From Corynebacterium felinum (lineage in GTDB: Bacteria; Actinomycetota; Actinomycetes; Mycobacteriales; Mycobacteriaceae), in assembly GCF_030408755.1 (NCBI RefSeq), contig NZ_CP047209.1, positions 2,914,001 to 2,978,000 on the forward strand: a DNA stretch of 64,000 nt. Direction: 5' to 3'. The notes below the pieces were generated by a model, which was not told where the DNA came from, searched no databases, and saw only the letters and a program-made list of their open reading frames with translations. Of this stretch, positions 1 to 64,000 are shown piece by piece (the first letter of the stretch is position 1; the number at the start of each line of letters is the position of its first letter). The position numbers and the translations under genes were made by a program.

Positions 1-1348
1 GTGAATGATCCTTGTGGTGGCAGGCGTCGATGAGTTTCGTCCAGGTAAGAAGTTGGTGGGATAGTGCAACGATCAAACACCAGATTTGGTTCGCCCCGAA
101 TTGTTTAAACGGCAGTTTACTAAGGCCTTGGTCTTTGGTGTCTTTGATGTGTTGTTCACATAAAGACCGATTACGGTAGCAGTAGTCAATGTGTTGAATA
201 TTCCCAATAAGGTTCGTTACGCACAGTTGGGCGCGAACACCATGTTGGTTGAAAAGACTGTGTTGGCACCCTGGGTGGGGTGGTTCGATTCGTGCGATAA
301 CACGCATATCCTCGGGGTAGTCAGCTAGAAGATTCACCAAAGGTTGGTGCTCATCTATATTTGCGGTGCGCAGTAGTCCGGTGATGTCTTCAAGGAAATG
401 GTTCTCATCACAAACCAGATCCCCTGAAGCACGCACAATCGGCACCCGAGTATCCCACCGATCACAGTCTTTGCCTGTGTGAGCACTGGTTCCCAAGTGT
501 TGTGTATCAGCGTTGGTTGTTTGTTGGGATTGAAGGTGATGGTCAAGGGTGATGCGCGCTGTCGGCGGGGCGGAATAACCCAGAACATACCCAAGGTTGT
601 GATCGTTGAGGAAACTGATGAATTTCTTTGTCCCACCAGCACTGTCAGCACGGATGACTAATCGTTTGCCCCAGGGTTGACCATCACTGTGATCAGGCAG
701 GGTGGCAAGAATCTCGTCAACAAGCTGGCAGTGATCACGAATTGTGTTTGCCCCGGCATTTCCTGGTCGAAGCAGGCAGTTAAGAAACTCCCCACCAGGC
801 AGACCGATGCTGGTGTAATCAATAAAGGCACATAACGGGTGGAAACCAAAGCCTTTCTTATAGGTAGGCGTCGCGTTTTCCTTATCGGAATGTGCGGTAA
901 TCAACGTGGCATCAATATCGATAACCAGTGGTTGTTCAACTGTTGCCACCCGATGCGGAGCGTGATCACCTAACAAATCCCACACCCTAGTGCGAGCTTG
1001 TTTCGCTGCGTGGATAAACCCTTCTCGCACATGCTCGCTGGTATCTGCATATTCTGTGATCCGCCGCCATGCGGTTGTCACTGACGGTAACGATTTTGAT
1101 GCTAACGCGGTTGAAACAGAAGAAAGCAAGGTGATGTCGTGGACATCATCCCCACCAGCAATCAACGATAAAGCCAGATTCACCCACACATCCCCTAACG
1201 TGTGCGTGAGCCCAGAACGCGGCAAAGCGGAATCAAGGCAGTCACTTATTCCCACCAATTCGGCTACGTGAGCAAACGGTAACACCCCCGCACCGGATAC
1301 AAGATGAGAACAGCTAGCAACCCGTGGAATGTATGTGGTAGTCTTCAC
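1..1348 (-). CDS. IS1380-family transposase, C-terminus cut by window edge
   Basis: An open frame runs without a stop from a GTG at 1348 (first residues VKTTTYIPRVASCSHL) to the left edge, giving 449 codons, close to the usual length of about 450-470 residues for IS1380-family DDE transposases. An in-frame TAG lies eight codons upstream of the GTG, so translation cannot start much earlier. Recognisable pieces are LVIDIDATLI (first catalytic Asp region), KKGFGFHPLCAFIDY, LVIRADSAG (second Asp) and RNRSLCEQHIKDTKDQG near the C-terminus. The start of the element probably lies near 1470-1490, where an ACCCGGATTTTTCATG-like end can be read on the minus strand, but the other end is outside the window. 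The frame shows no decay, so the element may be active. Family assignment comes from motif recognition only. Confidence 0.8.
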   Translation of the reverse strand, partial: MKTTTYIPRVASCSHLVSGAGVLPFAHVAELVGISDCLDSALPRSGLTHTLGDVWVNLALSLIAGGDDVHDITLLSSVSTALASKSLPSVTTAWRRITEYADTSEHVREGFIHAAKQARTRVWDLLGDHAPHRVATVEQPLVIDIDATLITAHSDKENATPTYKKGFGFHPLCAFIDYTSIGLPGGEFLNCLLRPGNAGANTIRDHCQLVDEILATLPDHSDGQPWGKRLVIRADSAGGTKKFISFLNDHNLGYVLGYSAPPTARITLDHHLQSQQTTNADTQHLGTSAHTGKDCDRWDTRVPIVRASGDLVCDENHFLEDITGLLRTANIDEHQPLVNLLADYPEDMRVIARIEPPHPGCQHSLFNQHGVRAQLCVTNLIGNIQHIDYCYRNRSLCEQHIKDTKDQGLSKLPFKQFGANQIWCLIVALSHQLLTWTKLIDACHHKDHS

Positions 1349-1494
1349 CTTGAAAGTGTTTCTTTCTGCCTAGATTATTGACTTCAAAACATCTCTATTC
1401 TAGCAGGTCAAGAAGCACTTTCTTTACTTTTTGCTCACCTTTTCACCCCACACCCATGAAAAATCCGGGTTAGTGCCAAAATCAAGAGAAAAAC

Positions 1495-1946
1495 AAGTCC
1501 TTTTTCTTGCTTAGGAATGACGTAGCACATCTATAAGAAGAAGGGGCTTTGGCAGAAACAGCTACAAGTGCTTCGTGGGAGCAGCGGTAGCCTTATGCCC
1601 TTAGAAACGCGTGCATTACAGTCGATAGTCAGATTGTTGATTCTGACCATAAAGCTCGTTTCAGCAGCATGATTGCTTGTGTCCAACAGGTTGCTGCAGG
1701 CTAGTATGGACGGCGGTCACGAAAGCACTTTGCGCGTGTCACCACGCGCTAATGGTGCGAGCAGTAGAAATTGCGTCAAAGAAGTTTGAGAAAACACCAG
1801 CATGGGAAGTTCCTCTCAAAATAATTTTAATCTTCAAAACCATTCCGGGCCAACTATTCGGCCCTCGGTTAAGACGTTCCACCAACAAAACGCTTATAAC
1901 CACAAGTCAGCGTTTCATACGCATTTTCCTGATGAGAAAACCTCAC
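1495..1946 (-). mobile_element. Decayed fragment of an IS5-type element
   Basis: This stretch aligns by eye, with many mismatches and no intact frame, to 3135-3585 of the intact IS5-type element downstream. Shared blocks are GGCAGAAACA/GGCGGAAACA, AGCGGTAGCC, GCATGATTGCTTG/GCATAATTGCTTG, GGGAGTTCCT/GGAAGTTCCT, CACAAGTCAGCGTTTCA and the end GATGAGAAAACCTCA. It is thus the transposase 5' portion plus one terminal repeat of an older related insertion. A further lone copy of the terminal repeat with one mismatch (GGTAAGAAAACCTCA) lies at 2032-2046. The rest of 1349-2442 has no convincing gene. 2100-2440 is AT-rich and should contain the promoter of the secreted-protein gene starting at 2443. Confidence 0.75.
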
Positions 1947-2635
1947 TGTAACGAGTAAGCCTTTGCTCCTACGCCCCACAGCACTCATCACAACTGCACT
2001 TATTGCCCACACCTCGACGACAACAAGCCCTGGTAAGAAAACCTCATTTTTTTATCAGTGTAACGTCGTTCAAAATTCAACAAAGGTCACGTCGCAATCA
2101 TCGTGCATTACCCCCTATAATTCGAAACTTGACTTAGCGTAAGAATTTTTAGTGACCTCACTGAGCAATCCCAAGTAAGCCAGCAAATAACTTAAAATAC
2201 CACGTTAAACCCATAAAAACAACGTTTTCCCGATAAAAATAAGCTATAGCTAATAATTTATTGACGCAATAGTTTATCTTTTTGAATCTTGGACGGGGGT
2301 ATTATAAGAAATTTATGATTGATACACATTCCGTTTAGCTGTATCTTGGTATCAACTATCCAGACAAAAGCGAAGCGTTATAACCCAAAAAGCGATTCGA
2401 TTTCGGGGAATTCGCTCGCAGTATCACCCTAAGGAGGGGAAAATGCGCATCACTAAAACAATTCTTGCAGCACTGATGGCTGCGAGTTTCAGCACGATTG
2501 GCGTGCCAGTAAATGCTACCGAATCGACTGAAGTAATCAGGGCGCGACCCCCGAAAAGTAGACACATTTAAGCGGTGATTGCTGAGATAGATTTTAGCGC
2601 AAATGCTTGCGCTTCAAAAGTGTTGGGGGCGCAGT

Positions 2636-3584
2636 GAGGTTTTCTCACCAGAGTATTTTGCGGGCTAGGTGTAGGACGACTAAAGCAGTTTTTGCGATGG
2701 CTGTAATGGTTTTAGGGCATAGTGTTACACGCCGTAGTGCTTTGAGTTGTTTGAGCATGGCGTTTGCTCGTTCTGATGGTGCTCGCAAACCGTTAAGACG
2801 ACGGTTGTACTCGTATTCGTCATCTGCCAGATTCCTTCCTCTGATCGGTGTGTGTACGTTGTGACCTGCACCAATGTAGCCTTTGTCGGCAAGAACGCAA
2901 ATATCAACAGTGCTTATTGCATCAAGAACATGCTCACGCGCTGCTGTGATGTCGTGGGTTGATCCAGGAGATACTGAGGATACCCATAGTGGGTACCCAC
3001 TCTCGTCAGTGAGCACCTGTACATTGCCACCAAATGCCTTATGTTTTCCGGAATACCACAGATCGTGACGGTTTTTCGGGTTCTTTCTCGCTACGCGGTC
3101 TGTTCGGATGAGTGTTCCGTCAAGGCAGACGAAAAGATTATTGGCGTCCTTGGCATGGCGTAGTGCGTCGATGAGGGTGGGAGATTTGGCGGAAACAACC
3201 CTGAGTGCTTCATGGATGTAGCGGTAGCCTGTGGCTTGTGAAACACGAGCATCACGAGCAATAGTAGCGATACTTGTTGCTTCATAAAGCCAGCGTAGAA
3301 GCATAATTGCTTGCTCCCAACACGTTGTGGCACGTTGATGGGGGCGAAGGTCATGTCGACGGCGATGAGCTTGAAGCCAAGCGCTGATGGTACGTGCAGT
3401 GGAAATTGGGACGTCAAGTGTGGCAGAATAGCGAAGCACGCGGGAGTTCCTTTCAGTTTGATTTTCCTGTATCAAAAACCATTCTGAGTAAGAACCCCGC
3501 GTGCTTTCGTTACGACACACCCACAAAACCCCCAAAACCACAGGTCAGCGTTTCAAACGCATTTCCCCGGTGAGAAAACCTCAG
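2636..3584 (-). mobile_element. IS5-type insertion sequence nested in the IS3 element
   Basis: Perfect 15-bp terminal inverted repeats TGAGGTTTTCTCACC lie at 2636-2650 and, inverted, at 3570-3584, giving a 949-bp element. It interrupts the 3' end of the IS3 orfB, so it arrived after the IS3 element. I could not define a clear target duplication; at most one base (C) is shared at the junctions. One full-length transposase frame fills the element, so this copy may be functional. Decayed relatives lie upstream at 1495-1946 and 2032-2046. Confidence 0.85.
2645..3541 (-). CDS. IS5-family DDE transposase
   Basis: The 298-residue product has an N-terminal helix-turn-helix-like part (TSIATIARDARVSQATGYRYIHEAL, residues about 90-115). 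The DDE_Tnp_4 core has the first Asp in LFVCLDGTLIRTDR, then WYSGKHKAFGGNVQVL, PGSTHDITAAREH, the second Asp in CVLADKGYIGAG and the Glu in LRAPSERANAMLK. The stop codon lies inside the left terminal repeat, as is common in compact elements. The GTG at 3541 is the first start in the frame, but a later GTG such as the one at VLRYSATLDV would also leave the catalytic core intact. The frame shows no decay. Confidence 0.85.
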   Translation of the reverse strand: MVLGVLWVCRNESTRGSYSEWFLIQENQTERNSRVLRYSATLDVPISTARTISAWLQAHRRRHDLRPHQRATTCWEQAIMLLRWLYEATSIATIARDARVSQATGYRYIHEALRVVSAKSPTLIDALRHAKDANNLFVCLDGTLIRTDRVARKNPKNRHDLWYSGKHKAFGGNVQVLTDESGYPLWVSSVSPGSTHDITAAREHVLDAISTVDICVLADKGYIGAGHNVHTPIRGRNLADDEYEYNRRLNGLRAPSERANAMLKQLKALRRVTLCPKTITAIAKTALVVLHLARKILW

Positions 3585-4420
3585 TATTTCAAGTAACTGT
3601 GCCGACGTGTGGTGTTGTACCTGACACACCAAGAAAACACTTCTTTTCGACATTGGAGCATGGTGTCAAAGACCTTCCGATCTTGAAGGACTTCACGTTT
3701 TAATGTGGCATTAAACGACTCTGCAAGCGCGTTATCCGCACTCGTGCCAACACCACCCATGGACTGGGTCACTCCAAGAGATTTACATTGCTGTTGGAAA
3801 ACCTGTGAGGTGTACACACTTCCATGATCTGAATGGAAAATCGCACCTTTTAGTGACCCACGCTGGTCTTTTGCCATGGCGAGTGCTTCACCAATAAGAT
3901 CAGTGCGCATGTGATCAGCTAACGCAAACCCGGTGAGTTTACGGGAGAAACAATCAATAACTGTGGCCAGATACATATTCCCACCACCTTTAATCGGTAG
4001 GTAGGTGATATCACCCACATACACTTTATTCGGGCGATCAGCAGTGAAATTACGCGTGACCAGATCCGGGAAAACACTGCGATCTTTCCTGGAAATAGTG
4101 GTTTTGACCTTGCGTTTTTTGCTGTACCCACGCAGATTCATCGATGCCATCAACCTAGCAACACGTTTATGATTAACAGGCTCATACTGATCGGAAATTT
4201 CAGCCGCGATACGTTTCGCCCCGTAACAGCCATTGAACTGGTTGAACACAGAAAGAATACGCACCGCCAACAACGAGTCCTCGCACGTTTTAGTGTTACG
4301 AACAGCACGAGCTTTGCGCCACTTGTAAAACGATGAGGCATTAAGTTTCAGCACCTCACACATCCGCTTGACCGAATAATCGGTTCGATGGTCTTCGACA
4401 AACTGGAAGCGGATCACCAA
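3581..4420 (-). CDS. IS3-family transposase OrfB (rve core), C-terminus cut by nested IS
   Basis: An HTH_21 segment (CEVLKLNASSFYKWRK) is followed by the integrase core with catalytic residues in YVGDITYLPI (Asp), HSDHGSVYTS (Asp) and DNALAESFNATLKRE (Glu). It ends YNTTRRHSYLKY at a TGA supplied by the inserted IS5-type element. About 21 native residues are missing and can be read on the other side of that insertion. The frame overlaps orfA by a few bases, as expected for an OrfAB fusion made by programmed -1 frameshifting. The lost tail lies outside the catalytic triad, so activity cannot be excluded. Confidence 0.85.
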   Translation of the reverse strand: MVIRFQFVEDHRTDYSVKRMCEVLKLNASSFYKWRKARAVRNTKTCEDSLLAVRILSVFNQFNGCYGAKRIAAEISDQYEPVNHKRVARLMASMNLRGYSKKRKVKTTISRKDRSVFPDLVTRNFTADRPNKVYVGDITYLPIKGGGNMYLATVIDCFSRKLTGFALADHMRTDLIGEALAMAKDQRGSLKGAIFHSDHGSVYTSQVFQQQCKSLGVTQSMGGVGTSADNALAESFNATLKREVLQDRKVFDTMLQCRKEVFSWCVRYNTTRRHSYLKY

Positions 4421-4713
4421 TTTGTCTCTTCCGCGAAATATTTAACAGCCTTACGCAAAATATCACGCTCTTCAGTCATTTTACGCAGCTCACGCTCAAG
4501 CTCACGGATACGTTCAGCTTCAGAAATTGCCTGAGCTTGCCGCTTTTGCACCGCAACACGAGAACGCTTACCAGTGCCCAAATCCTTGACCCACGTATGC
4601 AGAGATTGCCGATTAATCCCCAAATCAGCAGCGGCCTTCGCTAGAGACAGTTCCGAGTTCTCATAAAACGCAACAGCGTCACGCTTGAACTCATCTGAAT
4701 AAAACCTTGGCAT
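4414..4713 (-). CDS. IS3-family transposase OrfA
   Basis: The 99-residue product starts MPRFYSDEFKRDAV and carries an HTH_Tnp_1 DNA-binding domain (LSLAKAAADLGINRQSLHTWV, residues about 22-42). A leucine-zipper-like coiled coil (ERIRELERELRKMTEERDILRKAVKYF) occupies the C-terminus and would allow multimerisation with OrfAB. A longer frame opens at 4746, but the MPRF start at 4713 fits the family. It overlaps orfB at 4414-4420. Confidence 0.85.
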   Translation of the reverse strand: MPRFYSDEFKRDAVAFYENSELSLAKAAADLGINRQSLHTWVKDLGTGKRSRVAVQKRQAQAISEAERIRELERELRKMTEERDILRKAVKYFAEETNW

Positions 4714-5076
4714 AAAACTACAGTACCTTCCTCCCACCTCATACAAGCGGGAAATCAGGTGTCTACCAAACGGGGGTCAGGTCCTCACTTTATCACCAAG
4801 TGACCATTACACTTCCACAGACGGATTCAAAATCACGACAATCAGTGAATCTATCCAAAACTCCGGAACACAATTCCGCCGAGCGGGTACAGCACCTCAC
4901 TGCATTTTCGCATACAAATCCAAAGGTGCAATTCAAGTCCAAAACAACTGCCCCGACGGATGGCGTGTCAAAGTGATCTTGCGATATGCAGGAGATACAG
5001 CTTGCAAATGGGTGGAGCCTGGAACCCGGACAAATATCGGATTCAATCCGGTCGCAACAATTGATGGTGTAGACCT

Positions 5077-5343
5077 ATGCTAAATCAAAAACGGATCAAC
5101 CGTAGTCATCGACCAGCACGATTCGCATTCACCGCTATGGTAACCCTTAGTATCTTGTCCTCTGTTACTAACGTTGCAGTTTCACATGCGGTAGACTGGG
5201 GAAAAGTCCTCCACTCGTACCCTAGTAAAAACCAATGCGAACATGCAAAATCGTATTACGAACGTCGTAATTACTACTCGGGTCTAAGGTGTGAGAAAAA
5301 CCCTGACAATAACAGAAAGACCTGGTTACTCACTCATGGCTAA
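5077..5343 (+). CDS. Small secreted protein, unknown function
   Basis: The 88-residue product begins at an ATG that overlaps the stop of the disrupted upstream gene (ATGCTAA), which implies translational coupling. Residues 1-38 form a basic n-region (NQKRINRSHRPAR) and a hydrophobic segment ending SHA, a likely signal peptide. The mature part of about 50 residues (DWGKVLHSYPSKNQC...) has two cysteines, NQCEHAK and GLRCEKN, and a tyrosine-rich centre, a layout seen in small secreted actinobacterial proteins. I do not recognise a named family. Because the upstream gene is interrupted by about 2.2 kb of IS DNA on the opposite strand, its expression may be altered. Its stop overlaps the next start at 5336. 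Confidence 0.7.
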   Translation: MLNQKRINRSHRPARFAFTAMVTLSILSSVTNVAVSHAVDWGKVLHSYPSKNQCEHAKSYYERRNYYSGLRCEKNPDNNRKTWLLTHG

Positions 5344-6215
5344 CGGTATTCCTCTATTCAGTAATCAACCCACCCCCAGCGAAGCATTCACTGCTTACCG
5401 CCGCCGCACCCTCGCAGCGGCGGGGGCTGAACAAGCAGGCAAAGTCATTGATGCATATCCCGACTATGCACCCGAATTCCTGCACACCCTTAAAAAAAAT
5501 TGAAGAACTCGCCCAGAAGATTACGCACGAAGAACTCGTGCACTACATGGCTTTCATTCTTTTCTCACACCCCGACACCCGCTGGGAATACACGGCCACG
5601 CTCGACCCTGCCAACCTCGGAGTAGTACTAAACCGAACACTCTTCTTCCCACCTGTGCACACCACAATCGACCTCGACCAGCTCGCCGAACAATTACACA
5701 GTCATGATCCAAAGCAGCGCACCAAAGCCGCCACACAGTTTCTTGACCTACGCAACCAACTGCCTTTACCCACCCCAGCAGGCCTAATGATATGGGAAGC
5801 TTCAGGGAAGTACATGACTGAACAACTCCGCCCACTGGTCGAGCAACTGCAACACGAAGGCAAAAACCTCATCCAACGCTGGCACCACAGCCCACCAGTG
5901 GCAGGTTTCGACACCACCACCCTTTTCAGCCTCGACAACTTCCAGCTCCTCGGGCAACACGCAGAGCATATTCCCGACCGTGACCTACAGCTGTTTGTCG
6001 CCGAAGGATTCTTCCATGCAGATCCTCAGGCATGGTGGATGTGCGAAATGTTTGCCGATCCCCACACCACCAACCCGCACATACAATGCTTGCTGTACTA
6101 TCCCCCACTGAAAGATTTTGTCAACCCCGCTTCCCTCGCGCAGATCCTGCCGAAACCTGACGGCGCCCACCACCTGTGGCAGCTCATCAACAACCCTGAC
6201 AAGGCTTTCGACTAA
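5336..6215 (+). pseudogene. Hypothetical protein gene frameshifted in an A8 tract
   Basis: The first part starts at ATG 5336 (MANGIPLFSNQPTPSEAF), 8 bp inside the preceding gene, and runs to FLHTLKKN then stop. The second part continues in the next frame as KKIEELAQKITHEELVHYM... to 6215. The switch point is a run of eight A at 5492-5499: seven A would give one frame of 293 codons (TLKKIEELAQ). The reconstructed protein has no signal peptide or membrane segment and has a Trp/His/Pro-rich C-terminal half. I recognise no family. It could be a true pseudogene, a sequencing error in the homopolymer, or slippage-controlled expression; the sequence alone does not decide. Confidence 0.7.
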
Positions 6216-6235
6216 TCGCCACATCCAACAACAAC

Positions 6236-6270
6236 GGCCCTGAGTTTTCTTCCGTGGAAAACACAGGGCC
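6236..6270. terminator. Bidirectional terminator hairpin
   Basis: GGCCCTG-A-GTTTTC pairs with GAAAAC-A-CAGGGCC: 13 base pairs with one A/A mismatch and a 7-base loop. It sits between the convergent frameshifted gene (ends 6215, plus) and mntR (ends 6285, minus), so it can serve both. Confidence 0.8.
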
Positions 6271-6284
6271 GATTGCGCTGAACA

Positions 6285-6959
6285 TTAACGGCGGACAACC
6301 CGAATATCGGCAGCCGATTGAATCGACAAAGGAACCTCCCGCTCCCCTACATGCACCGTAATCATGCCTGCCACCGGCGGGTTTTGCACCACGATAGTTG
6401 CGCCGGGCACGATTCCCACATCAGCTAAATACCGCAAGAAATCAGAGTCACCGTCATGGATCTGCTCGACCACCACACGCTCCCCTAACGCCACCTCCGA
6501 AAGCTCCTGGGTAGACAACTTTTCCGTCACACCCTGCGCATTTGGAATCGGATCACCATGGGGATCACGAGTCGGGAACCCCAACATCTGATCCACCCGG
6601 TGAAGGAACTGGTCGGAGACAGAATGTTCCAACAAATCCGCCTCGTCATGAACCTCATCCCAGCCGTAGCCCATGATCTCCACCAAAAACATTTCAATCA
6701 GGCGGTGCCTGCGCACCATCGCCACAGCAACCTTATTCCCCTCAGGGGTTAACACCACGCCAGCATACTTCTCATGCTCAACCAACCCCTTGGCTGCCAA
6801 ACGCTTAATCGCCTCACTGGCAGTTGGGGTCTTCTGCCCCACCGTGGCAGCAATAACACCGAGCTGCGCCGGACTGCCGGTGCGCTCAACTATGTCCCAG
6901 ATGCTCTTGAGGTAGTCCTGGGTCTTTTCAGGGAAATCCATGACGTGCACGACACCCAT
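6285..6959 (-). CDS. mntR: Manganese-responsive DtxR-family repressor MntR
   Basis: This is the expected repressor of the adjacent Mn ABC transporter. The N-terminal winged helix-turn-helix (AATVGQKTPTASEAIKRLAAKGLVEHEKY) is followed by the metal-binding dimerisation domain (RRHRLIEMFLVEIMGYGWDEVHDEADLLEHSVSD) and a C-terminal SH3-like FeoA domain (ERVVVEQIHDGDSDF...SIQSAADIRVV). The motif HDEADLLEH aligns with HDEACRWEH of DtxR, replacing the key Cys102 by Asp, which is expected for Mn rather than Fe selectivity. C. diphtheriae is known to have such an MntR controlling mntABCD. The start is uncertain: ATG at 6959 or 6941 is possible. The frame begins inside the end of mntD, so it is the last gene of the operon and autoregulation is likely. 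Confidence 0.9.
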   Translation of the reverse strand: MGVVHVMDFPEKTQDYLKSIWDIVERTGSPAQLGVIAATVGQKTPTASEAIKRLAAKGLVEHEKYAGVVLTPEGNKVAVAMVRRHRLIEMFLVEIMGYGWDEVHDEADLLEHSVSDQFLHRVDQMLGFPTRDPHGDPIPNAQGVTEKLSTQELSEVALGERVVVEQIHDGDSDFLRYLADVGIVPGATIVVQNPPVAGMITVHVGEREVPLSIQSAADIRVVRR

Positions 6960-7780
6960 CCTATAAAACGAGAAGCCAAATAGAACACTCCAGCCACAAC
7001 AGCAATAGTGCCACCAGCCGAAAGACTCCACTCAACAGCAATCGACAACCCCACAACACCCATGATCACGCCCACAATTGCCGAAACAATAACCAAGCGG
7101 AAGAAAGAATGAACATGAGCATGTACACTTGCCGCCGGAGCAACCAACAACGCGATCGACAAAATCGACCCCACCGCAGGAATCGCCACCACCATCGACG
7201 CGCACAACAACGAAAGCGTTAAAGTCTCAGCCACAAAAGGTGCCATGGAACGCAGCTTCCCGCACTCACTATGGGCAACCTTGAACGCCACCGGATCGAA
7301 ATAATAAAACGCCAGTTTGCGGCCATAAAAAACCAATGCCATCACAGCGAGCACCGCCACCACAATCGAACCAAACACGTCAGTTGCGTTCACCGACAGC
7401 AACGAACCGGTCAAGAAACCCTCCACCTTCAACGGAAGCGGCTGGAACCAGCGCAACAAAAACACGCCCAAAGCATAGCCAAGCGTGAGCACAATACCCG
7501 CCGCCGCAGTAGCCGAAATGCCCTCCAAACCAGCGAGATAGCGCATGAGCAATGCCAACGGAATACAGCACAAAGCCGCACCCACAAACAGCCACAAGCT
7601 CAAATCGCCGCCGAAGAACTGGCCAATGACCACACCCAACACCGCACCGGGGAAGGTGCCGTGCGACAGTGATTCGGAAAAGAACACACGCTTGCCCAGC
7701 ACAGCCAGCGCCCCCACAGCGCCCATCAACGCACCCACAACCACCACTTCAACGATGGGAAGCAACAAAATATTAAGCAT
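6890..7780 (-). CDS. mntD: Manganese ABC transporter permease
   Basis: This 296-residue ABC-3 family permease (MntB/ZnuB type) has about eight membrane helices, with NILLLPIVEVVVVGALMGAVGALAV at the N-terminus. The family region SHGTFPGAVLGVVIGQF and the late AIPAVGSILSIALLVAPAASV segment are recognisable. It would pair with the product of the neighbouring permease gene to form the membrane channel. The ATG at 7780 is preferred over an upstream TTG at 7786, with AAGGCGAG upstream. It overlaps the previous gene by 8 bp, and its 3' end overlaps mntR, indicating a single translationally coupled transcript. Confidence 0.87.
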   Translation of the reverse strand: MLNILLLPIVEVVVVGALMGAVGALAVLGKRVFFSESLSHGTFPGAVLGVVIGQFFGGDLSLWLFVGAALCCIPLALLMRYLAGLEGISATAAAGIVLTLGYALGVFLLRWFQPLPLKVEGFLTGSLLSVNATDVFGSIVVAVLAVMALVFYGRKLAFYYFDPVAFKVAHSECGKLRSMAPFVAETLTLSLLCASMVVAIPAVGSILSIALLVAPAASVHAHVHSFFRLVIVSAIVGVIMGVVGLSIAVEWSLSAGGTIAVVAGVFYLASRFIGWVSCTSWISLKRPRTTSRASGT

Positions 7781-8642
7781 CAGCAAGGCTCGCCTTCATA
7801 TACAGTTTTCGGTTCCGTGGACGCAGATGAGCCACAGCAATCGCCAGCGCAAACACAGCAATCAACGACAAAGACACAGCAGCCTGCGGGGAAACCTGGC
7901 GCGGCAAATCCAAGGTCATCACAACAACACCAATGACCGCAGCCACAATGCCTGTGCCCATCGCGACTGCAACCATGCCCACAGGAGTTCGCGCAATCAA
8001 ACGAGCAGCCGAACCGGGGATCACCAAGTAGCCAATCACCAACAGCACACCCACAGCAGAAGAAGCCGCAACAACCACAGCGGCAATAGCGGCGTTGAGT
8101 GTGGCGTCGACAAGCACAGTATTGCTCTTTTGCGACTGCGCAAATGTGCGATCAAAGGCAACCGAAATCTGTTTGCGCCACGAGTACACAACAATCGCCA
8201 ACGCAATCACCGCACAGACCACAGCCTGGTACAGGCGCTTATCCGTCACATCCAGCAAACGACCAAACATCAGCGCATCTAACTGCCCCGAATAGTCACC
8301 CACCGACAAACTCAACACCACACCAATGCCATAAAAACTCGTCAGCACCACAGCCGTGCCGGCCTCAGAAGCATGCTTTTTCGTTGCAAACGTCAGCGCA
8401 AACGCTGCCAACGCCGCCACAATGCCAGCACCAGGAATAATCCCGTCAATGCCACCGACAGCCAGACCCACCACCATGCCAGGAAACACGGAGTGCACGA
8501 GCGCTTCCACGCTAAACTCCATGGCACGCAAATTCACTAACACACCCACGCCGCCACCGATCACCCCCAAGATCAACAGCACGAGGAGAGCGCGGAAAAG
8601 ATAGGGCGTGGTCACAATTTCATTAATCTGTTGCACACTCAC
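7773..8642 (-). CDS. mntC: Manganese ABC transporter permease
   Basis: This 289-residue ABC-3 family permease has multiple hydrophobic helices and the family segment VEALVHSVFPGMVVGLAVGG, equivalent to the SHGTFPG segment of its partner. The late helix VLLVIGYLVIPGSAARLI matches the usual LLVAPAA region. The start overlaps the stop of mntB (ATGA), and the stop lies within the start region of mntD. Two different permease subunits suggest a heterodimeric channel, as in other Mn/Zn importers. Subunit letters follow the usual order of the C. diphtheriae mnt operon. Confidence 0.87.
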   Translation of the reverse strand: MSVQQINEIVTTPYLFRALLVLLILGVIGGGVGVLVNLRAMEFSVEALVHSVFPGMVVGLAVGGIDGIIPGAGIVAALAAFALTFATKKHASEAGTAVVLTSFYGIGVVLSLSVGDYSGQLDALMFGRLLDVTDKRLYQAVVCAVIALAIVVYSWRKQISVAFDRTFAQSQKSNTVLVDATLNAAIAAVVVAASSAVGVLLVIGYLVIPGSAARLIARTPVGMVAVAMGTGIVAAVIGVVVMTLDLPRQVSPQAAVSLSLIAVFALAIAVAHLRPRNRKLYMKASLADA

Positions 8643-9322
8643 GCGCTTGTTCCAATCACATGCTCAGTTGCCTTCACAACAATTCGGCCATTGCTCACTT
8701 CCGCGCAGCGCTCACACACCTGATCCGCCAACTCATAATCGTGGGTAGAAACGATGATCGCGGTGCCGTGCTTCTTCAACGTTTTAATGGTATTCACCAG
8801 CACTTTTCGGCTGTCCACATCCAGACCATTGAAGGGCTCATCCAGCAGAATCAATGTAGGTTCGGTCACCAACGCACGCGCAATCAAGATGCGCTGGCGC
8901 TGCCCGCCCGACAGGTCGCCGAAACGGGCATCTGCCTTATGCTCCAAACCCACGAGTGCGATCGCTGCGGACACTTTTTTACGGTCCACCTTCTTCCACC
9001 ACGGGGTATGTGGGTATAAACCCATTTCCACTACCTGACGTCCGGTAACGGGGAAGGAAAGATCAACGTCTTGGTGCTGGGGCACATAGCCGATGTGACC
9101 GTGCTGGGTGATGGTTCCGCTGGTGCGGCACAGGCCGATAATTCCTTTCAGCAGGGTGGATTTACCGGAGCCGTTGGCGCCGATCAGGCCGAGGGCTTGG
9201 CCTGCTTTCAGGCTGAACGTCACCCCACTGAGGATATTTTCTTGACCGTAGCCGCAGGCGAAATTGTGTGTTTCGATCACAACAGGGGAAGTGTGGGCAG
9301 AACTACCCGCAGTGAATGTCAT
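8639..9322 (-). CDS. mntB: Manganese ABC transporter ATP-binding protein
   Basis: This is a 227-residue ABC ATPase with Walker A GANGSGKST, Q-loop VGYVPQHQDVDLSF, signature LSGGQRQR, Walker B LILLDEPF and switch His in VSTHDY. The frame extends upstream to 9472, but the ATG at 9322 (MTFTAGSSAH) has a good AAGGAA site and gives the usual ABC length. It energises Mn import with the two permeases. It lies 217 bp downstream of mntA, the only sizeable gap in the operon, and that gap contains a strong RNA hairpin. Confidence 0.9.
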   Translation of the reverse strand: MTFTAGSSAHTSPVVIETHNFACGYGQENILSGVTFSLKAGQALGLIGANGSGKSTLLKGIIGLCRTSGTITQHGHIGYVPQHQDVDLSFPVTGRQVVEMGLYPHTPWWKKVDRKKVSAAIALVGLEHKADARFGDLSGGQRQRILIARALVTEPTLILLDEPFNGLDVDSRKVLVNTIKTLKKHGTAIIVSTHDYELADQVCERCAEVSNGRIVVKATEHVIGTSA

Positions 9323-9467
9323 TGTCTTTTCCTTAAGAATGGCACAAAGCCCCCAACGTGGCATCCGCACGCCCATCACCGGTTTCTTCGCTATCGCGTT
9401 GAATAAATGTCGTCGTGATTGTGGTGATAATGGTGTGTGGATGCCACGCGCAGGGGCGTGATGCAGT

Positions 9468-9529
9468 GTCAAGAATTCCCCTTTGACGCAACCACAATGT
9501 GACAGTTGCTTTAGGTGGGGTTTCTTGAC
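9468..9529 (-). promoter_or_regulatory. Intercistronic RNA hairpin between mntA and mntB
   Basis: On the minus-strand transcript GTCAAGAAACCCC pairs with GGGGAATTCTTGAC (9517-9529 with 9468-9481, one or two unpaired bases). Inside it GCAAC pairs with GTTGC. It begins about 10 bases after the mntA stop and lacks a U-run. It could protect mntA mRNA from 3' decay or partially terminate, giving more binding protein than transporter. That role is inference. Confidence 0.5.
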
Positions 9530-9539
9530 GTGTGTGGTT

Positions 9540-10664
9540 TTAGTTCAACGAACCGGAGATGGAGTCTGGGAGTGGAGCTACAGTTCCGTCCCATGCCTTC
9601 ACCAAGGTGGTGACGTTGTGGATGATGGAGCCGATGTAGGTTTCACCAGCAGATCCAACTGGTCCGAGGGAGTCGCCGTAGAGGGCTTCGTCATCGAGGA
9701 TTGCTTTCACGCCGGCGGCGCGGGCGATTGCTTGGATGGACTTGTCGTTGTTGGAGTTTTCCGCAAACAGTGCCTTCGCACCGGATGTCTTCACCTGCTC
9801 AGCTGCCTTGGCAATGTGCTCTGCGGTGGCGTCTTGCTGGTGGTTGAAGTCAGACAGGGCGGCACCGATGAACTTGATTCCATACGATTCAGAGAAGTAG
9901 CCGAATGCGTCATGGGAGGTAAACAGGGTGCGGTTTTCCTCCGGGATGGAGTTGATGGATTCGCGTACCCACTTATCAAGGTCATCCAGCTGCTTCATAT
10001 AAGCATCAGTTGCTTTCTTGAAGGTGTCTGCGGATTCTGGGGCGACCTTTGCTAAGACGGCACCGATATTGGATACCTGAACGGAGGCACGCTTCGGGTC
10101 AGTCCAGACGTGTGGGTCGTGGGTGAATTCTGCTTCTTCACCTTCTTCAGCGAAAGGCCACGGGCGTACATCTACTGTAGTTTCGCCAAGGTCAACGGTG
10201 AAGCCGTCGCCTTCGCTGGGGCCCACGCCGGTGGTGACAGCCATGGTGCCTTTAAAGCCGGAGGCTTTGACGGCGTCGTCGAGGAAGTGCTCAAGGTCGA
10301 CGCCGTTGACAAAGAATAGGTCGGCGTTACCGAGTGCTTTCATTTGCTGCGGGGTCATTTCGTGCTCGTGCGCGGATGCGTTGGGCGCGAGCAGGCAGGT
10401 GAGGTCTAGGGTGACATCGCCTTCACCACTGGTTGTTTTCTGGCCCTGGGAGTCTGTCTTTTCCAAGGTGAGCCCGGCTGCGGCGATATGGGTGAGGTAG
10501 TCGCAGATTTGGGTGGTGGTGGCAACAGCATGCACGGTGTTTCCGGATGCGGCAGCTTCGGTTGTTGTTTCGGTGTTGGTGTTTGCGCTACTGCAGCCGC
10601 TGATGAGAAGTGCGGTTGCTGCGACGGCGGCTCCGAGGGCTGCACGTGGGTTGAAGCGTTTCAT
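9540..10664 (-). CDS. mntA: Manganese-binding lipoprotein of ABC transporter
   Basis: This 374-residue cluster 9 (ZnuA/MntA/TroA-type) solute-binding lipoprotein has the signal peptide MKRFNPRAALGAAVAATALL and lipobox LISGC, with the lipidated Cys at about residue 24. Metal ligands of the fold can be placed: His in SAHEHEMTPQQMKAL and in DPHVWTDPKRA, plus FTSHDAFGYFSESYG and the late ALFAENSNNDKS (Glu). The ATG at 10664 is preferred because it starts the signal peptide; an in-frame ATG 15 bases upstream lies inside the AAGGA region. It is the first gene of the mnt operon and captures Mn(II) outside the membrane. Confidence 0.88.
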   Translation of the reverse strand: MKRFNPRAALGAAVAATALLISGCSSANTNTETTTEAAASGNTVHAVATTTQICDYLTHIAAAGLTLEKTDSQGQKTTSGEGDVTLDLTCLLAPNASAHEHEMTPQQMKALGNADLFFVNGVDLEHFLDDAVKASGFKGTMAVTTGVGPSEGDGFTVDLGETTVDVRPWPFAEEGEEAEFTHDPHVWTDPKRASVQVSNIGAVLAKVAPESADTFKKATDAYMKQLDDLDKWVRESINSIPEENRTLFTSHDAFGYFSESYGIKFIGAALSDFNHQQDATAEHIAKAAEQVKTSGAKALFAENSNNDKSIQAIARAAGVKAILDDEALYGDSLGPVGSAGETYIGSIIHNVTTLVKAWDGTVAPLPDSISGSLN

Positions 10665-10753
10665 AGTGTTTTCTTTCATTCCTTGGCCTGAAAGTGGCTT
10701 TGTTAAGCGTGTGCAAGGAAGCAATTTTCAACCGCTGGCATGTGTGAGCTTTA

Positions 10754-10784
10754 TAAGGTGCAGGGGAGTTGGGTCTGCACCTTA
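10754..10784. promoter_or_regulatory. Perfect inverted repeat in the mntA leader
   Basis: TAAGGTGCAG and CTGCACCTTA form a perfect 10-bp stem with an 11-base loop, about 90 bp upstream of the mntA ATG. If transcription begins at the distal MntR-type operator (11008-11027) this lies in the untranslated leader and would fold in the RNA. It has no U-run. It could instead be a DNA-binding site. No known riboswitch signature was recognised. Confidence 0.45.
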
Positions 10785-11007
10785 GGGTGTGTGAAAGGAC
10801 TACCGTGCGTGGGGCCCTGACGTGGTGCACGCCCATTGTCAGTGACAGGTGCGCAGCAAAAAGGGAGGGAAAGCTGCGTATTGTCCGTTGATGGGTGCGC
10901 ATTTTCCACGTGCAGGGTCCACTTTTGGGAAGAAATGAAGTAGATTGCACGCTGACAGTTCGTGAAAATCGCTTCCTTTCCCCATCAGTAAAGCACACTA
11001 AACTCCG

Positions 11008-11027
11008 AAGTTCAATCTATTGAACTT
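11008..11027 (-). promoter_or_regulatory. Probable MntR operator of the mnt operon
   Basis: AAGTTCAATCTATTGAACTT is a 9+2+9 palindrome. It matches the GTTCAA-N4-TTGAAC core I recall for corynebacterial MntR sites (C. glutamicum consensus close to TGTTCAATGCGTTGAACA). On the minus strand a TAGTGT -10-like hexamer follows about 10 bases later, so the operator would overlap the -35 region. It lies about 345 bp upstream of mntA. The whole 10665-11175 stretch has no convincing gene. Confidence 0.65.
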
Positions 11028-11052
11028 ACCTGTCCACCCCTCCTGTGTTTTT

Positions 11053-11084
11053 GCGTGTCGACGCCGAACTCGACGTCGACACGC
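11053..11084. repeat. 11-bp perfect inverted repeat with GTCGAC cores
   Basis: GCGTGTCGACG and CGTCGACACGC flank a 10-base loop, between the surface-protein stop (11176) and the mnt operator. No T-run follows on the minus strand, so it is not a standard terminator, although it could still stop read-through from the surface-protein gene. The same CGTCGAYACGC word recurs singly elsewhere in the window. Confidence 0.5.
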
Positions 11085-11175
11085 ATGCACAAAGCGCACC
11101 CAATCCCCCCAGTCCTTATATATAAGGACTTTCCGCAGAAGGAGTGGGTGCGCGTAAGAATGCGCTACATATTTT

Positions 11176-13908
11176 TTACAAAGCGCGCCTGCGTGCAACG
11201 ATGAGCACAGCAAGAGCTGCAATGATGCTCATCAGTGCTAGGAGCATGACACCGCGCACGCTGACACCGGTATTAGCCAGCTTCGGCTCTGCAGCCTTCA
11301 CCTCAGCATTCTTTGCCACGGTTGCAACCTTCGCCTTGTCTTCTGGGCGTGGTGCTGGCGGCTTGGAGGAAGTCGCAGCCCATTCGCCACGTGGCTTCGG
11401 GGTGAAGTTCTTGACTACCCAGCCGATGCCGATCGCAATAATTGGCACAAGAACATAGACCCAGCGCCAGTCAAATTCCGGCTCCTTAGGCATCACGGCG
11501 GCGTCACCGCTAAAGGTGTTGGTGACAACCACGGTTGGGTTCGCATCTTTTTCGATGCGTACACCTGCTGCTGGTTCCACGGTGTGGGACCAGTTCGCTT
11601 CGTGCCCAGTCTCTACAGCATCTTCTTCGACAGTACAGGTGACACCAAGTGGGATATTTTCGACAGTGTAGGTACCCGCACCAGTAATGCTGAAAGCACC
11701 GTTCTTTTCACCACAGGTATAGCTAAAGTCGAACTTCTGATCCTTGTACTCGTGGCCAAGGTTACCGTCGATGTGCTTACGCACAGTGAATGTGCCCAAC
11801 TCCGGTTCTGGCTCTGGGGTGCGCTCGAAGGTGTTGGTCACGGTCACAACTGGGTGAGCATCCTTATCAATGCGTACACCAGCTGTTGGCTCCACAGTGT
11901 GGGTCCACGTAATGCCTTCTTCAGCTGGGACATCCTTTTCCACTACAGTGCACGTAGAACCTACTGGAATATTATCAATAACCTTTTCGCCCTGACCAGT
12001 AATGGTCGTAGTGTTCTTGGTAGACTTCCCTGCCGTATCGACGCAGGTGTAGTCAAAAACGAAGTCGGTCTCGCCATAACGCTCAGCAACACCACCGGCA
12101 AGAACCTTCTTAATGCTGAACTTACCCAATTCTGGTTCTGGCTCTGGGGTGCGCTCGAAAGTGTTGGTCACGGTGATCGCATTAACTACACCGTCGATAA
12201 CCATGACGCCTTCTTCAGGCGCCACGGTATGCGCCCAGGTCACGCCTTCTTTTTTCGCAACATCTTTTTCCACAACAGTACAGGTGGAGCCGAGGGGAAC
12301 TTTATCCACAGTGACAGTGCCCGCGCCGGTAACAGAGGTATTGCCCTTGGTGATGATGCCGCGGGGGCTTTCACAGTTGTAATCGAAGGAGAACTGAGTG
12401 TCCTTGAAGCTTTCGCTTTCACTACCTTTAAGGACCTTCTTGATGGCGAATGTGCCCAGTTTCGGCGGTGCTGGTGGCTTCTGATAGAAGTTAGTTGCCG
12501 CTACCTGCACGGATGCTTCGGTACCAGCTCGAGTTTCAAATGAAACACGATCGACTGGTTTGCCATTAAGTTTCCACGTAGTTACTGGGCTAACACCATC
12601 GATAACTTTCACGTCTTCGGTAACGTCACACACAAGACCCTTGTCTAGCATGCCAAGGTGGAAGTCTTTCGTCGACTTCAGCGTGAAGGTGCCCTTTGCG
12701 GGTTTCGCATCAACGCCTGGCTTTGGCGTGCATTCATAACGGAACGTGAATTCGTGATCAGGCCCCACACCCAAGGCGGTCTTGAGCACAGTAAAGCCAC
12801 CATTTTCGCCGTAGCCTTCACCGCCTTGATAAGGAACTGCCGCATCACCTTCGTATTCTTTACCATTAACGACAGCTACGTTCTTGATAATAGAACCTGG
12901 CTCAGGACGGGTTTTCGAAACAGTACGCAATTGAAGCGTTGGTGAAGAATTGGCGTACACACCACGGGGGAAAGATGCAGTAACCTTCTTATCAGTACAG
13001 GTCACATGGAAGTTAGGGCCGGGCGCTACCGTGCCAGCCGGAAGGTTCTTCACTCCATACTCACCACCGCTTGGATGGCCATCGCGGTCGTAAATTACAT
13101 GCGCATTTTGGCGCCCGTCAATCAGCGTATAAATCATGACTGGGCTTTGACCGTCGTTCTGATCCGCATCGCACACGAATGTCGATCCAGCAGGCACCTC
13201 ATCCACTACGGTAAACGCCCGACCACCATTAGTGTTACCGGAAATACCGATCTGCCAGGTGCTTTCGTAGCCGCCAGCACTCATACGGAAGCCTGTGTAC
13301 TGCCCCTGCTTGATGGTGTCGTGCGAGGTGCCACCTGGGCCATCAATCCCGTACTGGCCCTTCAACGAGCCAGTGCCACAGCCGCCGAACTGCATTGCGC
13401 CGTCAAAGCCACCTTGCACGTGGTTACGATCCCAACGAACTGCAACATTAGCGGTACCGCCTGCATTGAACTTGGAGTCCACGAAGTCACCCATTTTGAT
13501 GACGAGCTTCTTGCCCTCCCACGTTGCCTGAGCAACAACAAGGTTACGGCTTGCATCTATCAGTGGGAACGTACCACCAGTAGCGCTTTCGAGTTCATCG
13601 GGAAGAACGAACTCGAGAATATCGGCCGTTTGAGTACCAGGCTTGGTCTTCCAATCGAACGTAAGGTTGGCAATGCCTCCCTTTTTCACGAAAGCATCGC
13701 CTTCAATAGCGCTGGAATCCACCCACTTCAGGTTCGACCAATCACCACCCTTACACTCCGCTGCGGCAGCAACTGGTGCGACGGAAACAACAATGATGCC
13801 GCTGAGCATCAAAGACAAAGCAACAACAAGTGCCAGAGCACCACGGCCACACAAGGCAGCGAGCACACCACGGGCACCACTGCGTATGCAAGGATCACTA
13901 GAACCCAT
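11176..13908 (-). CDS. Large LANTG-anchored surface protein with DUF5979-type repeats
   Basis: This is a 910-residue probable adhesin. The start is set by ATG 13908 (MGSSDPCIRSG) with AAAGGA upstream; the longer frame needs a TTG. A long signal peptide of about 50 residues ends near VAAAAEC. An N-terminal region (about 55-360) with several Cys is followed by four related beta domains starting near residues 367, 482, 593 and 701 (LGTFAIKKVL, LGKFSIKKVL, LGTFTVRKHI; each ends TVTNTFERTPEPEPEL or similar). These resemble DUF5979/collagen-B-like stalk repeats. A hydrophobic helix lies at about 812-830 (VYVLVPIIAIGIGWVV), then a Pro/Lys/Ala-rich linker, then sortase motif LANTG (877-881), a second helix and RRR. 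Two hydrophobic segments before the end are unusual. No sortase gene is nearby, so a housekeeping sortase is implied. Confidence 0.85.
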   Translation of the reverse strand: MGSSDPCIRSGARGVLAALCGRGALALVVALSLMLSGIIVVSVAPVAAAAECKGGDWSNLKWVDSSAIEGDAFVKKGGIANLTFDWKTKPGTQTADILEFVLPDELESATGGTFPLIDASRNLVVAQATWEGKKLVIKMGDFVDSKFNAGGTANVAVRWDRNHVQGGFDGAMQFGGCGTGSLKGQYGIDGPGGTSHDTIKQGQYTGFRMSAGGYESTWQIGISGNTNGGRAFTVVDEVPAGSTFVCDADQNDGQSPVMIYTLIDGRQNAHVIYDRDGHPSGGEYGVKNLPAGTVAPGPNFHVTCTDKKVTASFPRGVYANSSPTLQLRTVSKTRPEPGSIIKNVAVVNGKEYEGDAAVPYQGGEGYGENGGFTVLKTALGVGPDHEFTFRYECTPKPGVDAKPAKGTFTLKSTKDFHLGMLDKGLVCDVTEDVKVIDGVSPVTTWKLNGKPVDRVSFETRAGTEASVQVAATNFYQKPPAPPKLGTFAIKKVLKGSESESFKDTQFSFDYNCESPRGIITKGNTSVTGAGTVTVDKVPLGSTCTVVEKDVAKKEGVTWAHTVAPEEGVMVIDGVVNAITVTNTFERTPEPEPELGKFSIKKVLAGGVAERYGETDFVFDYTCVDTAGKSTKNTTTITGQGEKVIDNIPVGSTCTVVEKDVPAEEGITWTHTVEPTAGVRIDKDAHPVVTVTNTFERTPEPEPELGTFTVRKHIDGNLGHEYKDQKFDFSYTCGEKNGAFSITGAGTYTVENIPLGVTCTVEEDAVETGHEANWSHTVEPAAGVRIEKDANPTVVVTNTFSGDAAVMPKEPEFDWRWVYVLVPIIAIGIGWVVKNFTPKPRGEWAATSSKPPAPRPEDKAKVATVAKNAEVKAAEPKLANTGVSVRGVMLLALMSIIAALAVLIVARRRAL

Positions 13909-14621
13909 CAGGGAACGTCCTTTCCCAAACAACTTTCGAAAAAATAAAAACTTGCTCCCCGCCAAGCGCAGACAAAAACATGATTGCGACGAGAAAAACT
14001 ACATAAGTAAAAGCTTAGAAGAGAATATACAAATAATTTATTAAAGATCAAAAAAGTCTTATGAGTTCACTTGGAATTTACAACGCATGTCAAAGATGCA
14101 GTCCGAAAGTTTACTCAAGCCCACATAAACGCACATAACCTCGGAATATTCCAAGAATCTGCATGATCACAAACCCAGTTGAACAAAGCCTTAATACATA
14201 AAGAATCCGAAATTGATCAACAAGATCACGCATCGTTAATATTTTTAAATAAGACTATTAACGTATTTCCACCAAAGCCAATTGGACGGCGTTCACGATT
14301 GTCCAATTTTTCACAAAACCACCAATAAGATGCAGGTTTGCTAACTTTTTGCACAAAGAGCGCTACAACCGCACGAAGAGACCTGCCCCCATTAGTCCCC
14401 CAAAGCCCACAATCAAAAACTTAACAAATTTCTGTTTTTTCTCAGTTTTATCTTAGAAAACTTGATAAGGCTTTAGCTTAATGAAATAAAGATCCAGAAT
14501 TGGCGGCGACGGAATATATGCGGGTTTTACCGTTTTTATACCTGCGCAAGTGTAGCCAATGGATAAGTAGTTGACAATCCCCCATTCGCGGGGAGTCCCC
14601 GCCCCCACTCAGGGTAGCAAC
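13909..14621. other. Long AT-rich gene-free region upstream of the surface-protein gene
   Basis: There is no convincing gene in about 710 bp. The right end carries a 15-base palindrome GCGGGGAGTCCCCGC (14588-14602), 20 bases after the ArsA-like gene stop on the minus strand, possibly a weak terminator without a T-run. The remainder (14030-14560) is markedly AT-rich and probably contains the surface-protein promoter and a long leader. AT-rich upstream DNA fits binding by a nucleoid protein such as Lsr2, which is inference. Confidence 0.5.
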
Positions 14622-15581
14622 TTAGTTGAAAACTACTGATGCCAAAGTTTCTGCAAAATCAACCAAACCCTCGACCCCACTAATCTCCTGTGCTTGCAGA
14701 GGAATCTGGGCGATAGGTCGATGCGGAACTAATTCCCGCAACTGTGCCACAAACTGCTCCTCCAGCGCAGCGCGCTGCGCGAGAAATGCGCCCTGATCAC
14801 GTGGCGAACGGCGATTGACCACCAATCCCGCCACATTCACATTCATCCCCCTAAGCTGCGCAAACAACTCAGCAGTCTCCAGCACCGCCAAACGCTCAGC
14901 GTTCAACACAATAAAAAAGCCGCATTCTGGGCTCTGAATAGCCTGGCGTAGGTGTTCAAAGCGTTCGCGACGACGCAACAAGATCGAACGTATCTCACGG
15001 TTCCGCTGATCCACGGGATCGTTAATCACCCCACCCAATCCCCGAACAGCCTCACTCAAACGCTGGCTTTTAGCTCGACGTTCCAGCAAACCATCCGTCC
15101 ACGCCCGCATCAACTCCGGCAACTCCATCAAACGAGCCGTATGACCGGAAGGCGCAGTATCAAAAATCACATGATCGAAATCATCCGACTCCTCAATCAC
15201 CTGAGCGATGCGTTCCAAAACCGCTGCTTCATGCGTTCCCGGCGAACCAGCCGCCAACTCCACATGCTTGGTCACTTCTTTGTGTAAATGCTCCGGCATC
15301 ATGCGGCGCAGCGTATGCCCCACGCGATCAAGATGCTCACGGGTGGTTTCCTCCGGGGAAATCTCCCGCACCACTACCCCACCCAATTTCGCCCCATCAT
15401 CGCCAATGCGCTGGCCGAACAAGTGGCCCAAATTATGGGCAGGATCAGTCGAAACCAGCAGCACTTTACGTCCCTGTTGCGCCAAACCAACAGCTGTTGC
15501 AGCTGCTGTTGTCGTTTTGCCAACACCGCCTTTTCCTCCGAAAAAGACAATCTTGAATTCGGCGATGGCATCTAGCAACAT
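14622..15581 (-). CDS. ArsA/Get3-like P-loop ATPase
   Basis: This 319-residue ArsA-family ATPase has a deviant Walker A at the N-terminus (FFGGKGGVGKTTTAAA), switch I STDPAHNLGHLFG, switch II FDTAPSGHTARLMELPELM and an A-loop-like FIVLNAERLAV / GLVVNRR. Only one ATPase domain is present, so it would act as a homodimer. It lacks an obvious Cys triad for arsenite, so an arsenic-pump role is doubtful. The family also includes tail-anchored protein targeting factors and partner ATPases of unknown role. ATG 15581 overlaps the stop of the cory-CC-star gene (ATGTTGCTAG), a tight coupling that suggests joint function. Confidence 0.8.
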   Translation of the reverse strand: MLLDAIAEFKIVFFGGKGGVGKTTTAAATAVGLAQQGRKVLLVSTDPAHNLGHLFGQRIGDDGAKLGGVVVREISPEETTREHLDRVGHTLRRMMPEHLHKEVTKHVELAAGSPGTHEAAVLERIAQVIEESDDFDHVIFDTAPSGHTARLMELPELMRAWTDGLLERRAKSQRLSEAVRGLGGVINDPVDQRNREIRSILLRRRERFEHLRQAIQSPECGFFIVLNAERLAVLETAELFAQLRGMNVNVAGLVVNRRSPRDQGAFLAQRAALEEQFVAQLRELVPHRPIAQIPLQAQEISGVEGLVDFAETLASVVFN

Positions 15582-15835
15582 GAAATATTCTCCAGCGGCG
15601 AGTGCTCCATGCCCATGCGACAATGCCAGTCATGGAAGTCCTCATAAATAACAGGCAGTAATTCGAGCGTGTAAAAGCTCGCAGGATTCGGGATGCCCAA
15701 CGCCTCCGAAAAGACCAGCATCATAAATAGGTCTTCTTCCTGGCGCTGTGCTTTCACCATCGTCGCCCGATAGGGAGAAACATAGAATTCTTCCAGCGCA
15801 GCTGATACTGCCTTGAATTTCTCAACCAAGCCCAT
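15572..15835 (-). CDS. cory-CC-star family protein
   Basis: This 87-residue protein ends in Cys-Cys directly before the stop (ENISCC), the defining feature of the corynebacterial cory-CC-star family. The start at ATG 15835 (MGLVEKFKAVSAALEEFY) has GGGAAAGGGA upstream. No signal peptide or clear membrane helix is seen. It sits between cstA and the ArsA-like ATPase, 47 bp after the former and overlapping the latter. In enterobacteria the CstA-type pyruvate transporters need a short partner (YbdD/YjiX) that, as I recall, also ends in CC. The position and terminal CC here suggest an analogous partner. That functional link is inference. Confidence 0.8.
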   Translation of the reverse strand: MGLVEKFKAVSAALEEFYVSPYRATMVKAQRQEEDLFMMLVFSEALGIPNPASFYTLELLPVIYEDFHDWHCRMGMEHSPLENISCC

Positions 15836-15882
15836 ATCGAATCCCTTTCCCCTACTATCGGGCAACTAGTGCTGTGCACGTT

Positions 15883-17598
15883 TTAGCTTGCGGTCGCGGA
15901 TACTTCCCTAGCGGAAGGTTCCTCGTCGCGGTCACCGAACTCTAGTTTCGGCAACTCCGTGGCGCGTTTCATCGCCGCCACAGATTCCACGCATACCCAC
16001 AAAGCGGCAATCAAAATCACCACATCGAGGCTCAGCAGCAACCAGTTGGATTCCTTGTAGAACTTGCCCAACTGAACGAACAGACTCCACACGCTCATAA
16101 CCAGCACGAACACTAGTGGAATTGCGATCATCACAAAGTTGCGACGCAAACGAGCAAGGATCACACAAATAATCACCAACGACAGCGCAGCCATCAGCTG
16201 GTTGGTGGTACCAAACAGAGGCCAAATGAGCATGCCGCCCTTGCCGTCGGAGCCAGCGGAGAAGGTCAACACCAACGCCACCACCGTCACAATGACCGTC
16301 GCGCCCAAAGCCCCAAGCTTCACGCCAATAATCTCAGCGATTTCCTGCACCACCATGCGCTGCAGGCGAATACCGGTATCCATGGTGGTAGCCGCAAACA
16401 GCACGGCCATGGTAGCCAAGATAGTTGCAGACAACGACGTCGGAATGCCCAGACCCGCATTCAACAGCGAACCGCCACCCTGAACAAAAGCCTTCACACC
16501 ACCCTGGCCGAAAGCAGTGTAAATTTCCTCCCACTCAGCCACGGTACGGAAACCAGCAGTGGTGGCCAGAATCGCACCCAAAGCCAACAAGCCTTCGCCA
16601 ATAGCACCAAAATAACCCACGAAGCGTTCATCGGTTTCCTTATCAATCTGCTTGGAAGAAGTACCCGACGCCACAATGCCGTGGAAACCGGAAATAGCAC
16701 CGCAGGCAATAGTGACGAACAGCAGTGGCACCATCGAAGGGGTGCCTTCCGGCAGATTCTGGTTCCACATCGGAGCCACAAGCTTCGGGGCAGTAATAAT
16801 AAAGGAGGCATACAAAATTGCCAGGCCAACAAACAGCTGCAAACCGTTGATATAGTCGCGGGGCTGCAACAAGACCCACACAGGCAGCAAGGAGGCAAGC
16901 GCACCATAAATAAACAGGGTGAGGATCCAGAAACCGTTCGGCCCAATGCCCAAGAAATCCTCCGGCAAAACCACAGGGTAGCGGTCACCGATCATGATCA
17001 AGGTATAAAGTGCGACCACGCCAACTACAGACACAATAGGCAGGTTCCAGTGGAATCGGTAAATCGCTTGGCCGATAAACAATGCCACTACAATCGCACC
17101 CCAGGTTGGGATCACTGCGGTAGGAGTATTGACCAAAAGACCGGAAATCACAACGGCGAACGCAGCAACCACCATCAGCAGGAGCAAGAAGATGACCACC
17201 AAGAACAGGTTGCGCCCACGCGCGCCAATGTAGCGGCCGGACAGTGTGCCGATCGATTGACCCTTATGGCGAGTTGATGCCCACAACGTGCCCAAGTCAT
17301 GCATTCCTGCAATGAAAACGGTGCCGATGGTCACCCATAAAAAGGCGGGCAGCCAACCCCAGATCACCGCAATTGCTGGGCCCACGATGGGGGCGGCGCC
17401 AGCAACCGAGGTGAAATGGTGCCCCCACAGCACGTATTTGTTGGTGGGCACATAGTCCACACCATCTTTCATGGAGTGGGCTGGGGTGTGATAGGCCACC
17501 CGTAGCTGATAGACCTTGCTGGCAAGGTAGCGGGAGTAGAGAAAGTATCCACCTAGCATCATGGCAAGGCCAATGATCAAGAGCACTAATGCGTTCAT
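15883..17598 (-). CDS. cstA: CstA-family (carbon starvation protein A) transporter
   Basis: This 571-residue polytopic membrane protein of the CstA family starts at ATG 17598 (MNALVLLIIGLAMMLGGY) with GGAAAG upstream. Family features are NKYVLWGHHFTSVAGAAPIVGPAIAVIWGW near residues 45-75, IAGMHDLGTLWASTRHKGQSIG, LLQPRDYINGLQL, the CGAISGFHGIVASGTSSKQID segment and WPLFGTTNQLMAAL. Members take up pyruvate or peptides under carbon limitation. It heads a three-gene minus-strand cluster with the cory-CC-star protein and the ATPase. A GlxR-like site lies about 90 bp upstream, consistent with cAMP-linked carbon control. Confidence 0.9.
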   Translation of the reverse strand: MNALVLLIIGLAMMLGGYFLYSRYLASKVYQLRVAYHTPAHSMKDGVDYVPTNKYVLWGHHFTSVAGAAPIVGPAIAVIWGWLPAFLWVTIGTVFIAGMHDLGTLWASTRHKGQSIGTLSGRYIGARGRNLFLVVIFLLLLMVVAAFAVVISGLLVNTPTAVIPTWGAIVVALFIGQAIYRFHWNLPIVSVVGVVALYTLIMIGDRYPVVLPEDFLGIGPNGFWILTLFIYGALASLLPVWVLLQPRDYINGLQLFVGLAILYASFIITAPKLVAPMWNQNLPEGTPSMVPLLFVTIACGAISGFHGIVASGTSSKQIDKETDERFVGYFGAIGEGLLALGAILATTAGFRTVAEWEEIYTAFGQGGVKAFVQGGGSLLNAGLGIPTSLSATILATMAVLFAATTMDTGIRLQRMVVQEIAEIIGVKLGALGATVIVTVVALVLTFSAGSDGKGGMLIWPLFGTTNQLMAALSLVIICVILARLRRNFVMIAIPLVFVLVMSVWSLFVQLGKFYKESNWLLLSLDVVILIAALWVCVESVAAMKRATELPKLEFGDRDEEPSAREVSATAS

Positions 17599-17687
17599 AT
17601 TCTTGTTGTTCTTTCCACGCGAACGTTTCGTCGGAGGACGGTCAGGACAAAGCTCAGGTGTGGCGGTCACACACCTTTGCATGTGTA

Positions 17688-17703
17688 GGTGAGTTATATC
17701 ACC
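17688..17703. promoter_or_regulatory. Candidate GlxR (CRP-family) site upstream of cstA
   Basis: GGTGAGTTATATCACC is a perfect 5+6+5 palindrome holding the GTGA-N6-TCAC core of GlxR/CRP-type sites. It lies about 90 bp upstream of the cstA start, where activation or repression is plausible. Confidence 0.5.
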
Positions 17704-17862
17704 CTCAACTAGGGTCCGACAATAGGTGGGAAAGTTTCCCCACCAACCTCATCACCCCACCTAAACCCCCATCCACATGGACTTAAGGCCATGAACAGCA
17801 TTAATAGCGATACAGCTATATTATTATTGCCATTTCCTTATATGTTGTCGTGTTACCCCCCT

Positions 17863-18969
17863 TTACACCCCACCACTGGTGCTACTTATCCCCGCCCGCC
17901 CGGCGCGCAAAGGCTTTTCCACCAGTTCGTAGCTGATCCAACCAACAAGAATGGAAAAACAGGTGGTAAGAATCCATATAGAGGGGAAGTGTCCGCTAAA
18001 GGGCGGGGTGTTGGTGACCCGCAGAATAATGCTTAAAACCGGCAGGTGCCACAGGAATACGGAGTAGCTAATCCGCCCGAGCCACGTACCAATGGTTGAG
18101 CCTAATAGAGGGGCGTGTGTACAAAACACGGTGGGGATTAACAGGAGTGCGGCGAAGGCGGTTCCAGCGATAATGCGCAGCGCAAATTCCCAGGCGGTGG
18201 GGTGGGTCAGCCCAAGGGGGCCGAAGAATTCCTGGCCGGCGAACCAGGCTACCCCGACTGCACTAATCCACCAGAGGGGGCGAAGTTTTATTGCACTGGG
18301 GCGGTGTTCTAACTCGGCGAGCAGCATGCCGAGGATGAACCAGAGTGTGAATGCGGGCGGATAGATTTGGCGGTTCGGAAGAGTATCGGTGGGGCTGGCT
18401 TGCACAAAGGGGAGAAAAGCCCAGCCCAAGCTAATTATTCCCACTGTTATCAGAATAAGGATTCGGGTTCTGCGACTGCGGTTTCGCAGCAAAAGTACCG
18501 CTACGGGCAGGACGAGGTAGAAGGCAACCTCCACACAGAGACTCCACAGGTGTGTTAATCCCCCGACAAGCCCGTGGGGGATAAACAGCTGCCCGAAAAA
18601 CAGTGTTGCTAACGACGTCGATACGCTCGTGTGAAAAGACTCCGGCAACAGTGCAAAGCACACAAGCACACACACCCAGTAAGCAGGCATGATGCGCCAG
18701 AAACGGCGTCGATAATAGCCTGCGAGTCTCGGGCTTCGCCACAGCAGAAAGGCAGACAGTGCGAAGAACACAGCAACGAAAAAATCGAAGCGAGCTAAAA
18801 TCGCACCCACATGTGTTGCTGGCTCGACCCCTGTTTGGAAGGCCACATGGGTGCTGAGCACACCGAGAGCACTGATCCCCCGCAAACCCTCAAGGGCAGG
18901 TTTGAAACGCGGCATAGGATTCAGGCCGCGGTCGTGCGCAGGGGCAGGCTGTGGGTACGATGGAGACAT
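17863..18969 (-). CDS. tmaT: Acyltransferase 3 family membrane protein, TmaT-like
   Basis: This is a 368-residue polytopic acyltransferase-3 protein. The N-terminal family block is FKPALEGLRGISALGVLSTHVAF, with the likely catalytic His in STHVAF, followed by about ten helices including YWVCVLVCFALLP and GLTHLWSLCVEVAFYLVLPV. The gene order matches Rv0228 of M. tuberculosis and the corynebacterial locus where TmaT acetylates trehalose monocorynomycolate before MmpL export. The start is uncertain: ATG 18969 (MSPSYPQP) or 18915 (MPRFKPAL). The frame also opens farther upstream but would then overlap the divergent gene. The C-terminus is basic and cytoplasmic. Confidence in the family is high, in the TmaT identity moderate. 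Confidence 0.75.
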   Translation of the reverse strand: MSPSYPQPAPAHDRGLNPMPRFKPALEGLRGISALGVLSTHVAFQTGVEPATHVGAILARFDFFVAVFFALSAFLLWRSPRLAGYYRRRFWRIMPAYWVCVLVCFALLPESFHTSVSTSLATLFFGQLFIPHGLVGGLTHLWSLCVEVAFYLVLPVAVLLLRNRSRRTRILILITVGIISLGWAFLPFVQASPTDTLPNRQIYPPAFTLWFILGMLLAELEHRPSAIKLRPLWWISAVGVAWFAGQEFFGPLGLTHPTAWEFALRIIAGTAFAALLLIPTVFCTHAPLLGSTIGTWLGRISYSVFLWHLPVLSIILRVTNTPPFSGHFPSIWILTTCFSILVGWISYELVEKPLRAGRAGISSTSGGV

Positions 18970-19018
18970 TATTTTTAACGTTAGCCGAAAAGTCGATGGG
19001 AAAGAGGCTTCTACTCCC

Positions 19019-20275
19019 GTGCCAGATAGACCACGCCTGAAGATTAAGCACACAGTATCTGTCATCTGTGTCACGGTCGGCATTGTTTTGTTCAGCCTAG
19101 CCGAGCTGATCCCTACCTTTATTCTTGGCAGCATCAAACCCCTGCCCATCGGATTGGCGCGCCATATCTCAACCGCACCGGCACAGGCGCTGGTCTACGA
19201 CCCCGAGCAGGTGTGCGCGGCAAACCTCAGCAATGACTGCCGCATCAGCACCCACGAAATCGTGCTCAACCGACACATCAGCACCAGCCCGGGCACAGCA
19301 GCGACCCCAGCCAAAGCGAAAGCGCGGGTCACCCTCGATGTGTCGGAGGAAATCACCGACACCAGCACCGGCGCACCCCTGTTTAGCATCACTGATTCTT
19401 TGCAGCTACTGCGTAACTCCACCTATCCTGTGGTCGATCCTGTCTCCCACATGAAAGTGGAAGCCCCCGGCATGGGCGTGAATTTTGAAACAGGGGACTT
19501 CGCTCGCGACGGGCTGCAGTATTTCTTCCCCTTCAACTCGGAGCGGCGCAGCTATAAATTCTTCGACTCCTATGCCCAAACCCCCTACCCCATCGACTAT
19601 GTGCGCACTGAGCATCAGGGCGAGAGTGCCTATTTCGATGATTCCGCAGTCTATGTCTACCAGCAGCAACTGCCCGTCGTTGATCTGTCTGAGGCGGCAC
19701 TGCGCTCCTATACCCAACCCCAAGATATCAGCGATGACCCCGCCGAAACCCCCGGTGAGGAAGATTTAACCCGCGCCCAGCAAAACCGCATTGCCAAGCT
19801 GGAGTTGCAAGGCCCAGCCTCGAAGTTTTATGCCGACGGCGGCAATGAGGCGGTGCGCCTGACCCCGTTCTATACCGCCAACCGCACCATCTGGGTGGAG
19901 TCTACTTCTGGGGTGATCTTAAATCAGGCTGATGATGTGTATTTCTTCTTCGCCGCCGATGCAGCTGAAGCGCACCGCACCGCGCGTGCTGCGGGAATGC
20001 TGAAAGAACCAGACCTTAACGCCACGAATGTGCACGCTTCTGACCCAACCTTGTCCGCCGATCCTTTCCGCACCTTGTTCCGTGCACGCTTCGAATTTGA
20101 TCAGCGCACCCAAACCGCACAAAAAGAACTCGCCCAGCCGGTGGTCAACACCATTTTCCGCCTGCAGCTCTACCCCTATCTTGTGAAGCTGGCAGCCGTT
20201 TTTCTGATCATTTTCGGACTGTGGCGCTACACCCGCGATCTGCGCATGATACGCACCCGCGCCGATAAAGCTTAA
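19019..20275 (+). CDS. DUF3068 / PorA-family envelope protein (Rv0227c-like)
   Basis: This 418-residue protein starts at GTG 19019 (VPDRPRLKIKHTV) with GGAAAGAGG upstream. One N-terminal helix (VSVICVTVGIVLFSLAELIPTFI) and one near the C-terminus (LVKLAAVFLIIFGLW) enclose a large periplasmic domain, the DUF3068 layout. The orthologue in C. glutamicum (NCgl2760) has been linked to lipomannan maturation and lipoarabinomannan synthesis, and the mycobacterial counterpart is Rv0227c. Its start lies 49 bp from the divergent TmaT-like gene, so promoters overlap. It is followed by the next membrane-protein gene after 15 bp. Confidence 0.8.
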   Translation: MPDRPRLKIKHTVSVICVTVGIVLFSLAELIPTFILGSIKPLPIGLARHISTAPAQALVYDPEQVCAANLSNDCRISTHEIVLNRHISTSPGTAATPAKAKARVTLDVSEEITDTSTGAPLFSITDSLQLLRNSTYPVVDPVSHMKVEAPGMGVNFETGDFARDGLQYFFPFNSERRSYKFFDSYAQTPYPIDYVRTEHQGESAYFDDSAVYVYQQQLPVVDLSEAALRSYTQPQDISDDPAETPGEEDLTRAQQNRIAKLELQGPASKFYADGGNEAVRLTPFYTANRTIWVESTSGVILNQADDVYFFFAADAAEAHRTARAAGMLKEPDLNATNVHASDPTLSADPFRTLFRARFEFDQRTQTAQKELAQPVVNTIFRLQLYPYLVKLAAVFLIIFGLWRYTRDLRMIRTRADKA

Positions 20276-20290
20276 AGAATGTGAAAAACA

Positions 20291-21826
20291 ATGCCCACAC
20301 TCCCGCACAGCCTCGGTGATCGCCGCCTATCTGCGCGGCAGTTCGCGCATCGTGGCCAGCTGCGCGGGCGTGTGCACTGGCCTGTGCTGTGGTCGTGTTT
20401 TTTACTCTGTGTGCTCCTCGGCCCACTGTTTTCTACGCTGAGCCTCGATACTGCGTTGCTCACGCGGGACATGGTGGTGCTCAACCATCCTGCTATGACG
20501 TTAAGTGCTGTGGGTTTCGGGGATAATCCCGCCCGCGCAACCCCCCAAGATGGGCTGCTGGCGCTGGTGGGTTATGTGATGCCCGCATCCTGGTTTGTGC
20601 GCCTGCTTCTTGTGGGCGTGGGTCTTTTCGCCGCTGCGAGTGCAGCGCAGGCGGGGCGTACTACCTGGCAGAAACTGGCCGCGATCACGGTGTGTCTGTT
20701 CAATCCTTTTGTGGTGGAGCGGCTGCTGCAGGGGCATTGGTCACTGGTTATTGCTGCATGGTTACTGCCGGCGATCTACCTGCGCCGGGGCGCGCCGCTG
20801 CTGGTTGCGTTATGGCTGTGCAGCCTCACCCCCACGGGTGCGGTTGCTGCGTTTATTGTTCTTGCGTGTCGACGCCCCCACCTGCGCTACCTACTCTTTG
20901 CGCTAATCACGTGGTTACCGTGGCTAATCCCTAGCCTACTGTTTAGCCCTGTTTCTCGCGGCACAGATGTGTTTTTCGGCCGGGCCGAAGAAGCAGCAGG
21001 AACTTTAGGAACCTTCCTCGGATTGGGTGGTTTATGGAATATCGCGGCCATTCCGGAGTCGCGAAACTTAGGTTTCGCCCTGATCAGTCTGCTACTGACT
21101 GTAATTTTGGTGTTCTTCATGCCCAGGCGGCTTCAACTCCTTTCAGCTGGGGCAACCGCCGCTTTTCTTCTCCTGTGGCTTGGACCCGGTGCCTGGATTG
21201 TGCACACCATTCCCGGCGCGGCATTGTTTCGTGACTCACACAAGCTCGCCCTTTTTCTCATTCCGGGACTGGTGCTCGCTGCTGGTCGAATATCCTTTGG
21301 TGGCAGGCAGCGATTTCGCTTTTTATCACACAGTGGCGCGATTGTTGTCATTGGGTTGAGCCTGCTAGCGCTGCCTGATGCACCACATGCACTGAGAGCG
21401 CTTCGCCCACTGCCGATCTCCCAGCAGTGGGTGCGCCATGAGGGTGATGTTGTGCAACTCGATAACCGCGGGCTAGTGAACTACCACGGGCGCACGATTG
21501 TCGATCCACTGACCAAAGCAACCTCAGTACTGAGCGCCGGTGAACTACGCATCGACAACACGCTCATCGACCCACCCAACCCCCGCTTCCTGCAGGCCGA
21601 AAAAGCCTGGCGCAGCCACGATCACCCCACTTTGTGTGGCATGGGAATTAGCGCAGTGCACGAAAACAACACCATCCACCCCATTGCATGCACCACCACT
21701 CCTATTCAGCCCTACCGCACCGAATACTTCCGCCTCGGCATAGTGCTCATCAGCATATGGATTGCCCAAAGCCTCATCCCCTGCGCCTTCGGCATACGCG
21801 CATATGCACGCCGACGCAAGGGATGA
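20291..21826 (+). CDS. Polytopic membrane protein of envelope locus (Rv0226c-like)
   Basis: This 511-residue protein has about 10-11 hydrophobic helices, for example VLWSCFLLCVLLGPLFSTL, WFVRLLLVGVGLFAAASAA and LLFALITWLPWLIPSLLF, and an extracytoplasmic C-terminal segment (about 395-480) before a last helix. The layout recalls GT-C-type or mannan-related membrane proteins, but no catalytic motif can be assigned. By position between DUF3068 and glycosyltransferase genes it corresponds to Rv0226c. It is probably co-transcribed with the DUF3068 gene (15-bp gap). It converges on the deacetylase gene, leaving 27 bp between stops, with no evident terminator. Confidence 0.65.
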   Translation: MPTLPHSLGDRRLSARQFAHRGQLRGRVHWPVLWSCFLLCVLLGPLFSTLSLDTALLTRDMVVLNHPAMTLSAVGFGDNPARATPQDGLLALVGYVMPASWFVRLLLVGVGLFAAASAAQAGRTTWQKLAAITVCLFNPFVVERLLQGHWSLVIAAWLLPAIYLRRGAPLLVALWLCSLTPTGAVAAFIVLACRRPHLRYLLFALITWLPWLIPSLLFSPVSRGTDVFFGRAEEAAGTLGTFLGLGGLWNIAAIPESRNLGFALISLLLTVILVFFMPRRLQLLSAGATAAFLLLWLGPGAWIVHTIPGAALFRDSHKLALFLIPGLVLAAGRISFGGRQRFRFLSHSGAIVVIGLSLLALPDAPHALRALRPLPISQQWVRHEGDVVQLDNRGLVNYHGRTIVDPLTKATSVLSAGELRIDNTLIDPPNPRFLQAEKAWRSHDHPTLCGMGISAVHENNTIHPIACTTTPIQPYRTEYFRLGIVLISIWIAQSLIPCAFGIRAYARRRKG

Positions 21827-21853
21827 AACCTCTCATGCTCAAGCATCCTCGTG

Positions 21854-22831
21854 CTAGAAACGTGAATGCTTCGGCGGCGGAACTTGCTGGGCGAAAGTTG
21901 TGGCAATATCTGTTCGGCGCATAAACACCACACCTTCTTGGGCTTTGGCGTAGCTGATAAACTCCGCCAACGCATGAATCCTCGCGGGGTGTCCGGTGAT
22001 ACGCGGGTGGATGCCAATGCTGAGCATTCGGCCGCAGCCGTCATGTTCGACGTCGAGAAGCAGCTGGTCAAGCGCACGCGCACAGTAATCAACAAAATCG
22101 CTCGGGGAGCCGAAACCGGTACCCATGATATAGCGGCAATCATTGGTGACCAGCGAGTAGGGGACCACTAAGTGATCTTTGCCATTCATGCGAGTCCAGA
22201 AGGGTAGGTCGTCGCCATAGTAGTCGGAATCGAAAAGGAAATTGCCGTTTTCTACCAATAATTCGCGGGTATTTGTACTCATTTCACGGCAATACCACCC
22301 TGAGGTTTTCAAACCCATTTCCTTAAACGATTCTAAGGCGAGTGCGATGAGTTCTCGTTCCTCTTCCCGCGAATAGTGATAATGATCAATCCAGCGATAT
22401 CCATGACCCACTAAATCATCCCCGCGGCTTTTCATTCGCTCCACCACTTCAGGGTTGCGCTCAAGTGCGACTGCGGCACCGAAAATAGTGGCGGGAACCT
22501 CTAAACGATCAAAGGTACGGAACATGCGCCAAATACCTGCGCGTGAACCGTACTCGTACATCGACTCTTTTGCCAGATCGCGTTGCCCTTCAACATCAAA
22601 GGGCAGCTCGTACATACCGTCGTTACACCCATCCCCCATGGCAAAGGTGAGCTCCGAACCCTCCTCGTAGTTGACCACGATATTGACGGCGACTTTTGCG
22701 CCATCCTCATTCCAGACAACTTTCGGCAAGGTTTCGCCGTAGCCTACAAGATCGCGTTCAGGGCCTGGCACGCCAGGGATGTCCGCGTTGCGATACCAGT
22801 GGTTTTTTGCCACTTGTTCGTGATTATTCAT
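21854..22831 (-). CDS. Polysaccharide-deacetylase family protein, PuuE-type allantoinase-like
   Basis: This is a 325-residue NodB-fold hydrolase. Segments AVNIVVNYEEGSELTF, NDGMYELPFDVEGQRDLAKESMYEYGSRAGIWRMF, DDLVGHGYRWIDHYHY (metal-site His region) and MLSIGIHPRITGHPARI are typical of the PuuE / metal-independent allantoinase subgroup of polysaccharide deacetylases rather than peptidoglycan deacetylases. There is no signal peptide, so it acts in the cytoplasm. It is divergent from an NCS1 permease across 158 bp, suggesting a uptake-and-hydrolysis pair for allantoin or another cyclic ureide. The substrate cannot be fixed from sequence. Confidence 0.75.
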   Translation of the reverse strand: MNNHEQVAKNHWYRNADIPGVPGPERDLVGYGETLPKVVWNEDGAKVAVNIVVNYEEGSELTFAMGDGCNDGMYELPFDVEGQRDLAKESMYEYGSRAGIWRMFRTFDRLEVPATIFGAAVALERNPEVVERMKSRGDDLVGHGYRWIDHYHYSREEERELIALALESFKEMGLKTSGWYCREMSTNTRELLVENGNFLFDSDYYGDDLPFWTRMNGKDHLVVPYSLVTNDCRYIMGTGFGSPSDFVDYCARALDQLLLDVEHDGCGRMLSIGIHPRITGHPARIHALAEFISYAKAQEGVVFMRRTDIATTFAQQVPPPKHSRF

Positions 22832-22989
22832 CTGTATTTACCCTCCTTCATTCGCAGAAATTAAGACACGATGAAAATTTGCTCAAGCAATGGTGAAAAA
22901 TCTTTTTGCGACCCCCATTCCACGAAGGAGGTCTGTAGCATTAACTACATAATAGCTGATTTGATACATCATTTGTGAGGAGGTTTATA

Positions 22990-24408
22990 ATGACTCAAGC
23001 AACACCAGCCCCACCACAGGTTGAGCACACAAGCACCGAGGAGTACATGCTCGAACCCGTCCCCGTGCACGCACGGCGACAGCGGTGGTCCATGTTCGTT
23101 ATTTGGGTTGGCTTCGGCTACGTACCCACGGGCCTGATCGTCGGCGGACAACTGGCTGGCCAAGGGGATAAACCGGGAATGAATTTCCCTTCTGCTCTTT
23201 TCTCCATCGCCGTGGGTGAAGGACTTTTGCTTTTACTTACTGTCCTTTTAGGCGTTGCAGCAATGCGCACAGGATTGAATTTATCTCTGATTTCGCGCAT
23301 CTCCTATGGCAAGAAGGGCATGATTCTACCGATGCTCATCATGGCCATGCTCACCTTGGGCTGGTTCGCCTCCATCGTGGGCATGGTCGGGTCAATTTTC
23401 GATGTGGCCGTTGGCGATCTCACGGGCATTACTGTGTTTCGCGGTCTGAGCTTGGAATATGTACTGCTGTGTTTATTCTGGGGCGCAGTATTTACATGGT
23501 CTGCGTGGCGCGGCATTGAGATTATCGAGCGTATTTCTGGCTGGGCTGCCCCCTTTGTGCTGGTTGTGGCTGTGGTTGCTGCCATTCTTATGGTCAGTGA
23601 ATACGGTGGCATTGGCGCAGTGCTCGCAGAGGCTTCTACCCGTTCCGGGATGAGCCAAGGCACTGGTGTGACCATTATGCTCGGCGCATGGATTGCTGGC
23701 GTCATCATGGGGGTTGACATATTCCGCTATGCCGGAAACAACAAGCATGTGTGGGTGGGTGCCGCCGCCTGCTTCGTGCTCACCAACCCCTTGCTCAATA
23801 TCGTCGGTTACCTCGGCGCTATTGCCACGGGCGATTCCAACTTCATTACTTGGATGGCCGTGAAAGGTGCCCTGTTGACTGTCACTGGCGTGATCTTGTG
23901 GGTGCTCGCACTGTGGACCACCAATATGAGTGAGCTGTACTGCAATGCCCTGTACGTCGGCCCTGCTGCTGAGAGCATGGGTTGGCGGGTACGTCGCGGA
24001 AAGATTGTGATTGTGGTGGGAACGATTGGAACGATTGCAGGTTCTTTGGGTTTCTACTCCTACTTCTTCGCCGATTTCATCACCATTTTGGGTGCTGCTT
24101 TCGTCCCCTTGGCGGGCCCAATCTTGGCTGATTATTTCTTCATTCGACGCAAGGAGTATGCCACAGCGAACCCGAACGAAATGCCTCCAGTGCGGTGGCC
24201 TGCGCTCATCTCCTTTGTGATCGGCGCAGTCGCGGGCGTGATTTTCCAGTACTGGCTCCCCTTACCGTGGAATTTCCCCGCTGGTTTCGCCGCCCTCATT
24301 CTCACCTTTATTCTTCACATTGTGCTTTCACGCGTGATGCAGCACCGCCCGGAACAACAGCAGGTGGTATCTGCGCATTATGATTCCCCCGCAGCACTAC
24401 TGCGCTAG
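22990..24408 (+). CDS. NCS1 family permease (cytosine/purine/allantoin type)
   Basis: This 472-residue transporter with about 12 helices belongs to the nucleobase:cation symporter-1 family, CodB-like subgroup. Seen are MFVIWVGFGYVPTGLIVGGQL, LNLSLISRISYGKKGMILP (RxSYG), GVDIFRYAGNNKHVW and PLAGPILADYFFIRRKEY near the end. The ATG at 22990 has a strong GAGGAGG site 8 bases upstream. Divergent from the PuuE-like gene, it probably imports that enzyme's substrate or a related purine derivative. The shared 158-bp region should hold the control site; no palindrome stood out. It ends before a long cruciform terminator. Confidence 0.85.
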   Translation: MTQATPAPPQVEHTSTEEYMLEPVPVHARRQRWSMFVIWVGFGYVPTGLIVGGQLAGQGDKPGMNFPSALFSIAVGEGLLLLLTVLLGVAAMRTGLNLSLISRISYGKKGMILPMLIMAMLTLGWFASIVGMVGSIFDVAVGDLTGITVFRGLSLEYVLLCLFWGAVFTWSAWRGIEIIERISGWAAPFVLVVAVVAAILMVSEYGGIGAVLAEASTRSGMSQGTGVTIMLGAWIAGVIMGVDIFRYAGNNKHVWVGAAACFVLTNPLLNIVGYLGAIATGDSNFITWMAVKGALLTVTGVILWVLALWTTNMSELYCNALYVGPAAESMGWRVRRGKIVIVVGTIGTIAGSLGFYSYFFADFITILGAAFVPLAGPILADYFFIRRKEYATANPNEMPPVRWPALISFVIGAVAGVIFQYWLPLPWNFPAGFAALILTFILHIVLSRVMQHRPEQQQVVSAHYDSPAALLR

Positions 24409-24436
24409 AACATCTTTGTATGGCGCAGTTGGTGCA

Positions 24437-24520
24437 TGACCATGCAGGGTGTACAACCAGCACATCTATTCATGGTGGATGTGCTGGCTTTCACCTGCGG
24501 CCTATACAGCTGCATGGTCA
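24437..24520. terminator. Two-level cruciform terminator
   Basis: Inner stem CCAGCACATC/GATGTGCTGG (24457-24466 and 24478-24487) is enclosed by outer stem TGACCATGCAG/CTGCATGGTCA (24437-24447 and 24510-24520). All pairs are perfect. It sits between the convergent permease (plus) and glycosyltransferase (minus). Confidence 0.75.
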
Positions 24521-24525
24521 ACTAG

Positions 24526-25635
24526 TTAGGGGCGTGTGTGCAGTTCTTTGTCCAGCACCTGGCAAAATTGGGTTCCGGTTTCTTCCCAGGAATATCCTGC
24601 CGCTTTTTTCGCTGCGTTTTCACCCAGTATTTTTCGGTAGTCCTCATTATCTAAAAGGTATGTAATTGCCTTGTGCAATTGCTGTTTTCCCTCCACCAGC
24701 ACCCCGGTGTGTTGGTGTGCGATGGAATCTTTCAACCCACCAGCGCTGAAATAACCGATGGTCGGCACTTTGTGTTGGGCGGCTTCGAGGACGGCCAGCC
24801 CCCAGCCTTCTTTGCGCGAAGGCATCAGGTGAATGGTGGCGCGATCAAGCAGAGCGTGTTTGTAGTCTTCGGTCACTTGCCCATGAAAAATCACCCGATC
24901 GCACACACCTTGGTTGTGCGCATATTCTTGCAGCTTATCGGCCCACCAGCCAGAGCCGATCACATCAAGAACAACATTATTAAGGTCACGGATTGCCCAG
25001 ATAGCGTGTTCGATCTGCTTGTGTGGCACCAGCCGTGACAGCGTGACGAGGTGAATGTGTTCGTCGGCTGCAAGCGTGGGCAGGGTGTGCGGCAGGGGGT
25101 CGACACCGTTGCGGATGATACTAATATTTTCTTCCCTATATCCCAGCTCAATCAGTTCCGCTTTGCTCGGTAAAGAGACTGTGATCACCTGCGTGTTGCG
25201 GTGAATGCGCGGGGAAAGCGTTGATTCCAAAAACCACCCAATTTTTGCCAGCAGACGCCCAGCGACCGGCCATTGCTCTTTGTGGCAGTGGTGGGTGAGT
25301 AAAATTGTGGGTTTTCCGGCGAATATGCGGGCAAAAAAGGGGATACCGTTTTGGGTGTCAACAATAATGTCGGCGCCTTTGAGCGCACCAAAGCCGCATC
25401 GCCCTGCAAGCATGGTTAGTGCGGTGCGGATGTATACGCTGTGCTTGCCGCCCGCGCGTCGATAAGCAACCCCGTTGCGCATGCTGCGGGCGGGGGCATC
25501 GGTGTAGCGGGCGGTGCAGTAAATAACCTCGTGCCCGTTGGCGGCGAGGTGTTCGGCGACGCGCTCAAGGTAGCGTTCACTGCCACCCCCTTGGGGATGG
25601 TGGGTGTCGCGCCAGCACAGCAGAACAATCTTCAT
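24526..25635 (-). CDS. GT4-family glycosyltransferase (Rv0225-like)
   Basis: This 369-residue GT-B fold retaining glycosyltransferase has an N-terminal acceptor domain starting MKIVLLCWRDTHHPQGGGSERYLERVAEHL, the mid linker SIIRNGVDPLP, a donor domain LVTLSRLVPHKQIEHAI, and the E-x7-E motif in EGWGLAVLEAAQ. No membrane segment is seen, so it is cytosolic or peripheral and uses a nucleotide or lipid-linked sugar donor. By position next to the MtrP-like gene it corresponds to Rv0225. It diverges from mtrP with only 28 bp between start codons, so the two promoters must overlap. Acceptor and donor are not deducible. Confidence 0.8.
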   Translation of the reverse strand: MKIVLLCWRDTHHPQGGGSERYLERVAEHLAANGHEVIYCTARYTDAPARSMRNGVAYRRAGGKHSVYIRTALTMLAGRCGFGALKGADIIVDTQNGIPFFARIFAGKPTILLTHHCHKEQWPVAGRLLAKIGWFLESTLSPRIHRNTQVITVSLPSKAELIELGYREENISIIRNGVDPLPHTLPTLAADEHIHLVTLSRLVPHKQIEHAIWAIRDLNNVVLDVIGSGWWADKLQEYAHNQGVCDRVIFHGQVTEDYKHALLDRATIHLMPSRKEGWGLAVLEAAQHKVPTIGYFSAGGLKDSIAHQHTGVLVEGKQQLHKAITYLLDNEDYRKILGENAAKKAAGYSWEETGTQFCQVLDKELHTRP

Positions 25636-25663
25636 AACCTTATCTAGCCTAAACTAGTAAGGC

Positions 25664-26449
25664 GTGAAATTACGCAACACCCGCGCCCGCGCCACCTTCA
25701 GCCGTGCGTGCGCACTTTTGCGCGCCGTGAAGGTAGAACAAAGCAATCCCGATCACTTCTATTCATTGCTTGCCCGCGATACTCGTGAGCTGATCGAAGC
25801 TGTGCTTATCGACGCCGCCAACCAGCCACTTTCCCGCCAACGTGTGCTGGATGTCGGTGGGGGACCTGGGTATTTCGCCGAAGAATTTGAACACGCTGGC
25901 GCGTGGTATGTGGGTTTGGAACCGAGCGTGGGTGAAATGTCTGCCGCGGGTATTGCACTAAATAATGCGGTGCGCGGCGATGGCATGGCATTGCCTTTCG
26001 CCGACGAAAGCTTCGATGTGGTGTACTCCTCCAATGTGGCTGAGCATGTGCCCCAACCGTGGCGCATGGGCGAAGAAATGCTGCGGGTGTGCACACCGGG
26101 TGGGATGGTTGTGCTCAGCTACACGGTGTGGCTGGGGCCTTTCGGGGGGCATGAGACGGGCCTGTGGCAGCACTATGTGGGTGGGCATTTCGCGCGTGAG
26201 CGTTATGAGAAAAAACATGGCCGACCACCGAAGAATGTGTTTGGCGAGTCCTTATTTGCTCTCTCCTGCACCGCGGGCCTGAAGTGGGCGCATGAATCTG
26301 GGGCGGAGATTGTGGGGCTTTTCCCCCGTTATCATCCGTGGTGGGCGTGGTGGGTTGTGAAAATTCCGCTGCTCAGGGAGTTTTTGACCAGCAATCTTGT
26401 GATTGTGTTGCGCAAAACAGAAACTGCCCATTCCCGCGACGTGGAATAG
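25664..26449 (+). CDS. mtrP: SAM-dependent methyltransferase, MtrP-like
   Basis: This 261-residue class I methyltransferase has SAM motif I VLDVGGGPGYFAEEF (residues about 65-80), the acidic LEPSVGEMSAAG segment, GDGMALPFADESFDVVYSSNVAEHV (motifs II-III) and GGMVVLSYTVW. A Trp-rich patch (HPWWAWWVVKIP) near the C-terminus may bind membrane. The synteny matches Rv0224c and C. glutamicum MtrP, reported to be needed for efficient trehalose mycolate transport. The GTG at 25664 is the first start and lies very near the likely transcription start, so the transcript may be leaderless. Confidence 0.78.
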   Translation: MKLRNTRARATFSRACALLRAVKVEQSNPDHFYSLLARDTRELIEAVLIDAANQPLSRQRVLDVGGGPGYFAEEFEHAGAWYVGLEPSVGEMSAAGIALNNAVRGDGMALPFADESFDVVYSSNVAEHVPQPWRMGEEMLRVCTPGGMVVLSYTVWLGPFGGHETGLWQHYVGGHFARERYEKKHGRPPKNVFGESLFALSCTAGLKWAHESGAEIVGLFPRYHPWWAWWVVKIPLLREFLTSNLVIVLRKTETAHSRDVE

Positions 26450-26534
26450 GCAGAATTAGGTGTATTTGGTGAGACTCTACGTGCCTACTGCAATATTTTT
26501 AGTAGCCACCTGATCTACCGAGTTTAATGGGTTT

Positions 26535-26699
26535 TTATTTCTTCTCTTCTTGCGCAGCCTCACGACGGGCCGCTACAAAACCAAATTCTGGGCGTGGATA
26601 CTGACGAAAATACGCCTCAGGATCAGCCTTGAGCAGGCGAATCCGCTCAGTATAGGTAACATCAGTGAAAAATGAGGTCTGCTTTTTACGTTCACTCAT
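26535..26699 (-). CDS. 54-residue protein coupled to the GAF-like gene
   Basis: This short frame (MSERKKQTSFFTDVTYTERIRLLKADPEAYFRQYPRPEF..., ending AAQEEKK) starts at an ATG overlapping the stop of the upstream gene (ATGA at 26696-26699). That coupling and its regular charged, helix-friendly composition support real translation. No Cys, signal or membrane segment is present. Function is unknown; it may be a small partner of the membrane GAF-like protein. Confidence 0.6.
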   Translation of the reverse strand: MSERKKQTSFFTDVTYTERIRLLKADPEAYFRQYPRPEFGFVAARREAAQEEKK

Positions 26700-27589
26700 G
26701 AGAGGTCCCCTTGGTGTGTGGTGTGTTCGCTCTCGATAGTACCATGGCCGTTCAACTCAATGTAGAACGCTTGCGAACTTTCGTAGGTGTACGTGACTGC
26801 CATTTGGCTCGCAAAATGGATGAGAAGGCTTTTATCAAATTCACCAAGGTCGCCTTTCTTTTCTGAATCAACCGTCAGTAAACCATAAAGTCGATTTCCG
26901 GCGATGATTGGTGCCGTAACAAAGGTTTCGTAGGGCAATTCATCTTCATCAAGATTACTGGTGTCTGTTTCCAGTCGGCTCTGGCCTTTGCACGCCAGAT
27001 TAAAGGTTTCGTCGTTTTCTGTGAATATTCTCGTCGAAATCCGTTCACCGCCCACCGAAGAACGATTACTTACAGGAATCAACTTTGTTTGTGTCTGGTC
27101 GACTTCAAAGTGATTCACCCGAACCCCATTGGTTGATCCAAGCTGGTTGCGCACCAACACCACAATGGCCTTTCTTGCTCCGACGAAAGCATCATGATTT
27201 CGCTTCTTATCGGCTCTATTACCCACATCCAGTACTTGCACCAGGCTTATATTGAGCTCATCGAGAAGTTTGGAAATCTCTAATTCATAATTCTTTTGCA
27301 ATTCTATTAATGCATTTTTCTCCATCTCTGCCGCCTTCTTTTTCCTCCACTGCTCACCGAGCAGGAAGGCTAAATGGAGCAGTACTATGAGCACAAAAAC
27401 GATACAAGCACAGACAAACCATCCAGTAGTTACATGCGGATGGATGGCCGGTAATACAGCCAAACTTACAGGGAGAAGAATGCTCCCAACGGGGTGTTTC
27501 ACAAGTGCGGGAGGGTCTGTAAAAAATTTTTGGAGGCCAGTTTCATAGAAAAACTTATTATCGCTATCAGCCACAACGTCCCCCGACAT
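26696..27589 (-). CDS. Membrane protein with coiled coil and GAF-like domain
   Basis: The 297-residue product has two adjacent membrane helices (about 35-80: HPVGSILLPVSLAVLPAIHP and WFVCACIVFVLIVLLHLAFLL). A charged coiled coil follows (EQWRKKKAAEMEKNALIELQKNYELEISKLLDELN), then a cytoplasmic domain of about 160 residues. The segment FVTAPIIAGNRLYGLLTVDSEKKGDLGEFDKSLLIHFASQMA is typical of GAF domains. No kinase, cyclase or DNA-binding output domain is visible, so it would be a sensor acting through a partner, possibly the overlapping 54-residue product. The ligand is unknown. Confidence 0.65.
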   Translation of the reverse strand: MSGDVVADSDNKFFYETGLQKFFTDPPALVKHPVGSILLPVSLAVLPAIHPHVTTGWFVCACIVFVLIVLLHLAFLLGEQWRKKKAAEMEKNALIELQKNYELEISKLLDELNISLVQVLDVGNRADKKRNHDAFVGARKAIVVLVRNQLGSTNGVRVNHFEVDQTQTKLIPVSNRSSVGGERISTRIFTENDETFNLACKGQSRLETDTSNLDEDELPYETFVTAPIIAGNRLYGLLTVDSEKKGDLGEFDKSLLIHFASQMAVTYTYESSQAFYIELNGHGTIESEHTTHQGDLS

Positions 27590-27793
27590 TCACTCAATTA
27601 TATTGCAACCACAGCGAGCATTATTGAGTCGGAACGCGTAAATGCTCACTCCATGAATGATAACAATTCTCCATGAATCCACGCAGGGCTTTCTCAAACA
27701 AAATGGCTCCATCATGAGCGTGATATCACAAGCACAAGACATGAGCCCCTCACCTCATCCCCGAGGATCGCTCATGCGACTCATTCATTGATA

Positions 27794-27829
27794 AACGGGC
27801 TGGTTTCCTTTGAAGAAAACCAGCCCGTT
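27794..27829. terminator. Terminator downstream of pck
   Basis: AACGGGCTGGTTT (27794-27806) pairs perfectly with AAACCAGCCCGTT (27817-27829), a 13-bp stem. On the minus strand it follows the pck stop by about 20 bases. Confidence 0.8.
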
Positions 27830-27851
27830 AGCTCATAAAGCTCTACGCTCT

Positions 27852-29696
27852 TTAGCGCTCGCGCTTAGCAATAGCGGCATTCACGCGCTTACGTAAAGCA
27901 GCGAACTCCTCAAAAATCTCGGCAGGAACATGCTTGCCCAAAGACTTCAGGTAAGCCTCGTTCTCATCCAAATCATTCGCCCAGTTCGAGGCAGGAGCAG
28001 TCAACGCCTCACGAACATCCTCAACCGAGTAGCCCTCCAGGCCTTCCAGGTCCAGATCCTCAACATTCGCGGTGTAGCCAACCACAGTCTCACGAGCACC
28101 AACGCGACCCTCAATGCGGTCAACAATCCACTTCAACACGCGAGAGTTATCGCCGAAGCCAGGCCACAAGAAACGGCCATCCTTGCCCTTACGGAACCAG
28201 TTCACGAGGAAGATCTTCGGCATCTTCTCGCCACCCTTAGCACCCATATCAATCCAGTGCTGCAAGTACTCGCCAGCGTTGTAGCCAATGAACGGCAGCA
28301 TAGCCATTGGGTCATGGCGCAGCGCACCAACAACACCCTCAGCAGCAGCAGTCTGACCAGACGCCAGCAGCGAACCAATCATCGTGCCATGGTTCCACGA
28401 ATGAGACTCAGTGACCAAAGGAACAGTGTCAGGGCGACGGCCACCGAACAGGATCGCATCAATGCGAACACCCTTAGGATCATCAACCTCAGGTGCAGCA
28501 ATTGGGCACTGAACAATCGGCACAGCGTAACGAGAGTTCGGGTGAGCAGCCTCAACGCCAGACTCAGGAGTCCAGTCATGGCCATGCCAGTCAATCAGAT
28601 GCGCAGGAGGCTGATCAGTCATGCCTTCCCACCACACATCGCCATCATCAGTCAACGCAACGTTGGTGAAAATGGTGTTACCGGGCTCCATGGTCTTCAT
28701 AGCCATGGGGTTCGACTGGTAGTTAGTACCAGGCGCAACACCGAAGAAACCATTCTCAGGGTTGAACGCGTACAGGTGGCCGTCCTCACCGAACTGAATC
28801 CACGCAATATCGTCACCAACAACCTCAGCACTCCAACCAGGAATGGTGGGGGTGATCATCGCAAGGTTGGTCTTACCGCAAGCAGAAGGGAAAGCCGCAG
28901 CAACATTGTAGTTCTTACCCTCAGGGCTGGTCAGCTTCAGAATGAGCATGTGCTCAGCCATCCAGCCCTCTTCCTTCGCCATCACGGAAGCGATACGCAG
29001 CGCGAAGCACTTCTTCGCCAAAATTGCGTTACCGCCGTAGCCGGAACCATAAGACCAAATCTCCTTGGTCTCAGGGAAGTGGGTGATGTACTTCTCATCG
29101 TTGCAAGGCCATGCAACATCTTCCTCACCCTCAGCCAGTGGGTGACCCACCGAGTGCAGGCAGCGGACGAAATCCTTATCGCCCAAACGATCCAGCGCTG
29201 CCTGGCCCATGCGGGTCATGATTCGCATGGACAAAACAACATAAGGGGAATCAGTCAGCTGAATACCAATCTTTGGCTCATCAGCAGACAAAGGACCCAT
29301 CGCGAAAGGCACAACGTACATGGTCCGGCCCTTCATGGCGCCGGTGAAACGCTGCGTCAACTCCGCCTTCATCTTCGCAGGGTCGTACCAGTTGTTGGTA
29401 GGACCAGCACCATCCTCGGTCTCCGAGCAGATGAAGGTGCGAGACTCCACGCGAGCGACGTCGCTAGGGTTAGAGCGAGCCAGGAAGGAATTTGGTCGCT
29501 TCTCAGGGTTCAGACGAATCAGAGTGCCAGCTTCAACAAGCTCGGAGGTCATGCGGCCCCACTCTTCATCGGAACCATCAGCAAAGACCACACGATCCGG
29601 CTGGAACATCTCAACGTTCTCAGCGATCCACTGCAGCAGCTTCTCATTCTTAGTTGGGGCCTCGCCTACAAGTCCCTTGATTACCACGTTGGACAT
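27852..29696 (-). CDS. pck: Phosphoenolpyruvate carboxykinase (GTP)
   Basis: This 614-residue PEPCK-GTP converts oxaloacetate and GTP to PEP, CO2 and GDP at the start of gluconeogenesis. ATG 29696 ([16 protein letters not shown]) has AGGAG upstream; the frame opens 36 codons earlier without support. Signature segments are the hyper-reactive Cys P-loop [12 protein letters not shown] (kinase-1a), VGDDIAWI (kinase-2), [28 protein letters not shown] and [26 protein letters not shown] with the guanine-binding region. The length is normal for actinobacterial PckG. The roughly 680-bp upstream region shared with trmB holds a GlxR-like site, fitting carbon-source control. Confidence 0.97.
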
Positions 29697-30377
29697 CGTT
29701 TCTCCTGACGTTTGTTCACGTGCCTTTTTTACGGTGTTTCCAAAAATAAAGCCTAGCCAGAATCCACCCCGCTTCGCGGAGCCGATCCAAGTTAGCAATC
29801 TCACAGTGAATCAGCCTCACAGAAACTACCCCCTGTCCACACATGCGCAGCCTGCAAAAATACTGGCTCAAACAGAAACAACTTTCCCCCTTTGGGGGTA
29901 CTGTGACTTTTTTCAATAAGCGAAAATCCCCCTCAAACGGGGGCAAGAAGCACCATTCGTCGCGCTTATGCAGTTACACATTTCACTACCCGTGAAGCAC
30001 TAAGTACTAGGTCAGCAGATATCTTTCTAGCCTGCCACGAGTGCCATCACCGCCCACACGGAGCGACGTCGACAAGCTCAGCCCCGTACTCTTCATCCCC
30101 AGTTTTCGCCACCACTGATATCAAAAATTTCACAGACACAGATCACACTTGTGTACTTTTTCACACTAACCCTGTCTGGTAATATCCAGTGACCCCACCT
30201 GTCATACCTTCCCGACCGCCACCCCCACACCCGCCTTACTGCACACAACGCAGGTGATACAGCAGCACAACAGTGAGCCCAATCCGAAAGGAATAGCGCC
30301 GCAACTGGGCAGATGCAGACGCATCACCAACTGCAAAATATTGAGTTTTCACCCCCTAAGAAGGCACAATAGAAAGG
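29697..30377. promoter_or_regulatory. Divergent pck/trmB control region with candidate GlxR site
   Basis: There is no convincing gene in 680 bp. TGTGTACTTTTTCACA (30150-30165) fits the TGTG-N8-CACA form of corynebacterial GlxR sites. Two C5/G5 mini-palindromes lie close to pck: CCCCCTTTGGGGG (29886-29898) and CCCCC-TCAAAC-GGGGG (about 29928-29943). The pck promoter is probably near these, and trmB's lies just before 30378. Confidence 0.5.
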
Positions 30378-31151
30378 ATGTCTACTACTGATAATTCCGA
30401 AAAGAAGGTGGGCGAGCTCCCCAAGGGGCGTCCCCTCCAAACCGATTTCAACACCGAATTCAATAACGATCTCGACTACCCACGCCTTGGCACGGTCAGC
30501 TTCCGCCGCGGAACGCTCACCGAAAACCAAGAAGCACTGTGGGAACAGCACTGGCCACAACTCGGCACAGTGCTCTCCGACGAACAGATCAACCTCACCG
30601 AATGGTTCGGTCGCGAAGGCCACCCCACCATTTTAGAAATTGGCTCTGGCACCGGCACCTCCACCGCAGCCATGGCGCCACTCGAAGCTGACACCAACAT
30701 CATCGCCTGCGAACTGTACAAACCAGGTTTGGCCAAACTTCTCGGCGCAGCCGTGCGCGGCGAACTCAGCAACATCCGCATGATCCGCGGCGACGGTGTG
30801 GAAGTACTGACCCGCATGTTCGCCGAAGAATCCCTCGACGGTGTGCGCATCTTCTTCCCTGACCCCTGGCCCAAAGCTCGTCACCACAAGCGCCGCATCA
30901 TCCAATCAGGTGTACTCAACCTGATCGCCACCCGCCTGAAAAAAGGCGGCGTGCTGCATGTTGCTACCGACCACGCCGACTACGCCGAATGGATCAACGA
31001 ACTCGTCGAGGTCGAACCCATGCTGGAATACATGGGCTGGCCATGGGAACAATGCCCACAACTTGTGGATCGCCAAGTGATCACCAAGTTTGAAGGCAAG
31101 GGTCTGAAAAAAGATCACGTGATCACCGAATTCCTCTGGAGGAAAAAATAA
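30378..31151 (+). CDS. trmB: tRNA (guanine-N7-)-methyltransferase
   Basis: This 257-residue TrmB makes m7G46 in tRNA. The SAM motif [16 protein letters not shown] (residues about 86-101) is followed by [13 protein letters not shown], then the family hallmark [19 protein letters not shown] and the late [13 protein letters not shown]. The N-terminal 35 residues are an extra hydrophilic segment. The gene begins a plus-strand run trmB-NYN-mmpL3, the same order as Rv0208c-Rv0207c-Rv0206c. Its stop overlaps the next ATG by one base. Confidence 0.96.
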
Positions 31152-31840
31152 TGGAAACCCTCGACCCCTCCTTTGAATTCGACACCGCCTTCGCCCCCGG
31201 CGCGGCCATTCCCGCAACCAAAGACACCCTGCTGCTGATCTGGGATGCCCCCAACCTCGACATGGGTCTCGGCGCCATCCTTGGTGGCCGCCCCAATGCC
31301 GCCCACCGCCCACGCTTTGACGCCATCGGCCGCTGGCTTTTGGCACGCGCCGGCGAGCTCAGCCACCAGCGTGGCACGCGCGTTGAGGCAGAAGCAACCG
31401 TGTTCACCAACGTCACCTCCGGTGGCGCCGATAACGTGCGCCCCTGGGTTGAAGCGCTGCGTAACGTGGGTTTCGCGGTGTTCGCGAAGCCAAAAAAGAC
31501 TGAGGAAACGGATGTCGATCCGGACATGCTGGAGCATATCCGACGTCGACACGCTGAAGGTGTTTTGCAAGGTGTCGTTGTTGCCTCCGCCGACGGCCAG
31601 AATTTCCGCGAAACCTTAGAAGAGCTCGCCGCCGAAGGCGTTGCGGTCACCGTTTTAGGTTTCCACGAGCACGCCTCCTGGGCTACGACCAGTGAGCTGC
31701 TGAACTTCGTCGATCTGGAAGAAATTCCTGGCGTATTCCGCGAGCCGCTTCCTCGTATTTCGCTGGATAGTTTGCCGGAATCCGGTGCTTGGTTGCAGCC
31801 GTTCCGCCCACTGTCTGCGCTGCTTTCTTCGCGCAGTTAG
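31151..31840 (+). CDS. NYN (PIN-like) domain protein
   Basis: The 229-residue product has an N-terminal NYN nuclease-like domain: LLLIWDAPNLDMGLGAILGG (Asp-x-x-Asn motif), AEATVFTNVTSGGADNVRPWVEAL, EETDVDPDMLEHIRRRH with conserved acidic residues, and VVVASADGQNFRETLEELAAEG. These fit metal-dependent RNase folds. The coupling to trmB (1-bp overlap) and the position before mmpL3 are conserved in mycobacteria (Rv0207c). An RNA-processing role is plausible but not shown. Confidence 0.8.
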   Translation: METLDPSFEFDTAFAPGAAIPATKDTLLLIWDAPNLDMGLGAILGGRPNAAHRPRFDAIGRWLLARAGELSHQRGTRVEAEATVFTNVTSGGADNVRPWVEALRNVGFAVFAKPKKTEETDVDPDMLEHIRRRHAEGVLQGVVVASADGQNFRETLEELAAEGVAVTVLGFHEHASWATTSELLNFVDLEEIPGVFREPLPRISLDSLPESGAWLQPFRPLSALLSSRS

Positions 31841-31854
31841 GGAAGGATTGTTCA

Positions 31855-34488
31855 ATGTTTAACCGCCTGGGTGATGGGGCTTTTCGCTTCCGCAAAATTC
31901 TGCCCCTTGTGATTCTGGCCGCCATCGTAGGTCTCCATCTCATGTTCGGGGTCACGCTTGCGGACAAGATGAGCCAGGAAGGCTGGGACGATCCCGGTTC
32001 TTCCTCCACTCAAGCAGCAAAGATCGAACTCGACACCTTCGGACGTGACAACTCCGGCGATGTGATCATGCTGTTTAGTGACACCACCAACCCCGGCGGG
32101 ATTGAACAATCTCCCCATTTTGCCGAAATCCAGGGTTTTCTCACAGCGCTCAAAGAGCAGTATCCGGATCAGATTGATTCGGTGACCAGTTTTTTTGATA
32201 AGCGCAACCCGAAGCTGAAATCTGCAGACAGCACCACCGCTTTTGCCGCGATCGCACTCAAAGGCGACAGTGAGCAAACCCTCAAAGACTTCCGCACCAT
32301 CCAGCCCTCCCTGCTTGAAGCGAAGTTACTGCACAGCGACATTGACGTTGAGATCGCCGGGGCGACCGCAGTAGCTGATGCGCTGGACGCCGGCATGGCA
32401 GGTGACATTAAACGCGCTGAGCTCTACGCCCTGCCCGCCGTGGGCTTAATGCTGCTGTTTGTTTTCGGCTCCGTCGTGGCCGCCGCCATGCCGCTGATCG
32501 TGGGCGGACTGTCAATCCTCGGTTCGCTGTCCATGCTGGCAATTCTGGCTGGTTTCACCCAAGTAAACGTCTTTGCCCAGTCTGTGGTGACTTTGCTGGG
32601 CTTAGGTCTTGCCATCGACTACGGATTGTTCATGGTCTCGCGCTTCCGCGAAGAACTCGACCGCATCAGCGCCACCGCAGTCGATGATCGCGCCAGCGCA
32701 CCCACGCAGGCCCTAAGCACGGAAGATATCCGCAACGCGGTGCGTATCACCACCGCCACGGCCGGTAAAACCGTGGTCTTTTCCGCCGCAATGGTCGCCG
32801 TCGCATTGTCAGGGCTTTTGATCTTCCCCCAAGCATTCCTCAAGTCTGTTGCTTATGGTGCCATTAGCGCTGTGGGCTTGGCTGCACTGCTTTCGGTGAC
32901 CCTGCTGCCCGCCTTGTTCGCACTGTTGGGCACGAAGATTGATTTCCTCACCATTCGCCGCAGCAGCCGCCGCGCCCGCAGCATCGAATCCACCTGGTGG
33001 TACCGGATTCCTGCCTTCGCCATGAAACGCGCGGGTCTGGTCACCATCGCCTTGGTGGCCGGTTTACTCGCGCTAACGCTGCCACTCGCGGGAGTGAAAT
33101 TTGGTGGCATCAACGAAACCTACCTCCCCCCATCGCATGAGGTACGCAGCGCCCAAACCACATTCAACGAGCAGTTCCCAGAGTTTCGCACCGAACCCAT
33201 CAAACTGGTGGTCACGGGTGCGACGAACGATCAGCTCGTCGCTATTTTCCAGCAAGCCAACCACATCACAGGGCTCAGTTCACGTTTCGCCCCTTCCTCC
33301 CCCACCAGCGATGGCACTACAGTACTCTCAGCGGGTATCAGCGACCGCAGCTTGCATGAGGAAGTCGTTGACCAGCTGCGCACCATTAACGCCCCTGAAG
33401 GTGTGAACCTGTATATCGGCGGCACCCCAGCGCTGGAGGTGGAGTCAATTGAGGCACTGTTTGCCAAGCTCCCCTGGATGGCCCTATACATTGTGCTGGC
33501 AACATTCCTGCTGATGGCCCTAGTCTTCGGTTCGCTGATTCTTCCCGCCAAGGCAATCATTATGACAATTCTGGGCATGGGCGCAACCTTGGGCATTCTC
33601 ACCGCCATGTTCGTCGACGGCATCGGCGCCGAACTTTTCCACTTCACCCCCGGCCCACTGATGAGCCCCGTACTGGTGTTGATCATGGCAATTGTGTACG
33701 GGCTCAGCACCGACTACGAAGTGTTCTTAGTCTCGCGCATGGTCGAAGCCCGCGATCACGGCGCAAGCACAGACGAGGCAATTAAAGCAGGCACCGCCCA
33801 CACCGGCGGCATCATCACTGCCGCCGCACTCATCATGATCGTGGTCTGTGGGGCCTTCGGTTTCTCCGACATCATCATGATGAAATACATTGCCTTCGGC
33901 ATGATTTTCGCCCTCATCTTCGACGCCACCATCATCCGCATGCTGCTCGTGCCCGCCGTGATGCATCTTCTCCGCGAAGACAACTGGTGGGCACCGAACT
34001 TTATCACACGCGCATCCGCACTCCTTGGGCACAACTCCGCACCAACTGACGCGCACTCCGTTCCCAGCACCCCACGCCGTGACGACGCCGACACCGTGTC
34101 TGCACCTGTTAACGGCGTCGATACGCAGCACGGCAGCATAAGGGACAAGGACGCAAGTACTGTCACCATGGCCTTGTTCCCCAGCATCGACAACCGCACA
34201 CACAGCCTCGCCGATGAGAAACAGCCACAGCGCGCTGAAAATGTTAGCCCCGTTACTTTAGTTGTTCCCGCCCCTGCACCCGCGACTAAGATGGACTCCT
34301 CAAACGCGATGACCCCCAACGTTGCCGACGCAACAGCTAAGGAAATCCCAGTGGACGACGAAACCCCGATTCACGAGGCCAACATTATCGACCCCCGCGC
34401 CGCAGGACGCAGCGGACGCCTAGCCGCGGAAGACAACGAGCTCGTTCCCTTCGCCGAACTGCTCAAACGCCTCAAGGATGAAGGATAA
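31855..34488 (+). CDS. mmpL3: MmpL3-type trehalose mycolate exporter (CmpL1)
   Basis: This 877-residue RND transporter flips trehalose monocorynomycolate across the inner membrane using proton flow. ATG 31855 (MFNRLGDGAFRFRK) has GGAAGGA upstream. An N-terminal helix is followed by a periplasmic loop, then helices with GLGLAIDYGLFMVSRFREEL (Asp-Tyr proton relay, first half), a second periplasmic loop (SHEVRSAQTTFNEQFPEF) and IVYGLSTDYEVFLVSRMVEARD (second Asp-Tyr pair). The C-terminal 170 residues are a hydrophilic cytoplasmic tail. The trmB-NYN-mmpL3 order identifies the MmpL3 orthologue rather than another MmpL. Its stop lies 11 bp inside the next gene. Confidence 0.93.
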   Translation: MFNRLGDGAFRFRKILPLVILAAIVGLHLMFGVTLADKMSQEGWDDPGSSSTQAAKIELDTFGRDNSGDVIMLFSDTTNPGGIEQSPHFAEIQGFLTALKEQYPDQIDSVTSFFDKRNPKLKSADSTTAFAAIALKGDSEQTLKDFRTIQPSLLEAKLLHSDIDVEIAGATAVADALDAGMAGDIKRAELYALPAVGLMLLFVFGSVVAAAMPLIVGGLSILGSLSMLAILAGFTQVNVFAQSVVTLLGLGLAIDYGLFMVSRFREELDRISATAVDDRASAPTQALSTEDIRNAVRITTATAGKTVVFSAAMVAVALSGLLIFPQAFLKSVAYGAISAVGLAALLSVTLLPALFALLGTKIDFLTIRRSSRRARSIESTWWYRIPAFAMKRAGLVTIALVAGLLALTLPLAGVKFGGINETYLPPSHEVRSAQTTFNEQFPEFRTEPIKLVVTGATNDQLVAIFQQANHITGLSSRFAPSSPTSDGTTVLSAGISDRSLHEEVVDQLRTINAPEGVNLYIGGTPALEVESIEALFAKLPWMALYIVLATFLLMALVFGSLILPAKAIIMTILGMGATLGILTAMFVDGIGAELFHFTPGPLMSPVLVLIMAIVYGLSTDYEVFLVSRMVEARDHGASTDEAIKAGTAHTGGIITAAALIMIVVCGAFGFSDIIMMKYIAFGMIFALIFDATIIRMLLVPAVMHLLREDNWWAPNFITRASALLGHNSAPTDAHSVPSTPRRDDADTVSAPVNGVDTQHGSIRDKDASTVTMALFPSIDNRTHSLADEKQPQRAENVSPVTLVVPAPAPATKMDSSNAMTPNVADATAKEIPVDDETPIHEANIIDPRAAGRSGRLAAEDNELVPFAELLKRLKDEG

Positions 34489-35521
34489 AACCCTGCTTGG
34501 CAATAAATGGGTCAGGTTTTTCGGGCCGCTCGCCATCATGGCGCTGGCGGCCTTTCTCCTACGCGACAAAATGCCCTTCCTGGCCACCGGCATGTCCGAA
34601 ATGCTACGCGCACGCCCCGGCGGACTCATCGCCTCCTTCATCGCCGTTGCGCTGAGCATGTGGGCCATGGCCGAAGTGATGCGTCGCCTGCTCAACGCCG
34701 GCGGGTACGCCATCAAACCAGTAGACACTCTCGCCCTGACCTTCATCGCCAACTCGTGGTCTTCCACCTTCCCCGGCGGGGCAGCGATTTCCACCGTCTA
34801 CCAGTTCCGCACCATGCGCACCTGGGCTGTGTCCGTGATGGTCAGTTCCTGGTTCATCATGCTGTCTGGCGCACTGTCAACCGTGTGGCTGATCGCTCTC
34901 GGATTAATCTCCATTTTCTTTCTTGGTGCAAGTTTTTCCCTCACACCCCTGATCGGCTCGGCCATCATCCTCATCGGGTTGGCACTCCTCGTATGGTGGG
35001 CTGCCAATAATCCACAGCCCTCTTCCCGCTTCGTAATCCGTATTCTCCACGGTGCAGGGAAAGTGCTGCGCAAGGACTTCTCAGCTCAGCAAGAATCCCT
35101 CAAGAAGCACTTTTTTCAGCTCGACGCCGTTCGGCTAAGCCCCACCCAATTCCTCATTGTGGCACTGCTTTCGCTATCTAACTGGGTACTCGATATCCTC
35201 GCCCTCTGGTTGTGCGTGGGTGCAGTCACCGGCATCTACCCTGCCTTTGAGTGGCCGGAAAACCACACCACCGTCCTTGGCATCACTCTTGCGTTTGTCA
35301 CCGCAAAAATCGTTGGCTCCGCCCAAATCACCCCTGCTGGCGTGGGCCCTGTGGAAGCCGCCATGACCGCAAGCCTCGTGGCTGTCGGTATGACCGCTTC
35401 CAGTGCCTTCGGCGTAGTATTTGTGTACCGGATTATTTCCTTCGCCTTTATCACCATCATTGGGTGGCTGTGGTACTTCGTCTCCGTCGCCCGCGGTGGA
35501 ATGCGGGCTCAAGAAGCCTAA
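34478..35521 (+). CDS. LPG-synthase-type (UPF0104) integral membrane protein
   Basis: The 347-residue protein has about eight helices and belongs to the lysylphosphatidylglycerol synthase TM-region / UPF0104 family. Typical parts are NSWSSTFPGGAAISTVYQFRTM and AQITPAGVGPVEAAMTASLVAVGM with FVYRIISF. No soluble aminoacyltransferase domain is fused, so lipid flipping or modification is possible but unassigned. It starts inside the 3' end of mmpL3, indicating translational coupling, and occupies the same relative position as the membrane-protein gene beside mmpL3 in mycobacteria (Rv0204c/Rv0205 region). Confidence 0.75.
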   Translation: MKDKTLLGNKWVRFFGPLAIMALAAFLLRDKMPFLATGMSEMLRARPGGLIASFIAVALSMWAMAEVMRRLLNAGGYAIKPVDTLALTFIANSWSSTFPGGAAISTVYQFRTMRTWAVSVMVSSWFIMLSGALSTVWLIALGLISIFFLGASFSLTPLIGSAIILIGLALLVWWAANNPQPSSRFVIRILHGAGKVLRKDFSAQQESLKKHFFQLDAVRLSPTQFLIVALLSLSNWVLDILALWLCVGAVTGIYPAFEWPENHTTVLGITLAFVTAKIVGSAQITPAGVGPVEAAMTASLVAVGMTASSAFGVVFVYRIISFAFITIIGWLWYFVSVARGGMRAQEA

Positions 35522-35593
35522 GCTTGAAGGTGAGACTTTTGTCTGTGCACGTGTGCTGCGCGTGTATCTTTCACTCTATAAGGACTTTTCTTC

Positions 35594-35938
35594 ATGAAAA
35601 CACTGTTTAAAGACATCCTGGCCACCTTCGTCTTTGCCGTTCTCGCCCGACTTGCCCACGGCGGGCTCAGTGTTCCCGCAGTGCTGGACACCTGGTGGCC
35701 TTTTGCCCTTGGCGCACTCGCAGCCGGCGCTGTTATTTTCGCATTTGGCCACGATGGCACCACCTGGCGTTCCGGTGTGATTGTGTGGGGTCTTTGCGCT
35801 GTGGTGGGCTTGAAAATCTGGGCGTTTCGCCACGGCGAAATCCCCCACATTTCCTTCATCATCGTCGCAACCATCATGTCCGGCCTGCTGATTCTTGGCT
35901 GGCGTGGGGTGGAAAGACTCCTTGCCAAAAGGACCTAA
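35594..35938 (+). CDS. DUF3054 family membrane protein
   Basis: This 114-residue protein has four predicted helices and the DUF3054 pattern: DILATFVFAVLARLAHGGL at the N-terminus, TWWPFALGALAAGAVIFAF, TTWRSGVIVWGLCAVVGLKIW and ISFIIVATIMSGLLILGWRGVERLL. Function of the family is unknown. It follows the UPF0104-type gene by 72 bp, and an AAGGAC site precedes the ATG. It ends 2 bp before the convergent frameshifted nuclease gene. Confidence 0.75.
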   Translation: MKTLFKDILATFVFAVLARLAHGGLSVPAVLDTWWPFALGALAAGAVIFAFGHDGTTWRSGVIVWGLCAVVGLKIWAFRHGEIPHISFIIVATIMSGLLILGWRGVERLLAKRT

Positions 35939-35940
35939 AT

Positions 35941-36941
35941 CTACCTTTGTTTTACCGCTAGGTGCGCCGCACGTTTGTGGTGGTTTTTTAATAGTGTTCG
36001 TAGCTGATAGATCATCGGGTGATCAAGGGGATCAAGGTTGGGGATATCGGCTCTACTCAGGCTGGGATCTACTTCCTCTGGTCGGAAGCGCATGATGATG
36101 TAGCCGAGGTTTTGGATAATTTTTTCCCGATAACGTTCATCTTCAAGCGCATGGTAGTTGTTACGGGTCTTAGCCCGCCCGTCGATTTCTATCCCTATGA
36201 AACCGTTAACCACAATATCGATCCGGTATTGATTAACAGGTACTTGAATTTCTACGCTGGTTATTTCTGGAATGCGGTCAAGTACACGTTCAATCAACCG
36301 GCGGGCTTTAGTCTCATAAAGGCTTTCACTTCCTTCTTTCGCGGTTTTCAACAACTCCAAGGCTCGGGGTTTACCCGCGATGCTCGGCATAGATTTGATG
36401 TCGGCATAGGCTTGGATTTTCGTGATACGCCCTTGTGTAAACGCTGCCTCGATAAAAGTTATGGCGATATCTTCGTCTTCTTCTTTAGCTACCAGATCCA
36501 CGAATGTACGGGAAATTTTTGTCACACGGACACCGTTTTCTTCCACAATGTCCTCTTCCGGCAACAGCCTAGAAGTGTATGAGACATAGGGACTGCGCTG
36601 GTTTTTCGCCGGAGGTTTCATCCTCCCAGGCAGTGCGACATGCACGGTAGCAAAATCTGTGGTGTTAGAGATAAAAGGAATACCTAAAAACAGGCAGCTG
36701 CCCTACCAACAAGTACAGCAGTACGAGATGTTGAAGCTACTGCATAACAGCGCATGAGGTTGCGTGAGCTAGGAGGAAGGCGCTGAAACACCTCGGAATC
36801 AATTGCTTGGGTACAGGCGAGTTTTCTGATTTTTACCCGCATACCTTGTGGGTTTTTCCGCAGGTTTTTTAAAGCATGAAGCGGTAGAGAGATATTCAGG
36901 CCGCGAGTAATGGTGTAGGTATTAGTGTTCATACTTTTCAT
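35941..36941 (-). pseudogene. AbiEi/DUF559-type endonuclease-like gene with frameshift
   Basis: Two frames join into one protein of about 333 residues if one base is added to an A5 run at 36686-36690 (T5 on the coding strand). The first ends VLVGRAAACF then stop; the second resumes LGIPFISNTTDFATVHVALPGRMKPP. The N-terminal part resembles AbiEi-like antitoxin proteins (RCYAVASTSRTAVLVGRAAA, later VTKISRTFVDLVA). The C-terminal part carries a DUF559/Vsr-like PD-(D/E)XK fold: ESLYETKARRLIERVL, YRIDIVVNGFIGIEIDGRAKT and a late RFRPEEV. Start is ATG 36941 or 36932. No toxin partner (AbiEii) is adjacent. The second frame alone (from 36645) could still yield the nuclease half. It lies beside the 115-bp array. 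Confidence 0.68.
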
Positions 36942-37075
36942 CAGAACACACCTGTAGCAAGTTCGCATCTCGAAGGGAACAATGTTCCCACGCCGCGATG
37001 TTGATATCCCCTTAAATCCCCTAGCTGTGGACAACTTTGCCTAGCCACAAACACCAACAGCAACAGCATGTCGAT

Positions 37076-37597
37076 AACTCGACTTTTCCTACCTTTAGGG
37101 CGAGTACCCGTAGCTTTTACGTAATTTGGTCGAGTTACCCTGTGGCAGGTTCGCTCAAGGCAAGATTCAAGGGCTCACACGAATCAAGCAACTCGACCTT
37201 TCTGTCCTCAGCGAAGGGAGTTGGACCGTTCTCCAAAGAAAGGTCGAGATACCTCACACGCAGCTCATGCTAGGTGCGTAGTACGCCCTGTAGCGCTTAC
37301 AAGTAACTCGACTCTTTGCCTCAGGAAAGCCTTGGGGCCAATGGGGAGTCGTCAATCAGTCGAGTTACCTCGCGGGTGGCTTCCTTCAAGCAGGGTGCAC
37401 GACCCAGGTGAGTCAAGACAACTCGACTTTTCCCCATTATGGGATGCAGATTCATTGGTGTATTCACACAAAGGTCGAGAAAGCTCATATGTTCCTAGGC
37501 ACGGGAGGCTATTGCACCCCATGAAAATTGGAGGTACCTCGACTTACTAGATCCCAAGGTTCGTATATTCGCGGTTTGAGTGCGGATCAGTCGAGTT
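37076..37597. repeat. Array of ten 8-bp motifs in alternating orientation, period about 115 bp
   Basis: AACTCGAC (or one-base variant) starts at 37076, 37190, 37305, 37420 and 37536. Its complement GTCGAG(TT) starts at 37129, 37243, 37359, 37474 and 37590. Same-orientation copies are 114-116 bp apart, and alternate gaps are 53-54 and 61-62 bp start to start. Flanks are partly conserved: GTCGAGTTACCTCGCGG at 37359 and 37590, AAAGGTCGAGA at 37243 and 37474. Sequence between motifs is otherwise unique. Neighbouring motifs can pair either way, for example a 13-bp stem in the second unit. No frame here looks coding. The 855-bp stretch 36942-37796 between the nuclease pseudogene and pepN holds nothing else I recognise. 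Function unknown. Confidence 0.85.
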
Positions 37598-37796
37598 ACC
37601 TCGCGGCAGGTCACATCGAAACGAAGTGTGGGGCTCGTGGGGATCACGACAACCTATATGGAAACCGTTCACGCTGTTGGGGCGTCGACAAGCAAATAGT
37701 TGTAGGCAAGAGAACTAAACTTTTTGCACTACACTCGCCCACTTCTTCCCCCTGTGATTCAGATAATGCGCGAGTGATCTTTTAAGCTTGTGCGCT

Positions 37797-40298
37797 ATGA
37801 GCAACGCGAACTTAACGTATCTTCATGCACAGGCGCGCACCCAGGCGCTCACGGTTGATTCCCACAGCATTCACCTCGATATCAGTGAGGCGGAAAACTC
37901 ACCTACATTCCAAGCAACGTCGACCATCACTGTGCGTAGCACCAGCTGCGATATTGTGCTCGACTACCTCGGTGAATCCGTGGATACGGTCGAGGTTCAG
38001 GGGGTTGCGCACAGCGTTGATTTTGATGGTGCGCATATCCGCCTTACCTTGCCCGACCATGATCCTGACACCACCTATGTTGTGAAGGTCAGTGGGCATT
38101 CTTCCTACTCGCGTTCGGGTCAGGGTTTGCACCGTTTCACCGACCCCAGCGACAATGCCACCTATGTGTATTCCCACCTCGAGCCCTCTGATGCGCGGCG
38201 GGTTTTCCCGTGTTTTGATCAGCCGGATCTTAAGGCGCGTTTTCATGTGTCGATGACAGTTCCTGACGGGTGGGTGGCGTTAAGTAATCAACCAGAAACT
38301 CATGTCAAGGCGCACACTCATTTCTTCGCCCCGACCCCACCGCTGTCGACTTACCTGACTGCTTTTGCGGCAGGTCCTTATGTTGCTACTTATGATACGT
38401 GGACGTCACCGGCTGGGCTTTCTGTGGAGCTTGGGGTGTGGGTGCGTGCTTCCATGGCGGAGTTTGTGGATGCTGAAATTTTAGAAATTACCAAGCAGGG
38501 CATGGATTTCTTCGATGCCCACTATGGTTTTGAATATCCGTGGGGTAAGTACGATTCCATTTTCGTTCCCGAATACAATCTTGGTGCGATGGAAAACCCT
38601 GGTCTGGTCACGTTCACTGAGTCCTATATTTTCCGTTCTCATGCTACTGATGCGCAGCATGCTGGTCGTGCGAATACGATTCTGCACGAAATGAGCCATA
38701 TGTGGTTCGGTGATCTTGTTACCCCACGCTGGTGGGATGATTTGTGGTTGAAGGAGTCGTTTGCTGAGTTCATGGGGGCTGATGCTTCTGTGGCTGCGAC
38801 CCGTTTCCGTTCTGCTTGGGTGAATTTTGCTGGTGTGCGCAAAAACTGGGCGTATATGCAGGATCAGTTGCCCACGACGCACCCTATTAAGGCGGATATC
38901 CCTGATGTGGATGCTGCCCGCCAGAATTTTGATGGCATTACTTACGCTAAGGGTGCGGCTGTGTTGAAGCAGTTGGTGCATTTTGTGGGGCGCGATAATT
39001 TTTACGCGGCTGCCCGCGAGTATTTCCGCACGTATGCGTTTTCGTGCGCAACTTTCGATGATTTTTTGCAGATTGTGAAGAAGTTTTCGGAGCATGATTT
39101 GGATGAGTGGGCGCGTAAGTGGTTGCTTACGTGTGGCCCTGATCGTTTATCGCCGCGCATTGAGCTTGTCGACGGCTATATCCACTCGCTGCATATCGAT
39201 CAGGTGGCGGATACTCCTCGCCCGCATCGGTTGACTGTTTCGTTGTGGAATAAGCATGGCTCCCAGTTGTTGCGTTCGCAGGAATTCGATGTGACTGTGC
39301 ATGGGCAGGGTGCGTTGGTTGCTGAGGCCACAGGGTGTGTTGCCCCTGATGTGGTGTTGGTGAATGATTATGACCACACTTATGCTGTTGTTGGTTTTGA
39401 TGCCCGTTCGCTGGATACTCTTGCTGAATGTCTTTCGGAGATCAGTGATGAGCTTTCGCGGGCTGTGGTGTGGACGTCGCTGTGGAATATGACTCGTGAT
39501 GCGCAGTTGGATGTTGCACGCTTTGTGCAGATCGCGGTTGATCACGGTGCGGCTGAGTCTAATCCGAGTATTTCTACCCAGATTTTTGGCAATGCGGTTT
39601 TTGCCGCTAGTAATTTTTTGCCTCCTGCTGCCCGTGGGCCTGTGTGTGCGGATCTTGCTGCAAAGTTGTGGGCGTTGGTGCATAGCTCTCACCCTGGTTC
39701 TGATGTTCAGCTTGTGCTGCTGCGTGCTTTTATTGCGGCGGCTACTGTGGCTGGCGAGCAGTTCGCTTCGGATCTGCGCGGTGTTCTTTCCGGCGCGGTG
39801 GCCGGTGTGACGGTGGATGCTGATGTGCGTTGGCGTGTGTTTATTGCTTTGTCGGCGATGGGCCAGTGCAGTGTGGATGAGCTGGATCAGGAGCGTGTGG
39901 CTGATCATACGTTGGATGGGCAGGTGCGTTATCTTCAGGCGCGCTATAGTGTGCCTGAGCTGGGGGTCAAGGATGAGATTTTTGATCTTGTGATGCAGCC
40001 TGGCGCTTATTCCAATGATGAGGTGGATGCGTTGATTTCTGCGTATAACGCCCCTGTCGCTGATGCTGAGGTGGATCATTGTGCCCGCTTTTTCCAGTGG
40101 GTGGAAACCATCTGGTCGCAGCATCCTATTGAGATTGCTAACCGACTGATTCGGGGGTTGTTCCCGAAGCAACCGGAGTCTGATCAGCTGTGCGAACAAT
40201 TGCTTGCCCGCCCGCTACCCGGCGCGCTTTCGCGTGTGTTGTTGGAGTGTCAGGATCATCTGCGCCGGAGTGTGCGTGCGCAGCGGTTTAATGCGTAG
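37797..40298 (+). CDS. pepN: Aminopeptidase N (M1 family)
   Basis: This 833-residue zinc metallopeptidase removes N-terminal amino acids from peptides in the cytoplasm. The exopeptidase motif GAMENPGLVTF (about residue 265) and zinc site HEMSHMWFGDLVTPRWWDDLWLKESFAEF (HExxH-x18-E, about 300) are intact, with the catalytic Tyr region in DGITYAKGAAVLKQL and the ERAP1-like C-terminal helical domain. ATG 37797 is preferred over a GTG at 37788. No clear ribosome-binding site is seen, so a leaderless transcript is possible, a common form in corynebacteria. Its stop overlaps the convergent ADP-ribosylglycohydrolase gene by 11 bp. No signal peptide. Confidence 0.95.
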   Translation: MSNANLTYLHAQARTQALTVDSHSIHLDISEAENSPTFQATSTITVRSTSCDIVLDYLGESVDTVEVQGVAHSVDFDGAHIRLTLPDHDPDTTYVVKVSGHSSYSRSGQGLHRFTDPSDNATYVYSHLEPSDARRVFPCFDQPDLKARFHVSMTVPDGWVALSNQPETHVKAHTHFFAPTPPLSTYLTAFAAGPYVATYDTWTSPAGLSVELGVWVRASMAEFVDAEILEITKQGMDFFDAHYGFEYPWGKYDSIFVPEYNLGAMENPGLVTFTESYIFRSHATDAQHAGRANTILHEMSHMWFGDLVTPRWWDDLWLKESFAEFMGADASVAATRFRSAWVNFAGVRKNWAYMQDQLPTTHPIKADIPDVDAARQNFDGITYAKGAAVLKQLVHFVGRDNFYAAAREYFRTYAFSCATFDDFLQIVKKFSEHDLDEWARKWLLTCGPDRLSPRIELVDGYIHSLHIDQVADTPRPHRLTVSLWNKHGSQLLRSQEFDVTVHGQGALVAEATGCVAPDVVLVNDYDHTYAVVGFDARSLDTLAECLSEISDELSRAVVWTSLWNMTRDAQLDVARFVQIAVDHGAAESNPSISTQIFGNAVFAASNFLPPAARGPVCADLAAKLWALVHSSHPGSDVQLVLLRAFIAAATVAGEQFASDLRGVLSGAVAGVTVDADVRWRVFIALSAMGQCSVDELDQERVADHTLDGQVRYLQARYSVPELGVKDEIFDLVMQPGAYSNDEVDALISAYNAPVADAEVDHCARFFQWVETIWSQHPIEIANRLIRGLFPKQPESDQLCEQLLARPLPGALSRVLLECQDHLRRSVRAQRFNA

Positions 40299-41334
40299 TT
40301 TGAGGTATCTGGTTTAAGTCCCAGTTGATGTGGCCACAGTGTTCTTTGGAGCTTGTGGCCACTGGTATTTTTCCTGCCAGTTGGGAGAGTTCGTGGGCTG
40401 TTGTGCGGATCAGTTGGTGGTTGTGTAGTTGGTGTGTCCAGCTGGTGGGGATGGTGTGGGCCCCGTAGTGTGCACCGGCGAGTTGGCCGTAGACGGCTGT
40501 GACTGTGTCGGCGTCGTCGCCGAGGTTTGCTGCGGCGCAGGCTCCTTCTTCGAAGGTGTTGGTGTGGGCAAAGGCCCAGAGTGCGGCTTCGAGGGTGTGC
40601 AGGACGTAGCCGGAGGAGGAGATTTCGGCGCGTGGTTTTGTGGCGTAGCTACCGCGCAGGATGGTTGCAAGTTCGCTGGTATGTACGTGTGTGGCGAGGT
40701 GGTGTGCGGTAGTTAAGAGGGTGTTTTTGTCCCAGCCGTGGATTGCTCCGGCGATGAGGACGCCGTAGGTGGCGCAGGCTTCAATGCAGTCACGGGCGGG
40801 GTGGGTGGTTATAGAGCTTGCCGCGCAGGTGCGTGCGGTTTCCCCAAGGTTGGGGTGGTAGGCCATGGCCACGGGTGCTAGGCGCATGAGGGAGCCGTTG
40901 CCGGAGCGCCAGTTTTTGTGTGGGTTGCGGTGTATTGTGCGGTTGAGGTGGTAGTCGCCGAGTGCTTTAAGTGTTTGCTGCCCGATGCCGAAGCATCGTC
41001 CGGTGCTGCTGAGGTATCCTTCGTCGCGCCATGCGAGGTAGCGGTCGAGTTGGTTGGCTAGGTCGAATGTGGAGGTTTCGATGAGGCTGCGTGCGATGCA
41101 TAGTGCCATGGAGGTGTCGTCGGTCCAGGTTCCGGCGGGGAGGTTGAATTTTCCGCCGCTGGTCATTCCGGTGATTGCGGGGAAGCGGTCGCGGTGCATG
41201 AATTCGACGGGTGCGCCGAGTGCATCGCCGACTGCGAGTCCGACTAGCGCCCCTACGCAGCGATCCTGGGTGGCGGCGTCAGTATCAGTGTCCGTGCTGG
41301 TGGCGTTGTGTGCGGTTTGTGCTGTGGTGTTCAT
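40288..41334 (-). CDS. ADP-ribosylglycohydrolase family protein
   Basis: This 348-residue DraG-like hydrolase starts at ATG 41334, which overlaps the DUF2283 stop (ATGA). The first metal-site motif GTWTDDTSMALCIA and the C-terminal ANLGDDADTVTAVYGQLAGA are intact, as is GALVGLAVGDALGAPVEF at the start of the fold. These bind the dinuclear Mg/Mn centre that cleaves ADP-ribose from arginine or other acceptors. The first 25 residues are Thr/Ala-rich and probably disordered. It is the last gene of a coupled AlbA_2-DUF2283-DraG set, so it probably reverses ADP-ribosylation in that context; no ADP-ribosyltransferase gene is visible nearby. Confidence 0.85.
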   Translation of the reverse strand: MNTTAQTAHNATSTDTDTDAATQDRCVGALVGLAVGDALGAPVEFMHRDRFPAITGMTSGGKFNLPAGTWTDDTSMALCIARSLIETSTFDLANQLDRYLAWRDEGYLSSTGRCFGIGQQTLKALGDYHLNRTIHRNPHKNWRSGNGSLMRLAPVAMAYHPNLGETARTCAASSITTHPARDCIEACATYGVLIAGAIHGWDKNTLLTTAHHLATHVHTSELATILRGSYATKPRAEISSSGYVLHTLEAALWAFAHTNTFEEGACAAANLGDDADTVTAVYGQLAGAHYGAHTIPTSWTHQLHNHQLIRTTAHELSQLAGKIPVATSSKEHCGHINWDLNQIPQTTH

Positions 41335-41558
41335 TGCTGTGTGAGTTCCCATTCTTCAGGGAGCATGGCGGTTGCGCCGAGAATTTCGATGCCGAGAATG
41401 CGCCCGTGTTTGTCGTGGTCGAGAATTACTATGCCGCGGTCGGTGTCGATGACCGTTTGACTCGCCGCTGTGCCTTCATTGGTGAGGTAGAGGTAGGAGG
41501 CGTCGGCTTCGGGGTCGAAGGTAAATCTTAAGCTTTTTCGTTCGTCACGGTAGTTCAT
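41331..41558 (-). CDS. DUF2283 family protein
   Basis: This 75-residue protein (MNYRDERKSLRFTFDPEADASYLYL..., then GIVILDHDKHGRILGIEILGA) has the DUF2283 pattern D-x-EADxxYxxL and GxIxGIEIL. Such small proteins occur in toxin-antitoxin and mobile contexts, but their role is unknown. Both ends overlap neighbours by 4 bp (ATGA), so the three genes are translationally coupled. The 41558 start is fixed by this overlap; the frame itself opens 11 codons earlier. Confidence 0.8.
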   Translation of the reverse strand: MNYRDERKSLRFTFDPEADASYLYLTNEGTAASQTVIDTDRGIVILDHDKHGRILGIEILGATAMLPEEWELTQQ

Positions 41559-42043
41559 TGTTTGTCTTCGTTGTTGTTGAGGCGGATGCATTGTTTGCCT
41601 TCGCGGCGGAGTATTTTCCCTTCTGTGGTGCTGTGGCAGCTGGTGGTGGCTGGTATTTCGATGATGAGTAGGCGTCGGTCGCAGTAGTTGAGTGGCTGTA
41701 TGTGCACTGTGAGTGGGGGTTGGGTTTTGTTGGCGATTGTGTGGTGTAGCTGTGTGGGGTTGATGTCGGTGCCTTTGATTGCGGTGACTCCGGGGATTTT
41801 GTCGGCGACTCCAACCACGATGTAGGTGGGTGCGTGTGTGCCGTTGGCGAGGCAGACTGCGGCTTCGATGATTTTGTCGATGACAGCTTGTTGGGGGTTT
41901 GTGGAGCGGGGGTTGAAGGTGGGGTCTTCTTTGAATTCGAGTGTTTCTGATTCGGTGGCGTCCGCGGTTTCACCCCGCCTGATTGCTTCAAGTGCAGCCC
42001 ACACGGGTTTGGGGCAGGTGTGCTTGCGGGATGCTGCTGACAT
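41555..42043 (-). CDS. AlbA_2 (Schlafen-like) domain protein, stand-alone
   Basis: The 162-residue product holds only an AlbA_2 divergent DNA/RNA-binding domain: ESETLEFKEDPTF (start motif), DKIIEAAVCLANGTHAPTYIVVGVADKIPGV and LNYCDRRLLIIEIPATT, ending KQCIRLNNNEDKQ. It aligns well with residues about 15-165 of the next upstream gene (ESEFLEFKED, EVVCFANSDHAWGYVVIGVADKVPG), so it is a paralogue lacking the ATPase half. ATG 42043 (MSAASRKHTC) is preferred over the frame opening at 42052. It is 99 bp downstream of the larger AlbA gene and coupled to DUF2283. Confidence 0.8.
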   Translation of the reverse strand: MSAASRKHTCPKPVWAALEAIRRGETADATESETLEFKEDPTFNPRSTNPQQAVIDKIIEAAVCLANGTHAPTYIVVGVADKIPGVTAIKGTDINPTQLHHTIANKTQPPLTVHIQPLNYCDRRLLIIEIPATTSCHSTTEGKILRREGKQCIRLNNNEDKQ

Positions 42044-42142
42044 AGCCCCCACAGTACTGCGATTTTTTTATGCGTGACGACGCCGCCACCGCACCTCCCC
42101 CAGCTTCAGCAGCGTTGGGCTGGGCGCAGTGGTGAACGCGTG

Positions 42143-43870
42143 TTAGCTTCCCGCAATCCATCGCGTTGCCGAACCCCTTTGCGGGCCATGGGGATCAATG
42201 CGTGCTCGACCAAGGGTGCGCAAATAACGCAGGTGTTCTGTGATCTCTTTCCGATCAACACCGATTTCTTCTGCTGCCTCGGCAGCACTTATTGAAGCTC
42301 CATCGCTGAGCTGGGAAAGAAGCCATTCTCCAATAGAGACGCTTGCTAGGGTTTTTCCTTCCGTCTTCCCCATTATCCTTCGGCTTTTTTCACTGAGTAC
42401 CCACTCGCGTGCATCGCGGATTTGTTGCGTCAGTCCGTACTCGCATAAAGCTGCCATCAGTTCTTTAGCTTCAGTTTTTGCTGTTTGCGTTTTCTCCATG
42501 ACTTGCTTTTCGGTGATAATTGGTGCTTCCCACAAATGCCACAGCACAATGAGCACATTGACACTGTTCATCATTTCGCCGAATTCTTCATCAAAGCGAA
42601 GCAGTGCAGCAACAAAATCGGTATCAGGTGTTCCTGATGGAATTATCACTTCTACTGAAACATCCGTCACGTCGACCTCTGGAACATCACGCCCAGTACG
42701 AATCATTGATGCCCAGACACGATCGAATCCTCGCGATGATTCCTCCACTAGCCCCAACGCTCGCATTGCAGCCATCAATGTGGCATTACGTGGCACCGAT
42801 TGCGTAGTGAGGAGGCGATCTTTATCGACTCCCACCGGCAAAGAACCAGGCGACCATACTTTGAGCACGCGTGGTGATTGATCGACCACAATTGGTTGGC
42901 TGCTGAGCCAATCACGATGCACGAGGGCATTGGTAATTATCTCGTCAACCGCTTCTTTTGGTAGCCGGGGTATTGCGATTTCTTGCCCTCCGTCAAGACG
43001 CACTCTTTTCACGTCTTGTTCCGAATAGCGTGCGATCAACCGTTGTATGTGTGGCAGAGCACTAATGATCGGCTCAGCTATTTCGGTGACGTGCGGGTCT
43101 GCACCAGGAAAAGGTCGCCACAGGTGTCGAACAGTGATAAGTGGTGGTGGCGGCGGAAGAAGGAGTATGTCTGCTGCTTTACGCAGCCTTTCATTTTGAT
43201 TGATCAGACCCAGTTCACGCAAGAGCCCACGTGCTGTTTCAGGTACTGCTGGATCAATGCCGCTTGCCTTTCGGCGGTTAGCCAGTAGCCGTCGCGCCTC
43301 ATTAACAACGTCGAGGCTAATTTCTTCGACCGTATGAGTGGAGTTCTTCGCCATGTAGTCCGGATTTGCACGCGCATAGACAATTGCTTGTCTTTCTTCT
43401 TGCGACAGTGGTACACACCTAGTCCCTACTCTCTTTGACGCTTGTCCTTTAGCGCGGGTATAGAGTGTGAGTGCCTCAGGAATTGTCACTATTAAGAGGC
43501 GTTTCTCAGCAAACACGAGTGGTTCGACTTCGACTCGCAAATTGGGCTTAGTTCTAGCAAAGACTTTGTCGCGCACATCAGTCTCGTCCATATCCGTGCC
43601 AGTAAAAGCTTCCCTGCCTGGAACTTTGTCGGCTACTCCAATGACAACGTAGCCCCACGCATGGTCGCTATTGGCGAAACAGACGACCTCGTCGATGACT
43701 TTTTCAATCAGATCCGCGCGTGAGTTTTTAGCCTGTGGGTCATGGGCTCGGTCTTCTTTAAACTCCAAGAATTCTGACTCTACAGAATCGGCTGTCGCGC
43801 CTTGTTCAATCTTTTTTAGAGCATCAAGAATGATCGTCTCATGCTGTGAACCAAATCCTTGTGTAGCCAT
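42143..43870 (-). CDS. AlbA_2 / HATPase transcriptional-regulator-like protein
   Basis: The 575-residue protein has an N-terminal AlbA_2 domain (residues about 20-165), then a RecG-C-terminal-like HATPase_c_4 region (EAVDEIITNALVHRDWLSSQPIVVDQ, VWSPGSLPVGV, RNATLMAAMRALGLVEESSRGFDRV). The C-terminal winged helix (AAEAAEEIGVDRKEITEHLRYLRTLGRARIDP) is suited to DNA binding. ATG 43870 (MATQGFGSQH) is chosen; the frame opens earlier inside the repeat. A 19-bp palindrome lies 27-45 bp upstream, a likely autoregulatory operator. Proteins of this build are often annotated as ATP-dependent helicase or putative DNA-binding regulator, and some belong to defence-linked Schlafen-like families. Confidence 0.78.
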   Translation of the reverse strand: MATQGFGSQHETIILDALKKIEQGATADSVESEFLEFKEDRAHDPQAKNSRADLIEKVIDEVVCFANSDHAWGYVVIGVADKVPGREAFTGTDMDETDVRDKVFARTKPNLRVEVEPLVFAEKRLLIVTIPEALTLYTRAKGQASKRVGTRCVPLSQEERQAIVYARANPDYMAKNSTHTVEEISLDVVNEARRLLANRRKASGIDPAVPETARGLLRELGLINQNERLRKAADILLLPPPPPLITVRHLWRPFPGADPHVTEIAEPIISALPHIQRLIARYSEQDVKRVRLDGGQEIAIPRLPKEAVDEIITNALVHRDWLSSQPIVVDQSPRVLKVWSPGSLPVGVDKDRLLTTQSVPRNATLMAAMRALGLVEESSRGFDRVWASMIRTGRDVPEVDVTDVSVEVIIPSGTPDTDFVAALLRFDEEFGEMMNSVNVLIVLWHLWEAPIITEKQVMEKTQTAKTEAKELMAALCEYGLTQQIRDAREWVLSEKSRRIMGKTEGKTLASVSIGEWLLSQLSDGASISAAEAAEEIGVDRKEITEHLRYLRTLGRARIDPHGPQRGSATRWIAGS

Positions 43871-43882
43871 GTCGCCCACTTT

Positions 43883-44000
43883 AGCATTTCCGCAGGAAGT
43901 TGTTTCAAACAACTTAAAACAACTCACCAACAAATTCCCCACCCAACGAAACAAGAAAAGCCAGCTCAGGGTATAAAACACAGTTGTTTGAAGTTGTTAA
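43883..44000 (-). repeat. Direct-repeat copy 1 with GTTGTTT palindrome
   Basis: About 118 bp nearly repeated at 44130-44247 (offset 247 bp). It contains the perfect 19-bp palindrome AAGTTGTTTCAAACAACTT (43897-43915), followed by further GTTGTTT/AAACAAC half-sites near 43917 and 43983-44002. It lies immediately upstream of the 575-residue AlbA gene, so it probably holds its promoter and operator. Confidence 0.8.
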
Positions 44001-44129
44001 CAACTAACGCCCCACCCACAGCAGCACACACTCGGCAGCCAAACACTCCCCACATCCTCTAAAGCGAAAAAGAGCAGGCCACGACCATTTTTTACAATGC
44101 CGTCACTCGCTTTATGGTCTCCAGGCTTG

Positions 44130-44247
44130 AGCATTTCCGCAGGAAGTTGTTTCAAACAACTTGAAACAACTCACCACCAACTTCCCCACCCCATACAACA
44201 AAAAATGCCAGTTCAGAGCATAAAACACAGTTGTTTGACGTTGTTGC
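44130..44247 (-). repeat. Direct-repeat copy 2 with GTTGTTT palindrome
   Basis: This is the second copy of the control region, with the identical palindrome at 44144-44162. The segment that follows on the minus strand (44000-44129) lacks a recognisable gene, so this looks like a duplicated promoter whose gene was lost, or a second operator set. The 385 bp between 43871 and 44255 contain only these two copies. Confidence 0.75.
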
Positions 44248-44255
44248 AGCGTTGT

Positions 44256-44486
44256 TTAGCGTCGCCAGAGCTTCATAGTTAAGTAAACAGCAGAAGTGAT
44301 CAGGGCAAGAACACAGGTGCCAAAGCTAACAAGGCCCACAAGACCCGCACCAATATTCGCCCCCACCGTGTGCTCCACTGCCCACGGAGTCTGGGCGGCA
44401 AGCGCAGCGACCGCACACACAGCAGTAATAATCCACAAAGCTACAGCTGCAATGCCACAACCCCCTTCCGGAAGAAAGCTACGCAC
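44256..44486 (-). CDS. Small membrane protein
   Basis: The 76-residue protein (VRSFLPEGGCGIAAVALWIITAVCAVAALAAQT...) has two hydrophobic helices, the second GANIGAGLVGLVSFGTCVLALITSAVYL, and a basic C-terminus KLWRR. The GTG at 44486 lies 7 bp inside the NUDIX gene end, with GGGGCGA just upstream, so coupled translation is likely. Function unknown. It closes the accD3-NUDIX transcript. Confidence 0.6.
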   Translation of the reverse strand: MRSFLPEGGCGIAAVALWIITAVCAVAALAAQTPWAVEHTVGANIGAGLVGLVSFGTCVLALITSAVYLTMKLWRR

Positions 44487-44895
44487 TCGCCCCTAATGCT
44501 GGAAGAAGTACATCTTCAAGCAAGGGCGCAAGATCATCAGGCAATGGATCATTCGGATCAAGAATACGCGACTGCGCAATCTCATTATTCAAACGAAACT
44601 CAGGAATCCCACGGTGCCAAAACACATAGGCCTTGACACCCCACCCCGACTCGTTGGCAGCATCGGCAAGAAACTCGCCCATAAACTCCACCTGTTCAGG
44701 GTCAAGATCCACACCAATTTCTTCCTGAGTCTCACGCAGCGCTGCCTGCTTGGGTGATTCACCCGGCTCAAGCTTGCCGCCAGGCAGCATGAAACGCTGC
44801 GTGCCCTGCTTGCGCACAGTGAGGATACGCCCCGCGGCGTCGATAAGCAGCACAGCACTCACCACAACAACGTGGTCATAGGAAGACTGCTGCAT
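44479..44895 (-). CDS. NUDIX hydrolase
   Basis: This 138-residue Nudix protein has the full box GGKLEPGESPKQAALRETQEEIGVDL (G-x5-E-x7-REUxEExGU) at about residues 39-64, which binds Mg and hydrolyses nucleoside diphosphate linked substrates. The substrate is not deducible. Start ATG 44895 overlaps the accD3 stop (TGATG); a GTG one codon earlier is also possible. The linkage to mycolate genes is probably operon convenience. Confidence 0.85.
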   Translation of the reverse strand: MQQSSYDHVVVVSAVLLIDAAGRILTVRKQGTQRFMLPGGKLEPGESPKQAALRETQEEIGVDLDPEQVEFMGEFLADAANESGWGVKAYVFWHRGIPEFRLNNEIAQSRILDPNDPLPDDLAPLLEDVLLPALGASA

Positions 44896-46448
44896 CACAT
44901 AGGCGCAATCGTATGCTTCTTTGGAAGATCAGTCTCAATCTTCGTCTCAAGCTGACGCAGCGCGCGACGCAACGCAATCCGCGACTGATTCGGCTCAATC
45001 ATCTGATCAATAAAGCCACGCTCAGCCGCAACATACGGACTCGTCATATTCTCATCATAGAAATCCATGAAAATCTTCTTCATGTACGCACGCTGCGCCG
45101 GGTCCTCAATAGCATTCAACTGCTTACCCTGAATCATCACCACAGCAGCCGCCGCACCCATCACAGCAATCTGCGCAGTTGGCCACGCCAAGTTAATATC
45201 ACCCGACAAATTCTTCGAACCCATCACCGCATATGCGCCACCATAGGCCTTACGCACAATCAACGACACCTTCGGCACAGTAGCCTCAACCAGCGCAAAC
45301 GCCAGCTTCGCGCCGCGGTGGATCAAACCCACCTCTTCCTGCTGCACACCAGGCAAATAACCAGGGGTATCCACCACGAACACCAGCGGAATATTATAGG
45401 CATCGCAAATACGGATAAAACGCGCAGCCTTATCCGCAGCATCAGCATCAATACAACCAGCAAACTCCAGTGGCTGATTCGCAATCACACCCACCGACTT
45501 GCCATCCACGCGAGCGAAAGCAGTAATAATATTCGGGGCGTAGCCAGGCTGCACTTCCTGAATATCATCATCATCGAAAAGCTCAGTGAGCAGATCATGC
45601 ATATCGTAGGCAGCATTCGTATCATCCGGCATAAAACTATCCAGATGCGTAGCGTTTTCCACGTCCTCATCAGAAGGAGCCTCAAACACAGGGCCTGCAT
45701 CCATGCAGGTCAACGGCAGGCGATCGAGGAGATCATGCACATAATTAAACGCATCCTCCTCATCCGTAGCCACATACGAAACGTTGCCGTTCTTCTCCTG
45801 CTGGCGGGCACCACCAAGCTCCGCGGAAGTAATCACCTCACCGGTAACTTCCTTAATCACCGCAGGGCCGGTGACATACATTTCTGCTTCACCCTCCACC
45901 GCGATCACAAAGTCAGTGGTCACAGGGGCATACACTGCGCCACCGGCGGACTTACCCATCATGATCGAAATCTGGGGGCTGCGACCCGACAATGGGAGTT
46001 GGCGGCGTGCAATCTCCGAGTACATTGCCAGCGAAGTCACGGCGTCTTGGATGCGGGCACCACCGGAATCCTGAATACCGATCACAGGGCAACCGATCTT
46101 AATGGCCATATCCATGACCTCACAGACCTTACGGCCGAAGGTCACGCCCACACTACCGCCATACACAGTCTTATCGTGGGCATAAACCACCACAGGGCGG
46201 CCATCGATGCGGCCATAGCCTGTGACCACACCGTCGGAATAAGGGGCGTCCTTCTCATCAGGGGTGCGACCTAACGCACCGATCTCCACGAAAGAGCCTG
46301 GATCAAGCAGACGATGAATGCGCTGGCGTGGGGTGGTACGCCCCGCCTCATCACGCTTGGCGCGGGCGCGTTCACTGCCGGGGTCTTGAGCTTTTTCAAG
46401 ACGTTCGCGTAAATCCGCCAGCTTGGCAGCTGTAGTATCGAGACTCAT
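44895..46448 (-). CDS. accD3: Acyl-CoA carboxylase beta subunit for mycolate synthesis
   Basis: This 517-residue carboxyltransferase (AccD4 in mycobacteria) carboxylates a long-chain acyl-CoA to give the extender unit condensed by Pks13. Seen are the N-terminal half with IGIQDSGGARIQDAVTSLAMYSEIARR (acyl-CoA site, oxyanion Gly-Gly), MMGKSAGGAVYAPVTTDFVIAV, and the C-terminal half with PLVFVVDTPGYLPGVQQEEVGLIHRGAKLAFA (second Gly-rich site) and RKAYGGAYAVMGSK. It lies 21 bp downstream of pks13, the order of Rv3799c-Rv3800c. It needs a biotinylated alpha subunit encoded elsewhere. Confidence 0.94.
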   Translation of the reverse strand: MSLDTTAAKLADLRERLEKAQDPGSERARAKRDEAGRTTPRQRIHRLLDPGSFVEIGALGRTPDEKDAPYSDGVVTGYGRIDGRPVVVYAHDKTVYGGSVGVTFGRKVCEVMDMAIKIGCPVIGIQDSGGARIQDAVTSLAMYSEIARRQLPLSGRSPQISIMMGKSAGGAVYAPVTTDFVIAVEGEAEMYVTGPAVIKEVTGEVITSAELGGARQQEKNGNVSYVATDEEDAFNYVHDLLDRLPLTCMDAGPVFEAPSDEDVENATHLDSFMPDDTNAAYDMHDLLTELFDDDDIQEVQPGYAPNIITAFARVDGKSVGVIANQPLEFAGCIDADAADKAARFIRICDAYNIPLVFVVDTPGYLPGVQQEEVGLIHRGAKLAFALVEATVPKVSLIVRKAYGGAYAVMGSKNLSGDINLAWPTAQIAVMGAAAAVVMIQGKQLNAIEDPAQRAYMKKIFMDFYDENMTSPYVAAERGFIDQMIEPNQSRIALRRALRQLETKIETDLPKKHTIAPM

Positions 46449-46469
46449 CCCTTATTCCCTCATGACCTT

Positions 46470-49400
46470 TTAGTGTGTTGCCTGCAGCACGCTGATGCGC
46501 TGAGTGAGCGCTATGCCCACCTTGCCAATCTCCGGCTCATCAACCACCGCGAGGTGATCGCCGGAAAGCTGCACAATTTCCAAATCATTTACGATACTCG
46601 ACCAACCCCCGTCGTAGGCAATCTCCGCATAGGCTGGCTCCAACTCGATAGCACCATCGTGCATCTTCTCGGCGCGGAATAGCATCACGGGCACCTCAAC
46701 ATCCGCCCAGCGGTGCATGTCGATCTTGTCCAAAATGCGGTTATCCACAAACGATGCGCGCTGATGCTCCAGCACACCGGCGGAAAGCCCATGCTCAGAG
46801 GCGTCGGTGTTGGTCAGGAAGTCTGCCATCATGGCAAGCAGCGCATCCTCGCCTGCGGTTTCCAGCAGCTCATAAGGAACTGGGAAGTCCAGGTCGTAGG
46901 TCTTCTTCGCGAAAGCGGAGTAGCGCTCCCAACGCTTCTTGGTTTCTTCCAGGGTGTCTGGCACAGGGTTGGCTGGCTGCACGGTGTCGAGCAGCGCAAT
47001 CGTGGCAACTTCAACATCGGTGTTGCGCAGCTGGTAGGCAACTTCGTAGGCCAGCACACCGCCGAAGCTCCAGCCACCCAGCACAATGGGTAGGCCGTCG
47101 GAGTACTGCTTGATTTCATCGAGGTAGGCTGCGGCGCGGTCTTCGAGGCTTCCCTCCAGTCGCTCCACACCGTAAACCGGCACATCGGCGGGCAGTCGGC
47201 GCATCAGCGGCTGGTATACCACCGACGATCCGCCGGCTGGGTGGAACATGAATACAGCTGGTGCCCTCGATCCTTCGGGGCGGGCGCGCAGCACGCGAAT
47301 GTTGCCCTCAACATCGGTTTCAAAAGCCTCGCGCACCATGTTGGCAAGAGCTTCTAAGCTCTCCGCCTGCTTCACGTCTTCCTCCGTGATGGTAGCGCCG
47401 GAGCGTTCGGTGAGTCGCTCTGCTATTGCCTGTGCTTGCTCATCGCTGATTACTGGAAGCGGCGAGGTCACACCGGCTGCTGCGGTGCCGATAATGCCGG
47501 CCCAGGTGCCAAAGACAAGACGTTCGGAGGCGTCACGTGGGGCAACGCCCACACCTTCGCCCTTCTGGGCAGTTGCTGCAGCATCGTGCGTATCGACGCT
47601 GGCATCTGCCACCTCATCATCGGCACTGGTGTCAGCGGCTGGGGTTGTGCTCGCGGTAGTTAAGCCCCCAAGGCGGTCAGCGACCTGCGCTTCCACCAGA
47701 GCAACTGCGTCAGCCACAGAGGCATCCCGTAGTGCTTGGACCTGCAGGTTCGGGATATCGAAGTCGTGCTCGATGCGGTTTTTAATGCGCATGCCCATCA
47801 GCGAGTCGAGTCCGAGGTCGATCAGTGGGAGTTCTTTGGGCAGGTCTTCGACGTCATAGCCCATGGCTTCGGACACGATGGTGCGCATGCGATCTTCGAC
47901 CGTTTCGCCACTGTTCGGATCCCACTTGCCTGCTGGATCAGCACCGGTGTTTTCGGTGAAGCTCAAGGCTGGGACATCCTCGGCGGGGGCAAGGGCTGGG
48001 CCATCAAGCAGTGCTTCGCTGCTGGCACCGAGGGTGGTGGCGAAGCCTTCGGCGAGCAGGGTGGTTTCTGTGCCGTCGACAGAATAGACGCTGATCGAAA
48101 TGCCGCCGAGGCTGTGCTGCGCCAGCACGCTTAATTCGCCGGTGACAGGCAGGGTGCCTTTTTCTTCCATGGCAACCACGCTGGCCTGCGGGTTCAGTTG
48201 CGCCACCACGGCTTCAACCAGCAATAGTGGTGCTGGGATATCTTCCGCACGGGCTTGGAATGCGACCTGCCCGCCCGGGAGGGTGACGTGTGCACCCAGC
48301 ATGCCTTGGGAACGCCCTGAGCTCGGACGCGCGTTGGTCCAATAGCGTTGCTTCTTCCACGGAATTGTGGGGGCGTCGATGCGCTGGCCTGCGCCGTAGA
48401 GCAGGTCGAAGTTGATGGGGGCACCGGCAACATACAGCTTGGCTAGAAGTTCGGGGATCGAGTCGGTGGCTTCCACCTTGCGCTTGAGTGCGAACAGCAG
48501 TTGTGCATCTGGCTTGCCCACGCTGAAAGCGGTGTTCATCAGTGCAATCATGGACACGGGGTTCGGGGAGATTTCCACCAAGGTGGTGTGGCCGGCAGCG
48601 AAGGCTTGTTCGGTGGCGTCTTGGAACCACACGGATTGGCGGGTGCAGCGAGTCCAGTATTCAGAGTCGTGGATAATTGCGCCTGGCTGGTACACCATGC
48701 CGCGATCCACGGAGCTAAACAGTGGCAGCTTCAGTGGCAGCGGGGTCACCGCAGAGGTTTCAAAGGCGAGTTCACCGAGCAGTGGTTCTACCGCGCTGGT
48801 GTGGCCGGCACCCCTGACGTTAAGCAAGCGGGCAAATTTTTCTTCCGCCTCCAGCTTTTCCACGAGGGCAACCACTGCCTCGCGTGGTCCACCCACGGTG
48901 GTCATGCCTGGTGCGGCATACACGGCGGGTTCGATGCCAGCGAATTCAGGGTTTTCGGCGATGAATGTATCAAGTGCTTCCACGCTGAATTCCACCACGG
49001 CCATGGCGCCGAGTTGGTCTTCGGGGAGGGATTTTTCGCCCTCGCCCATGAGCCTGGAACGGTGGCAGGCAATGAGCATGGCGTCGTCGGCGCTAAGACC
49101 ACCTGCGGCATAGGCTGCGGCGATCTCACCCATGGACATGCCCATTACTGCGGCAGGCTTCGCACCTAAGTGTGCAAGGTAGTCGGTGAGCGCGATTTGG
49201 ATGGCGGTGATTGCGACCTGCGCTGTTTCGGTGTCGTAGGTTTGCTCATCGTCGTTGACGATATCGAGGATGGACCAGCCAGATTCGTATCCGACGATCT
49301 GATCCAGCTCAGCAAGGCGCTTCGCGAAGAATGGGGCGGCGGCGACTAGGTCTTTGGCCATCTTGCGGTGCTGGGAGCCGAAACCGGAATACACGAACAC

Positions 49401-51341
49401 AGGCCCGTTTGTGGCAGGGCTGTCTGCGACCGCAACATTTTGGGTGACCTTGCCGTCGGCAATAAGGCGCAGGCGCTTGACAGCATCGTCGACGCTGCGG
49501 CTAAGCACCACGGCGCGGGAGCGGCCATGGTTGCGCTTGGCAAGAGAACGCGCCACTTTCTTTAAGTCATCGTCGCTGCGCCCGTCGAGGAAGTCAGCGA
49601 GAGCAGCGGCTGCTTGACGACGTCGTGACGGCAACAGTCCCGATACCGGCAGCGCGATAGCGGCGTCGACAAGCTCAGGGGCAGTAATTTCCTGTTCAAC
49701 CTCATAGTCAGCAGGGTCGAAGGAGGACAACACCACGTGCGCATTCGTGCCACCAAAGCCGAAGCCGGACACACCAGCAAGCTTCTTGCCGGAATATTCC
49801 GGCCACTCGCGGGGGTCTTGCACAACCTCAATATGCTCAGCATCGAAATCAACGTAGCGGTTAGGGGCGCTAAAGTGCAGCGATGGGGGCAGCGTGTTGT
49901 TGATCATGCTCAACACCACCTTGATCACACCAGCAGCACCGGCAGCGGATTCGGTATGACCAAAGTTTGTCTTCGCCGAACCCAAAAGAGTAGGGGTCGC
50001 ATTGCTGCGGCCAGCCCCAAGAACCTGCCCGATCGCGGTCGCTTCAATCGGGTCACCCAAGATCGTGCCGGTGCCGTGCGCTTCCACATAATCCACCTGT
50101 ACTGGATCAACGCCAGCATCCGCATAGGCGCGGTAGAGCACATCAACCTGCGCCTCCGGGTTCGGCGCGGTCAGCCCATTGGAGTGACCGTCAGAGTTGG
50201 TGGCCGAACCCTTAATCACGGCCAGAATGGTGTCGCCGTCAGCGATCGCATCGCCGACCCGCTTCAACACCAGCACACCAGCACCGTCGGAGCGCACAAA
50301 ACCGTCCGCATCATCGGAAAACGCATGAATCTTACCAGTCGGACTAAACACACCCAGCTCACCGAAGGCGGTAGAGACAAACGGCGCAGCCAAAATATTC
50401 ACACCACCAGCCACAGCCACATCAGCTGCGCCCTCACGCAAATCCCGCACCGCATGGTGCAGCGACACAAGCGAGGAAGAGCAGGCAGTATCCACGTTGA
50501 TGGAGGGGCCACGGAAATCGAAGGCATAAGACACACGGTTAGCAATGATCGAGCTGGCAGTACCCGTCAGCGCGTAGGGGTGAGCCTCAGCAGGATCAGA
50601 GGTGATCAGCATCCCGTAATCGTTATTCGACGAGCCCATGTACACACCCACGTTGCTGCCTTTAAGCGTGTTGGCGGGGATGTGGGCGTGTTCGAGTGCT
50701 TCCCACGTCAGCTCAAGAATGATGCGCTGCTGCGGATCAACATTGACTGCCTCTAGTGGGGAAAGGCCGAAGAACTCGGCGTCGAAAGAAGCGATATCAT
50801 CCAGGTAGCCGCCAGTCAGGTTGAGGCTTTCCATGCGCTTAGCGGTGACTTCATCGCCTGCGTATTCCGACCAGCGCCCCAAGGGCAGCGGGCCGAGACC
50901 ATCGCGGCCCTCGACGAGCATGGACCACATTTCGTCCACATTATTCGCACCAGGGTAGCGGGCTGCGACACCGACGATAGCAATATCGTGGGTTTCTGGG
51001 CTGGATGCCTGCAGTGGAGTGTGGCTGCGGCTAGATGCACGCTGCGCACCTGTGCGGTGGGCGGGTTCTCCTTCGATGATGCGGCGTGAAAGCCCCGCAA
51101 TGGTGGGGTATTCGTAGGCGATGGTGGCATCGAGCTGAACGTTGAGGAGGTTTTCGAGCTCCCCGGACAAGATGACAACATCGCGGGAGGAGAGACCGAA
51201 GGATTGCATCGGTTTATCGTCGGTAATTTCTTCTTTCGGCAAACCGGTGGTTTTCATCACCCACTCCCGCAGCCAGCCGGCAAGCTGCTCGACGCTCATT
51301 GCCGCTTCGTTGGAGTGCTGCGAACCGTTGTGACTCGTCAA
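46470..51341 (-). CDS. pks13: Polyketide synthase Pks13, mycolic acid condensase
   Basis: This 1623-residue type I PKS joins two fatty chains into the corynomycolate precursor. In order: N-terminal carrier domain (SFGLSSRDVV, phosphopantetheine Ser near 51); ketosynthase about 115-540 with VDTACSSSLVS (Cys near 285), EAHGTGT and NFGHTESAAG; acyltransferase about 650-960 with GMSMGEIAAAYAAG; second carrier domain with DLGLDSLMGMRI (near 1175); and thioesterase with GGWSFGGVLAYEVA (Ser near 1424) and a late His in GDHLAVVDEPE. All catalytic motifs are present. The TTG at 51341 has GAGGA upstream; an ATG 14 codons later (MSVEQLAGW) is the alternative. Confidence 0.95.
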   Translation of the reverse strand: MTSHNGSQHSNEAAMSVEQLAGWLREWVMKTTGLPKEEITDDKPMQSFGLSSRDVVILSGELENLLNVQLDATIAYEYPTIAGLSRRIIEGEPAHRTGAQRASSRSHTPLQASSPETHDIAIVGVAARYPGANNVDEMWSMLVEGRDGLGPLPLGRWSEYAGDEVTAKRMESLNLTGGYLDDIASFDAEFFGLSPLEAVNVDPQQRIILELTWEALEHAHIPANTLKGSNVGVYMGSSNNDYGMLITSDPAEAHPYALTGTASSIIANRVSYAFDFRGPSINVDTACSSSLVSLHHAVRDLREGAADVAVAGGVNILAAPFVSTAFGELGVFSPTGKIHAFSDDADGFVRSDGAGVLVLKRVGDAIADGDTILAVIKGSATNSDGHSNGLTAPNPEAQVDVLYRAYADAGVDPVQVDYVEAHGTGTILGDPIEATAIGQVLGAGRSNATPTLLGSAKTNFGHTESAAGAAGVIKVVLSMINNTLPPSLHFSAPNRYVDFDAEHIEVVQDPREWPEYSGKKLAGVSGFGFGGTNAHVVLSSFDPADYEVEQEITAPELVDAAIALPVSGLLPSRRRQAAAALADFLDGRSDDDLKKVARSLAKRNHGRSRAVVLSRSVDDAVKRLRLIADGKVTQNVAVADSPATNGPVFVYSGFGSQHRKMAKDLVAAAPFFAKRLAELDQIVGYESGWSILDIVNDDEQTYDTETAQVAITAIQIALTDYLAHLGAKPAAVMGMSMGEIAAAYAAGGLSADDAMLIACHRSRLMGEGEKSLPEDQLGAMAVVEFSVEALDTFIAENPEFAGIEPAVYAAPGMTTVGGPREAVVALVEKLEAEEKFARLLNVRGAGHTSAVEPLLGELAFETSAVTPLPLKLPLFSSVDRGMVYQPGAIIHDSEYWTRCTRQSVWFQDATEQAFAAGHTTLVEISPNPVSMIALMNTAFSVGKPDAQLLFALKRKVEATDSIPELLAKLYVAGAPINFDLLYGAGQRIDAPTIPWKKQRYWTNARPSSGRSQGMLGAHVTLPGGQVAFQARAEDIPAPLLLVEAVVAQLNPQASVVAMEEKGTLPVTGELSVLAQHSLGGISISVYSVDGTETTLLAEGFATTLGASSEALLDGPALAPAEDVPALSFTENTGADPAGKWDPNSGETVEDRMRTIVSEAMGYDVEDLPKELPLIDLGLDSLMGMRIKNRIEHDFDIPNLQVQALRDASVADAVALVEAQVADRLGGLTTASTTPAADTSADDEVADASVDTHDAAATAQKGEGVGVAPRDASERLVFGTWAGIIGTAAAGVTSPLPVISDEQAQAIAERLTERSGATITEEDVKQAESLEALANMVREAFETDVEGNIRVLRARPEGSRAPAVFMFHPAGGSSVVYQPLMRRLPADVPVYGVERLEGSLEDRAAAYLDEIKQYSDGLPIVLGGWSFGGVLAYEVAYQLRNTDVEVATIALLDTVQPANPVPDTLEETKKRWERYSAFAKKTYDLDFPVPYELLETAGEDALLAMMADFLTNTDASEHGLSAGVLEHQRASFVDNRILDKIDMHRWADVEVPVMLFRAEKMHDGAIELEPAYAEIAYDGGWSSIVNDLEIVQLSGDHLAVVDEPEIGKVGIALTQRISVLQATH

Positions 51342-52063
51342 AATTCCTCAAACCTTCGTTTCTTCAGGCGCCCGCATTGTTCAAGGCACTCGTGTGTAAA
51401 CACCACCCCAGTAAAAACTCACCACGCGCACAGTAAAAGCACTGATGGTTTGCACTGTATGGAGGGTTAAGCCCCTATCGTGTGCAGCGTGCACACAGCA
51501 GATGCTCATTGTTTATTGATGTAATTGTCCCATTTTATATCGTGCGCTTGGCTGTATTTGTTTCACTCTTCCCCCACCTCCTCTTTATTCGTCACTGCGC
51601 TCATCTTCGCCAGTGCGCATGAGAGGGTTTCCCTGTTGTGTGGCCACGCGCGGTGGGGCTGGCTGTTGGGGGTGGTGGGGCTTAAGGTGCAGCTTGTGAT
51701 GCTTGGGAATTTCGGCGGGGATAGGGCAGGTAGCGTCTAGCCACACACCGGGAAAAGTACCTATCAATGCCAAGTTTATTGATTCAAAAATAATAGTTAG
51801 AGTTTCAGCGCGTAGGCGAAAAATTGACCTGCGGTTTTAGCGGTAGCACTCGCTCTATCTCTAACTGATATTTTGCTAAGAGTAGACTCTGCCCTCATTG
51901 GGCCACAGCACCCCCAGCTGCACACCCCCGCATAGCCCTTTAGCTATGAAATCAGGCAGGAAACTAAGGCTGCAACAAAATGCCACAAGCACCATCCCCG
52001 CCCCCTTTTCACATGCAGCGTTGCATATAAGGTGAGGGATAGTGCTTGGTGGTTGTGGTGCGT
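51342..52063. other. Insertion-like region between pks13 and fadD32
   Basis: 722 bp separate genes that are normally almost adjacent in mycolata. No convincing gene is seen; a 71-codon frame at 51525 has no support. 51342-51520 probably contains a promoter for pks13. 51530-51680 is pyrimidine-rich then G-rich. A dispersed-repeat copy lies at 51778-51882. 51895-52060 shows nothing I recognise. Confidence 0.6.
51778..51882 (+). repeat. Dispersed ~100-bp repeat, copy A
   Basis: It aligns with 63650-63749. Shared blocks are ATTGATTCAAAA, TAATAGTT, GAGTTTCA, AAAAAT-GACCTGCG, AGCACT, CTATCTCT and ACTGATA, with equal-length variable spacers (11 bases each) between blocks. It sits in the pks13/fadD32 junction. 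Confidence 0.8.
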
Positions 52064-53905
52064 TTAGCCGAGGTACTTCTTCTTATTCACGCGGCGAGCA
52101 ATCTTGCCGGAAGAGGAACGGGCAATCTCGTCTGGGGCAACGATGCGGATATCGCTTGGTACCACACCGTGGGCGTCGGTCACTGCGGCGCGAATAGCTT
52201 CGATCGCAGCTGCGTCGCCGTCTTCGGTCTTGTCCAGGTCGCGCTCTGCCAAAATGATGAGCTTTTCGACGTCGTCACCTTCGATCGCAAAGGCCGCCAC
52301 CGCTGCGGGGCGCACGTGCTCAGTTGCAGTATCCACGGTGAACTCGATGTCCTGTGGGTAGTGGTTACGACCGGCGATAATGATCAGGTCCTTCAAACGG
52401 CCAGTAATGTACACTTCGTTGTCCACGATCACCGCAAGGTCACCGGTTGCCATCCAGCGATCATCCTCAGGGGCACCTTCGGCGCGGGAGTTCTCCGGCA
52501 GACGGGTCACAAGGGTGTTGCGGAAGGTTTCCATGGTTTCTTCAGGGCGATCAAGGTAGCCTGCGGCCATGTTGTCGCCGTGGCACCACAGTTCGCCAAC
52601 GGTGCCATCGGCCAGCTCCGACTTGGTTTCAGGGTCCACAATCACCAGCTGCTGTGGGCGAACCACTTGGCCACAGGATGCAAAGGCCACGGATGCGTCG
52701 CTCTTGTCCACCACAACCGCCACGCCTTCGGCCAGCTTTTCACGGTCGAAGTGGGTAATAATTGGGCGGTTCGGGGTCTGCGGGGTGGTCACCAGCAAGG
52801 AGGCCTCAGCCAAGCCGTAGGATGGGCGAATGACTGATTCAACCAAGCCGTACGGGGTGAATGCTTCCTTGAATGCTTCCACTGCCTTTTCGGTGACCGG
52901 CTCGGATCCGACAATCAGGCCGTCGACAGCAGATAGGTCGAGGGTTTCACCCTCAGCTGGCTTGGCGTAACGTACCGCCAATTCCAGTGCGAAGTTCGGA
53001 ACAACGGTGTACACGTTGGTGTCGTTTTCGCGACGGTTGAGCTGCTTGATCCAGCGCGAAGGCTGCTGAATGAAGTCGCGTGGAGCCATCAGCTCCATAT
53101 CCAGGCCCAAGATGGTGACGAAGGTAGCCAGAATAATGCCCATGTCGTGGTGCAGTGGCAGCCAGGATACAAGACGCAGTGGGGTCTTCAGGCGAGCTGC
53201 GGTGAAGATCTGCAGCACGTTGGTCAAAATGGAGCGGTTGGTCAGCATCACACCAGCTGGAACGCGGGTGGAGCCGGAGGTGTACTGCAAGAATGCTGGG
53301 AGATCGATCGGGGCCTTTTGGCTCATAGCCAGCATCTGGCGTGCCTGATCGGTGGTCATAGGATTGACGAAGCTCTCCGCCAAAGAATCTGGCAGGGAAT
53401 CAACGGCGAGTACGCGTGGACGCTCAGCGCCAGGCAGATCAGCGAAGAATGCGCGCACTGCCGCCGCCGAGGAGGTGTTGGTCAGTACTGCCTTCGGATG
53501 GGAGTCGCCGATCACAGCTTTGAGATGATCTGCATGCCCAGGCTCGTTTGGATCATAGAGCGGGATTGGCACCATGCCTGCATACATGGCACCAAGCATG
53601 GCGAAGATGTACTCAGGGGAGTTGTTGGCCAAAATAACAACGCGGTCGCCGATGGTGCCGGTTTGCTGAAGGCGTGCGGCTACAGCTTTGATGCGGGTAT
53701 TAATCTGATCGCGGCTGTAATCTTTGGCTTCACCTTCACGGGACTGGGAGAAGTCCCAGAAGCGCAGACAATTGCGGCCAGTGGTGCCCGCCTGCTTCTC
53801 GGTTTGGTAGAAGACTTCGCACATACCAGCCAAGGTAATTTCGGGGCGGAGGACGATTTCGCCCTTTTCGTTAAAGAACTGGCCAATGACTGCATGCAGA
53901 TCCAT
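52064..53905 (-). CDS. fadD32: Long-chain fatty-acyl-AMP ligase FadD32
   Basis: This 613-residue fatty acyl-AMP ligase activates the meromycolate-like chain and loads it on the N-terminal carrier domain of Pks13. ATG 53905 (MDLHAVIGQFFNEKGEIVLRPE) has AGGAG upstream. Adenylation motifs are FLQYTSGSTRVPAGVMLTNRSI (P-loop), SWLPLHHDMGI, RPSYGLAEASLLV (acyl/adenine pocket), RWMATGDLAVIVDNEVYITGRLKDLIIIAGRNHYPQDIE (hinge) and the C-terminal Lys in SSGKIARRVNKKKY. It is normally co-transcribed with pks13 but here has a 722-bp gap after it. Confidence 0.95.
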   Translation of the reverse strand: MDLHAVIGQFFNEKGEIVLRPEITLAGMCEVFYQTEKQAGTTGRNCLRFWDFSQSREGEAKDYSRDQINTRIKAVAARLQQTGTIGDRVVILANNSPEYIFAMLGAMYAGMVPIPLYDPNEPGHADHLKAVIGDSHPKAVLTNTSSAAAVRAFFADLPGAERPRVLAVDSLPDSLAESFVNPMTTDQARQMLAMSQKAPIDLPAFLQYTSGSTRVPAGVMLTNRSILTNVLQIFTAARLKTPLRLVSWLPLHHDMGIILATFVTILGLDMELMAPRDFIQQPSRWIKQLNRRENDTNVYTVVPNFALELAVRYAKPAEGETLDLSAVDGLIVGSEPVTEKAVEAFKEAFTPYGLVESVIRPSYGLAEASLLVTTPQTPNRPIITHFDREKLAEGVAVVVDKSDASVAFASCGQVVRPQQLVIVDPETKSELADGTVGELWCHGDNMAAGYLDRPEETMETFRNTLVTRLPENSRAEGAPEDDRWMATGDLAVIVDNEVYITGRLKDLIIIAGRNHYPQDIEFTVDTATEHVRPAAVAAFAIEGDDVEKLIILAERDLDKTEDGDAAAIEAIRAAVTDAHGVVPSDIRIVAPDEIARSSSGKIARRVNKKKYLG

Positions 53906-54343
53906 AATTCTCCTAGCGTTTAAGTGTGTGAGCATTCTGCCCCCTACCTAGACAAAACTCTGGGGGGCATTACGCGGTAGTGACCATGATGAGCATGAAA
54001 AATCACTCGCAACTTCATCGTGTGTTCAAAGTTCTGAGTGCCCACGCTCTTGTGGTTACTACATCGTAAGTTCACTTCAGTGTATTACTTCATAAGCAAA
54101 ATTAAAGAGTTTTTCACACTATCCCCCACCCCATAAGTGAACTTGCGTTCATTACCAGCACAAAACCCCACACCACCCCCAAGGTAAGCACGTGTGCTAC
54201 TTTTTAATTGAAGGTTCACTCACCCTTATCGCCTCACTATTCCGGCAAGCCCACACTCACAGCCCCGCACCCGCCAGCCACACACGCAGGCTTATCGCAC
54301 CGCGCGCGCATGAGCTGGGAGCTGCCTTCTGAGCATGAAAATG
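53906..54343. promoter_or_regulatory. fadD32 upstream region with long inverted repeat
   Basis: There is no gene in about 440 bp. AAGTTCACTT (54068-54077) and AAGTGAACTT (54135-54144) form a widely spaced inverted repeat about 165-240 bp upstream of fadD32, with a related GGTTCACTC near 54214. These could be sites for one regulator. The region between them contains AT-rich DNA suited to a promoter. Confidence 0.4.
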
Positions 54344-54610
54344 CTAGGACTCACTCTTTTGCAAAGCCGCAATAGCTTGAGCAATCGATGTTCCGGGATG
54401 CTGCTTGCGATACTGCTTAATTTCATGGGCAGGAGGAATCGGCTGGGAGGAATCAATGAGATCGCTCTGATCCTTCTTCAAGGAGAAAACAAAACCCCAG
54501 ATTCCGAACCCAATCAGTGCGATGCCATAGCCATAATGCCCGTTATAGATCGATACAATCCCCGAGATACAAAGCGCTGCTGAGGCCAGTTTTACAAGGA
54601 TATTCGGCAC
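54344..54610 (-). CDS. Small membrane protein of the mycolate locus
   Basis: The 88-residue protein starts at GTG 54610 (VPNILVKLASAALCISG) with a strong GGAGGG site. It has two short hydrophobic helices (LASAALCISGIVSIY and YGIALIGFGIWGFVFSL) and a hydrophilic tail SQPIPPAHEIKQYRKQHPGTSIAQAIAALQ. The longer frame to 54751 lacks a site. I recognise no named family; a small gene in this position between fadD32 and the cutinase-like gene appears to be a corynebacterial feature. Confidence 0.65.
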   Translation of the reverse strand: MPNILVKLASAALCISGIVSIYNGHYGYGIALIGFGIWGFVFSLKKDQSDLIDSSQPIPPAHEIKQYRKQHPGTSIAQAIAALQKSES

Positions 54611-54847
54611 GAAAATCCCTCCTAGTTGCGTAAAGATACTGCGACAATGCTGTATACCCACTGTGCATTGTGGCGAAACTGATGAAACCGAAAAAATCAA
54701 TTCCTCAAAAAGACACATGGTGTAGATAAAACCCACACGTGGATAACTCACACGCCACAGTACTGAAAACCCCCACAGGCCCTAAACAATGTTCACCCCC
54801 ACCCCCCTCAACGCAGGTATGCACTGGTGAAAGCATCCACACACCAC

Positions 54848-54893
54848 AACACCCCTTGGCCCCACGCATGAACTGGTGGGAACAAGGGGTGTT
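54848..54893. terminator. Terminator after the cutinase-like gene
   Basis: AACACCCCTTG (54848-54858) pairs with CAAGGGGTGTT (54883-54893), and inside them CCCAC pairs with GTGGG. On the minus strand it begins 3 bases after the stop at 54897. Confidence 0.8.
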
Positions 54894-54896
54894 GCT

Positions 54897-55808
54897 CTAA
54901 CCGTTGATGAGCCCCTGAGCCCACTCCACAACCCACTGGTTTGCGGTGGTCCCAGGAATCACATTCGGATTAGTGGCATACATAGCGTGCACGCCATTGG
55001 ACTCCACCAATCCACGCGCACGACCAAGGGCATTGCCCACATTAAAGGGAGCATCACAAATGGAATCATCAGGGGCGCAAATATCAAACACTCGATCCTG
55101 CAAAGAGCCGAAACCTCCGACACGAGGCCCGCGCATCGTTGCACCAGGAACAATCGGCTGCACCACCAAATTCAGCGGTGCCAAAGATACTTCCGCACCC
55201 ACACCTGCAACACCGTTGCCCACAGCCTGGCCCACACCAGGCTCACGGCGACCGTCAGCGATCAAGGCGACACCCCTGATACGCTCCGCAGGAATAACAC
55301 CACCATCAGCACCAATCTTGTTAGCAATATCGCCAGCAATCACAGCGCCCTGAGAAAACCCAGCCAGAATAAAATCAGTCTGCGGGCATTCTTGATGCAT
55401 AGAAATCAACTCGTGCTCAAGGGTAGAAATACCCTCCTCGCGCGACTCGTCATAGCTCATCTGATCCTGGGCATTAATGTTCTTAAACTGTGCCGTATAC
55501 GGCAAAGTCCACACCTTCACCTCATTAGCAGGATAACGCTCCTGCAATGGGCGAGTAATGCTCAACATAAACGACATCGGATTCGCCGTCGGATTAAACG
55601 GATCATCACCCTTGGCAGACTCCCACGTGCCCGGTGCGGCAATAAACTCCACACGCGGGCAATGATCAGGCTGCACAGGAGTTGACGGTCCATCGGTTGG
55701 TGGCGCATCAGGGCCAGCCACATCAGACGTACTCATCCAATGCACCACACCACTAGCAATCACCACCACAACAATGGCAGCAACAACAGCCGTCAAAAAT
55801 TTCTTCAT
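54897..55808 (-). CDS. Cutinase-like lipase/thioesterase (Rv3802c/Culp6-like)
   Basis: This 303-residue alpha/beta hydrolase of the cutinase family has an N-terminal signal anchor (KKFLTAVVAAIVVVVIASGVV), the nucleophile elbow ILAGFSQGAVIAGDIA (Ser near residue 150), DICAPDDSICDAP (Asp between two Cys) and GLVESNGVHAMYAT (His). The mycobacterial orthologue Rv3802c is an envelope phospholipase/thioesterase tied to mycolate control and needed for growth. The gene order fadD32, cutinase, mycolyltransferase is conserved. It follows the DUF732 gene by 6 bp. Confidence 0.9.
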   Translation of the reverse strand: MKKFLTAVVAAIVVVVIASGVVHWMSTSDVAGPDAPPTDGPSTPVQPDHCPRVEFIAAPGTWESAKGDDPFNPTANPMSFMLSITRPLQERYPANEVKVWTLPYTAQFKNINAQDQMSYDESREEGISTLEHELISMHQECPQTDFILAGFSQGAVIAGDIANKIGADGGVIPAERIRGVALIADGRREPGVGQAVGNGVAGVGAEVSLAPLNLVVQPIVPGATMRGPRVGGFGSLQDRVFDICAPDDSICDAPFNVGNALGRARGLVESNGVHAMYATNPNVIPGTTANQWVVEWAQGLING

Positions 55809-55814
55809 GCGTTC

Positions 55815-56309
55815 CTAGCAATACGATTTACGGGCGGCTTGCTCCAACACCGCAGTAGCCTGCTCCGGGGACAAGGATGTGCGCTGCTGCTCAATGAGCT
55901 GACCAGCTACCGCATGGATAGCTGCAGGGAACTGCTCCCCACACACCACCTGGGCGGCACCAATCATCTGGTTCTCCACACCCTCAACCTTGATCCCAGC
56001 ATACTTCAACTCATCCAGATACGCCTTATCGGCGTCGGAAAGCTGCAGCTCAGGTGTAGGAACTTCGGTCACTTCCCGCGCACCCTCGTCTGTTGGCAAC
56101 GGGCGATTCGGCGCAGCAGCAGAACCACTACGCCCCTCCTCCTTCGTTGCCACAGCACTCGACGAAGCAGCAGAAACAGAAGGCGAAGCCGAACGAGTCA
56201 ACGGTGCAATCGTCTGCGACGAGGACTCGTCACTGACCTCAGAACTCCCGCAGGACACCAGCACGCACGCAGCCGAAGCTACAGCAACGACAGCTCCGAA
56301 GCGCTTCAC
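55815..56309 (-). CDS. DUF732-type lipoprotein
   Basis: This 164-residue lipoprotein has signal peptide MKRFGAVVAVASAACVL and lipobox VLVSC (Cys near residue 20). A Ser/Thr/Ala-rich disordered linker runs to about 85, then a small helical domain with two Cys (AQVVCGEQF and final KSYC) matching the DUF732 pattern. It starts at a GTG overlapping the mycolyltransferase stop (TAGTG) and ends 6 bp before the cutinase gene, so the three are one transcript. Function unknown; probably at the outer face of the inner membrane. Confidence 0.7.
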   Translation of the reverse strand: MKRFGAVVAVASAACVLVSCGSSEVSDESSSQTIAPLTRSASPSVSAASSSAVATKEEGRSGSAAAPNRPLPTDEGAREVTEVPTPELQLSDADKAYLDELKYAGIKVEGVENQMIGAAQVVCGEQFPAAIHAVAGQLIEQQRTSLSPEQATAVLEQAARKSYC

Positions 56310-58234
56310 TAGTTTTTCTCCTCACGGATAGCGCCGTTGATCTGGCTGATCGTGCCACGCTGGAACTTCACAACCTCGCCACCAGCAGGGATCTTGGAAT
56401 GATCAGCAACAGGGAAACCAAATTCACCCTGCTCCCAACGCTTCGCACCCCACGCATCAAAAATGTCACCATAGTAGATCACATGCGCACCAGTCTGCGG
56501 CGACCAGTAAATATTGCCCTTGTCGAAACGCTGAAACGCACCACCATTAATCAGCATCTCATCGGAGGTTGGGAAGCCCAACTGCGACTTCGCGGTGCCC
56601 AACTCGGCGTACTTCGCCGCAATCGCACCACGCACCCAGTGATTCGCACCATTCGGAGTACGCGCCACGAAACCGCGCTCAAAGGACTGAACAAAGCCCT
56701 CACCGATCTTGGTAGCCTCAGCAGTCGGATAGCCCAAATCGCCATTCTCCCACTTCAGCTCGCCCCACTTCGCCACAATGTCACGCGGAACAGCAACCGC
56801 ACCCAACTTATGAGTCCAGTAAATATTGCCGTTCTCAAACGCCACATAGCGACCACCATTGACCAGGGTGCGCTCAGAACTAGTGGGGAAGCCCAACCAT
56901 GAACCAGGACCACCCATCTCGGTGTACAGCGCATTAATCTTGCCGTACAGGGCAAACGCACCCGTCTTTGGCGACCAGTACGCGCGACCGGAAGTGAAAT
57001 CTTCAGCCTTACCGCCTGGCACATCGTACTCATTATTCACACAAGTACCGATCACACCAGCAGCAGTCACCTCAGCGATAGCACCAATCGGGGTGCAGTC
57101 GGCACCACGATCAGAAGCCGACAAGCCCAAAGCAGAAGCCATGTGTGGCCACGCCTGACCCAGCTCAAACTGCCAATAAGGCCAGTCATGCACACCGGAA
57201 GGACGGAACACAGCCACAACCTCAACACCGGCACGCTTAGCGTAATCAACAAACGTCTGGGTGGTCATGCGGGAAAGAACTTCCAAACCAACACCAGCGG
57301 AATTCGCAGGGTTCTTCGCAACCGAACCGGGCTGTCCGAAATCATCACGGCCGGAGCCTGCAGAAACGTAGACCTTCTTGCCACGCAGAGCATCAATGCC
57401 AAGCTTAGGATCGTGATCAATCCATGCCTGAGAACCATCCTCACCCCACATAGCGGTGGTATCAAAACCGCCAGCATCCTGCTGGGCGGCACGAATCGCC
57501 ATCGGCATACCCGTGCTGGTGGTATCTAAGTAGCCGGAGAAAGAACCCACAAACTTGAACATATCTGGGTGACGCTCACCCAAGTTGATCGCGGCAGTAC
57601 CACCCATGGACAAACCAAAGACCGCACGCTCACCATTCGAACGGTAGCCATTAGACAAAATCGGAACCAGTTCCTTGGTCAGGAACGACTCCCACATGTA
57701 GTGCTTACCATTGCTTGGTTGCAACCAGTCCGCATAGAAGGACGACTGGCCACCAATAGGCATAATCACATTCACGTTCTTATCGGCAAAAACCTGCTCG
57801 ATATTCGTCTCAGCGGTCCAACCGGACTCCACATCGGTGGCACGCATGCCATCAAGCGCCCACACCTCAGGGAAACTACGGCTAGGCGCGGAATGCCAGT
57901 CGCGGGCAAGCAACATTTGCACGCGGATCGGATCACCAGGCATGACCTTCGACTGGATCTGCAGCTCAATGCGGCGCTCAGTAATCCAACGAACCCGCTG
58001 AACGGATACGCCCTCTGGCAGGCCTTGGATCTTTGGTGCCTCATCGACACGAATTGGAGTGCGCTCAGTTCCTTGAGGCTCCAAATAATCAGTCAGCCCC
58101 TGTACAAAAGAAGAACCGGAGGATTGAGCAAATGCCGTCGCTGGCGATGCGAGTGCCAAGCCCACGCTGAGGGCTACTGGAATCGCAAGCATCCAGTGGG
58201 AACGACGCTGGAAACGAGATGCGGTGTCGCGCAT
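56309..58234 (-). CDS. cmtA: Trehalose corynomycolyl transferase with LGFP repeats (Cop1/PS1-like)
   Basis: This 641-residue secreted protein has signal peptide [22 protein letters not shown]... to AFAQ, then an antigen-85-type esterase domain (about 50-380) with [18 protein letters not shown] (Ser), a DDFGQPGS acidic region and [14 protein letters not shown] (His). Four or five LGFP repeats follow ([57 protein letters not shown]) that bind the cell wall. It transfers corynomycolate from trehalose monocorynomycolate to arabinan or a second sugar. The ATG at 58234 has AGAAGGAATT upstream. This matches C. glutamicum Cop1/Csp1; mycobacterial FbpA-D lack the repeats. Symbol numbering varies between species. 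Confidence 0.9.
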
Positions 58235-58892
58235 AAAATAATTCCTTCTCGTGTTGAAGCGAAAACTTTCAGTAATAAAACAAAGGCACCGAAAATGAAG
58301 CAAAGTGCACATAGGCATACTCCGCTCAGGACCAAAATCATCCCACATGCATTTCACCTTGTGTTCCGAAGGTTCCCCTCCTCCGGCTCCAACAGTTTAA
58401 GTAGTACTTCACTACACTTAAACCACTGCCTGGTGAAAAAGTGTTGACTTTTTCAGTGCCATTCTTTCATGAACACCCACAAGGGTAGTCACTTTCTTAT
58501 AAAAGAGATATCCCTCATGCAGTTCACCCTCACCCCCGCCACTACTGTGTAGCAGCTGTACTTTCTTCCACCGACGTTGTTTCGCCTCAGCATGTGGGTG
58601 CCGGTGCGACGCAAAGCATAGGGACAAAAGCACGATGGCTACCCCGTGGAGTAACCAGAAAGAGGGGTCAAGGCAGCGTGTCACGCAAGATCAACCTCAA
58701 GTTTAAGTTTAACTTTAGATTTTCTCTACAGACACACCGATAGTCATGATCATAAAAGACTCCCAACAGTACCATCTCACACAGCCGAGCTGGCGTTACT
58801 CGCACCAAGAAGCGAAGCCCAGACGGCACCCATGAGAAAAGAGCCTCAGCCCCTAGCACCCCTTTGATGAAAATTACCCCCACTGTGCCACA
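58235..58892. promoter_or_regulatory. Upstream region of the Cop1-like gene
   Basis: No gene is seen. GTTTAAGT (58395-58402) and ACTTAAAC (58416-58423) form an inverted repeat about 160-190 bp upstream of the start, and AAGTTTAAGTTTAACTT lies at about 58698. The related TTTAAGT words suggest binding sites for one factor; which one is unknown. Confidence 0.35.
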
Positions 58893-58938
58893 AAGGGAAG
58901 CTTGTCCACTGCATTCATGCAGTACTGAAGCTTCCCTT
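58893..58938. terminator. Strong terminator after the second mycolyltransferase
   Basis: AAGGGAAGCTT (58893-58903) pairs perfectly with AAGCTTCCCTT (58928-58938), with an inner 7-bp ACTGCAT/ATGCAGT stem. On the minus strand it follows the stop at 58950 by about a dozen bases and separates the two mycolyltransferase genes. Confidence 0.85.
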
Positions 58939-58949
58939 CACGCACGTTT

Positions 58950-59966
58950 TTACCAAGCGTTCATGCGGTCGAGGACACGACCCTTGGTCTTGTCCAGCTG
59001 GTAACGCCACTGCGCCCAGTTGTGAATGCCCACCAGTGGGTAATCAACCGTCACTGGCACACCTTCGACGCGTGCCTTCGTTTCCCACACGGTGGTGGTG
59101 TACAAAGCGATGGACTCAAGGATCGAACCGTTGATGCGGTCGGTGAAGCGCACGTGCTGGTTATCAAAGTCAGACCAGAAACCAGATGCTGCCGAAACGT
59201 AAACATCCGTGTTGCGCAGGCCCGACATATTCCACAGTGGATCGTTTTGGAAACGCTGTGGGTGGAAGAAGGTTCCATACATGGCGTTAATGTTGAAACC
59301 ACCCAGGTCAAGCATGGCAATGCGCAGCATGGAGTGCATGCCAGGCAGGGTCATTGCTGGGTAACCGGACCAGCTCAGTGCTTGGCGGAACTGGCCTGGG
59401 TGACGGGAGGCAAGGTTTAGTGCAGCGGTACCGCCCATTGACAGTCCTGCAATGGAGTTATTGTTGCGGGCAACACCGAAGTTACGCTCGAGGTAAACAG
59501 GCAGTTCTTGGGTGAGGAAGGTTTCCCATTTAAAGTGTGGGCCGGTGCCGTTGTAATGCACTGGTGCCAACCAGTCCATATAGAAGGAGCCTGCGCCACC
59601 AACGGGCATCACGAGCGTGATGTTGTGGTTAGCGTAGACAGCCGGGGCGTTGGCATCCACAGTCCAGGCGTTGGCATGCTCGGTGGCGCGTGCACCGTCG
59701 AGCAGGTAGAAGCCAGCGTTGCCGCCACGTTGTGCAGGCTGGATTTGGACGGTGATATTGCGTCCGTTTGCTGGGGAGAAGACGTCGCAGCGCTGCACCC
59801 AGTACTTCACGGCATCCCATTCGCATCGGCCGGTTGCGTCTGGGCGAAGCCAGTCGCGGTTGCCGGCGTGAGCAACGCCTTGGCCTGCAAACATAAGTGC
59901 ACACGCGGTCAGTACCGCAGTGACAGTCGCCGTCACTTTCTTGAGAGCTCGGGACAAAACTTTCAT
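58950..59966 (-). CDS. cmtB: Trehalose corynomycolyl transferase (antigen 85-like)
   Basis: This 338-residue secreted mycolyltransferase has signal peptide MKVLSRALKKVTATVTAVLTACALMFAG... ending AHA, and an esterase domain with substrate-side motif MPVGGAGSFYMDWLAP and nucleophile [20 protein letters not shown] (Ser near 170). The Glu/Asp region is SGFWSDFDNQH and the catalytic His lies in YPLVGIHNWAQWRYQL. It has no LGFP repeats. ATG 59966 has CTAGGAGAGGT upstream. With the LGFP-fused paralogue it provides the deposition step of the outer mycolate layer. Which paralogue is cmtA or cmtB by local naming is not fixed. Confidence 0.9.
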   Translation of the reverse strand: MKVLSRALKKVTATVTAVLTACALMFAGQGVAHAGNRDWLRPDATGRCEWDAVKYWVQRCDVFSPANGRNITVQIQPAQRGGNAGFYLLDGARATEHANAWTVDANAPAVYANHNITLVMPVGGAGSFYMDWLAPVHYNGTGPHFKWETFLTQELPVYLERNFGVARNNNSIAGLSMGGTAALNLASRHPGQFRQALSWSGYPAMTLPGMHSMLRIAMLDLGGFNINAMYGTFFHPQRFQNDPLWNMSGLRNTDVYVSAASGFWSDFDNQHVRFTDRINGSILESIALYTTTVWETKARVEGVPVTVDYPLVGIHNWAQWRYQLDKTKGRVLDRMNAW

Positions 59967-60420
59967 ACCTCTCCTAGTTCAAAAGCGGTGTGAGCTTTCG
60001 TGCTTATCATGAGCATCGCCAATAGGTGGGCGATTTTCACTGGTGCCTGATCACACACTCCCTGTGTGCTGTCGTTGTGGGCACTACTGGGCTTTGTCTA
60101 TGCTTTGGCTCCCCCTTTTGTGCGTGAGGGCATAAGCATACACAAAGACCGACAGTGCGCTTTGAAGCACGTTGCTGCTACAATCCGCCCTAGCACAGCG
60201 GTGGAATCACGGTTGTGATTGCCACGGTGTGTACTTGAAGCGGTGTGTTTTGATCTGTTCGGGCGAACATATCGTGACGCCCTTTCTGCTGTGCTGTACG
60301 CGATTGAGCGTGGGTGCGCAGTAGTAAGGGCGTGTAGACTTCCGAAACACTGGGAGTGTGCGATGAGGTCTACGGACATCTCATTGTATAACAGGTTTAT
60401 AACGTACTTGGAATCTTTTG
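59967..60420. promoter_or_regulatory. Region upstream of the second mycolyltransferase gene
   Basis: 454 bp lie between the aftB stop and the mycolyltransferase start, both on the minus strand. No gene or strong hairpin is seen. It must hold the mycolyltransferase promoter; short frames on both strands lack support. Confidence 0.4.
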
Positions 60421-62271
60421 TTACTTCCTATCCCCCGCAGTGTTGATTTCTTGGGGCCAGTAAATCTGCGGTTTTTCTACTGAAACTGCAGCATCTGCAT
60501 ATTTTTCGGGGTCTTCGTGGAACTGCAATGTCCTGCCAGAAGTTAAGCTAAATTTAATGTTGGACATAAAACGATCCCAGCTCATGGGGGAGCGGTAGGA
60601 CTCGAAAAGTACCCTAAATTCATCTGTGTATAACGCTTTCCGGGCGGCTTGTGCGTCTTTTTTATTCACCCAGTCGGGCATGTCGTCAATTGCGACTCCG
60701 GAATCAGCCATTTGCCAGAACAGTGGCAGGTTTTTGTCGTGCCCCACGCGGGCATCAGGCATGCGGGGCTGTCGTGCGGCAATGGGGTTGGCTAGTCCCA
60801 TGTTGTCGAGCACGCGCACATCAAGTGGCGCGTTCATGCTGGTCATGCCGAGGTTGATCATGGTCAGACTTAACGGCATCTGTGCGAGGTCTGCATTCGG
60901 CCCGGTTGTTTGGGTGGTGCGGGGCACGGGCATCCAGCTGAGCACGATGGGGTCTGGGTTTTTTAGGTAGCTGACGAGGTGGGCGTCGTTACGCTGCTGT
61001 GCGATGGCGAGCTGTTCGGGGTAGTCGCGCAGGCTGCGGGCGGTGTGGAAGTCTTCGGCGAAGTAGGTGGGCGCGTCACGGTAGGTGGCTAGTTGCCAGA
61101 ATGTGCGCTCGTCGACGATGCCGAGTTCTTCGCCTTCTTCGGGGAGTTGGTAGGGGTGTCCGCCGATAATTGCGGTGGCGGACCAGATCAGGCCGGCGCC
61201 GAAGATGCCTGCGCCGAGCAGTGCGGCGCTGCGGTTGCGGGCGATGCCGATCACACTGACCGGCAGAAGGAGGGTAAAGAGGGGCAGCAGCAGCATGCGT
61301 CCGTGCATGAAGTCGCCGCCGACGCGCACAACATAGAGGGTGTGCAATGTTGCGCAGGCGAGGATTACCCCAATCGCTAGTGGTGTTCGCTTGTCGACGC
61401 CGCCAGCTGTCTGCTTGCTTAGTGCGACCATCAGTGCCCCGGCGAAGGCGGCAATGAGCAGTGCGACGATAAGCCAGTAGGGATCGTTGAAGTCGCGGAT
61501 GTAGTTCCAGCCGCTTGCCCATTGTGCGCCGGTGGCGGATTTGGCTACCGCAGTGTGGGGTACGAGCAGGCCGTAGTAGCCCATGCGGAAGATTTGGTAA
61601 GCCAAGGGTGCGGGGATGGCAACGAGGAGGATTTTCCACCACTTGGCTCGGTGCATAATCAGAAGCATGAGCCCGACGAGCCCGCCGTAGAGGGCAAGTT
61701 CAGGGCGGACGAGCCAGCTGATTCCGCACCAGAATGCAAGGGTGTAGAGAGTAACAGTAGGTACTATTCCTTGGGTTTTGTTCGCCAGGGTGGACCAGGT
61801 GGCGAGCAGGAACCACAGGACTGCGATCCATAGGAGGCTCAGTCCCCATTCCAGACCGGAGGTGGCGAAGTCACGGGCGGGTGGGAGGGCGAGGTAGATG
61901 ATTCCGCCGAAGGGCAAAAGCCATAGGGGGCGACCGCGATAGAGGGTTGCTGTGCCGATGGTGGCGATAAAGACTGCGAGCGTGGTGAATATCAGCGCTG
62001 CCCACATGGCGATGGTTTCTAGGCGGTGACCATCGATGCGCGCCCCGAGATAAATGATGTATTGCCACAGCATGGAGGTGTTGGCTTCGACGCGCTCCCC
62101 TGCATTGAAGACGGGGCCGTTTCCGGCGAGCAGGTTGCGCACGGTGCGCAGGACGATAAGCCCGTCGTCACTCATCCATTTGCGTTGCCATCCGCCATAA
62201 AAGGCGAAGATGGCAACCGCAATAGCGGAGAGGAATCCTGAGAGAAAAGTGATTCGGCGGGCTTGATTCAT
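60421..62271 (-). CDS. aftB: Arabinofuranosyltransferase AftB
   Basis: This 616-residue GT-C membrane enzyme adds terminal beta-1,2 arabinofuranose from decaprenyl-phospho-arabinose to arabinogalactan, creating the mycolate attachment ends. ATG 62271 (MNQARRITFLSGFL) is chosen; the frame opens 35 codons earlier. The first extracytoplasmic loop WMSDDGLIVLRTVRNLLAGNGPVFNAGERVEANTS carries the GT-C DD motif. About ten helices follow, with VRVGGDFMHGRMLLLPLF, then a periplasmic C-terminal domain of about 200 residues. The family is also labelled ZomB-like. Position beside mycolyltransferase and ubiA matches Rv3805c. Confidence 0.9.
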   Translation of the reverse strand: MNQARRITFLSGFLSAIAVAIFAFYGGWQRKWMSDDGLIVLRTVRNLLAGNGPVFNAGERVEANTSMLWQYIIYLGARIDGHRLETIAMWAALIFTTLAVFIATIGTATLYRGRPLWLLPFGGIIYLALPPARDFATSGLEWGLSLLWIAVLWFLLATWSTLANKTQGIVPTVTLYTLAFWCGISWLVRPELALYGGLVGLMLLIMHRAKWWKILLVAIPAPLAYQIFRMGYYGLLVPHTAVAKSATGAQWASGWNYIRDFNDPYWLIVALLIAAFAGALMVALSKQTAGGVDKRTPLAIGVILACATLHTLYVVRVGGDFMHGRMLLLPLFTLLLPVSVIGIARNRSAALLGAGIFGAGLIWSATAIIGGHPYQLPEEGEELGIVDERTFWQLATYRDAPTYFAEDFHTARSLRDYPEQLAIAQQRNDAHLVSYLKNPDPIVLSWMPVPRTTQTTGPNADLAQMPLSLTMINLGMTSMNAPLDVRVLDNMGLANPIAARQPRMPDARVGHDKNLPLFWQMADSGVAIDDMPDWVNKKDAQAARKALYTDEFRVLFESYRSPMSWDRFMSNIKFSLTSGRTLQFHEDPEKYADAAVSVEKPQIYWPQEINTAGDRK

Positions 62272-62548
62272 AGGGGAAATGGTAGCAAAGTGCCCTGTAT
62301 TTAGCGTGTCTGTCACCAGCTGCGCTTTTGTACATACCTGTACTTTGGTCGTACGGGATAAGTGCTGCAACGCCAAATTTTAAGTAGGTAGCATAAACTC
62401 TACCCCCTCTTGGTCCCCCCTTCCCCTGCGCCTTCAGAGGGGTTAGGGTTAGGCATATCCGCAGCGTTTGTGCGCACCTTCCACTTCGCACCGTAGCGTG
62501 CCAGAAGAACACCCATTCATTTTCCGCATTACCACGAAAGGATCTGTG

Positions 62549-63022
62549 ATGTTCATGTCTTCATGGAACGGTTCTTCCCTGTCTCGGGGTTCTTCCTCAT
62601 CAGCTGGATTGATTTGGAAGTTTTTTGCTGGCCTTATCGCTCTTCTCACCCCACTTCTTGGTATCACCACCGATTCGCTTGTTCTCGCTCAGCTCAGCAG
62701 CAAAGTGGGCGTTATGCTTCCAACGGAGAGGAAACCGGCAGATGTGCAGCCGCGCAATGATCTGAGCAATGAAAAAGAAATTGCGTGGGCAGGCTATCAA
62801 GAGGTTGATAATGGGAATAAGATTCGCGTGTTCTTCCCGTCCGGCACTCAGGATTGCTACGGTTACCGCGCACAGGTGGCTGAAACGGACGATTCGGTGA
62901 CAATTAAAGTGTATGAAGGCGCCATCCCCAGCGCATCTGACCACTGCATTTTGGTCGGTTCAATATCATCGCTTGTCGTTTCCCTTAACGCGCCTCTAGG
63001 CGACCGAAAACTGGGCAAGTAA
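62549..63022 (+). CDS. Exported protein of unknown function
   Basis: The 157-residue product starts at ATG 62549 (MFMSSWNGSSLSRGSSSSAG) with AAAGGA upstream. One hydrophobic helix (about 20-45: LIWKFFAGLIALLTPLLGITTDSLVLA) is a signal peptide or anchor. The rest (TERKPADVQPRNDLSNEKEIAWAGYQ...) is predicted beta-rich with a Cys pair, DCYGY and DHCILV. I recognise no family. It is transcribed opposite to the mycolate locus and lies between aftB and ubiA, which normally adjoin, so it appears inserted. A perfect hairpin terminator follows. Confidence 0.6.
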   Translation: MFMSSWNGSSLSRGSSSSAGLIWKFFAGLIALLTPLLGITTDSLVLAQLSSKVGVMLPTERKPADVQPRNDLSNEKEIAWAGYQEVDNGNKIRVFFPSGTQDCYGYRAQVAETDDSVTIKVYEGAIPSASDHCILVGSISSLVVSLNAPLGDRKLGK

Positions 63023-63036
63023 AACTTTTGCATCTT

Positions 63037-63070
63037 CTGCGTAGACCCCTCCCAAGTGTGGTCTACGCAG
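63037..63070. terminator. Bidirectional terminator hairpin
   Basis: CTGCGTAGAC (63037-63046) pairs perfectly with GTCTACGCAG (63061-63070), between the convergent exported-protein gene and the small helix-turn-helix gene. Confidence 0.75.
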
Positions 63071-63079
63071 TGGTTTCTG

Positions 63080-63334
63080 CTATTTTTGGCGTTTCCGCAC
63101 TGTTGAGGTGGGGTGGTTTTTCACTGGTGATCCGCTACGGTTAGCGTGCCAGTGTTTTACTTCTTCGGCATCCCATAATGGTGAACCTTTGCCAAGCATT
63201 GCAACAGCTTTGGGGGTTCGGCCCTCCGAGCAGTAGGAGGTCCAGGTGCGCGAAACGATTCCGCAGTGAGCGGCACAGTCATCGACTCGCCATAAAACGC
63301 GTTGGGTATCCGCGTCGATAATCATTGGTTTCAT
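63080..63334 (-). CDS. Small excisionase/AlpA-like DNA-binding protein
   Basis: The 84-residue protein (MKPMIIDADTQRVLWRVDDCAAHCGIVSRTWTSYCSEGRTPKAVAMLGKGSPLWDAEEVKHWHANR...) has the layout of MerR/AlpA-type short winged helices: helix-turn-helix DCAAHCGIVSRTWTSY, the wing GRTPKAVAMLGKGSPLW, then DAEEVKHWHANR. Such proteins act as excisionases or phage-type regulators. The C-terminal tail is basic (KNHPTSTVRKRQK). ATG 63334 is chosen with AAAGGAG 13 bases upstream; GTG 63343 is an alternative. No integrase is nearby. Confidence 0.65.
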   Translation of the reverse strand: MKPMIIDADTQRVLWRVDDCAAHCGIVSRTWTSYCSEGRTPKAVAMLGKGSPLWDAEEVKHWHANRSGSPVKNHPTSTVRKRQK

Positions 63335-63649
63335 GAACCCCACTAACTCCTTTGCGATCCATATCCTTAAGAAAATCTCACCATAGTGGCAACGCTAGAC
63401 ATCATGGACAACTCAAAAGATTAACCTGCTTAATCACCTGATTTTCCAGCGCCCTAGCCATAACTAGGATAGTGGCAAAGGTTGTCTGTCACGCAGTTTT
63501 TCGCTTATTTTTTTTGCAAGGTTTCTCAGCCCCCGCTCAGTCCCTATTTTTACCACCCCCACTCCCCCACACCTTGCCCCACACACGGGCACGGATATCA
63601 GAAACCATCGCAAACACCCAGTGGGCGCCATGCATATAAATGCGTGCGC

Positions 63650-63749
63650 ATTGATTCAAAATAATAGTTCGAGTTTCATCACACCCGCCAAAAATCGACC
63701 TGCGACTTCAGTAGAAGCACTTGTTCTATCTCTCACTGATAGTTTCCTC
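63650..63749 (+). repeat. Dispersed ~100-bp repeat, copy B
   Basis: This is the partner of 51778-51882, same block order and spacing in the same orientation. It sits between the excisionase-like gene and ubiA. It contains CTATC-N7-GATAG, a short palindrome partly kept in copy A. The rest of 63335-63863 has no convincing gene; 63500-63600 is pyrimidine-rich. Confidence 0.8.
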
Positions 63750-63863
63750 ACGATGACAGCTCTCTGCAATACCAAAGGCATCAGCATGGTGTGCTCACGA
63801 AAATACCGCCCCATACCTTTTGTTCAAGGCACAGGGCGGCAGCGTGCATTCACCGCGGAGTTT

Positions 63864-64000
63864 TTATAGCGCTGGCACCACGTACACAGCAACAACCACA
63901 CAGGCAACCCACGCGAGTGCAAGCACTTGCAAAGTACGGTCAGTTAAGGCGAGCTCATCGGGAGCACCGCCTTCGCCGCGGTCCACGTCGGCGGCGTAAC
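63864..64000 (-). CDS. ubiA: C-terminus of UbiA-family DPPR synthase
   Basis: The last 45 codons of a minus-strand frame entering from the right edge read YAADVDRGEGGAPDELALTD and then RTLQVLALAWVACVVVAVYV, ending VPAL at TAA 63864-63866. The (A/E)xGGAPEE-xxLxDRxLQ pattern followed by a final helix is how decaprenyl-phosphoribose synthase (Rv3806c, UbiA family) ends, and aftB-ubiA adjacency supports it. The enzyme makes the precursor of the arabinose donor used by AftB. Confidence 0.75.
   Translation of the reverse strand, partial: YAADVDRGEGGAPDELALTDRTLQVLALAWVACVVVAVYVVPAL

Follow-up and report, generated by a model that had tools for sequence, protein, structure and literature searches.

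Rigidly spaced inverted-repeat families linked to AbiEi-Vsr-like genes in Corynebacterium felinum and its relatives

The chromosome of Corynebacterium felinum carries a genome-wide family of short inverted pairs that, by sequence, is rigidly spaced, linked to a gene family, and matched in other species by gene-specific motifs; by the same kind of evidence, array and gene have been duplicated together as segments whose edges are a half-site and a stop codon. The explanation we favor, with moderate confidence, is that each unit is a site bound by its cognate AbiEi-Vsr-like protein and that such sites have spread around the genes much as REPINs do.

The window array and the CTCGAC family

The window is a stretch of 64 kb (2,914,001-2,978,000) of the C. 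felinum genome, which is a single contig of 3.24 Mb. Its array, at window positions 37078-37595, consists of five inverted pairs of the form CTCGAC-N45/46-GTCGAG, 57-58 bp in length and placed at steps of 114-116 bp, and a pattern of five such pairs did not occur in 100 dinucleotide-preserving shuffles of the window. The features of the locus, in window coordinates, are as follows.

35965..36972, minus strand: decayed AbiEi-Vsr-like (DUF559 / REase_MTES_1575) gene, 67% identity to P0001, four internal stops
36684..37034, minus strand: open frame, 5' part of the decayed gene; 36684-36944 has 66% identity to P0001 residues 23-109
37078..37134, no strand: unit 1, CTCGAC-N45-GTCGAG inverted pair, 57 bp
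37192..37248, no strand: unit 2, CTCGAC/GTCGAG inverted pair, 57 bp
37307..37364, no strand: unit 3, CTCGAC/GTCGAG inverted pair, 58 bp
37422..37479, no strand: unit 4, CTCGAC/GTCGAG inverted pair, 58 bp
37538..37595, no strand: unit 5, CTCGAC/GTCGAG inverted pair, 58 bp

The initial annotation described ten alternating copies of an eight-base motif. The alternation stands for the six-base core, which is exact in all ten, but the eight-mer is exact in only seven (AACTCGAC four times, GTCGAGTT three times), the deviating three being ACCTCGAC, GTCGAGAT and GTCGAGAA. The reported spacings were borne out (CTCGAC starts 114, 115, 115 and 116 bp apart; GTCGAG starts 114, 116, 115 and 116 bp apart), and the weaker echoes at 231 bp were also found. 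We agree that this is no CRISPR: repeats of that kind, which accompany Cas genes, are identical, direct and 20-50 bp long, with spacers between them, whereas the cores here are 6 bp, inverted and at constant spacing. The intervening DNA had been called unique; the interiors within the window array are indeed mutually unlike, but the pair itself belongs to a genome-wide family.

A similarity search with the whole array matched only itself in the C. felinum genome, and in 151 genomes of the genus it gave matches shorter than 40 bp (best E 3.5e-4), mostly at chance level. The pattern CTCGACN{43,48}GTCGAG occurred 148 times in the genome, against 3 occurrences of a reversed-pattern control; the recurrence of the motif, on which the annotation had made its claim depend, thus amounts to about 150 copies. 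At least 46 arrays contain an exact unit (43 clusters and three arrays from a further scan). Step analysis used 46 clusters, of which 3, among them 2537079 and 2586753, have no exact unit. Units occur in clusters of 1-7, and consecutive steps peak at 113-117 bp. Strict helical phasing was considered and rejected: a period of 10.5 fits the 96 steps (R 0.46), yet after repeated within-array steps were collapsed (57 values) R at 10.5 was 0.34 and the best period was 11.35, and because the fit weakens in this way we claim only the preference for steps of 113-117 bp. By simple ORF calls, most arrays lie between larger ORFs, several overlap small frames, the array at 328.6k lies inside a called 345-aa ORF, and 15 of 44 are found between convergent ORFs.

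In 416 kb of stretches fetched from the genome, 154 units had at most one core mismatch with lengths of 55-61 bp allowed, and 151 of them measured 57-59 bp. When 96 units were aligned after removal of near-copies, the core was conserved by construction, because its letters were the search key; beyond the key, YTTT-like bases were seen inside the core, A and G outside it, and an AT-rich center, with information near zero in the remaining interior. The annotation had also proposed a structured RNA, and the units might likewise be read as single-stranded hairpins, since their ends are complementary and their inner tetramers are identical slightly more often than expected (33 of 96 against 26.3, P 0.02, a marginal excess). 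However, interior pairing in 68 units of 58 bp showed no covariation (symmetric diagonal z -1.0), Rfam at gathering thresholds gave no match in the window, and the inner tetramers CGAT / GGTT in 12 of 15 units of Corynebacterium G155 and C. senegalense pair incompletely, so that we regard this explanation as highly improbable.

A stricter pattern matched in 8 of 242 Corynebacterium genomes, with 95 occurrences in C. felinum, 53 in C. mustelae (G026), 39 in G136, 8 in C. senegalense (G096) and 7 in G155; the single match in each of the three further genomes equals the level of the control column in some genomes. A wider contig collection, in which records of C. felinum itself are possibly absent, was scanned with a pattern narrower than the CTCGAC family. 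This returned 13 stretches, of which 9 are from Corynebacterium sp. S30M_Sa_12; the other 4, one match each in unrelated bacteria, were attributed to chance.

Other repeats were also noted. A second dispersed element of ~115 bp, with a conserved interior, lies at window positions 51753-51877 and 63631-63748 (minus strand), and elsewhere in the genome at 108.3k, 570.5k, 593.5k, 860.8k and 1023.0k, with three tandem copies near 2633.4k (locus L290). Its stem has two versions, GATTCGAC/GTCGAATC and AGTTAGAG/CTCTAACT; for 5 of 21 predicted pairs, at least one sequence has both partners changed, and Rfam gave no match at E 1. Five copies lie within ~40-200 bp of a CTCGAC unit, and the two window copies do not. 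Two near-identical segments that may be insertion sequences are partly present at window positions 1-1472 and 3582-4784, with genome copies at 662470-664258, 2583000-2584788 and 2588004-2589206 (99.9-100%).

The linked gene and its duplication with arrays

Proteins beside the C. felinum arrays recurrently matched one family in array loci of other species. The nuclease-like pseudogene that had been noticed beside the window array is a decayed member of it, and the array lies upstream of this gene. The piece 35941-36645 matches PF04480 over cut-off (23.2 vs 20.6 bits) as well as PADLOC AbiEi models, and the open frame 36684..37034 by itself matches neither Pfam nor PADLOC. In P0001, the DUF559 and REase_MTES_1575 Pfam models both score below cut-off, and the middle of the protein matches AbiEi models. 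The predicted fold of residues 43-199 of the modelled protein also matches AbiEi, and the model as a whole has matches to an AbiEi antitoxin and to a Vsr/homing-endonuclease fold; of the features tested, the AbiEi-type fold of type IV toxin-antitoxin systems and the Vsr-type nuclease fold, including its conserved acidic residues, are both predicted to be present. Foldseek returned nothing at E 0.001 or better, NCBIfam gave no match for the linked protein, and PDB gave none for P0001 by sequence and 3hrl at E 0.082 when searched with an alignment.

Close paralogues in C. felinum (56-100% identity) have an array upstream in 7 of 7 cases, counting the decayed window copy and a copy at 1047k with one-mismatch units, and those of C. 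mustelae (52-61%) in 4 of 4, one of them with internal stops. Three C. felinum gene copies are 98.6-98.7% identical in DNA, or 97.3% with the array included; the 587k copy is 98.7% identical to the 829k copy, yet the two have no array in common. At 1047k and 2532k, array and gene are common to both places (97% over 1261 bp). In 8 of 9 copies examined, matching between copies ends on the stop codon or immediately beside it, the exception (1361k) stopping earlier, and the other edge of the 1047k/2532k match lies 8 bp outside the outermost core. The dN/dS ratio was 0.32 for 551k-2532k, and 0.58, 0.45, 0.18 and 0.04 for younger pairs with 8-17 differences each. One or two TTATCCACA words, which we take to be DnaA-box-like, were seen between array and gene at 551k, 587k and 829k.

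The existence of duplicated array segments, and the common interior that many C. mustelae units have in both orientations (by eye), would fit ordinary MITE/REP-like miniature repeats that were moved by an unrelated transposase and came to lie near the genes by chance. Linkage between gene and array would not be expected of such repeats, nor would the agreement between motif and protein clade described below, and we consider this origin improbable.

Gene-specific half-sites and their distribution

We examined 44 gene loci of ~2.6-4 kb each, picked by similarity to P0001, for repeated dyads, defined as at least two units with one 8-mer half-site at constant spacing. Repeated dyads were present in 21 of the 44, and in 12 of the 31 that remain without the 13 CTCGAC-family loci, whereas none of 71 control loci and none of 44 shuffles had them; mirror and complement searches scored 1/44 each. 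The homologue arrays of other Corynebacterium have other half-sites and a similar geometry. When stretches of mostly 20 kb were examined, at least three units were found in 10/33 (9/33 without L290, which is a tandem copy of another dispersed element) against 0/27 control stretches drawn from eight of the genomes concerned, and at least two units in 17/33 against 1/27. Half-sites numbered fourteen in total and up to seven per genome; in G191, seven genes were found with seven half-sites, at spacings of 52-75 bp.

No repeated dyad was seen at 23 of the 44 gene loci, including L224 and L220, which are sisters of dyad-bearing genes. Outside the genus, dyads were found within 2.5 kb of 0/18 genes (shorter open frames of 277-524 aa, among the matches listed of an order-level PF18741 search whose 30 returned loci are mostly in long frames), and dyads are therefore not a general DUF559 trait. 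A plasmid search with one homologue gave two Tsukamurella records at ~30% identity. In G136, a draft of 60 contigs, the closest match to P0001 is 39% identical, although 39 CTCGAC units are present. Tandem repeats of 6-7 bp were seen near the gene on both sides at L230 (G198) and L226 (G226), and mainly on one side at L221 (G198).

A tree was built from 43 proteins, as two of 45 loci (L205, L206) gave none. In it, the TGTGCTGCG genes from G136, C. mustelae and G191 group as sisters, with 47-49% identity, as do the AAGCTCC genes of G119 and G191 (57%), and the ACTCGAC genes of C. felinum and C. mustelae form one clade. For three motif groups, sharing of a half-site thus appears to track the protein clade, apart from one case; the remaining motifs occur in single genomes and provide no test. 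The exception is that genes beside ACTCGAC dyads in G155 and C. senegalense belong to a distant protein clade and have the units downstream, which may reflect convergence or exchange. Those dyads have different inner tetramers (G155 1679545-1679823 and 1854441-1854646; C. senegalense 2049001-2049133), and at a locus alike in both genomes the dyad copy number is 4 vs 2. At L212, sister of the TCGGAGAT gene L190, TCGGAGATTC words are visible on alignment.

Between G136 and C. mustelae, three orthologous TGTGCTGCG units differ at 3/54 half-site positions and 65/135 interior positions (P 4e-9), although finding them by their half-sites somewhat favors conservation. A solo C. felinum unit (2168k) has a counterpart in G136 between orthologous genes, with only the half-sites clearly alike. 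Because the orthologous TGTGCTGCG units lie upstream of their gene, the constraint on them could be operator constraint alone. This bears on a further alternative, that the units are nothing but autoregulatory operators multiplied by tandem duplication, with the distant arrays as a regulon. Besides these conserved units and the arrays upstream of close paralogues, it can draw on the AbiEi relatives that autoregulate via repeat pairs, according to the available text of PMC7319586. However, no promoter is expected at the 15 of 44 C. felinum arrays between convergent ORFs, and at L266, L269, L274 and L280 the gene has a single dyad on either side, making an operator-only role quite unlikely in our judgment.

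The positions of the units were then compared with the genes and with chromosome structure. A count of exact TGTGCTGC dyads gave 21 for G191, 31 for C. mustelae, 40 for G136 and none for C. felinum or the control, and the dyads cluster around the cognate genes: all 21 within 33 kb in G191, all 31 within 161 kb in C. mustelae, and, among the matches listed, on one contig with the gene in G136. In C. felinum, 34 of 41 solo arrays lie at most 120 kb from a close paralogue, a zone that covers 45% of the genome; this locality, tested without clusters 2537079 and 2586753, is modest (circular shift, 55 of 3000). No exact unit is found at 1,023,350-1,924,362 in C. felinum (among the matches listed) or at 1,463,624-2,065,302 in C. 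mustelae. With DnaA at base 1 (by eye), sampled skew and coding strand switch near 1.45-1.5 Mb in C. felinum, and sampled skew switches at 1.65-1.73 Mb in C. mustelae, so that exact units are absent around the terminus in both species; yet the C. felinum gap does contain, at ~1.048 Mb, an array of one-mismatch units beside a gene copy. The chance of such a gap is 1e-5 for 49 uniformly placed arrays, a figure that is overstated because the arrays are clustered. Unit interiors in C. felinum are G-rich on the plus strand in 24/27 right-arm arrays and C-rich in 14/17 left-arm arrays (counted without clusters 2537079 and 2586753 and the three arrays from the further scan), and part of this polarity may be general skew. 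Arm polarity as a general rule was rejected, as C. mustelae has both interior orientations on one arm (by eye).

Noc, SlmA and MatP each have many dispersed sites with regional bias. The terminus gap, the preferred step of 113-117 bp and, in part, the arm polarity would suit sites of this sort, at which a protein bridges arrays and folds or marks a region, and which spread by selection rather than mobility. Against this, the gap may merely mirror the positions of the gene copies, and an array and gene lie inside it; the mixed orientations in C. mustelae do not fit; and fourteen half-sites, up to seven per genome, are hard to reconcile with a single housekeeping role. A function in chromosome organization is therefore unlikely, though not negligible.

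Proposed mechanism and comparison with known systems

Under the explanation that we favor, each unit would be a binding site of ~60 bp for a dimer of a two-domain protein, with an AbiEi-type DNA-binding half and a Vsr/homing-endonuclease-type nuclease half, encoded by the gene beside the array (decayed in the window). Every gene lineage would have a private half-site sequence and a fixed spacing. The protein would bind the array that precedes or flanks its own gene and would probably act as its own repressor, in the manner of AbiEi. Additional sites, in some cases together with the gene, would be dispersed as arrays into the surrounding intergenic DNA, by a process resembling REPIN/RAYT spread or by homing driven by the nuclease half, which may be the copying agent. 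We infer recognition of the units from the correlation between motif and protein. Several of the results given above weigh against this explanation: the Foldseek outcome, the distant G155 and C. senegalense genes with their downstream units, the gene loci lacking a repeated dyad inside and outside the genus, the 39% match in G136, the array difference between the 587k and 829k copies, and the modest locality in C. felinum. The multi-site protein-binding scaffold suggested in the initial annotation comes near to this reading as far as sequence can tell, with binding as the presumed part, and its recombination substrate is possible only in the REPIN or homing sense. A bolder form of the proposal, which we put forward tentatively and hold to be somewhat short of probable, is a territorial element, in which AbiEi-Vsr fusions with private 60-bp dimer sites would seed and maintain fields of sites by homing-like copying over 30-160 kb, or much of the chromosome, around the gene, with several specificities per genome.

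If the favored reading is true, REPIN-like dispersal arose a second time, with another enzyme fold, and the DUF559/Vsr-like genes of the genus gain a testable DNA target. A private motif per gene would provide ready cognate protein-DNA pairs, seven of them in one genome. The gene-centered fields would offer a direct view of the spread of a repeat family along the chromosome, and raise the question of whether bacteria mark chromosome regions with dedicated proteins.

The open-access literature, searched by titles and abstract openings and with most subscription journals outside its range, gave no link of DUF559 or AbiEi to dispersed repeats. The accessible part of PMC12907096 contains a passage on DUF559, and C. 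diphtheriae is the sole Corynebacterium named in the available portions of two stem-loop surveys (PMC2267715, PMC1590033). As far as the sections at hand of PMC3116915 and PMC8049555 describe them, REPIN/RAYT systems resemble the units in having paired short inverted sequences of biased spacing, extragenic and in many copies, with an enzyme gene dedicated to each class lying beside it and more than one class in some genomes; of these features, two inverted motifs at fixed spacing in many extragenic copies are present in the CTCGAC family. According to the same sections, a RAYT is a tyrosine (Y1) transposase and single-copy, whereas the gene here is AbiEi-Vsr-like and multi-copy in C. felinum and C. 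mustelae. Furthermore, unlike REPINs, the CTCGAC units lack hairpin covariation, although complementary ends alone could still pair, and copies of the AbiEi-Vsr units are concentrated around the gene.

Relatives of both protein halves use sites of 49-60 bp in the excerpts available (PMC7319586, PMC3943268). AbiEi operator pairs are 23+3+23, and Rv2827c has two tandem pairs of 23+13+23 = 59 bp each; in the described part of that work, inverted repeat pairs lie upstream of the gene as they do here (PMC7319586). There, however, the text available concerns one promoter with one or two pairs, compared with ~150 pairs genome-wide in C. felinum, where a nuclease domain is also predicted on the same protein. 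The homing endonuclease I-Bth0305I, an EDxHD / Vsr-like enzyme of a phage-type intron, is described in the portion consulted of PMC3943268 as acting in dimeric form on a target just short of 60 bp; nuclease fold (predicted here), dimer target of ~60 bp and the spread of homing genes are points of likeness, whereas here many putative target copies surround the gene, and what may reflect copying of the gene is the presence of near-identical gene copies.

The sites of Noc, SlmA and MatP differ from the rigid ~60-bp pairs found here, which form gene-specific families, several per genome. Because each of the nearest kinds fails a defining feature or leaves one open, the genes with their repeat fields appear to represent a type of repeat-plus-enzyme system not yet described; on a cautious view, the AbiEi-Vsr repeats may be counted with REPIN-like systems.
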